Source of the DNA: Actinomycetota bacterium
GTDB taxonomy: Bacteria; Actinomycetota; Nitriliruptoria; Nitriliruptorales; Nitriliruptoraceae
Reading direction: 5' to 3'
DNA length: 41,474 nucleotides
Assembly (NCBI GenBank): GCA_019348115.1
Contig: JAHWKB010000003.1
Span: 1 to 41,474 of the forward strand
Both the position numbers and the translations under genes were made by a program. Shown one piece after another: positions 1 to 41,474 of this stretch. A model generated the notes under the pieces. The model saw only the letters and a list, made by a program, of their open reading frames with translations, was not told the DNA's origin and did no database searches. The stretch's first letter is position 1, and each line of letters begins with the position of its first letter.

Positions 1-51
1 GCTGCCTTTGCAAGGCAGATGTCGTCGGTTCGATTCCGATCGGGTCCACCA
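1..51 (+). tRNA. tRNA-Ala(TGC), 3' portion (5' end outside window)
   Basis: Anticodon stem-loop CTGCC-TTTGCAA-GGCAG (anticodon TGC), T-arm GTCGG-TTCGATT-CCGAT, 3' acceptor strand CGGGTCC-A-CCA. U70 fits the Ala G3:U70 identity element. Confidence 0.9.
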
Positions 52-82
52 CCCCCCACACGGGGCCGCCGGAGCGTGCGAC

Positions 83-1087
83 GTGGACGACCTGCAACGG
101 GACATCGAGCGCGTCGCCCGGGACAGCGGCTTCTCCGGCGTGGTACGCGTCGACGTCGCCGACGAGGTCGTCGTCGCCCGCGCCCACGGGCTGGCGCGGC
201 GCGACCTCGAGGTCCCGAACACCGTCGACACCCGGTTCGGCATCGCGAGCGGCACGAAGGGCGTGACCGCGCTGACCGTGATGAGCCTCGTGGAGGCGGG
301 GATCCTGGCGCTGGACACGCCGGCGCGCGCCCTCCTCGGCGACGACCTCCCGCTCGTCCCCGACGACGTGACGGTCGGGCACCTCCTCGCCCACCGCTCG
401 GGCATCGGCGACTACGTGGACGAGGACGCGATCGGTGACATCACGGCGTTCCTGCTGCCGGTCCCCGTCGCCGAGCTCACCGAGACCGCGGACTACCTGC
501 GGGTCCTCGAGGGCCACCCCGCCGTCGCGCCCGCCGGGGAGCGCTTCGCCTACTGCAACAGCGGCTACGTCGTGCTCGCGCTCCTGGCCGAGCGGGCCAC
601 GGGCCGCCCGTTCCGTGAGCTCGTGCACGAGCGCGTGTGCGTGCCCGCCGGCATGGCGACCGCGGCGTTCTTGCGCACCGACGAGCTCCCGGGGGACGCG
701 GCCGTCGGCTACCTGTCGTCTGACGGCCTCCGCACCAACGTCCTCCACCTTCCGGTCCGCGGCAGCGGGGACGGCGGCCTCTACGCGACCGTCGCTGACG
801 TCCACGCGTTGTGGGCGGCGGTCGACGCCGGCGACGTGGTCGCGCCGGCGACCCTCGAGCAGATGGTGCGGCCGCACGGACACGACGCGTCGGGCACGCC
901 GTACGGTCTCGGGTTCTGGCTCGCCCCCGAGGGGGCGGCACGCCGGCTCGAGGGCGCCGACGCGGGAGTCTCGTTCCTGAGCGTCCACGATCCCTCACAC
1001 CGGGTCACCTGGACGGTGGTGTCGAACGCCACCGCGGGGGCGTGGGCGGTGGCGCGACACCTCCGGGGTACGTCCATCGGACGCTGA
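83..1087 (+). CDS. Serine hydrolase, beta-lactamase class C / penicillin-binding-protein-like family
   Basis: SGTKG (SxxK), YCNSGY (YxN) and HGHDASG (HxG-like) motifs. GTG at 83 chosen because the ORF start at 8 lies inside the tRNA. Confidence 0.8.
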   Translation: MDDLQRDIERVARDSGFSGVVRVDVADEVVVARAHGLARRDLEVPNTVDTRFGIASGTKGVTALTVMSLVEAGILALDTPARALLGDDLPLVPDDVTVGHLLAHRSGIGDYVDEDAIGDITAFLLPVPVAELTETADYLRVLEGHPAVAPAGERFAYCNSGYVVLALLAERATGRPFRELVHERVCVPAGMATAAFLRTDELPGDAAVGYLSSDGLRTNVLHLPVRGSGDGGLYATVADVHALWAAVDAGDVVAPATLEQMVRPHGHDASGTPYGLGFWLAPEGAARRLEGADAGVSFLSVHDPSHRVTWTVVSNATAGAWAVARHLRGTSIGR

Positions 1088-1251
1088 CCGCGTCCGTTCT
1101 GTCCGATCCCTGGCCGCGAACGTCGGTGTCCGGCACCTGAAACGCCCCCGATCCCGCGCCATGCTTGTGCCGAACACCCGGGGACGGCGCGTCCGTCCCG
1201 GGCCCGACGGACCCGTGACCCCGGTCCGCCCCAATCACAAGGAGCGACAGC

Positions 1252-1716
1252 ATGAACACCGACCGGACCACCACCGACAAGCACCCCGCGCAGTACCTGG
1301 CCCTCGCCATCGGCGCGGTCTACACCCTGGTCGGCCTCGCCGGCTTCTTCGTGACGGGCTTCGACGACTTCATCAACCCCGAGGGCTCGTCCCTGCTCGG
1401 GTTCCAGGTGAACCCGCTCCACAACGTGGTGCATCTCCTCATCGGTGCGGCCGGCCTCGCGCTGTGGAACCGCCTCGACCAGACCCGCGCCTACGGCTGG
1501 CTGCTCGCCATCGGGTACGGCGCGACCTTCCTGTTCGGCGCCTTCGTCGCCGGCAGCGACCAGCCGATCAACTTCCTCGCACTCGACGCGGCCGACAACG
1601 GGCTGCACATCGCGAGCGCCCTGGCCGGCCTCGTGATGGCTCTCTGGGCCGGTCGCGCGATGAACACGACGACCGGCATGCGGACCGAGGCCACCGGCAC
1701 CACGACCCGCCACTGA
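1252..1716 (+). CDS. DUF4383 domain membrane protein
   Basis: Four hydrophobic segments and the DUF4383-like pattern YLALAIGAVYTLVGLAGF...NPLHNVVHLLIGAAGL. SD-like AAGGAG upstream of the ATG. Confidence 0.75.
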   Translation: MNTDRTTTDKHPAQYLALAIGAVYTLVGLAGFFVTGFDDFINPEGSSLLGFQVNPLHNVVHLLIGAAGLALWNRLDQTRAYGWLLAIGYGATFLFGAFVAGSDQPINFLALDAADNGLHIASALAGLVMALWAGRAMNTTTGMRTEATGTTTRH

Positions 1717-1730
1717 CGTTCCTCCTGTCC

Positions 1731-1760
1731 GAGCGCCCGCCGGTCCGCCGGCGGGCGCTC
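1731..1760 (+). terminator. Intrinsic-type hairpin
   Basis: GAGCGCCCGCCGG-TCCG-CCGGCGGGCGCTC, perfect 13-bp stem just downstream of the DUF4383 gene. Confidence 0.75.
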
Positions 1761-1845
1761 GGCTGTCCGAACGTGAGCTCGCCCGACGACGCTGCTCGAC
1801 CTCGCCTAACGTCGGCTGCCGGTCAACGAGGGAGAGCGACGACCC

Positions 1846-3849
1846 ATGGGGTACTTCGTCACGGGAGCAACCGGCTTCATCGGGGGGCAGCTCGTCGAGC
1901 GTCTCCTCGCCAACCGCACGGGCACCATCTACTGCCTGGTCCGCGATGGGTCCGAGGGCAAGCTCGAGGAGCGCATCAAGGAGTGGGGCACCACCAAGCG
2001 GCGGATCAAGCCCGTCATCGGTGACCTCTCCGAGCCCAAGCTCGGTCTTCCGAACGCGCGCATCAAGGAGCTCAAGGGCGACGTCGACCACGTCTTCCAC
2101 CTCGCGGCGGTCTACGACATGACCGCCTCCGACGAGGCGCTCCACGAGGCCAACGTCGAGGGCACCCGCCACGTCGTCGAGTTCGTGAACGCGGTCCAGC
2201 CGCGCCTGTTCCACCACGTGTCGTCGATCGCGGCCGCCGGGAGGTTCCCGGGCACGTTCCGCGAGGACATGTTCGACGAGGCCGAGGGCCTCGACGCCAA
2301 CCCCTACTTCCGCACCAAGCACGAGTCCGAGCGCATCGCCCGCGACGAGTGTGACGTGCCGTGGCGCGTCTACCGGCCGGGCATCGTCATCGGTGACTCG
2401 CGCACCGGCGAGATCGACAAGATCGACGGGCCCTACTACTTCTTCAAGCTGGTCCAGCGCCTCCGCGACATGCTCCCGCAGTGGTTCCCGCTGATCGGGC
2501 TCGAGGGCCGGCGCATCAACATCGTGCCGGTCGACTTCGTCGTCGATGCGCTCGACCACATCGCCCACCTCGACGAGCAGCGCTGGGACGGGAAGGTCTT
2601 CCACCTCGTCGACGAGGACCCGTACCGCGCCGGCCAGGTCATCAACCTGTTCGCCGAGGCCGCGCACGGCCCCCGGTTCCAGATGCGCATCGACTCGGCC
2701 GCGCTCGACCTCATCCCGAAGAACGCCAAGAAGCTCATGGGCTCGCTCCCGCCGGTGCGCAACGCCAAGCGGGCCGTGCTCGGCGACCTCGGCATCCCCG
2801 AGGACGTCCTCGGCTACATCAACTGGCCGACCAAGTACGACCGGCGCAACACCGCCGAGGCGCTCGAGGGCTCCGGCATCGAGGTGCCGCGGCTCGAGGA
2901 CTACGCGTGGCGCATCTGGGACCACTGGGAGCGCCATCTCGACCCGGACCTCCACAAGGACCGGAGCCTCGCCGGCCGCATCCGGGACCGCATCGTCATC
3001 GTCACGGGCGCGTCCGACGGCATCGGCAAGGAGGTCGCGCTCCAGGCAGCCGACGCCGGCGCACACGTCCTGCTCGTGAGCCGCACCCGCGAGAAGCTCG
3101 AGGCCGTGAAGGCCGAGATCGAGGAGGCCGGCGGGACGGCATCGGTCCACCCGTGCGACCTGTCCGACATGGAGGACGTCGCGCGCCTCGCCGACGAGAT
3201 CATCGACGAGCACGGTCGCATCGACGTGCTGGTGAACAACGCCGGCCGCTCGATCCGGCGCTCCGTGAAGCTGTCCTACGACCGCTTCCACGACTACGAG
3301 CGCACCATGCAGCTCAACTACTTCGGGGCGATCCGGCTGATCCTGAAGCTGCTCCCGGTGATGGCGAAGCAGGAGTCCGGCGGCCACATCATCAACGTGT
3401 CGTCCATCGGCGTGCAGACGAACACGCCGCGCTTCTCGGCCTACGTGGCGTCGAAGGCGGCGCTCGACGCGTTCAGCCGGTGCATCGCCTCCGAGGTGAT
3501 CGACGACGGCGTGCACCTGACCGCCGTCTACATGCCGCTGGTGCGGACGAAGATGATCGCGCCGACCAAGATGTACGACTACTTCCCGGCCATCAGCCCC
3601 GAGGAGGCCGCCGACATGGTCTGCAGCGCCATGATCGACCGCCCGAAGAAGGTCGCCACGGGTCTCGGGAGCTTCGGCGAGGTCGCCTACGCGGTCGCTC
3701 CGAAGGTCGTCGACCAGGTCCTGCACATGGGATACAAGATGTTCCCCGAGTCCTCCGCCGCGAAGGGCGACGACGCGAAGAAGGGCGAGGACAAGGCCTC
3801 GAGCGAGGGGCTCGCGTTCGCGCACCTGCTGAAGGGCGTGCACTGGTAG
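1846..3849 (+). CDS. Two-domain SDR protein: N-terminal extended SDR (fatty acyl-CoA reductase/thioester-reductase-like) fused to C-terminal classical SDR
   Basis: GATGFIGG...YFRTKHESE (YxxxK) in the first half; VTGASDGIGKE...NNAGRS...YVASK in the second half. Architecture resembles mycobacterial fused acyl-CoA reductases. Confidence 0.8.
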   Translation: MGYFVTGATGFIGGQLVERLLANRTGTIYCLVRDGSEGKLEERIKEWGTTKRRIKPVIGDLSEPKLGLPNARIKELKGDVDHVFHLAAVYDMTASDEALHEANVEGTRHVVEFVNAVQPRLFHHVSSIAAAGRFPGTFREDMFDEAEGLDANPYFRTKHESERIARDECDVPWRVYRPGIVIGDSRTGEIDKIDGPYYFFKLVQRLRDMLPQWFPLIGLEGRRINIVPVDFVVDALDHIAHLDEQRWDGKVFHLVDEDPYRAGQVINLFAEAAHGPRFQMRIDSAALDLIPKNAKKLMGSLPPVRNAKRAVLGDLGIPEDVLGYINWPTKYDRRNTAEALEGSGIEVPRLEDYAWRIWDHWERHLDPDLHKDRSLAGRIRDRIVIVTGASDGIGKEVALQAADAGAHVLLVSRTREKLEAVKAEIEEAGGTASVHPCDLSDMEDVARLADEIIDEHGRIDVLVNNAGRSIRRSVKLSYDRFHDYERTMQLNYFGAIRLILKLLPVMAKQESGGHIINVSSIGVQTNTPRFSAYVASKAALDAFSRCIASEVIDDGVHLTAVYMPLVRTKMIAPTKMYDYFPAISPEEAADMVCSAMIDRPKKVATGLGSFGEVAYAVAPKVVDQVLHMGYKMFPESSAAKGDDAKKGEDKASSEGLAFAHLLKGVHW

Positions 3850-3870
3850 GTCGCCCGCCCGCCTCGGCAC

Positions 3871-3898
3871 GACGGCCGGCCCCACGGGGCCGGTCGTC
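3871..3898 (+). terminator. Hairpin downstream of SDR gene
   Basis: GACGGCCGGCCCC-AC-GGGGCCGGTCGTC, 13-bp stem with one G:T position. Confidence 0.6.
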
Positions 3899-3938
3899 CC
3901 CGTTCCTGACGGGCGCGTGGTCGTCCTCCGCTCCAACC

Positions 3939-4011
3939 TGTGGACAACCTGTGGAGTTGTGGAGAACCGACAGGCCTGTGCTTACACAGGTGTGAGCAAC
4001 CCTGTGGACGA
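3939..4011. promoter_or_regulatory. DnaA-box cluster in convergent intergenic region
   Basis: TGTGGACAA (3939-3947, perfect), TGTGGAGTT (3950-3958), TGTGGAGAA (3958-3966), TGTGGACGA (4003-4011), all in the same orientation. Confidence 0.65.
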
Positions 4012-4035
4012 ACGCGTGTTCGTCCGCGAACGCCG

Positions 4036-4065
4036 CGACGGGACGGCCGGAGGGCCGTCCCGTCG
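4036..4065 (-). terminator. Hairpin downstream of the small Lys-rich gene
   Basis: CGACGGGACGGCC-GGAG-GGCCGTCCCGTCG, perfect 13-bp stem. Confidence 0.75.
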
Positions 4066-4081
4066 GGAGTGCGCTGCGGAT

Positions 4082-4375
4082 CTACAGGGCGCGGGGCTCC
4101 TCCCAGAGGGCTTCGTCGAGCTCCTGCTCGCGCTTCTTCTTGAGGAAGAAGCCGAGGCCGGCCGCGGCGGCCGCCACGAGCGTGAACAGCCCCTTCTTGC
4201 CGGACTTCGGCTCCTCCTTGACGCCCATCTTGATGGCGGCACGATCGGAGAGGTCCTTGCCCCGGGCCTGGGCCTTCCCCGACACCTCACCGGCCTTCGC
4301 GGCCGCCTTCGCACCGAGCTTCTCGGCCTTCTTCTCGAGCTTGTCGACCTTCTTCGAGAGCTTCTTCTGCCGCAT
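4082..4375 (-). CDS. Small Lys/Ala-rich protein with one C-terminal hydrophobic segment
   Basis: ATG at 4375 (MRQKKLSKKVDKLEKKAEKL...GLFTLVAAAAAGLGFFLKKK). Upstream M at 4414 is less likely. Confidence 0.6.
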   Translation of the reverse strand: MRQKKLSKKVDKLEKKAEKLGAKAAAKAGEVSGKAQARGKDLSDRAAIKMGVKEEPKSGKKGLFTLVAAAAAGLGFFLKKKREQELDEALWEEPRAL

Positions 4376-4492
4376 CGTTCGACTCCTGGTGCGCGACGAC
4401 GTCTGGGACTCCACCCTAGCCCCGGGTCGCTCCGCGGGGTCCCGGGAACACGCCCGGACGGAGGGGGCTCGCGGGGCGAGCGTCCCCCCGGA

Positions 4493-5980
4493 CTAGGCGA
4501 CGACCGTCCGGTCCCGGCCCCGCTCCTTGGCCTCGTAGAGGGCGGCATCAGCCCGGCGGACGAGCTCGGCCGCCGTCTCGCTGCCGTCCCAGACGGCGAC
4601 GCCGGCGGAGCACGTCTGCCCGAGCGGCGTCGCGGCCCGCAACCGGTCGACCACGACCTCGACGGTGTCCGGCGGGGTCGCGTTCGGGAGCAGGGCGACG
4701 AACTCCTCGCCGCCCCACCGCGCCAGCACGTCGACGTCGCGCAGGCACTGCTTCCAGGAGCTCGCCGCCAGCGACAGGAGCTCGTCGCCGCCCTGGTGCC
4801 CGTGGGCGTCGTTGTAGGCCTTGAACCGGTCGAGGTCGAGGAGGGCCAGGGCGAGCGGATCGCCGGTCCGCGCGGCACGCGCCAGCTCGCGCTCGAGCAG
4901 CTCGTCGAACGCGCGGCGGTTGTGGAGGCCGGTGAGCTTGTCGGTCCGGGCCAGCTCGTCGAGCCGGTGCAGCAGGTCCGAACGCTCGATCGCGACGCCG
5001 GCCTCCATCGCGAGGAACGAGGTGATCATCGCCGAGAAGTCGTCCGGGTCGTCCACCCTGCGTCCCCACAGGACCGCGAGCACGCCGACGGTCTCGCCCC
5101 GGCGCATCACCGGCTCGAGGAGCATCGAGACCGCACGCGTGGCCTCGACGATGCGCGGCGAGACGCGCGGGTCCTCGCCTGCCTCGGGGATGAAGAGGTG
5201 CTCACCCGAGGTGTAGACGCTGACGATGGCGGACGGCTGGTCCTGGACCGTCACGGTGAGCTCGGTGAGGTCGACCCCGACGATCGCGCTGGAGCGGAGG
5301 ATCCCCTCGCCGGCGGGCTCGACCAGGAACGCCGCCTCGGCGCCGCTCGCCGTCACGGCCGCTTCGCAGATGCGCAGGCGCGTCTCCGCGCCGTGACCGA
5401 GGCCACGGGAGATGCCGGCGACCGCCTCGAGCGCCTGGGCACGGCGCTCGTTGGCGCCCGCCTCGGCACGGATGCGCCGGACGAGGTCGTTCACGATGAC
5501 GCCGACCGTCGGCGACACGACCATCCAGATGACGAAGCGGCGCCACTCGGTGGCGGGGTAGGAGTCGCCGCCGACGAACAGGATGGGGAGGAGGAACGTG
5601 AGCGTGATGCCGCACACGACGAGCAGGACGTGGACCCGTTCGCCGTAGAGCGCGACCCACAGCAACGGGATCAGGACCAGCGGGCCGTACCCCGACGCGG
5701 CGCCACCCTCCGCGTGCCGCAGCACGACGACCGCCACGAGGTAGGCGAGCGGGGGCAGGACGACGAGCGATGGGGGCCCGGGACCACGCGGGACAGCCGC
5801 GGCCCCGACGAACGCGGCGACCGTGATCACTCCGGCGACGGCGAGGAGACCGGCGTGGGGTTCGTCGGGTGGGAGCAGGCTCAGCGGGATGGACGCGAGC
5901 GCGATCGCCAGGAAGGGCAGCAGGTGCCACGATGTGAGGCGCTCGATCGCCCCGGGCACACGACCGGTCCCCACACCCAT
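4493..5980 (-). CDS. Membrane-associated GAF-GGDEF diguanylate cyclase
   Basis: N-terminal multi-TM region, GAF-like middle, WGGEEF active site, RDVD I-site five residues upstream. ORF start at 6043 rejected because it overlaps the tRNA. Confidence 0.85.
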   Translation of the reverse strand: MGVGTGRVPGAIERLTSWHLLPFLAIALASIPLSLLPPDEPHAGLLAVAGVITVAAFVGAAAVPRGPGPPSLVVLPPLAYLVAVVVLRHAEGGAASGYGPLVLIPLLWVALYGERVHVLLVVCGITLTFLLPILFVGGDSYPATEWRRFVIWMVVSPTVGVIVNDLVRRIRAEAGANERRAQALEAVAGISRGLGHGAETRLRICEAAVTASGAEAAFLVEPAGEGILRSSAIVGVDLTELTVTVQDQPSAIVSVYTSGEHLFIPEAGEDPRVSPRIVEATRAVSMLLEPVMRRGETVGVLAVLWGRRVDDPDDFSAMITSFLAMEAGVAIERSDLLHRLDELARTDKLTGLHNRRAFDELLERELARAARTGDPLALALLDLDRFKAYNDAHGHQGGDELLSLAASSWKQCLRDVDVLARWGGEEFVALLPNATPPDTVEVVVDRLRAATPLGQTCSAGVAVWDGSETAAELVRRADAALYEAKERGRDRTVVA

Positions 5981-6035
5981 CCCGGGGAGCCTAGCCCGGA
6001 GCGCTCGTGCGGGCGGCCGAGCGGGACGTACTGTG

Positions 6036-6110
<75 letters not shown>

Positions 6111-6210
6111 GAGGGGGAGCGAGCCGTCGCCGGCTCGATCCGGGTGTCGAACCGTCGCCGGCTCGGGGGCGCGCACGGTACCAAGTGCGGCCGGGAGGGT
6201 GCGAGTCGGG

Positions 6211-6933
6211 TCAGCGGTCGTCGGGGTCGCGTCGGACCGCCTGGGTGTCGTTCCACATGCGGTCGCTGCTGGAACCGGCCTCCCGGTTGGCGCTCGCCGG
6301 CGACCCCGAGCCGTCACGGCTCTCGCGCGGTGGGGACGGGACGGCGGACGACTGCGGGGCGCGCTGGGGGTTCCCCGTGGAACCGGACGAACTCGTCGGT
6401 TGCGGGCTCCGGCGCACGTCGCCCTCCATGCCGAGCGGCAGGGGCGGGCTCTTGCGCTGCCCGGTGCCGGCCTGGTCGCCGGGCCGCGGCGACTCGGTGA
6501 CCGTGCCCGTGGTGCGGCCGCTCGACGCGGGCACGTCGCCACGGGCGGCGGCACCCGGGGTCTCGTCGATGAAGCTGAAGGTGAGCCCACCGACGAGGTC
6601 GGCGATGAGGTTGAACAGGAAGGCGAGGAAGACCATGAGTCCGGTCTGGATGACCACACCGAGGAGGCCGAGGAGGAACAGCGCCCGGAAGAGGTTCCCG
6701 CCGTTGATGCCGCAGGCCGAGAAGCCCATCTCGATGGCGATCTCGCACACCTGGTCGATGAGGCGCAGCCGTTCGATGAAGAACCACACGACGGCGAAGC
6801 CGAGCATGCCGATGGCGAGGAGGCTCAGGTTCGCGACGAAACCGAACTTCAGCACCGACCACGGGTCGATCCGCTTCAGGGTCAGACGTCGCCGTACCAC
6901 CAGGCACTCCTCGCGAGGGACGGGCCACGACAC
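6211..6933 (-). CDS. DUF3566 domain transmembrane protein
   Basis: LTLKRIDPWSVLKFGFVANLSLLAIGMLGFAVVWFF with a second TM before ADLVGGLTFSF. Located downstream of gyrA as in other Actinobacteria. Exact start uncertain. Confidence 0.8.
   Translation of the reverse strand: MSWPVPREECLVVRRRLTLKRIDPWSVLKFGFVANLSLLAIGMLGFAVVWFFIERLRLIDQVCEIAIEMGFSACGINGGNLFRALFLLGLLGVVIQTGLMVFLAFLFNLIADLVGGLTFSFIDETPGAAARGDVPASSGRTTGTVTESPRPGDQAGTGQRKSPPLPLGMEGDVRRSPQPTSSSGSTGNPQRAPQSSAVPSPPRESRDGSGSPASANREAGSSSDRMWNDTQAVRRDPDDR
6370..6383 (-). promoter_or_regulatory. Variant parS-like site (GTTCCACGGGGAAC on minus strand)
   Basis: Plus strand GTTCCCCGTGGAAC, exact reverse complement of the two variant sites inside parA. 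Confidence 0.5.
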
Positions 6934-7013
6934 GGGCCCGCGGGGAGTCTAGGGCTCGCCGTTCCGCGACCGAGCCCGCCTCAACGGACAGGGCAACGTG
7001 CGTGCCGGCGACG

Positions 7014-12046
<5,033 letters not shown>

Positions 12047-12169
12047 CTACCAGGGCGCGGCCCTGTCCCGGGCCATCCAGGCCACGTCTGTGGACGTCGA
12101 CCCCGTTGTGGCTACCTGACCATCCGCCGCACCCCGTGGCCCGTAGAGGCGAACCAGGGGCGCGAGGCG

Positions 12170-13831
12170 TCAGCAGCGCGAGGCGAGCCCGAGGAAGGAC
12201 CCGACGCTCCGCAGGGCGCCGGCGAAGCCGGACGCGCACGTCTCCGCCGGCGTGGCGTCGTCCGTCGTGGCGCCGTCGTCGTAGCCGAGGGCGTCGCCCC
12301 AGATCTCGTCGTTCGCGTACGGGTCCCCCACGGTCGGGCCGGCGATCTGTCGGATCACCAGGGGGAGCGAGACGCCGCCCCCCTGACGGGTGTCCGACAC
12401 GGAGATGTAGACGTTGCCCTCCCGATCGATGGCGTTGGCGAAGTAGTCCCCGAGTCGCCGGTCGATGGCCCGCGCCTGGCAGAAGGTCCCGCCGGTGCAG
12501 ATGGTGCCGGTATGGACGCTGTCGTGGGAGGCCCGGACCGGCGTGCTCGGTGGCGACCAGACGGTGGTGGCGGGCTTCTTCGGACCCTTGGCCCGGGTCT
12601 CACAGCGCTCGATCTGGGAGGCCATGACGTACCAGTCGCCGCGGGCGTTCTGCGGCTCGTTGCCGGCCACGGGGCCGTCGTGCTGGAGCCACACGGCCAC
12701 GGCGCCGTGCTCCCCAGCGGCGATCCAGGGCCAGAAGGCCGTGCCCTCGCCGCGGTCGAGCTTCACCGGTTCCGTCCACGTCTCCCCGCGGTCGCTCGAC
12801 ATGGCCAGGTGGATCCCCGGCTCGCGGAGGACGCGGCCGTCATCCGCGACGGTGCCGTCGTCGTCCCACACGACGTAGAGGTTGCCCCACGGGTCGATGT
12901 CGATCGTCGGGCCGATCGACGACTTGCGGTTGTAGTGCTCGGCGATGACGGGCGGGTCCTCGGGGTTCGGCGCGGTCGTGGTCCCGTCCCGGTTCAGGAA
13001 CCCGACCTCGGGCGGGGTCTGCTCCCGGGCGTCGGGTGCGATCCAGAGCGTCAGGCGGTCGCGCTCGGAGTGGAGCTCGTACAGGCGGCCGTCGGTCTTG
13101 TCGATCTCGATGTCGGAGGACTGCTGGCCGCCCATCGGCTGCGGCGCCGAGAACGTGACCCCGCCGTCGGTCGACTTGTACAGCTCGTGCGTGCCGACCG
13201 ATCCCGTCACGGCGTTGCCCGACGACGTCGACCCACCACCGAAGGTGTTGCCCACGAACCAGAGCACGTTCTCCTCGTCCGCCTCCATCCACTGGCGGTC
13301 GGTGAGGGTGATCTCGGCCAGGCTCTGCAGGGTGTAGCTGCGTCCCGCGTCGGACGATCTCGAGATCGCGATGTTCGCGAGGTTGATCTCCGAGATGTAG
13401 ACGTTGCCCGCCTTGTCGATCGCGAACTCCGGGTCGGAGAAACCGGAGTTCGGCAGCCCCGACGTCGGGTCGACGGTGCTGATCGGGGTCCGCGGCACGA
13501 AGTCCCAGCGGATCCCGCCGTCCTCGGAGCGGTACTGGTAGGTCTGCCCCTCGTAGTTCTCGACGAAGGCCGAGGTCGTGCCGTCAGCGGCCGCGGGCGT
13601 GTAGAAGTGGGTCGTGCCGGCGTGGCTGCCCCACAGGAGCCCGCCGTCGGGGTGCGTCGTCACGATCGGCTCGCCGCCGGCCCGCTCGGTGTCGATGTAG
13701 TCGCTCGTGAACAGCATCTGCTCGGTCGGTCCCGGGCACGGGACCTGCTCGGCGACGGCCGTGCCGTTGGTCGCGACCAGGGTGGCGGCCACCGCGGCGA
13801 CGGCGGAGACGGCGAGGGTTCGACGTGGCAC
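12170..13831 (-). CDS. Secreted BNR/sialidase-like (beta-propeller) protein without LPXTG
   Basis: GTG start at 13831 giving a signal peptide (PRRTLAVSAVAAVAATLVATNGTAVA), repeated S-D-G-G/Asp-box-like motifs (SEDGG, SSDAGRS, STDGGVTF, SSDRGETW). Paralogous to the CDS at 17286-19316. Confidence 0.8.
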   Translation of the reverse strand: MPRRTLAVSAVAAVAATLVATNGTAVAEQVPCPGPTEQMLFTSDYIDTERAGGEPIVTTHPDGGLLWGSHAGTTHFYTPAAADGTTSAFVENYEGQTYQYRSEDGGIRWDFVPRTPISTVDPTSGLPNSGFSDPEFAIDKAGNVYISEINLANIAISRSSDAGRSYTLQSLAEITLTDRQWMEADEENVLWFVGNTFGGGSTSSGNAVTGSVGTHELYKSTDGGVTFSAPQPMGGQQSSDIEIDKTDGRLYELHSERDRLTLWIAPDAREQTPPEVGFLNRDGTTTAPNPEDPPVIAEHYNRKSSIGPTIDIDPWGNLYVVWDDDGTVADDGRVLREPGIHLAMSSDRGETWTEPVKLDRGEGTAFWPWIAAGEHGAVAVWLQHDGPVAGNEPQNARGDWYVMASQIERCETRAKGPKKPATTVWSPPSTPVRASHDSVHTGTICTGGTFCQARAIDRRLGDYFANAIDREGNVYISVSDTRQGGGVSLPLVIRQIAGPTVGDPYANDEIWGDALGYDDGATTDDATPAETCASGFAGALRSVGSFLGLASRC

Positions 13832-13906
13832 GGGGGCTCCTCGGGGAAGCGGTCCCGGCAGGCTTCGCCGCCGGGGGCGGGGTCTCCTGCCCCTACCCTC
13901 ACGTCC

Positions 13907-14461
13907 GTGGATGAGCGCGCAGGTCCCCGGAGCCGTCCCCGGCGTCGGTCGGCGGGCGTCCTCGTGGCGCTCGCCGTGGCCGCGTGCGGCGACGCGGGGG
14001 GGACCACGCCGGCGGCGTCGCCCGCCGACCTGGCCGCTCTCCCGCCGGTCCTGCAGAGCCCTGGCGCCATCGACCCGGCGCTGCTCCAGCCCCTCCGCGG
14101 CCTGGGGCCGTGCGACGTCCACCCCAACGCCATCGACCTCGAGCCGATCGACGGGCTCGTCCTCCCCCCCGACGCGGTCGTGACCGAGCGCTCGGACGAC
14201 GGGCCGCTCACGACCGTCCGCGGCTACGTCCCGCTGACTCCCGTGCAGATCCGGGTCGTCTACCAGCGCGACCCCGACCTCCAGATCGTCCAGGTCGAGG
14301 ACGAGGTGCGCGAGTCCGAGACCCTCCTCGACAGCGGCGAGTACCGCCTGTTCGTCAAGGCGCAGGCGGTCTGCGAGCAGGGCTCGGTGTTCCTCGCGGT
14401 GCTCGCGCCCCGTGTCGCCCAGCACAACGTCCCCGCCCCGGCCGGAGGAGGCTCCCCGTGA
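13907..14461 (+). CDS. Putative lipoprotein
   Basis: GTG start, Arg-rich n-region, hydrophobic stretch and lipobox VAAC. Stop overlaps the next start (GTGA). Confidence 0.6.
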   Translation: MDERAGPRSRPRRRSAGVLVALAVAACGDAGGTTPAASPADLAALPPVLQSPGAIDPALLQPLRGLGPCDVHPNAIDLEPIDGLVLPPDAVVTERSDDGPLTTVRGYVPLTPVQIRVVYQRDPDLQIVQVEDEVRESETLLDSGEYRLFVKAQAVCEQGSVFLAVLAPRVAQHNVPAPAGGGSP

Positions 14462-15159
14462 CCGTCGTGTTCGCCATCCGCTGTGCGGACGGGCTCGTGC
14501 TCGCATCCGACACCCAGATCACCCAGAGCGACCGTGGGGTGAGCTTCCCCGCCGCGAAGCTCCACGCCCTCGGCGACCGCGCCGCGTGGGGTGGCAGCGG
14601 GGCCCGGGCCGTGCTCGAGGACGTCGAGAAGGCCTTCGACGCCGGCGCGCCCGAGATCCTCGCCGCCGAGGACATCAGCCGCGAGATCCGCGAGCGGGTC
14701 CGTCCCATCTTCGAGCACCACTACCAGGAGTTCATCGAGGAGATCCCGGGCCACGACAACCCGGACGCCACCCCGGCGGCCTACGTGCTGGCCGCCGGGT
14801 ACGTCCGCGGGGAGCCGTTCATCGTCGAGGTGACCCCCAACAACATCGTCGGCCGGTACGAGGACATCGGCTTCCACGCGATCGGCGGCGGGTCACCCCT
14901 GGCGCAGCAGGCGGGGGCGATGCTGGCGCACTTCCGGATGCTGGAGCGCAGCGTCGATCACGGCGTGGTGGTCGCCGTGCGCGTCCTCGACACCCTCTCC
15001 TCGACCGCCCCGAGCGTGGGGGGCCCCTTCCAGGTCTTCCGGCTCCACCCGGACGGCTCGACGCTGCTGACCGACGGCGACCTCGACGAGGCCCGCCGCC
15101 ACGTCGGGCGCTGGATCGAGCTCGAGAAGGAGGCCCTCGACCGGCTCTTCGACGGCTGA
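14458..15159 (+). CDS. Proteasome beta-subunit-like Ntn hydrolase
   Basis: fMet-TVVFAIRCADGLVLASDTQ...PAAKL: Thr1, Asp17 and Lys33 at proteasome spacing; AIGGGSPLAQQ resembles the proteasome GxGS segment. Confidence 0.75.
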   Translation: MTVVFAIRCADGLVLASDTQITQSDRGVSFPAAKLHALGDRAAWGGSGARAVLEDVEKAFDAGAPEILAAEDISREIRERVRPIFEHHYQEFIEEIPGHDNPDATPAAYVLAAGYVRGEPFIVEVTPNNIVGRYEDIGFHAIGGGSPLAQQAGAMLAHFRMLERSVDHGVVVAVRVLDTLSSTAPSVGGPFQVFRLHPDGSTLLTDGDLDEARRHVGRWIELEKEALDRLFDG

Positions 15160-15195
15160 CCGCGACCGATCGGCTCCGAGCCCTTCAGGCCGGCC

Positions 15196-15849
15196 GTGAG
15201 GCTGCCGACGGGACCCGGGAGCCCCCTCCGCCGGAGACGTCCCTTGCGCCACTCGACGACCCGGGTCCACGACCAGCGCTGGACCGACCGCGAGTTCCGT
15301 GCCCTCGTCCGCCCGCTGCAGCCACCGTCGCCCGCGGTCCGGGCCTGGCGGGCCGCTCCGACGGCCGCCAGCGACGTCCGGCTGACCCCGCACCACGACC
15401 GCCGCTCGATCCCCACCGTCGTCGTGGTCGCCGGCTCCCTCGCGTTCGCGCTCACGGGGATCCTCTCGGGCGATGTGGGACTCGCCGTCGCGATGAGCCT
15501 CGCTGGCCTCGCGGCGTGTGCCGTCCTCGGCTCGGACCAGGCCCGCACGTCGCTCACCGTCACCGAGGACGGCCGCGTGGAGGTCGCCAACGGCGTCCAT
15601 CGTCGCATCACGACCGTGCCGGCGGTCGCGGTCGCGCGGATCTCGGTGCCCCGGCGGACGAGGTCACGCTGGGACCCCCGACGCCTCGCCGGCGAGCTGC
15701 TCCTGCACAACGGCGATCGGGTCCCGGTCCGGGCGCTCGCGCACGACCCGTCGCGCCCGGCCGATCTCGCCCGTGCCGTGTACCTCGCCCGCGCTGCCGT
15801 GCAGGCTTGCCAGGACGCCGGCGCCGCCCTGGACACCCGCCGGGTCTGA
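15196..15849 (+). CDS. Membrane protein, two TM segments followed by a PH-like beta-rich domain
   Basis: PTVVVVAGSLAFALTGILSGDVGLAVAMSLAGLAACAVLGS then SLTVTEDGRVEVANGVHRRITTVPAVAVARISVPRR. Confidence 0.55.
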   Translation: MRLPTGPGSPLRRRRPLRHSTTRVHDQRWTDREFRALVRPLQPPSPAVRAWRAAPTAASDVRLTPHHDRRSIPTVVVVAGSLAFALTGILSGDVGLAVAMSLAGLAACAVLGSDQARTSLTVTEDGRVEVANGVHRRITTVPAVAVARISVPRRTRSRWDPRRLAGELLLHNGDRVPVRALAHDPSRPADLARAVYLARAAVQACQDAGAALDTRRV

Positions 15850-15852
15850 CGG

Positions 15853-16764
15853 CTACTGGCCCTCGAGCTCGTCGACCGTGCGCGGCCAGTCGTCCTTCAG
15901 CAGGCGGGACAGGCTGCGGTCGGCGAGGAGCTTGCCGCCGGTCTGGCAGCGCGGGCAGTAGTTGGTCTCGTTGTCCGCGTAGCGGATCCGCTGGACCTGC
16001 GTCCCGCACACCGGGCAGGGCTCGCCGAACTTGCCGTGGACCGCGAAGTCGGGCCGGAACGCCGTGACCTTCTCGGGGAACCCCTCCCCCGTCTCGGCCG
16101 CGAGCCGGTCGACCCACTCGGTCAGCACCTCGACCGTGGCCGCGTGGAGTCTGGCGAGCTCCTCGTCCGTCAGCTGGCCCGTCCGCTTCACCGGCGACAG
16201 CCGTGCGCGGTGCAGGATCTCGTCGCTGAAGGCGTTGCCGATCCCGCTGAAGATGCGCGGGTCGGTGAGCCCGCGCTTCAGGGTCCGGTTCTCCCGCGTC
16301 AGGGCGGCACGGAACGCCTCGGGGTCGGCGTCGAGGGGCTCGATCCCGCCGCGGTCGTGCTCGCGCAGGGCTTCCTCACCGCGGACGAGCGACAGGCTGG
16401 CGCGCTTCTTCGTCCCGGCCTCCGTGAGCACCAGCGTGCCGGCGTCGCCGAAGTCGAAGGCAGCGAGCCCGACCTTGCCCGGGACCTTCGCTCCCGGCTC
16501 GCGCCAGCGCAGACGGCCGGCGATCATGAGGTGGAGGACGGCGAAGACCGTCTCGGGCTCGCTCTCGATGTCGGCGAACTCGAGCACGATGCGCTTGCCG
16601 AGACGCCGGAGGCCGGTCACGACCTCGCCCTCGATCACGGACACCGGGGGGTCGTAGGTCTTCAGGAGCGAGAACCCGGTGATGCGGGCACGTTCGAGCC
16701 GGACCCCCAGGACCCGCGCGCGGAGGGCCCGCAGGTAGTCCTCGATGTCGGGGAGCTCCGGCAC
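15853..16764 (-). CDS. Fpg/Nei-family DNA glycosylase
   Basis: (fM)PELPDIEDYLRAL, RRLGKRIVLEF, SGIGNAFSDEILHRARLSP, zinc finger CPVCG...YCPRCQTGG. GTG start abuts the dciA stop. Confidence 0.88.
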   Translation of the reverse strand: MPELPDIEDYLRALRARVLGVRLERARITGFSLLKTYDPPVSVIEGEVVTGLRRLGKRIVLEFADIESEPETVFAVLHLMIAGRLRWREPGAKVPGKVGLAAFDFGDAGTLVLTEAGTKKRASLSLVRGEEALREHDRGGIEPLDADPEAFRAALTRENRTLKRGLTDPRIFSGIGNAFSDEILHRARLSPVKRTGQLTDEELARLHAATVEVLTEWVDRLAAETGEGFPEKVTAFRPDFAVHGKFGEPCPVCGTQVQRIRYADNETNYCPRCQTGGKLLADRSLSRLLKDDWPRTVDELEGQ

Positions 16765-17289
16765 CTAGTCGTCCGCCTCGCGGGCGGTCGTGCCCTGGAG
16801 CGGACCGACGACGACCGTGACCTGGCGCACCATCCCCTGACCGAGCACGTCGTTGGCCTTCTCGGCGACGTGGGCCAGCATGTACTTGAGCTGCGTCGCC
16901 CACGACGCGTTCTCGGCGCGGACGAGGAGGTTGCCGCTCGCGAGCCGGACCGGCTCGCAGCGGGCAGCGAGGTCCGCGCCGACGATGTCCGTCCAGCGCG
17001 AGAAGATGGTCGCCCCCCGGACGCGGGTGTCCCACCGCTTCCTCGCGACGAAACCCTCGAGGACGTCGCCGAGCGCCTCCGGCCGCTGCATGATCCGCAG
17101 CCGCTCGTCCTCGTCGGCGAGCGTCCAGTCGTCGTCGGTCGGTGGACGCGGGTCGAAGTCCCGACGGGCGGCCCGGCTGCGTTCGGCCGCGGCCTTGGCA
17201 CGCCGGCGCGCGTAGGGGTCCGCACCCCAGCGATCCGCGGCGTTGGCCTGCAGATCGCGGGTGCGGCGGTCCTCCTCGCGCGGGCTCAC
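16765..17289 (-). CDS. dciA: DUF721 / DciA-type protein
   Basis: LGDVLEGFVARKRWDTRVRGATIFSRWTDIVGADLAARCEPVRLASGNLLVRAENASWATQLKYM. GTG at 17289 overlaps the upstream TGA. Confidence 0.8.
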   Translation of the reverse strand: MSPREEDRRTRDLQANAADRWGADPYARRRAKAAAERSRAARRDFDPRPPTDDDWTLADEDERLRIMQRPEALGDVLEGFVARKRWDTRVRGATIFSRWTDIVGADLAARCEPVRLASGNLLVRAENASWATQLKYMLAHVAEKANDVLGQGMVRQVTVVVGPLQGTTAREADD

Positions 17290-19316
17290 ACCTGGCGTCG
17301 CGGCCGACGCGTCAGGCCGAAGGCGATGAGCAGCGCCCCGATGGCGAACGTGGCGGCTCCCCCGCCGGTCGTCGGCAGCGCCGGGCCGGCGTCCGGCTCG
17401 GGTGCCGGCGCCGGGCGCGTCGTCGTCGGCGCCGGTGGCGGAGCCGCCGACAGGTCGGGCCCGCCGACCTGTCGGATGTGCAGCGGCAACGCGACGGCGC
17501 CGCCCTGCCTGGTGTCGGACACGGCGATGTGGATGAGCCCGTCGTTCGCGGCCGCGACCGAGAAGTAGTCCCCGAGCCGGCGGTCGGTCAGGTCCGTCTG
17601 GCAGAGCGTGCCGTGCTGGCAGATGGTCCCGGTGTGGATGGGCTCGCTCGAGGCCCGGGCGACGCGGAAGCCGGCGAACTCCCCGTCGGCGCAGCCCAGG
17701 CCGGTGCTCGTGGTCGCCGTCGCGACGTTCCACTGCACGTCGTCGCCGCCGTCCTCGCCCGGGAGGGTGCTGTCGACGACCTTGTCGCCCTGGAGCCACG
17801 TCACCACGACCTGCCCCGGCGCGCCGACGGCGATCCACGGCCACACATCGGCGTTCGCGTCGGGGTCCACGCGGACGGGGAGCGAGAACGTCTCGCCGTC
17901 CGAAGACGCCGCGTAGTAGATGCCGGCGGGGCGCAGGCCCGATCCGTTGTCGGACCAGGTGACGTAGAGGTTGCCCTCGTCGTCGAGCGCGAGGGTCGGG
18001 TCGATGAGACGCTGGACGCCGGTGAGCCCGACGCCGCTCACGACGGGGATGAGCTCGACGGTGAAGTCGGTCTCCTCCTCACGGATGTTCGGGAACCGGG
18101 CGACGCTGATGTCGCCGGCGCTCGTGACGGAGAGCTCGTAGAGGATGCCGCGGTCGCGGTCGATCCGGATGTCTCCGACCCCGTCGGAGTTCGTGGTCGA
18201 CGCCGCGCCCCAGGTCACGCCGCCGTCGGTGGACTTGGCCATGAAGTGCCCGACGTTCCCGATGGGATCGGCCGGGAAAGACCCGCCACCGAAGCCGTTG
18301 GCGGTCATGTACACCTCGTTCTCGCGGTCGCCCTCCATCCATTGACGGTCCGAGGACGTGAACGCGAACACGTTCTGCAGCCCGTAGGAGCGACCGCCGT
18401 CGGTCGACTTGTACATCGCCACGTTCGCGAGGTTGATCTCGGACGTGTAGACGTTGCCCGCGGCGTCGATCGCGAACTCCGGGTCGCTGAAGCCGGTCGC
18501 CGGGAGCCCCGCGAGCGGGGCGACGTCGCCCTCGCCGGGACCCTGCCGCGGCACGAACGAGAAGTCGACGCCGTCCTCGGACACGTAGCTGTAGGTCTGT
18601 CCCTGGTAGTTCTCGATGAACGCGGCCGTGGTCGGATCCAACGCCGTCGGGGTGTAGAAGTGGGTGGTCCCCGCGTGGCTGCCCCAGAGGAGCTGACCGT
18701 CGGGGTGGACCTCGATCAGCGGCTCCCCGCCGGCGCGGCTCTCGTCGATGTAGGCCATCTCGAACTTCGGCGTGTCCGATGGCGCGGCGCACGGGGTCCC
18801 GCTGGCGGACAGCGGCGACTTCTCGCTGGCCGTGAGGGTGAAGCTGCCCTCGTAGGACTGCGGGACCACACCGGCGAAGGCGCAGGCCGCGACCCGGTAC
18901 GTCCCCGGCTCGGGGTTGCTGAGGCTCGCGGACTCGGGGGCGTCGACGAAGCCCGAGTCGCCGTTGATCACCTCGCCCTCCGGGGTGACGACGGTGACGA
19001 TGACGTCGGTCGTCGCCGCACCCGGGCCGGTGGCAGTGACCGTCGCAACGGCCTGCACGTCCACGGTGTCGTAGGTGCCGGGCGGCACGGTGAGCTCGAT
19101 CGTGTGGCTGTCCGCCGTCGGGGACTCGGCGCACCCCCCGGACTGCTCCGCACCCGGTGGGATGATCCCCGTCCACGTCGTCGAGGCCTCTGCCCCCGGC
19201 TCCCGCGGGGCCGTCATGTCGCTCGAGGCGGGGTCGCTCGCCAGCACCGGCGCGCTGGCCGAGAGGAGGCCGAGGACTACGAAGGTGATCCCCGTGAGGC
19301 TCAAACGGCGGTGCAT
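17286..19316 (-). CDS. Cell-wall-anchored (LPXTG) BNR/sialidase-like protein
   Basis: Signal peptide MHRRLSLTGITFVVLGLLSASAPVLA; Asp-box-like repeats; C-terminal LPTTGGGAATFAIGALLIAFGLTRRPRRQV sorting signal. Confidence 0.82.
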   Translation of the reverse strand: MHRRLSLTGITFVVLGLLSASAPVLASDPASSDMTAPREPGAEASTTWTGIIPPGAEQSGGCAESPTADSHTIELTVPPGTYDTVDVQAVATVTATGPGAATTDVIVTVVTPEGEVINGDSGFVDAPESASLSNPEPGTYRVAACAFAGVVPQSYEGSFTLTASEKSPLSASGTPCAAPSDTPKFEMAYIDESRAGGEPLIEVHPDGQLLWGSHAGTTHFYTPTALDPTTAAFIENYQGQTYSYVSEDGVDFSFVPRQGPGEGDVAPLAGLPATGFSDPEFAIDAAGNVYTSEINLANVAMYKSTDGGRSYGLQNVFAFTSSDRQWMEGDRENEVYMTANGFGGGSFPADPIGNVGHFMAKSTDGGVTWGAASTTNSDGVGDIRIDRDRGILYELSVTSAGDISVARFPNIREEETDFTVELIPVVSGVGLTGVQRLIDPTLALDDEGNLYVTWSDNGSGLRPAGIYYAASSDGETFSLPVRVDPDANADVWPWIAVGAPGQVVVTWLQGDKVVDSTLPGEDGGDDVQWNVATATTSTGLGCADGEFAGFRVARASSEPIHTGTICQHGTLCQTDLTDRRLGDYFSVAAANDGLIHIAVSDTRQGGAVALPLHIRQVGGPDLSAAPPPAPTTTRPAPAPEPDAGPALPTTGGGAATFAIGALLIAFGLTRRPRRQV

Positions 19317-19386
19317 ACGAACTCCGAACCAGGTGCGGACCCGGCGACGGTAGCGCCCGCCTCGTCCCGAGGGCCCGCAACGCGGA

Positions 19387-20562
19387 TCACGCCGCACCGC
19401 CGGCGGCCGCGGGCCGTGTGTGGACGCTCGAGATGCCGCCCTCGATGCGGACGTCGAGTCGGGCGCCCTCGAGCGGGACGTCGTCCTCGACCGCCGCGGT
19501 CACGAGGACCTGGTCCCAGCGCCCGCAGGCGTCGGCGAGCCGCCCCCGACGGGTCTCGTCGAGCTCGGCGAAGACGTCGTCCAAGAGCACGATCGGCCGG
19601 TCGCCGACCTCGGCGAGGACCTCGTAGGTCGACAGCTTGAGCGCCAGCGCCAGGGACCAGGCCTCCCCGTGGCTGGAGTGGCTCCGCGCCGGCAGCTCGC
19701 CGATGTCGAGGTCGAGGTCGTCGCGGTGCGGTCCCACCAGCGTCACCGCCCGGTGCCGCTCGTCGCCGGCGACCTCCGCCAGGGCCGTCCGGACGGCCGT
19801 CTCGATCGGCTCACGTTCGGGCACGCCCTCGTCCGGGTCCCCGACGACGTCGAGGCCGGCGGAGGACCGGTAGGTGAGCCGGATGCGCTCGGGTCGGTCG
19901 GCGAGGTCCCGGTACGAGCGGTCCACGTGACCGGCGAGCGCGTGGACCGCCGCGATCCGGGCGGCGATGACCGACGTCGCGTGGGTCACGAGCTGCTCGG
20001 TCCAGACGTCGAGCGTGGCCGCCGCGGCATCCCGGGCGGACGGACCCAGGTGCCGGGCCTGCTTCAGGAGGTTGTTGCGCTGCTTCAGCACGCGGTCGTA
20101 CTCGCTCCTCGCCGCGGCGTAGGCCGGTCGGCGCTGCGCGAGCAGGTCGTCGAGGAAGCGCCGCCGCTCCCCCGGGTCGCCGCGGACGATGGCCACGTCC
20201 TCCGGCGCGAACAGGACCACCCGCAGCACCCCGAGCGCGTCGCTGCTGCGCCGGACGTCCTGGCCGTCGACCCGGGTGCGGGTCCGCCGTGACGTGCCCA
20301 CCTCGAGCTCGAGGGTGCGGCGCCGCCCCTCGTCGGTGCGGAGCTCGAGCCGGATCACCCCGAGCTCCTCGCCCGCCCGCACGAGCGGCTGGTCCCCGCT
20401 GACGCGGTGCGAGCCACCCGTCGCGGCCCGGTGGACGGCTTCGAGGAGGTTGGTCTTGCCCTGGGCGTTGGGGCCCACGAGCACCGTCACGCCGGCGTCC
20501 AGGCCGACGGCCGTGGCGGCGTACGACCGCACGTCCTGCAGTTCGATCCTGGTGAGCAGCAC
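19387..20562 (-). CDS. recF: DNA replication/repair protein RecF
   Basis: LLTRIELQDVRSYA, VGPNAQGKTNLLEAVH (Walker A), HGEAWSLALALKLS, VLLDDVFAELD. Confidence 0.97.
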   Translation of the reverse strand: MLLTRIELQDVRSYAATAVGLDAGVTVLVGPNAQGKTNLLEAVHRAATGGSHRVSGDQPLVRAGEELGVIRLELRTDEGRRRTLELEVGTSRRTRTRVDGQDVRRSSDALGVLRVVLFAPEDVAIVRGDPGERRRFLDDLLAQRRPAYAAARSEYDRVLKQRNNLLKQARHLGPSARDAAAATLDVWTEQLVTHATSVIAARIAAVHALAGHVDRSYRDLADRPERIRLTYRSSAGLDVVGDPDEGVPEREPIETAVRTALAEVAGDERHRAVTLVGPHRDDLDLDIGELPARSHSSHGEAWSLALALKLSTYEVLAEVGDRPIVLLDDVFAELDETRRGRLADACGRWDQVLVTAAVEDDVPLEGARLDVRIEGGISSVHTRPAAAGGAA

Positions 20563-20568
20563 CCGGGG

Positions 20569-21699
20569 TCAGCTCACCCGCATGGGCATCAGCAGGTAGG
20601 TGAAGTCGTCGGTCGAAGTCGTGCCGCCGTCCTCCGACGGGTCGTGCTGCGGCTTCAGGACCGCGGGCTTGAGCGCGTCGCGCAGCTCGATGCGGATGCG
20701 GTCGGTGCCGGTCGCCTCGAGGCCGGCGAGCAGGAACGCGGGGTTGAAGGCGATCGCCATGCCGTCGCCGTCGATCTCGGCCGGGAGGGCCTCGGCGGCG
20801 TCACCGATCTCCTGGTTGCCGGCGGAGAGGTCGACCGAGCCGTCCTCGAACGACAGCGTCACCGGGGTGTTGGCCTGCCCCATCGCGACGACCGCGACGC
20901 GCTGCAGCGCCTCGACGAGAGCGGCGCGCTCGACGATCACCGAGGTCTCGAAGCCCTCGGGGAGGAGCTGGCTGTAGTTCGGGAACGAGCCCTCGATCAG
21001 CCGGGTCGTGAGCCGGCGGTCGCCGAACAGGAACGACACCTGCCCCGCCTCGAGCACCAGCGTGATCGAGCCGCCGGCCTCGCTCGAGGCCTTCGCGGCC
21101 TCCTGGAGCGCACGCGCCGGCACGAGCGCCTCGCCCTCGACGTCGGCGTCCCACGCCAGCTCACGGACGGCGAGGCGGTAGCTGTCGGTCGCGGCCGCGA
21201 CGATCCGCCCACCCGTGGCCTCGAGCTTGACGCCGGTCAGCACGGGCCGGGCCTCGTCCGACGAGGCGGCACGGGCGACCTGGGCGACGAGCCGCGAGAA
21301 GGCGTCGGCCTTGACGATCCCCTGGGCGGCGTCCTCGGCCGGCTCGGGGAGCGCCGGGAAGTCGCCGACGGGCATCCCCCGGACGTGGAAGGTCGCGCGG
21401 CCGCAGCGGATCTCGACGCGGTCGGCGTCACCGGACAGCTCGACCGGGGCGTCCGGGAACCGGGCGACGAGCTGGCTCAGGAGCCGACCGGGGAGGAGCA
21501 CCTTGCCGGGCTCGTCGATCTGGACCGGGATGGAGACCTCGGCCGCGACCTCGAGGTCGGTGGCACGACAGGTCATGCGCCCGTCCGCGGCGTCGATCAG
21601 CACACCCGACAGGGCGGGGAGGGTCACCCGGGCTCCCACGGTGCGGGTCGCCCACGACACGGCCTCGGCGAACTCGGCCCGTTCTGCGCGCAACTTCAA
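20569..21699 (-). CDS. dnaN: DNA polymerase III beta sliding clamp
   Basis: LKLRAERAEFAEAVSWATRTV...LSGVLIDA...YLLMPMRVS. TTG start at 21699 with GGAGGAA upstream. Confidence 0.96.
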   Translation of the reverse strand: MKLRAERAEFAEAVSWATRTVGARVTLPALSGVLIDAADGRMTCRATDLEVAAEVSIPVQIDEPGKVLLPGRLLSQLVARFPDAPVELSGDADRVEIRCGRATFHVRGMPVGDFPALPEPAEDAAQGIVKADAFSRLVAQVARAASSDEARPVLTGVKLEATGGRIVAAATDSYRLAVRELAWDADVEGEALVPARALQEAAKASSEAGGSITLVLEAGQVSFLFGDRRLTTRLIEGSFPNYSQLLPEGFETSVIVERAALVEALQRVAVVAMGQANTPVTLSFEDGSVDLSAGNQEIGDAAEALPAEIDGDGMAIAFNPAFLLAGLEATGTDRIRIELRDALKPAVLKPQHDPSEDGGTTSTDDFTYLLMPMRVS

Positions 21700-22192
21700 C
21701 GGTGTTCCTCCCTCTCGACCGTGAGGCCGACTGTGACGCGGCGGGACGCCGCTGGCGCGGGTTCTCCCCAGCACCGGAGTAGAAGCTCTTCTTCTCTGTA
21801 GAAGAACGGGTACGTCGTAGGGGCTGGGGAAGCTGTGGACAACCACCCATCCTCCCTGGTCAGGCCGGCGTTCCGGGGTGAGGACGACGTGTGTGCAACC
21901 GCCCTCGTCGTCCCCACTCGTCCCCATGACACCGGTGTGGTTCGACGGGCGTCCACATCCGTGCACATCCCGTCCACCGGTACTCCACGGGCTGTCCCCA
22001 GGCGGTTCCGCTCCCCTCGTCCGCGCCGGTGGAGGTGCGATCCGGACCCCGTCGCGGGGGCCACGGACCGGCGCGTCCCGTTGTCCACAGCACCCTGTGG
22101 GAACTGGGGAGAACCTAGACGAGAGGTCGAGCCTGGCGGTGGCACCCGGACCGCGGGTCGCACCCCGAGGTCGAGGTCGAGTGTTGCCGCGC
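21700..22192. other. oriC: Probable oriC, dnaA-dnaN part
   Basis: dnaA-dnaN intergenic spacer with perfect DnaA boxes at 21835-21843 (TGTGGACAA) and 22081-22089 (TTGTCCACA) and a local AT-richer TAGAAG/TTCTTC segment at 21779-21807. Confidence 0.75.
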
Positions 22193-23938
22193 TCATGCGG
22201 TCCGGGCCCGGGTCTTGATGCGGTTGGTGAGCTCCTGGACCTGGTCGTAGATGGCCCGGCGCTCCTGCATGAGGTTCGCGATCTTCGAGTTGGCGTGCAT
22301 GACCGTCGTGTGGTCGCGGCCCCCGAACGCCTTGCCGATCCGGGGCAGCGACAGGTCGGTCATCTCGCGCACCAGGTACATCGCGATCTGCCGCGCCGTC
22401 ACGAGCTGCCGGCTCCGCGACGGGGAGCACAGCTCCTCGACCGAGAGGCTGAAGTAGGCCGAGACCTCCTCCATGATCAGCTGGGTCGAGATCTCCTGCT
22501 CACGGTCGTCGGGGAAGAGGTCCTTCAGGACCATCTCCGCCATCGGCAGGTCGGCGTTGGCCTGCTGCAGGCTCGCGAAGGCGGTGACGCGGATGAGTGC
22601 CCCCTCGAGCTCGCGGATGTTGGACTGCACCTTCGAGGCGATGAGCTCGAGCACGTCCGGCGGGACGCCGAGCCGGTCGTTCTCGGACTTCTTCCGGAGG
22701 ATCGCGATCCGGGTCTCGAGGTCAGGAGGCTGGACGTCGGTCATGAGCCCCCACTCGAACCGGCTCCGCAACCGGTCCTCGAGCCGGGCGATGCCGCGCG
22801 GCGGCCGGTCACTCGAGATCACGATCTGCTTCTCGGCGTTGTGCAGGGCGTTGAACGTGTGGAAGAACTCCTCCTGGGTGCGTTCCTTCGACTCGAGGAA
22901 CTGGATGTCGTCGATCAGGAGGACGTCGGCCTGGCGGTAGGTGCGCTGGAAGCCGGTGATGCGGTCGTCGCGGATGGCGTTGATGAACTCGTTGGTGAAC
23001 TGCTCGGTCGTGACGTAGCGCACCTTCAGCCGCGGGTAGAGGCTGCGGACGTAGTGGCCGATCGCGTGCAGCAGGTGGGTCTTGCCGAGGCCGGCGCCCC
23101 CGTAGATGAACAGCGGGTTGTAGGACTTCGCCGGCGCCTCGGCGACGGCCACGGCCGCCGCGTGGGCGAAGCGGTTGGACGCGCCGATGACGAAGTCGTC
23201 GAAGACGTACTTCGGGTTCAGCTGCGTGTCGGGCTCGACGTCGTCGAGGCCGATGGCGGGGCGCTGCGGCGGCAGCGTGACGGTGGGCCCAGGGGGACGC
23301 CCGGGTGCCTCGAGGGGACGATCGCTCTCGGCGCGCTCGCGGTGCTCGGCCGCGTGGTCGCCGTCGTCCCAGTCGCGCGGCTGCTGGACCGGCACCTGCT
23401 CCGCCTCGGTCCGCTGCGGCGGGGCGTGCTGCAGCGGGGTCGGATCGGCTCCGGGAGCTCCCGCGGCGGGCGTCACGTCCGGTGTGCGGGCGTCGGACGA
23501 GGGCGGCGGATCCGAAGGTCCGTCCGAGCGGCCCTCGGCGGTCGCACCGGCACCGGGGCCCGAGTAGCCGTCGAGCGGCTCGGGCTTCGGCTGGACCGTG
23601 ATCACGACGGTGAGCGGCCGCCCGGCGGCAGACGACAGGGCGCTGCGGATGCGGTCGCCGCAGCGGGTGTCGAGCCACTCGCGGGCGAAGGCGTGCGGGG
23701 TCGCGAGGACCACGGTGTCGTCGCTGAACCCGACGGGCCGGGTGGCGGCGAGCCACTGTCGTTGGGCGGGGGAGCTGACGGTGCGCACGACCTCGTCGAG
23801 GCTCGATCGCCACAGCGATTCGAGGTCGAGGGCGGGTGACGAGCCGGCGGCGCCATCGTCCTCGGGCTCGGCGGAGCCGGGATCGACCGCTGCGCCCGCC
23901 CATGCCGACCGGTCGTCCGCTGGGTCCTGTCCTGCCAT
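22193..23938 (-). CDS. dnaA: Chromosomal replication initiator DnaA
   Basis: [65 protein letters not shown]. Confidence 0.99.
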
Positions 23939-24036
23939 CCGCCGCTCCGTCTCGTCGTCCGTCGGCGCGCGGCGTGCGACCGCCCCCCGGGATGGGCTCT
24001 CGTGCCGGCACGCCAGGATGGGCCCCCGGAGCCGAC

Positions 24037-24068
24037 ATATCCACAGCTGTGTCCACAGTTGTGGATGA
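24037..24068. promoter_or_regulatory. DnaA-box cluster upstream of dnaA
   Basis: ATATCCACA (24037-24045), GTGTCCACA (24049-24057) and inverted TGTGGATGA (24060-24068), each 8/9 to consensus, about 100-130 bp upstream of the dnaA start. Confidence 0.65.
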
Positions 24069-24236
24069 TGCGGGTGGTGCGGGGATCCGCCGCCCGGTGG
24101 CCGCGAAGGGGAAGGTCCTCAGGGACGTCGGGAGGAGCGGATCCTGTGCGTTCTCGGGCGATCCCCCGCCCCGCTCTCCCCGCTGTCCCAGGGACGGCTG
24201 CGGACGTTACACCCCGACCCCCGAGGCCGCAACAGG

Positions 24237-24245
24237 TTATCCACA
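24237..24245 (+). promoter_or_regulatory. Perfect DnaA box TTATCCACA in dnaA-rpmH spacer
   Basis: Exact match to TTATCCACA. Confidence 0.75.
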
Positions 24246-24367
24246 GAGGTCCAGACCGTGCGTTGTGCGCCTGTTCGGCGCCACGTGCCCCACGCCCCGC
24301 GCACACGTTCCTGGACCCCTGGGGTACCTTCCTCCCCGGTCGGGCCGCACGCCGTCCCGATCCGGTG

Positions 24368-24397
24368 TTGCCTCGCATCCGAGAAGCGCCGTAGACT
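24368..24397 (+). promoter_or_regulatory. Candidate rpmH promoter
   Basis: TTGCCT - 18 nt - TAGACT, 130 bp upstream of rpmH. Confidence 0.4.
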
Positions 24398-24526
24398 CGC
24401 GCACGCCGTACCACCTCACACGCCCCTGCACCGGTGGCGGTCCCCTCGGCAAGATCTCATGGATCCCCGTGTCTGGGACGTCCCGTGCCGCGTGCACCCG
24501 TGACACCTCCAGGGAGGGCAACCCCC

Positions 24527-24661
24527 GTGAAGCGCACGTTCCAGCCCAACAACCGCCGTCGGTCCAAGAAGCACGGCTTCCGTGCCCGGATGTCGACCCG
24601 AGCTGGCCGCGCCATCGTCAAGAGCCGCCGCCGCAACGGTCGCGCCAAGCTGACCGCCTGA
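24527..24661 (+). CDS. rpmH: 50S ribosomal protein L34
   Basis: (V)[43 protein letters not shown]. Confidence 0.98.
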
Positions 24662-24665
24662 GGTC

Positions 24666-25037
24666 GTGACCTTCCCCTCGGGAGCAGCGGCGCCACCCGA
24701 CCGCCTCCGGAGCTCGCGTGACATCGCGGCCGTCCTGCGTGGACGGCGGCAGCGCGCGGGCCGGTTGGCGGTCGTCTACGTGCACCGGACCGACGAGGAC
24801 CGCCCCGCCCGGATCGCCGTCGTCGCTTCCCGCAAGGTCGGGAGCGCGGTCGCGCGCAACCGCGCGAAGCGGCTCCTCCGTGAGGCCGCCGCCCGGGTCG
24901 CCTGGGCGCCCGGCGCCGACGTGGTCCTCGTCGCCCGGCACGCCTGCGCCACGGCCGCCATGCCCGGGGTGCGCGAGGAGCTCGTCCAGCTCGCGCGGGA
25001 CCTCGGGGTACTCGACGACGCGCTGGACGCCGCGTGA
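24666..25037 (+). CDS. rnpA: Ribonuclease P protein component
   Basis: [27 protein letters not shown]...[23 protein letters not shown]. Confidence 0.95.
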
Positions 25038-25333
25038 GCGCCGGCCCCGAGCCGCGCGCCGCCGCGACGGTCGGCCCGCCCACGGGTTCGTCAGTCCTGA
25101 CGAATCCGAGCCCGGTGGCGCGCCTCCTCCTCCTCCTCATCTCCCTCTACCGCTCCACCGCCCGCCTGCGCTCGCCGCGGTGCCGCTTCCTCCCCACGTG
25201 CTCGGCGTTCGCCGCCGAGAGCATCGAGGAGCACGGCGCCGCGCGGGGTGCCTGGCTCGCCATCCGGCGCATCGCACGCTGCCACCCGTGGAACCCCGGG
25301 GGGTTCGACCCCGTCCCCCCGCGACGCTCCTGA
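25034..25333 (+). CDS. yidD: Membrane protein insertion efficiency factor YidD
   Basis: [61 protein letters not shown]. Confidence 0.95.
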
Positions 25334-25348
25334 CCAGGAAGTAGACAC

Positions 25349-26305
25349 ATGGCCATCTGGGACGCCATCAAAGGGCTCTTCCAGTCCGCGCTCGAGCTCC
25401 TCCACACGGGGCTGGAGCCGATCTTCGGTGACCAGGCCTGGGGATGGGCGATCATCGCCCTGACCATCATCGTGCGGATCTTCCTGCTTCCCCTCGCCGT
25501 CAAGCAGACGCGGTCGATGAGGGCCATGCAGGCGCTGCAGCCCAAGATCAAGGAGCTGCAGAAGAAGCACAAGGTCGACAAGGAGCTGATGCGCAAGGAC
25601 CCCGAGACCTACAAGGCGCGCAAGCAGAAGCTCAACGAAGAGACCATGGCGATGTACAAGGAGGAGGGGGTCAACCCCGCCTCCGGGTGTCTCCCGCTGC
25701 TCCTCCAGGCCCCGATCTTCTTCGCGTTGTTCCAGGTCCTGCGCGACTTCGACGCGCTGCGTGACGCGCCGTTCTACTTCTTCACGGCCTTCGTCGGCAA
25801 CGAGGAGCACGGCGCCGGCCTCGGCGCGTTCGTACGTGACACCGGCTGGCCCGGCTGGTTCCTCATCGTGCTGATGGCCGCGACCATGTTCTGGTCCCAG
25901 CGCCAGATGATGTCGCGCAACTCGGGGGCCATGGAAGGTCCCGCCGCGCAGCAGCAGAAGATCATGATGTACATCATGCCGGTCTTCCTCGCGTTCATCT
26001 CCCAGGGGTTCCCGCTCGGGGTGCTCCTCTACTGGGTGACGACCAACTTCTGGCAGATGGGGCAGCAGGCGGTGATCCTGCGCGAGGTCAAGCACGACAT
26101 CGACCAGGCCAACACCCCGCCCAACGCCAAGGCGAAGCCCTCGAGCGCGAAGGCGAAGGGCGGGACCACCACCGCCAAGCCCAAGAACCCGAAGCCCTCC
26201 ACGGCACACACTCCCAAGCCCAAGCAGTCGAGCGACCAGCCGGCGCCCGGGCGCAAGAAGAAGCGTGAACACCTTCCCAAGCGCGGGGACGCGACCCAGC
26301 GCTAG
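25349..26305 (+). CDS. yidC: Membrane protein insertase YidC
   Basis: GWAIIALTIIVRIFLLPLAVKQTRSMRAMQALQPKIKELQ, GCLPLLLQAPIFFALFQVL. Confidence 0.96.
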   Translation: MAIWDAIKGLFQSALELLHTGLEPIFGDQAWGWAIIALTIIVRIFLLPLAVKQTRSMRAMQALQPKIKELQKKHKVDKELMRKDPETYKARKQKLNEETMAMYKEEGVNPASGCLPLLLQAPIFFALFQVLRDFDALRDAPFYFFTAFVGNEEHGAGLGAFVRDTGWPGWFLIVLMAATMFWSQRQMMSRNSGAMEGPAAQQQKIMMYIMPVFLAFISQGFPLGVLLYWVTTNFWQMGQQAVILREVKHDIDQANTPPNAKAKPSSAKAKGGTTTAKPKNPKPSTAHTPKPKQSSDQPAPGRKKKREHLPKRGDATQR

Positions 26306-26322
26306 ACCCAGGAGAGACACCG

Positions 26323-27072
26323 ATGACGCGACGCATCGAAGCCGGCGGCGACTCCCTCGAGGAGGCGCTCGCCCGAGCGGTCGCTGAACTCGCCGACTGT
26401 GACGTGAGCGACGTCGAGATCAAGCTCGCCGCTCCCGACCTCGTCACCGACGTCGAGACCCGCCTCACGCTCGAGGTCGCCACCGCCGCCGCGGACGGCC
26501 AGGACGACGACAGCGACGAGGACGAGCAGGACGAACCCCGCGCACGGCAGCAGCGCCAGGATCGCGCACCTGCGGCCGCTCAGGACCGCGCGCCGCGCGA
26601 CGAGGACGACGAGGACATCGATCTCGACGCCGAGGCCGACGCTGCGGCGGACTTCCTCGAGGGACTGCTCGACATGCTCGAGCTCCCGGGCGACCTCAAG
26701 ATCCGGATCACCGAGGAACACGCGGAGGTCGAGATCGTCGACGTCGGCTCCGGGGCGCTCATCGGCCGTCGCGGCCAGACCCTCGAGGCCATCCAGGAGC
26801 TCGCTCGCTGCGCCCTTCAGCGCGAGTTCCAGCGCCGCTCACACGTCAAGATCGACATCGAGGGCTACCGGGAGCGTCGGCTGGAGAAGCTGCTCGAGAA
26901 GGCCGAGGAGGCCATCGAGAGCGTCCTCGAGACCGGCGAGACCGAGCGGCTCGAGCCGATGGACGTCTTCGAGCGCAAGGCGGTGCACCACCTCGTGGCG
27001 GAGTACGACGGGGTGACGTCGCGGTCCCAGGGCCGGGAGCCGGCGCGTCGGGTGATGATCGAGCCGGCGTAG
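26323..27072 (+). CDS. khpB: Jag/KhpB family KH-R3H RNA-binding protein
   Basis: IGRRGQTLEAIQELARCALQREF (KH) and ERLEPMDVFERKAVHHLVAEYDGVTSRSQGREPARRVMI (R3H). Confidence 0.93.
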   Translation: MTRRIEAGGDSLEEALARAVAELADCDVSDVEIKLAAPDLVTDVETRLTLEVATAAADGQDDDSDEDEQDEPRARQQRQDRAPAAAQDRAPRDEDDEDIDLDAEADAAADFLEGLLDMLELPGDLKIRITEEHAEVEIVDVGSGALIGRRGQTLEAIQELARCALQREFQRRSHVKIDIEGYRERRLEKLLEKAEEAIESVLETGETERLEPMDVFERKAVHHLVAEYDGVTSRSQGREPARRVMIEPA

Positions 27073-27089
27073 GGATGGCGAAGCAGGGA

Positions 27090-27120
27090 GGGCCTCGGCG
27101 GTTTCGTCGGGGCCCTTCTT
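27090..27120 (+). terminator. Intrinsic terminator after khpB
   Basis: GGGCCTCG-N10-CGGGGCCC followed by TTCTT. Confidence 0.6.
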
Positions 27121-27122
27121 CT

Positions 27123-27136
27123 GTTCCACGTGGAAC
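27123..27136. promoter_or_regulatory. parS: parS site 1
   Basis: GTTCCACGTGGAAC, perfect palindrome of the actinobacterial ParB-site type. Confidence 0.92.
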
Positions 27137-27327
27137 TCCCCCGTCTCCAGGCTCGGGGCCGGTCCACTCGCCTCTCTGTGGTCGCGCCGGCCCTGGGGGG
27201 TTCGCCGCGTCGTGTCAGGGGGAGGGAGAGGTATGGAGCGGGGTGCATCGGGCCGTGGGGGCGGTCGTGGGGTGTTTCCGCAGGTCGGGGCACGTTCGGA
27301 CGGCGGTCTGGAGACTGTCAGGGCGGT

Positions 27328-27341
27328 GTTCCACGTGGAAC
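27328..27341. promoter_or_regulatory. parS: parS site 2
   Basis: GTTCCACGTGGAAC, identical to site 1. Confidence 0.92.
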
Positions 27342-27402
27342 TGGCCGGGGTGTTGAGGGAGGCGTAGGCTCGGGTCGGTCGGCGGCGACGTGGAGGGGCG
27401 CG

Positions 27403-28005
27403 GTGGGGGTGGAGGAGGAGCGGTTGGCGGTGTTCGCCGCTGCGGTGGAGGAGTCGCCCCACAACCTGGTGTCGGCGCGGGCGGTGACGGAGATCCGGAC
27501 GCGGCACATCCCGGAGTGCGTGGCGCTCGCGCGGATGCTGCCGGACGGACCGTTGCGCTTGCTCGACGTCGGGTCCGGTGGTGGGTTCCCCGGCCTCGTG
27601 ATCGCGGCGGTGCGCGAGGACCTGGAGGTCACGCTGCTGGACTCGACGCGCAAGAAGACCGAGTTCCTGGCCGAGACCGCGGTCGCGATGGGGGTGGACG
27701 TCGCGGTCATCAACGAACGTGCCGAGGAGGCCGCGATGAGTCGGGGAGGCCGGTACGACCTCGTCACGGCCCGAGCGGTGGCGCCATTGGAGCGCCTCAT
27801 CCCCTGGACCGTGCCGTTCCTCACCGCGTCCGGGCTCGTCTACGCCGTGAAGGGGGACCGGTGGGAGCAGGAGCTCGACGCCGCCGCACCCGCGTTGCGG
27901 CGCTGGGGCGCGTCCGTCGTCGCGACACCCGCGGACATCCACCAGCAGGATGACGATGCGACGGCCGACCGACCCAAGGTTGTTATCATCGGCCGAGCAC
28001 CGTGA
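27403..28005 (+). CDS. rsmG: 16S rRNA (guanine(527)-N(7))-methyltransferase
   Basis: LLDVGSGGGFPGLVIA, STRKKTEFL, LVTARAVAPLERLIPW; GTG start at 27403. Confidence 0.93.
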   Translation: MGVEEERLAVFAAAVEESPHNLVSARAVTEIRTRHIPECVALARMLPDGPLRLLDVGSGGGFPGLVIAAVREDLEVTLLDSTRKKTEFLAETAVAMGVDVAVINERAEEAAMSRGGRYDLVTARAVAPLERLIPWTVPFLTASGLVYAVKGDRWEQELDAAAPALRRWGASVVATPADIHQQDDDATADRPKVVIIGRAP

Positions 28006-28042
28006 CGGGGCCGTCCGGTCCACCTGACGCTGAGGGGGCTGC

Positions 28043-30214
28043 ATGAACTGGCCTGATCCCGGGACGCCATCCGAGCACGGTGCCGAGGAGCCGGACGCGG
28101 ACGCTCCCCACGATCCGTCTGCGAGTTCCGGCGGCGGTGACGAACCGCGGCCCGACGACGTCGGAGGCGCGGAGCGGGACCCGGACCCGGCGTCGGGCTA
28201 TGCCCGTCTGCGCTCCGAAGCGGGCGAGGATCTCGGACGGTGGGAGGCACCGGAGCCGCCGCCGGTGACCGACCCCGACGAGCCCGTGCCCGGCCTCGAC
28301 CCTGCAGGGGCCCGGCGTGCGGATCCGCCGCCGCTCGCGGGCGCGCCCGCACTTGACGTCAGCTCTGACGAATCGCGTGAGGACGGCCCGCAGGCCGCGT
28401 GGGCTACGGACGACGACGCCGTCGCTCCTGCGCGAAGGCACGAGGATGGCCTGAGCGACGGCGGCACAGCCGCCGAGGCCCACGGCTTCGGACGTCCCGC
28501 GTTCTCGCCGCACACGGGATCCTGGAGGGCCGGTTCGGACGCTCCCGCAGCATCCGACACCCGGGCTCCCAGCAGCCCCGAGGAGGCGCCCGCTGCTGCG
28601 GGCCACGCCGAGGGTGAGAACGAGCCCCCCGCCCCCGCGTCCCCCGGCGGGCTCGCTTCGGCGGGCGAGGGCGACCCGGTGGCCCCGGCTGGGCTGCCGG
28701 ACCACACGCCGTTCCACGGGGAACGCGAGGAGCCGACGGCCTCGGTGACGCCCGACGCCGACCCGATGTTCCACGGGGAACAGCCGGCCGGGACCCCCCC
28801 GACCGCGTCCATCGGAGAGGCCACGCGGAGCAGCTCCGCCGCCGCCATCGAGGACGCACTGTCGGAGCTCGACGAGGGGGACCGGCACGCGACGGTGCTC
28901 TGCGTGGCGAACCAGAAGGGCGGCGTGGGGAAGACGACGACCACGGTCTCGCTCGGGGCTGCGCTCGCGATGCTCGGGGCGCAGGTCCTGGTCGTCGATC
29001 TCGATCCGCAGGGCAACGCCACCACCGGGCTCGGACTCCGGGCACAGGAGGGAGCACCGAGCACCTACCGCGTGATCGTCGAGCAGATGGACGTCGAGGA
29101 CGCGGCCGAGCCGACCGCCGTCCGCGGCCTCCACGTGCTCCCGTCGAGCCTGGACCTCGCCGGCGCCGAGATCGAGCTCGTCCCGGCGTTCTCGCGCGAG
29201 AACCGACTCAAGCAAGCCCTGGATGCCGTCCGGGACCTCTACGACGTCATCCTCATCGACTGCCCTCCGTCCCTGGGGCTCCTCACCATCAACGCGCTGG
29301 TGGCCGCGGACCAGGTCCTGGTGCCGATCCAGTGCGAGTACTACGCGCTCGAGGGCCTGGGGCAACTGATGCGCACCGTCAAGCTCGTCGCGGACAGCCT
29401 CAACCGGGGCCTGGGTGTCGGTGGCGTGGTGCTGACGATGTTCGACGGACGCACCAACCTGTCGCAGCAGGTCGTGGACGAGGTCCGGAACTACTTCGGG
29501 GACATCGCCTACCAGACCATCGTCCCGCGCACGGTCCGCCTCTCGGAGGCGCCTTCCTACGGTCAGCCGATCGGTGTGTTCGACGCCTCGAGCCGGGGCG
29601 CGCGCGCCTACCAGCGGCTCGCCCGGGAGGTGGCCCGCCGGCTGGACCTGGAGCTGGAGGAGGAGGTCTCGCCGCTCGACCGGCTCCTCGGCTCGAGCGC
29701 GCCTCCGCCCGACGAGGCGGCTCCGCTGCCGACGGACCTCGTCCCCGAGGACGTCCCCACCCACGTCGACAGCGACCGAGCGGACGAGGAGCCCAGCACG
29801 GAGCCCGGGGACCCGCTGGAGACCGACGGGGCGGGCCAGGAACCCGGGCCGGAGCACGTGCATGACCAGCACGACGCGTCCGAGCAGCAGGACCGTCACG
29901 ACGGCGGAGACCAGCACGGGGACGACGCGGGCCACGCCGACAACCACGGGCACGGGCAGGACGGCCCCGGCGAGCACGGGCCCGGCCACGACGGGGGTCA
30001 CGGTCACGACGAGGACCACGGGCACGAGGATCTGGGCCAGCACGAGGACCACGGGCACGACCACGGGCAGCACGACGACCACCCCGGGGACCCCGGACAC
30101 CACGGGCAGGGCCACGAGCAGCACGGCCACCACGACGAGGGCCGCCACGACGGTCACCACGAGGGCCACCACCAGCACGACGAGCCGGACCACGGCACGG
30201 AGGGATGGACATGA
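28043..30214 (+). CDS. parA: Chromosome-partitioning ATPase ParA/Soj with long N-terminal extension and His-rich C-terminal tail
   Basis: [46 protein letters not shown]...[38 protein letters not shown]. Residues 605-723 contain 33 His; stop overlaps parB start. N-terminal start not certain. Confidence 0.93.
28711..28724 (+). promoter_or_regulatory. Variant parS-like site in parA
   Basis: GTTCCACGGGGAAC, one mismatch from parS. Confidence 0.6.
28768..28781 (+). promoter_or_regulatory. Variant parS-like site in parA
   Basis: GTTCCACGGGGAAC flanked T..A (TGTTCCACGGGGAACA), one mismatch from parS. Confidence 0.65.
29852..30211 (+). repeat. Imperfect short tandem repeat region (CAC/GAC/GGG codons) encoding the His-rich ParA tail
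   Basis: Recurring CACGGGCACGA / GACCACGGGCACGA units. Confidence 0.75.
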
Positions 30215-31146
30215 ACCGCAAGGGTGGACTCGGCAGGGGCCTCGCGGCGCTCATCCCGCCGGGCGAGGAGCACCAGGCGACGCTCACGGAGGTGTCGCTG
30301 TCGGCGATCTCCCCGAACCCCCGGCAGCCGCGCGGGGTCTTCGACGACGACGAGCTCGAGGGCCTGGCGACCTCCATCCGTGACATGGGGGTGCTGCAGC
30401 CGATCGTGGTGCGCCCGCTCGGTGACGAGCGCTACGAGCTCGTCGCCGGCGAGCGACGCCTGCGGGCCTCGAAGCTCGCCGGCCTCACCCGCATCCCGGC
30501 CATCGTGCGCCACACCGAGGACGCCGACCTCCTGAAGGAGGCGCTGGTCGAGAACATCCACCGGGTGCAGCTGAACCCGCTGGAGGAGGGCGCGGCGTAC
30601 CAGCAGCTCCTCGACGACTTCGGCGTCACCCAGGAGGAGCTCGCGGCCCGTCTGGGCAAGTCCCGTCCCGCCATCTCCAACGCGATGCGCCTGTTGTCGC
30701 TGCCGTCGCCGGTGCAGCGGAAGGTGGCCGCGGGGGTCATCTCGGCCGGCCACGCCAAGGCGCTGCTGTCGCTCGACGACCGTGCGGAGCAGGAGCGGCT
30801 CGCGGACCGCATCGTCGCCGAGGGCCTGTCGGTGCGGGCGACCGAGGAGATCGTCCGGCTCCGCACGCTCGACGAAGTTGACGCAGACGTCAACTCCGCC
30901 CTCGGCGGCTCGTCGAGGAGCGGGAGCTCGGGCCGAGGTGCCCGCCGTCGCCGGTTGACCGCCCCGAGCCTCGTGGAGCTCCAGGACGACCTCTCCGACG
31001 CGCTGATGGCGCGGGTCCGCATCACCATGGGCGCCCGCAAGGGCAAGCTCGCCATCGAGTTCGGGTCGATCGACGACCTGGAGCGGATCGTGGGCGTCAT
31101 CGCCGGCGGCCTCGGCAAGGACGTCCGCGTCGGCGACGACGGGTAG
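30211..31146 (+). CDS. parB: Chromosome-partitioning protein ParB
   Basis: [67 protein letters not shown] at 30211 in ATGA overlap (alternative ATG 30205). Confidence 0.96.
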
Positions 31147-31151
31147 CGCGC

Positions 31152-32051
31152 GTGACCAACACCGTCGCCTCGGTACGCCGCGACCGCCCGGTCGCGTGGC
31201 GGCTCGAGGCCGCGGCGGAGGACCTCGTGTGGTTCGGGGTCAAGCAGGCCGTCGCCTGCGCCTTCCCCGTGGGGTTCTTCCTCCTGCTCGGCCTCTCGCG
31301 GGTGGTGACCGTCCCCGGCCTCGCCCGCTACGACCTCGTCCTCGCCGGCGCCGTCCTGCTCCAGTTGGTCCTCGTGGGGATCGGCTTCGAGACGTGGCGG
31401 GACGTGCGGGTCGCGCTGCGCTTCCACGTGCTCGGACTCGCGCTCGAGCTGTTCAAGACGGCGCCGGCGATCGGTTCGTGGTCCTACCCCGAGCCGGCGC
31501 TCACGAAGCTCGCGACCGTGCCGCTCTACAGCGGCTTCCTCTACGCGGCGGTCGCGTCGTACGTCATCGCGGCGTGGCGGCTCCTGCGGCTGCGCTTCAC
31601 GCGCTACCCGTCGCGCCCGATGGCGCTCGCGGTCGCGGCGGCGATCTACGTGAACTTCTTCACCCACCACTGGCTGCCCGACCTGCGCGGGGTCCTGATG
31701 GGGCTCACCCTGGTCGTCTTCGGGCGGACGCGCGTGCACTTCACCCCGCGCGCGACGGAACGCTGGATGCCGCTGCCACTCGCGTTCGTGCTCATCGGGT
31801 TCTTCGTGTGGGTCGCCGAGAACGTCTCGACGTTCCTCGGCGCGTGGGCATACCCCGACCAGCTCCTCACGTGGCAGGCGGTCCACCTCGGCAAGCTGAC
31901 GTCGTGGTCGCTGCTCGTGATCGTCACGATCGTCGTCGTCGGCGAGCACATGCGCGCCCGCGGGGCCCTCACGTCCCCCCTGCCGCGCCGCGTCCGCGGC
32001 CCGGGCTGGGCGTGGCTCCCCGCGTTCCTCGGTGGACGCCGCTCGGGCTGA
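31152..32051 (+). CDS. DUF817 family membrane protein
   Basis: Multiple TM segments; FELFKTAPAIGSWSYPE-like and YPSRPMALAVAAAIYVNFFTHHWLPDLR motifs. Confidence 0.8.
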   Translation: MTNTVASVRRDRPVAWRLEAAAEDLVWFGVKQAVACAFPVGFFLLLGLSRVVTVPGLARYDLVLAGAVLLQLVLVGIGFETWRDVRVALRFHVLGLALELFKTAPAIGSWSYPEPALTKLATVPLYSGFLYAAVASYVIAAWRLLRLRFTRYPSRPMALAVAAAIYVNFFTHHWLPDLRGVLMGLTLVVFGRTRVHFTPRATERWMPLPLAFVLIGFFVWVAENVSTFLGAWAYPDQLLTWQAVHLGKLTSWSLLVIVTIVVVGEHMRARGALTSPLPRRVRGPGWAWLPAFLGGRRSG

Positions 32052-32056
32052 CGGCG

Positions 32057-32740
32057 CTAGGCCGAGGGCGCCTCGAGGCGCTCCACCGTCCCGTCGGAAG
32101 ACCCCAGGAGCGCCAGGGTCGCGAGCCCGATGAACAGACCCGACTCGGCGACGCCGGGGGTCATCGCGAGCGTCGACTCGAGCGCGGACGGGTCCGCGAT
32201 GCCGCCGCGCATGCGGCAGTCGACGATGGCGTTGCCGTTGTCGGTGAGCGAGAGCTCGCCGCCGGCGCGTCGCTCACTCACCTCGAAGCCCAGCGCCTCC
32301 AGGCGCCGTCGCACCGGCCCGATCGCGAACGGAACGACCTCGACGGGCAGCGGGAAGCTGTCGCCGAGGCGGTCCACGACCTTGTCGGGCGTGGCGATGA
32401 CCACCATGCGGTCGGCGAGCCCCGCGACGACCTTCTCGCGCAGCAGCGCCCCACCGCCGCCCTTGGTGAGGTTCAGGGCGCGGTCGAGCTCGTCGGCACC
32501 GTCGACGCAGAGGTCGAGCCGGTCGACCTCCGCGGGGTCGAGCAGCCCGATCCCGAGCTCGCGGCACCGGGCCGCGGTCGCCTCGGAGGTCGGCACGCCC
32601 TCGACCTCGAGCGCCCGCGCTGCGACCGCCTCGAGGAAGTAGGCGACGGTGGAGCCGGTGCCGAGGCCGAGCCGCATCCCGGACGTCACGAGCTCGGCGG
32701 CGGCCTCGCCGGCGGCCCGCTTGGCACGGTCGGTGGTCAC
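32057..32740 (-). CDS. rpiA: Ribose-5-phosphate isomerase A
   Basis: LGLGTGSTVAYFLEAVA, DLCVDGADELDRALNLTKGGGGALLREKVVA. Confidence 0.95.
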   Translation of the reverse strand: MTTDRAKRAAGEAAAELVTSGMRLGLGTGSTVAYFLEAVAARALEVEGVPTSEATAARCRELGIGLLDPAEVDRLDLCVDGADELDRALNLTKGGGGALLREKVVAGLADRMVVIATPDKVVDRLGDSFPLPVEVVPFAIGPVRRRLEALGFEVSERRAGGELSLTDNGNAIVDCRMRGGIADPSALESTLAMTPGVAESGLFIGLATLALLGSSDGTVERLEAPSA

Positions 32741-32769
32741 GGTGGCTCCTCGGAGGACGAAGGGGACGG

Positions 32770-33567
32770 TCAGGCGTCACCGCGCCACTGGGACAGCAGC
32801 AGCGGCAGCTCGCCGAGCCCCTCGAGCACGATGTCGGGCTCGAGGTCCTCGGGCGGCTCCTGCAGCTGGCCCCACGGGCCGCGCCGCAGCCAGCACGTGC
32901 GCATCCCGGCCGCGGCCGCGGGCAGGATGTCGTTGTCGATGCGGTCCCCGACGTAGAGGACCTGGTCGGGCGAAGGGGCGCCGACGAGCTCCAGGACGGC
33001 CGCGAAGAACGCCGCCGCCGGCTTCTCGGCGCCGAGCTCGGCGCTCGTCACGAGACGGTCGTGGGGCAGGTCGAGCGCGACGAGCTGCTCGTTGCGGCGC
33101 AGCGGCTGGTTGCCGGCGATCGCCACGACGAAGCCCTTCTCGCGCAGCTCGTGCAGGCACGTGGGGACGTCCTGGTAGAGGTCCTCACGCCGGAACCCGC
33201 CGTAGCGGCGTTCGTGCTCGTCCTCGAACTCGTGCCAGTCCACGTTGGGTGCGACGTGCTCGAAGACGTCCTCGTGGTCCCCGCCCTGGGAGATCGCCGC
33301 CCCCATGACCGCGGCGAAGGTGAACGGGGTGGTGCCGATGATGTCGGCCCAGCACGACCACACCCGGGTCTCGTCGATGAGGACCTCGCCGACGTCGAAG
33401 ACGACGACGCGCGGAGCGGGGCCGTCGTGCTCGGGGGCGGGCTCCGGGTCCACCTCGAAGTCGAGGTCGTCGATGTCGTCGGTGTCCCCGCCAGGCGCGT
33501 CGAGCACGCCGGTCGTCGTCGCGTCGTCCGGGCGGTCGAGATCGCCGAGCGTGACGTCATCGGCCAA
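32770..33567 (-). CDS. HAD-superfamily hydrolase
   Basis: VVVFDVGEVLIDE, AIAGNQPL, GAEKPAAAFFAAVLE, LYVGDRIDNDILPAAAAGM. TTG start at 33567 with GAGGGAG upstream. Confidence 0.85.
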   Translation of the reverse strand: MADDVTLGDLDRPDDATTTGVLDAPGGDTDDIDDLDFEVDPEPAPEHDGPAPRVVVFDVGEVLIDETRVWSCWADIIGTTPFTFAAVMGAAISQGGDHEDVFEHVAPNVDWHEFEDEHERRYGGFRREDLYQDVPTCLHELREKGFVVAIAGNQPLRRNEQLVALDLPHDRLVTSAELGAEKPAAAFFAAVLELVGAPSPDQVLYVGDRIDNDILPAAAAGMRTCWLRRGPWGQLQEPPEDLEPDIVLEGLGELPLLLSQWRGDA

Positions 33568-33608
33568 GCGACGGCTCCCTCGTGGTCGTGGGGCCGGACC
33601 GTAGTGGC

Positions 33609-34538
33609 TCAGGACCCCAGCGCGAGGCCGACCAGGCGGTCGCAGAGGTCCTCGAAGGGGATGCCGCCGGCCTGCGCGGCCAGCGGGACGAGCGAGGTCT
33701 CGGTGAGCCCGGGGCAGGTGTCGAGCTCGAGCACCCACGGCGTGCCGTCGCGGTCGACGATGAGGTCGGCGCGGGAGATGTGCCGGCTCCCGATGGCCTC
33801 GAAGGCCGTCGTCGCGGCGTCGGCGCAGGCCGCGAGGACGTCGTCGTCGAGGCGCGCGGGGGCGTGGAACTCGGTGGCGCCGGCGGTGTAGCGGGCGGCG
33901 AAGTCGTAGGCGCCCTCCTTCGGGTGGATCTCGACCGCCGGCAGGGCCTCGCCGTCCAGCACGGTCACCGCGACCTCGGTGCCGGCGACGAAGCGCTCGA
34001 TCAGGACCGCGTCGGCGTAGCTGAACGCCCCGACGATGGCCTGAGGGAGCGAGCTGGCGTCGTCGACGAACGACAGTCCCAGGCTCGACCCGCCGGCCGC
34101 CGGCTTCACCACCAGGGGGGTGCCGAGCTCGTCGGCGATCCGGGTCACGGCCGCAGCGGCGCCCATCTCGCGGAAGGCCTGCTGGGACAGGGTCACCGCC
34201 GGCGGCACCGCCAGCCCGGCGCGCCGGTAGAGGCCCTGGGCGATGGGCTTGTTCCACGCCAGCGAGGACGCGAGGACGTCCGGGCCCGTGTACGGGATCT
34301 CGAGGACCTCGAGGATGGACTGGATCGTGCCGTCCTCGCCGGCGGAGCCGTGGAGCGCGAGGAAGGCCACGTCGAAGCCACCGGCGGCGAGCGTCTTCAC
34401 CAGCTGGGCGTCGACGTCGAGTCGGGTCACCTGGTGGCCGCGGTCGCCGAGCGCGTCGGCGACGCGGCTGCCGGACCGGAGCGACACCTCACGCTCGAAC
34501 GAGATGCCGCCGGACAGGACCGCGACGGAGCTGGGCAT
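33609..34538 (-). CDS. ddl: D-alanine--D-alanine ligase family
   Basis: VAVLSGGISFEREVSLRSG, FLALHGSAGEDGTIQSILEVLEIPYTG, ELDTCPGLTETSLVPL. Confidence 0.93.
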   Translation of the reverse strand: MPSSVAVLSGGISFEREVSLRSGSRVADALGDRGHQVTRLDVDAQLVKTLAAGGFDVAFLALHGSAGEDGTIQSILEVLEIPYTGPDVLASSLAWNKPIAQGLYRRAGLAVPPAVTLSQQAFREMGAAAAVTRIADELGTPLVVKPAAGGSSLGLSFVDDASSLPQAIVGAFSYADAVLIERFVAGTEVAVTVLDGEALPAVEIHPKEGAYDFAARYTAGATEFHAPARLDDDVLAACADAATTAFEAIGSRHISRADLIVDRDGTPWVLELDTCPGLTETSLVPLAAQAGGIPFEDLCDRLVGLALGS

Positions 34539-34571
34539 GGACGTCCTTCTGCTTCTGGGGTCGTGGTCGGG

Positions 34572-35870
34572 TCAGCCGCCCTGGCTGGCGATGCCGGAGC
34601 CACCGCGGCGCTGCGAGGTCGCCTCGGGGGCGTCGTCGCCGTAGACGGCGCGGACGAGCTCGAGCTCGCGGGTGAGGAGCTCCCCGAGCCGGGCGACCCC
34701 CTCGCGGATGCGGTCGGGCGGCGGGAACGAGTAGCACAGGCGCAGCTGCTCGCCGCCGGCGCCGTCGCCGTAGAAGCCGCGCCCCGGCACGTAGGCGACC
34801 CGGGCGTTGATGGCCTTGGCGAGGAGGTCGGAGGTGTCGAAGCCGCGCGGGACGGTCATCCACACGTAGAAGCCGCCCGACGGCACCGTCCAGCTGACGC
34901 CCGGGGGCATCTCCTCGTCGAGGGCACCGAGCATCGTCTCGGCGCGCTCGCGGTAGACCTCGACGAAGCGCTTGACCTGGTCCTGCCACGGCTGGGTGGC
35001 GAACCACGTCTCGACGATCATCTGCGTGAGGTTCGGCGGGCACAGGTCGGCCGCCTCGCGCAGGAGGACCAGCTTGTCGCGGACGGCGCGTGGCGCCGCG
35101 ACCCACCCGGTCCGGGCGCCCGGCGCGAACGTCTTCGACACCGTCCCGACGTAGATGACGCGCTCCGGCACGAGCGAGCGGATCGACGGGTAGGTGCGCC
35201 CCTCGAAGTCGAGGAGCCCGTACGGGTTGTCCTCGAGGATGAGGAGGTCGTGCTCCTCCGCCAGCTCGGCGAGGCGGTGCCGGCGCTCGACCGAGAGGCT
35301 CACCCCGGCCGGGTTCTGGTGGTTCGGGATGGTGTAGACGAGCTCGACCCGGCGCCCCTCCGCCCGGACGGCGGCGATGGCGTCCTCGAGGAGGTCGATG
35401 CGCATGCCGTCGGCGTCCATCGCGACGTGCCGGACGTCGGCCTGGTGGCTCGCGAACGCGCCCAGCGCCCCGACGTAGGTCGGACCTTCGGCGAGGACGA
35501 CGTCACCGGCGTCGATGAAGCACTTGGCGATGAGCTCGAGGGCCTGCTGGCCGCCGACGGTCACCACCAGGTCGTCGGCGTGCGCCGGCACACCCTCGTG
35601 GCGCATGACCTCGACGAGCTGCTCGCGGAGCTCGGCCCGGCCCTGCCCGCCGCCGTACTGGAACGCGACCGGCCCGGAGTCCCGGATCACCCGGGCGACG
35701 ACGTCCTCCACGGCGCTGAAGTCGAGCGCCTCGGTGTACGGCATCCCGCCGGCGAACGACACGACCTCGGGGCGCGACACGACCGAGAACAGCGCGCGGA
35801 TCTCGGAGGCGCGCATCCCCCGGACGCGGCTCGCGTACCGCTCGAGGTACGGATCGGTGTCGAGGCGCAA
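34572..35870 (-). CDS. PLP-dependent aminotransferase (class I/II, aromatic/2-aminoadipate type)
   Basis: VSFAGGMPYTEALDF, QYGGGQGRAELREQL, IPNHQNPAGVSLS, YVGTVSKTFAPGARTGWV. Probable TTG start at 35870. Confidence 0.88.
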   Translation of the reverse strand: MRLDTDPYLERYASRVRGMRASEIRALFSVVSRPEVVSFAGGMPYTEALDFSAVEDVVARVIRDSGPVAFQYGGGQGRAELREQLVEVMRHEGVPAHADDLVVTVGGQQALELIAKCFIDAGDVVLAEGPTYVGALGAFASHQADVRHVAMDADGMRIDLLEDAIAAVRAEGRRVELVYTIPNHQNPAGVSLSVERRHRLAELAEEHDLLILEDNPYGLLDFEGRTYPSIRSLVPERVIYVGTVSKTFAPGARTGWVAAPRAVRDKLVLLREAADLCPPNLTQMIVETWFATQPWQDQVKRFVEVYRERAETMLGALDEEMPPGVSWTVPSGGFYVWMTVPRGFDTSDLLAKAINARVAYVPGRGFYGDGAGGEQLRLCYSFPPPDRIREGVARLGELLTRELELVRAVYGDDAPEATSQRRGGSGIASQGG

Positions 35871-35933
35871 CGGGACTCCGCATCGCGTCTGGGTAGGCTC
35901 GGTCGAGCGTAGCCGTGGTGCCGGGAGGGCCAG

Positions 35934-36140
35934 ATGACCGACAAGCCCGTCCTCGAGGCCGAGGTCGAGCACTTCGAGCACGAGGCCCGCCGCATCGCCG
36001 CCGGGGGCTGGCGCCGCGCGGTCATCGGCGTCGCCATCGGCGCGGCCGCCGGCCTCGCCGCCGCGCTCGTGCTGCCCCGCGACGAGGGCCCGCGCCGCAC
36101 GCGTGACCTCGAGCGACCGACGCCGTTCTCGGCGGACTGA
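35934..36140 (+). CDS. Small single-TM protein
   Basis: MTDKPVLEAEVEHFEHEARRIAAGGWRRAVIGVAIGAAAGLAAALVLPRDEG; 68 aa. Confidence 0.55.
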   Translation: MTDKPVLEAEVEHFEHEARRIAAGGWRRAVIGVAIGAAAGLAAALVLPRDEGPRRTRDLERPTPFSAD

Positions 36141-36142
36141 CC

Positions 36143-36895
36143 GTGGGGACACGTCGGTGCACCCCGGTCACGGGTGGCGACGTGGAGGACCTCCCCGATG
36201 CCTGCCAGGTGTGCCTGTTCTGGGAGCTCGGTCGGCCGCGTCCCGACCCGCGCGGCACGCTCCGCTCCGACGAGCTCGCCGGCGACCCGGCCATGCAGAA
36301 GCAGGCGTGGTGGTCGTCGCAGGTGCTGGAGGAGCAACCGCCGGGGCGGGTCGTCCGGATCGGGGACGAGCTCGCGGGCTACGCGCTCTTCGCGCCCCCC
36401 GGCCGGCTCGCGCCGCGCAAGGCGCCGGCGCCCACGGCCTCCGAGGACGCGCTCCTCCTGGCGACGCTCTGGGTCGACCCGGTCCACCGCGAGCACGGCA
36501 TCGGACGCATGCTCATCCAGGCAGCCCTGAAGGAGGCGATCCGGCTCGACCTCGACGCGGTCGAGGTCTACGGCGACCGACGCTTCCGGGAGCAGGACTG
36601 CGTGCTCCCCGCGATGTGGCTGGTGCACGAGGGCTTCGAGGTGCACCGCGAGCACCCGCGCTACCCCCTCCTGCGGATGGACACGAAGCGCACGGCGCGA
36701 TGGACCGACACGCTCGAGCACGCCCTCGACGACATCCGTGCGGCGCTGCCTCGTCGGGTGCCCGTGCCGGTCCCGACGCCCACGCCCGTGCCGGAGGGCG
36801 TCCCCGCCCCGCAGCGGAGCACCCCCCAGCAGCGCTGCGCTACGGGATCGGGTGGCGGTAGCGGAACAGCGCGGGCCCCTCGGGGGTGTGGCTGA
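36143..36895 (+). CDS. GNAT family N-acetyltransferase
   Basis: LLLATLWVDPVHREHGIGRMLIQAALKEAIRLDLDAVEVYG acetyl-CoA-binding region. Confidence 0.85.
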   Translation: MGTRRCTPVTGGDVEDLPDACQVCLFWELGRPRPDPRGTLRSDELAGDPAMQKQAWWSSQVLEEQPPGRVVRIGDELAGYALFAPPGRLAPRKAPAPTASEDALLLATLWVDPVHREHGIGRMLIQAALKEAIRLDLDAVEVYGDRRFREQDCVLPAMWLVHEGFEVHREHPRYPLLRMDTKRTARWTDTLEHALDDIRAALPRRVPVPVPTPTPVPEGVPAPQRSTPQQRCATGSGGGSGTARAPRGCG

Positions 36896-38048
36896 CCCAG
36901 TAGATGCGGTCGTCGCCGCCGATCGCGGCGTCCCCGCCGTTCACGAGGCCCCAGTGCTCGGGCACGAGCTCCGGCGGCAGGTGGACCGCCGCGATCGTCC
37001 CGTCGAGCCGGACGGCGTGCAGGACGACGCCTCCGGGCTCGACGGTCCGGTCGAGCCAGTCCAGCGGCCCGCTCCCCGGACGCTCCAGGACCGTCGCCCC
37101 CACGCGCAGCCGCGTCGGCGTCTGCTGCCACACGCCGACGCCGTCGTCGCCGGTGCGGTGCCAGATGACCCGGCCGTCACCGAGGCGTGCCTCGAACGTC
37201 GCGCCGCCGTCCCCGTGGACGTCGTAGCGGAGCACCATCCCGTCGGGTGCGACGTCGCGCTCCACGTCGCCGGCGCGCTGCTCCGGCATCCGGAGGATGC
37301 GCCCACCGAGCTCGACGACCGGCTGCCAGCGTTGACGGTCCGGGGCCGAGGTCTGCTGCTGCCAGGCGAAGCCGTCGGCGAAGAGGAACCCGGTCGCGAG
37401 CCCGTCGTCGTTCTCTCTCGCGCCCACGACGGTCCCGTCCTCCTCGAGGACGATGACGACCGTCAGGCCCAGCCCGGGCGCTGCGGCTCCGGGGGTCATG
37501 GCGTTGACGTAGATGCGGTCGTCGGGACCCCACTGGAGCGTGTTGATCGCGACGCCGCCCGGACCCCGCAGGACCTCGACCGGCATGCCCAGCGAGGTCC
37601 AGCCCTCGTCGTCGGGGTGCTTCACGACGATCCCACCGCGTTCCGGGTGCTGGAACACCGTGACGATCGCGCCGTCCGCACGCACGTCGGTGAGGAACGG
37701 TCCCCCCGGGTGGCCGAGGAGCCGCGAGACGAGCTCGACGTCGTCGTCCGTCGCGACGACGAGGTCGGCGTCGTCGACCACCGCGCCGGGCTCGATCCGC
37801 GCCCACCCGGGTTCCGGGGCGCGACCGTCCTCGATGCCGTCGAGGGGCTCGCGCTCGCCGCCGCCGCCGGCGAGCGACGCCATGGCGCCGACGCCGAGCG
37901 CGGCCACGAGCAGCACCGCGACGACGGGGGTCGCGCGTCGGACCGCGCGCTGCCGTCGGCCGCGTCGCCAGACCTCGACGGTGTCGACGGGCGACGGATC
38001 GACGGCGCCGACCGCGCGCTCCAGGCGCGTCTGCAGCTCAGTGGACAT
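36840..38048 (-). CDS. Single-TM protein downstream of the sigma factor, candidate anti-sigma/regulator with extracytoplasmic domain
   Basis: Cytoplasmic N-terminus, [24 protein letters not shown]; start overlaps the ECF sigma 3' end. Confidence 0.6.
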   Translation of the reverse strand: MSTELQTRLERAVGAVDPSPVDTVEVWRRGRRQRAVRRATPVVAVLLVAALGVGAMASLAGGGGEREPLDGIEDGRAPEPGWARIEPGAVVDDADLVVATDDDVELVSRLLGHPGGPFLTDVRADGAIVTVFQHPERGGIVVKHPDDEGWTSLGMPVEVLRGPGGVAINTLQWGPDDRIYVNAMTPGAAAPGLGLTVVIVLEEDGTVVGARENDDGLATGFLFADGFAWQQQTSAPDRQRWQPVVELGGRILRMPEQRAGDVERDVAPDGMVLRYDVHGDGGATFEARLGDGRVIWHRTGDDGVGVWQQTPTRLRVGATVLERPGSGPLDWLDRTVEPGGVVLHAVRLDGTIAAVHLPPELVPEHWGLVNGGDAAIGGDDRIYWVSHTPEGPALFRYRHPIP

Positions 38049-38580
38049 GGAGCGTCTCCTCGTCCTCGCCGGCGATGTCGTCGCCGAGCACGTCCTGGAG
38101 GGTGCGGGTCGCCCGGTGGTGGAGGGACTTCACGGCGGACAGGGACAGCCCGAGGGCGTCGGCGATGTCCTGCAGCGGGAGGTCGGCGTAGTAGCGCAGG
38201 ACCACGACGCTGCGCTGCTTGGGGTTGAGGCGGGCGACCGCCCGGCGGACCGCGACGCCGGCGGCCGCGTCGGGGTCGACGTGGTGGCCGAGCGCGTCGG
38301 CCTGGACCCGCGTGTAGGCCCGCCGGGCGGCGACCCGGCGACGGAAGTGGCTGGTCGCGAGGTTGATCGCGACCCGGTGGGCCCAGGCCCCGGGAGCGGC
38401 CATGCGGCTCACCTGCTCCCAGTCGCGGCACACCCGGACGAGGGTCTCCTGCGCCAGCTCCTCGGCGACGTCGCGGTCACCGCAGTACAGCCACAGCGTC
38501 CCGACGAGCCGGCCGTGGTGGACGGCGATGAACTCGTCGAGCTCGGTCGGGGGCGGTCGTCGGCCCGTCCAGCTGGTCAC
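38038..38580 (-). CDS. ECF RNA polymerase sigma factor
   Basis: Sigma2 DRDVAEELAQETLVRVCRDWEQV; sigma4 LNPKQRSVVVLRYYADLPLQDIADALGLSLSAVKSLHHRATRTL. GTG start at 38580. Confidence 0.92.
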   Translation of the reverse strand: MTSWTGRRPPPTELDEFIAVHHGRLVGTLWLYCGDRDVAEELAQETLVRVCRDWEQVSRMAAPGAWAHRVAINLATSHFRRRVAARRAYTRVQADALGHHVDPDAAAGVAVRRAVARLNPKQRSVVVLRYYADLPLQDIADALGLSLSAVKSLHHRATRTLQDVLGDDIAGEDEETLHVH

Positions 38581-38668
38581 GTGGTCCCTCGTCGCGCGGG
38601 TGTGCGTCGGAGGAGGGACGCACCAGCACCCCGGAAGGTCGCGCGGGGATGGAGTATCGCCGGGACCG

Positions 38669-39799
38669 TCAGGCGGAGCGGTCCTCGCTCGCGGACGCGA
38701 TGGACGCGCTGGCCGGCGTCGCATCGCCCGTCGGCGCCTCACCGACGACGAAGGTGACGAGCGCGTCGGTGAGCGCCTGGGCGATGAGCCCCTGGTGGTC
38801 CGGGTCACGGAGGAGGCGTCCCTCCTCGGGGTGCGTCAGGAAGCCGGGCTCGACGATGACCGCCGGAGCCCGCGACTCGCGCAGCAGCGTCGAGGTCGAC
38901 GGGTGCGTGCGGCAGTTCGGCGTGCCCGTCCGCGCCACGATGTTGTCCACGGTGAGCTGGGCGAGGCGCCGGCCCCGCTCCGACACGAACGTGTCCTGAC
39001 CGTAGTAGTAGGCCGCGGCGCCGTGGGCCGCGGGCGAGGCGAGCCCGTTGAGGTGCACCGACAGGATCGCCTCGACCTCCTCGGTGTTGGCGAGGGCGGC
39101 ACGCTCGGACGAGCTCGGCGCCGTCAGCGGCCCCCGCGACAGCACGACCCGGGCACCGAGGGCCGACAGGCGGCCGGCGACGCGGTTCACGATGTCCCAG
39201 GTGATCTCGTGCTCGGGTGTGCCGTCGTCCGCGACGAGCCCCGGGTGCTCGACGGAGTGGCCGGGGTCGAGCATGACCCGGGCGCCGGCGATCGAGACGC
39301 GCTTGCGGAAGCGCAGCGCCTCGCGCTCCTTCACCGCGAAGGCCGGCGCCTCCTGGTGCTGGCGGTGCAGCCGCTTCAGTGCGTCGATCGTCGACGGACC
39401 GGCGATGCCGTCGACCTGCACGCCCATGTTCACCTGGAACTCGCGCAGGGCCTCGAACGTCGACGCGCCGAAGACGCCGTCCGCGTGCCCGGTGTCGAAC
39501 CCCAGGCGGTTGAGGCGCCGCTGGAGGTCGCGCACGTCGTCGCCGCGCAGCATCGGCCGGGTCAGGTAGAGCATCCGGTCGCCCAGCTCGTAGCCCGCCT
39601 CGACGAGCGAGCGCCACGTGTCCTCCCCGACGACGCCGTCGGCGGTGAGACCGCGGCGCTGCTGGAACACGCGGACGGCCTGGTGGGTGTTGCGGCCGAA
39701 GATCCCGGGGTCGTCGTCGCACGGGTAGCCGAGGTCCTCGAGCCGTCGCTGGATGTCGAGGACCTCGGGGCCTGCGGCGCCGACGCTGATGAGCTGCAT
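38669..39799 (-). CDS. CwlM-like protein: two PG-binding domains plus N-acetylmuramoyl-L-alanine amidase (amidase_3)
   Basis: VLDIQRRLEDLGYPCDDDPGIFG..., DVRDLQRRLNRLGFDTGHADGVFG..., LDPGHS, EHEITWDIV, ILSVHLNG, VIVEPGFLTHPEE. No signal peptide. Confidence 0.88.
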   Translation of the reverse strand: MQLISVGAAGPEVLDIQRRLEDLGYPCDDDPGIFGRNTHQAVRVFQQRRGLTADGVVGEDTWRSLVEAGYELGDRMLYLTRPMLRGDDVRDLQRRLNRLGFDTGHADGVFGASTFEALREFQVNMGVQVDGIAGPSTIDALKRLHRQHQEAPAFAVKEREALRFRKRVSIAGARVMLDPGHSVEHPGLVADDGTPEHEITWDIVNRVAGRLSALGARVVLSRGPLTAPSSSERAALANTEEVEAILSVHLNGLASPAAHGAAAYYYGQDTFVSERGRRLAQLTVDNIVARTGTPNCRTHPSTSTLLRESRAPAVIVEPGFLTHPEEGRLLRDPDHQGLIAQALTDALVTFVVGEAPTGDATPASASIASASEDRSA

Positions 39800-39892
39800 G
39801 GGTGCCGACTGTAGGGCGCGGCCCCGGGCGGCCCGGGGTGGACGTTGGAGGGTGGGGGCGCGGAACCTCCGGACGGCCCCGATACTGCTCCC

Positions 39893-40495
39893 ATGAGCCT
39901 CCTCGACGCGCTGGTGTACGCCGGGACCGTGACGTTCGCGGTCACGGGCGCGCTCCAGGGCGTGGCGAAGCGGTTCGACCTCGTCGGCGTGCTCATCCTC
40001 GCCGCCGTGACGGCCGTGGGCGGCGGGTCCGTCCGGGACCTCGTGAGCGGGGTCATCCCGCCGCCCGCGCTCCTGAACGAACCGCTCCTGTGGGCGATCT
40101 TCGTCGCCGGGCTGGTCGTCTTCTTCACCCACCGCTGGATCCCCGAGGGGCGGGCCCTCTACGCCTTCGACACCGTGAGCCTCGCGATCTTCGCGGCGCT
40201 GGGTGCCGAGCGCGGGCTCGAGGTCGGCTTCGGGTTCTGGGGGACGCTCTTCGCCGGTGTCGTGTCCGGCGTCGGTGGCGGTGTCATCCGCGACCTCCTG
40301 TCGGGCGAGGTCCCCGGCATCCTCTACCGCTCCGGGGACTTCTACGCCTCGGCCGCGGCCGGTGGCGCGATCGCGGTCTACGCCCTCCACGGCACCGACC
40401 AGTCGGTGGCGCTGATCGCCGGCTCCGCCGTCACCGTGGCGCTCCGGGTGGGGAGCCGTCTCGCGGACCTGCAGCTTCCGACGCCGCGGACGTGA
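39893..40495 (+). CDS. TRIC/UPF0126 (YicG-type) membrane protein
   Basis: VTFAVTGALQGVAKRFDLVGVLILAAVTAVGGGSVRDLV and VVSGVGGGVIRDLLSGEVPGIL. Confidence 0.92.
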   Translation: MSLLDALVYAGTVTFAVTGALQGVAKRFDLVGVLILAAVTAVGGGSVRDLVSGVIPPPALLNEPLLWAIFVAGLVVFFTHRWIPEGRALYAFDTVSLAIFAALGAERGLEVGFGFWGTLFAGVVSGVGGGVIRDLLSGEVPGILYRSGDFYASAAAGGAIAVYALHGTDQSVALIAGSAVTVALRVGSRLADLQLPTPRT

Positions 40496-40520
40496 GGCCC
40501 GCCCGCCGGCGAGGTGTCGA

Positions 40521-41168
40521 TCAGTCGCCGGCGACGAAGTACAGCCACTCGCCCTCCGGGCTGATGGCCGTCCGGTAGCCGAGGTAGCTGCCGAGCTCCC
40601 GCCACTCGTCGATGGCCTCGGGCGGGTAGACCGAGAGGAGCTCGTCCCAGGCGCTGTCGTCCTCCGGCTCGACGTGCACCCGCGGCCAGACCGTGGCGCC
40701 ATCGCCGTCCTCGCCCGCGGGCAGCTCGAGGATGCCGACGAGCTCGGCGAGGACGCGCTGGCCGCTGCTCTCCGCCTCGCGCCAGAAGGGCGCCGGGTCG
40801 TCCCCACCCCCGAAGGAGAAGGTGAAGTCCGCCGTCTCGCCGGCGATCCCGGCGAGGCGGTCGTAGTCGCAGGACAGGGCCGCCTCGCGGATCTCGGACC
40901 ACGTCTCGGCGGCGGCGTCCGTCAGCCCCTGCGGCTCGACGTCCTCGGCGAGGAGCTCGCCGGCGGAGCAGTCCGCGCCGGCGTCCGGCACGGCCGGCTC
41001 GGGCACCTCCGTCGCCTCGACCGGGGACGGGGTCACCGCGGGCGTGGTCGCGGCGGCGGTGGGGGACGGCTCGATCGTCTGGTCGTCACCACCGCCGCTG
41101 CACGCGGCGAGCACGACCGCCGCGGCGCCGGCGGCGACGAGGGGACGGAGCGGGGAGCGGACGGGCAC
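40521..41168 (-). CDS. Putative lipoprotein
   Basis: (V)PVRSPLRPLVAAGAAAVVLAACSGGG lipobox LAAC; GTG at 41168. Confidence 0.75.
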   Translation of the reverse strand: MPVRSPLRPLVAAGAAAVVLAACSGGGDDQTIEPSPTAAATTPAVTPSPVEATEVPEPAVPDAGADCSAGELLAEDVEPQGLTDAAAETWSEIREAALSCDYDRLAGIAGETADFTFSFGGGDDPAPFWREAESSGQRVLAELVGILELPAGEDGDGATVWPRVHVEPEDDSAWDELLSVYPPEAIDEWRELGSYLGYRTAISPEGEWLYFVAGD

Positions 41169-41399
41169 GGTGGTTCCTCGCAGACGGGGACGCGTCCCTG
41201 ACGTGCGTACCGCAACCCCGGTGGAGCCACCAGCGCGGACCTCGTGCGTGCGGTCGATGCGCCCTGGTCCGGGCGCGGCTCGCACGTCGCGGGTGTGCCG
41301 TCCCGTGCCACCCGGCCGCGGATACCGCGATCGAGTTGGCAGCTGTGGACGACGTGACGTCTTCCCGGCGACGGCTACGGCCGCAGAGGAGGTGAACTG

Positions 41400-41474
41400 G
41401 TGTTCGGGTCGGACCGGGAGCCAAGGCCGACCGCGAGGTCGGCGAGCAGCTGGGCTCCTCGCCCGCTGCCGCGG
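41400..41474 (+). CDS. 5' end of an unidentified CDS, truncated by the window
   Basis: AGGAGGTGA SD followed by GTG and an open frame to the window end; too short to identify. Confidence 0.35.
   Translation, partial: MFGSDREPRPTARSASSWAPRPLPR

Follow-up and report, generated by a model that had tools for sequence, protein, structure and literature searches.

The window analyzed here, the whole stretch of 41,474 nucleotides, carries a gene encoding a proteasome-beta-like Ntn hydrolase, located between gyrB on one side and a DUF721-like gene and recF on the other (gene names were read off the translations). The gene, its start region and the open reading frame that overlaps it are arranged as follows.

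13907-14461, forward strand: lipoprotein-like open reading frame, sharing 4 bases (GTGA) with the start of the Ntn gene; its own start codon is uncertain
14443-14452, forward strand: stretch holding the Shine-Dalgarno-like sequence GGAGGAGG, read directly
14450-14457, forward strand: spacer from the Shine-Dalgarno sequence to the GTG, read directly
14458-15159, forward strand: coding sequence of the proteasome-beta-like Ntn hydrolase, 233 amino acids, GTG start, stop codon included
15073-15150, forward strand: C-terminal helix H5, residues 206-231 (26 residues), from the AlphaFold2 model

Translation of the forward frame at 14458-15159 gives 233 codons with no internal stop; the product is (V/M)TVVFAIRCADGLVLASD...SFPAAK, and the protein reads MTVVFAIRCADGLVLASD...FPAAK. 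The start codon is considered sound because a strong Shine-Dalgarno sequence lies just 5' of the GTG and because six homologues (L005, L006, L008, L009, L010 and L022) have an in-frame stop 5' of their MTV start with no ATG, GTG or TTG between the two. As these six proteins have no other start available after the upstream stop, the absence of a propeptide, claimed in the original prediction, holds as a trait of the family and is not the product of a mis-called start.

The gene neighborhood of the Ntn gene was explored. None of prcA, mpa, pup or hslU adjoins it, and no neighbor recurs within 7 kb of the close homologues once synteny inside the genus is set aside. The expectation that the gene stands outside any HslU-like or Anbu-like operon was thus confirmed, and a functional partner identified through the neighborhood was rejected for lack of any recurrence beyond the same genus. 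Outside the genus, the overlapping lipoprotein-like gene was not found. Downstream, an unannotated gene at 15196-15849 (+) encodes a protein of ~217 amino acids that is probably membrane-bound, with 66% identity in the congener and no Pfam match. It is followed by a formamidopyrimidine-DNA glycosylase-like gene (Fpg/Nei) at 15853-16764 (-), convergent with the Ntn cluster and 91% identical in the congener. Two BNR-repeat-like paralogues, probably secreted, flank the cluster between gyrB and recF at 12170-14506 (-), whose start is uncertain, and at 17286-19397 (-); they share 46% identity over 493 amino acids. A different arrangement was seen in five distant homologues, L035, L036, L046, L047 and L048 (genomes G066, G088, G158, G315 and G241, respectively), where in five out of five cases a conserved gene of ~145-150 amino acids lies directly upstream of the Ntn gene or overlaps it. 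One of these upstream genes weakly matches SocA_Panacea (PF13274, E=0.011, below the cut-off). The two genes form a two-gene unit in the distant relatives that the close clade does not have.

The window protein was aligned with 18 close homologues (53-90% identity), which come from the congener, the same family and class, Acidimicrobiales, Euzebyales, Nitriliruptorales, Frankiaceae and Mycobacterium. Five distant homologues (23-28% identity) complete a set of 24 proteins. In a phylum-wide sample, matches were present in 17 out of 398 genomes, with 12 of the 17 belonging to the close clade, the window's genome included. The carriers include isolated Mycobacterium strains and metagenome-assembled genomes. 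The close clade was seen in Actinomycetota, the one phylum searched in depth; other phyla were covered by a single exact-peptide contig scan sensitive to close relatives only. Searches of phages, plasmids and viral contigs gave no match to it, and a phage- or plasmid-borne gene was rejected on that basis; a role as a defense gene was rejected as no PADLOC match of weight was obtained. In the phylogenetic tree, whose backbone is unresolved, the copies of G048 (L022) and G138 (L039) grouped with 99/99 support even if the two genomes belong to different classes, which suggests some horizontal transfer within the close clade.

Comparison of the window gene with the same-genus copy gave 12, 12 and 57 differences at the three codon positions (dN 0.058, dS 0.382, dN/dS about 0.15), a pattern that points to a functional gene under strong purifying selection. 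Among the 19 proteins of the close set, 52 columns are invariant, including the family-specific Trp43, Arg49, His87-Tyr88 and His139. The Pfam Proteasome model PF00227 matched the protein with E=1e-6 and 29 bits (cut-off 22.4). This score, the homologues in other actinobacterial orders, the invariant residues and the codon-position pattern together show that the match is not due to chance.

Scores against the curated models of known subunits were low, with 22.5 bits versus a cut-off of 191.9 for PrcB (TIGR03690), 17.9 versus 224 for the NCBIfam archaeal beta subunit, and 12.1 versus 137 for HslV (NF003964), the latter a weak N-terminal match. The profile check proposed with the original prediction therefore places the protein in neither PrcB nor HslV. 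When a sequence profile was compared with the PDB, the nearest chains were archaeal beta subunits (E about 1e-13), and the alpha subunit of M. jannaschii followed at 1.3e-10; the protein is thus similar to both alpha and beta subunits. AlphaFold2, run on a 19-sequence alignment, gave a best model with pLDDT 86.8 and pTM 0.86, the five models spanning 36 to 87. The modeled chain has the beta-subunit fold with helices H1-H4 (H1 at residues 50-69, H2 at 73-92), no large insertion, and little order in the loop formed by residues 94-105, at the place of the proteasome pore loop. In Foldseek, the matches to mycobacterial PrcB (TM 0.73) and to Anbu (TM 0.74) were about equally good, with probability 1.00 and 17-20% identity. 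The PF00227 score, the residues Thr1, Asp17, Lys33 and Gly47, and the modeled beta-subunit fold place the protein in the proteasome-like Ntn family.

The codons of the predicted active site are given below, with residues counted after the initiator Met.

14461-14463, forward strand: Thr1, predicted to be the N-terminal nucleophile once Met is removed
14509-14511, forward strand: Asp17
14557-14559, forward strand: Lys33
14599-14601, forward strand: Gly47, oxyanion hole
14605-14607, forward strand: Arg49, invariant, predicted S1 pocket
14887-14889, forward strand: codon 144, Gly in place of Ser129
15007-15018, forward strand: codons 184-187, Ala (Asp166 position) through Val (Ser169 position)

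Thr1, Asp17, Lys33 and the oxyanion-hole residue Gly47 stand in the same register as in 20S beta subunits and do not vary among the 24 aligned proteins. The translation thus bears out the predicted spacing of Thr1, Asp17 and Lys33. The wider claim of an exact 20S beta active site stands for this first triad, but the second triad, Ser129-Asp166-Ser169, is not kept. In the 20S proteasome the second triad protonates the Thr1 amine, and its replacement has consequences, as D166A stops archaeal autolysis and D166N reduces yeast activity (PMC4792962). With the register taken from the M. jannaschii beta subunit, to which the profile alignment is ungapped in that region, the Asp166 position is Ser, Ala or Gln and the Ser169 position is Val in 19 out of 19 close members. 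Ser129 is retained by 17 of these proteins, the window protein and its congener having Gly instead.

The loss of Asp166 and Ser169 across the clade, with Ser129 replaced by Gly in the genus, suggests that the Ntn hydrolase may be a poor peptidase. Such a loss would not by itself imply inactivity, since a protein made without a propeptide needs no autolysis, but efficient hydrolysis of peptides cannot be taken for granted. One could go further and see a protein with little or no catalytic activity that has a structural or binding role, as the window protein is altered at all three positions of the second triad. This is improbable as none of the 24 proteins deviates at Thr1, Asp17, Lys33 or Gly47, Ser129 is retained by most relatives, and the gene appears to be under strong purifying selection. 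The combination of lost hydrolysis-aiding residues (Asp166 and Ser169) and an invariant Thr1/Asp17/Lys33 could also fit a specialized Thr-nucleophile acyl transferase, ligase or single-substrate amidase, connectase-like, rather than a degrading protease. Connectase itself provides a precedent (PMC8665760), and 52 invariant columns in 19 proteins would suggest a defined substrate. However, the S3/S4 helical insertion of connectase is absent, H1-H2 are present and no partner gene hints at a substrate, leaving this a rather unlikely alternative to a threonine peptidase.

The predicted S1 pocket, its register taken from sequence and not from coordinates, consists of Ile20-Ala31-Gly45-Arg49. Gly45 and Arg49 are invariant in the close clade. 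The pocket is thus predicted to be basic in the close clade alone, and the inference of an acidic P1 residue is limited to that clade because Arg49 is absent from the distant homologues. The pocket of Anbu-2 is I20-A29-R46-R50, and its authors proposed that it is tuned for acidic P1 residues (PMC5666114). Given the invariant Arg49, a distinct substrate is plausible.

The absence of prcA, mpa and pup next to the gene, as originally predicted, holds at the locus but not in the genome as a whole. On host contig C391, the first 97 bases match the C-terminal end of PrcB and are followed by prcA; pup is found on contig C117; and contig C135 carries a Mpa/ARC-like fragment (442 bits versus a cut-off of 504.75, model positions 4-306). 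The host therefore has a canonical Pup-proteasome elsewhere, and the Ntn gene is an extra paralogue. A canonical subunit with a missed partner was rejected, as the host has its own prcB tail and prcA and the NCBIfam scores are far below the cut-offs. Ten searched close-clade carriers have prcA-like and prcB-like matches side by side, and three have no such pair in the assembly, two of these assemblies being incomplete (71% and 88%). In G138, the third of these and a single contig that is 99% complete, the Ntn gene is the only PF00227 match, and no prcA, no prcB and no Mpa above the cut-off were found. The fact that this near-complete genome carries the Ntn gene without prcBA or an above-cut-off Mpa indicates that the protein seems to be independent of the Pup-proteasome.

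The coexistence of both systems in the host and ten searched relatives, as well as the fold shared with PrcB, might instead reflect an alternative or accessory beta subunit that is mixed into PrcBA rings and so uses Mpa and Pup. We regard this as quite unlikely. Besides the gene content of G138, the Ntn gene never adjoins prcBA, the protein has no propeptide whereas PrcB assembly uses one, and its identity to PrcB is about 20%.

Taken jointly, we favor, with slightly better than even odds (about 0.55), a model where this single-copy, propeptide-less proteasome-like Ntn protein is a homo-oligomeric threonine peptidase working without a dedicated unfoldase, cutting after acidic P1 residues and probably belonging to the Widespread Proteasome Homolog (WPH) family. 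The initiator Met would be removed by methionine aminopeptidase to expose Thr1, as suggested by the MTV start and the precedent of Anbu and BPH, for which Met removal and covalent epoxomicin binding have been shown. Lys33 and Asp17 would then activate Thr1, with Gly47 forming the oxyanion hole. In the model, the chain takes the fold of a beta subunit, with H1-H4 and a long H5 at the C-terminus, and it most likely forms its own homo-oligomer, either a BPH-like double ring or an Anbu-like split ring with coiled-coil dimers. As indicated by G138, neither PrcA nor Mpa would be required. The enzyme would most likely act slowly and selectively, cutting unfolded proteins or peptides after acidic residues with no dedicated unfoldase. 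A point against this is that neither Anbu nor BPH was active on standard substrates in vitro. A more far-reaching proposal is a self-compartmentalizing, unfoldase-free actinobacterial Thr protease that lacks Ser129/Asp166/Ser169, cuts after acidic residues and acts as an additional machine for degradation or processing, either alongside the Pup-proteasome or in its place; we consider it speculative and, as a whole, doubtful.

Almost none of the proteasome relatives catalogued in 2021 has a known function. The close clade offers a concrete starting point for testing a seemingly unfoldase-free proteasome relative, owing to its invariant nucleophile residues, lost second triad, predicted basic S1 pocket and isolated Mycobacterium carriers. 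In the carrier bacteria, proteasome inhibitors might also act on this protein, as a target so far overlooked.

Compared with known systems, the protein is like PrcB in its fold (TM 0.73), its Thr1/Asp17/Lys33/Gly47 and its N-terminal nucleophile, but differs by its score (22.5 versus 191.9 bits), the absence of a propeptide and of an adjacent prcA, the missing Asp166 and Ser169, and the presence of the host's own prcB. It shares a Thr nucleophile and the weak N-terminal match with HslV, but scores 12.1 versus 137 bits, has no hslU nearby and possesses H5, which HslV does not have. Like BPH, it has no propeptide, no unfoldase partner and an acidic-rich pore-loop region; however, BPH is without the C-terminal S12/H5 elements (PMC8665760) and was not among the best sequence-profile matches. 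AAH and PPH, the compact, phage-associated group I proteins, are without H5, whereas the Ntn protein has H5, and no relative was found in phages or viral contigs. Connectase has no H1-H2 and carries an S3-S4 helical insertion, unlike the Ntn model, which has H1-H2 and no large insertion. Anbu also has no propeptide, Thr1 directly after Met and a long C-terminal helix (TM 0.74), and the S1 pocket resembles that of Anbu-2, except that Gly45 replaces Arg46. Identity to Anbu is nevertheless about 17%, Anbu is absent from the best 60 PDB sequence-profile matches, and the frequent but not universal Anbu operon (transglutaminase, ATP-grasp protein and Alpha-E) contrasts with the close homologues, beside which no gene recurs.

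Fuchs, Alva and Lupas described in 2021 22 uncharacterized proteasome-like families for which functional contexts and AAA+ partners were not found (PMC8665760). The prediction of a divergent family therefore stands in that the protein belongs to a conserved clade of its own, but proteasome relatives of this kind are already catalogued and it is not new as a kind. Within that catalogue, WPH (representative WP_040339656.1) resembles both alpha and beta subunits, is predicted to form a C-terminal coiled coil, has members in Actinobacteria and has no co-occurring AAA+ (PMC8665760); a title and abstract search of the papers covered found none on its function. The range of WPH extends to archaea and further bacterial phyla (PMC8665760), whereas the close clade was seen in Actinomycetota, the one phylum searched in depth. 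Compared by description, the window protein is like WPH in being propeptide-less, in its long C-terminal helix, its alpha and beta similarity, its presence in Actinobacteria and the absence of an AAA+ partner or operon. Because of the long C-terminal helix, the dual similarity and the taxonomy, uncharacterized WPH, matched here by its description rather than by WPH sequences, is most likely the best-fitting label for this protein.
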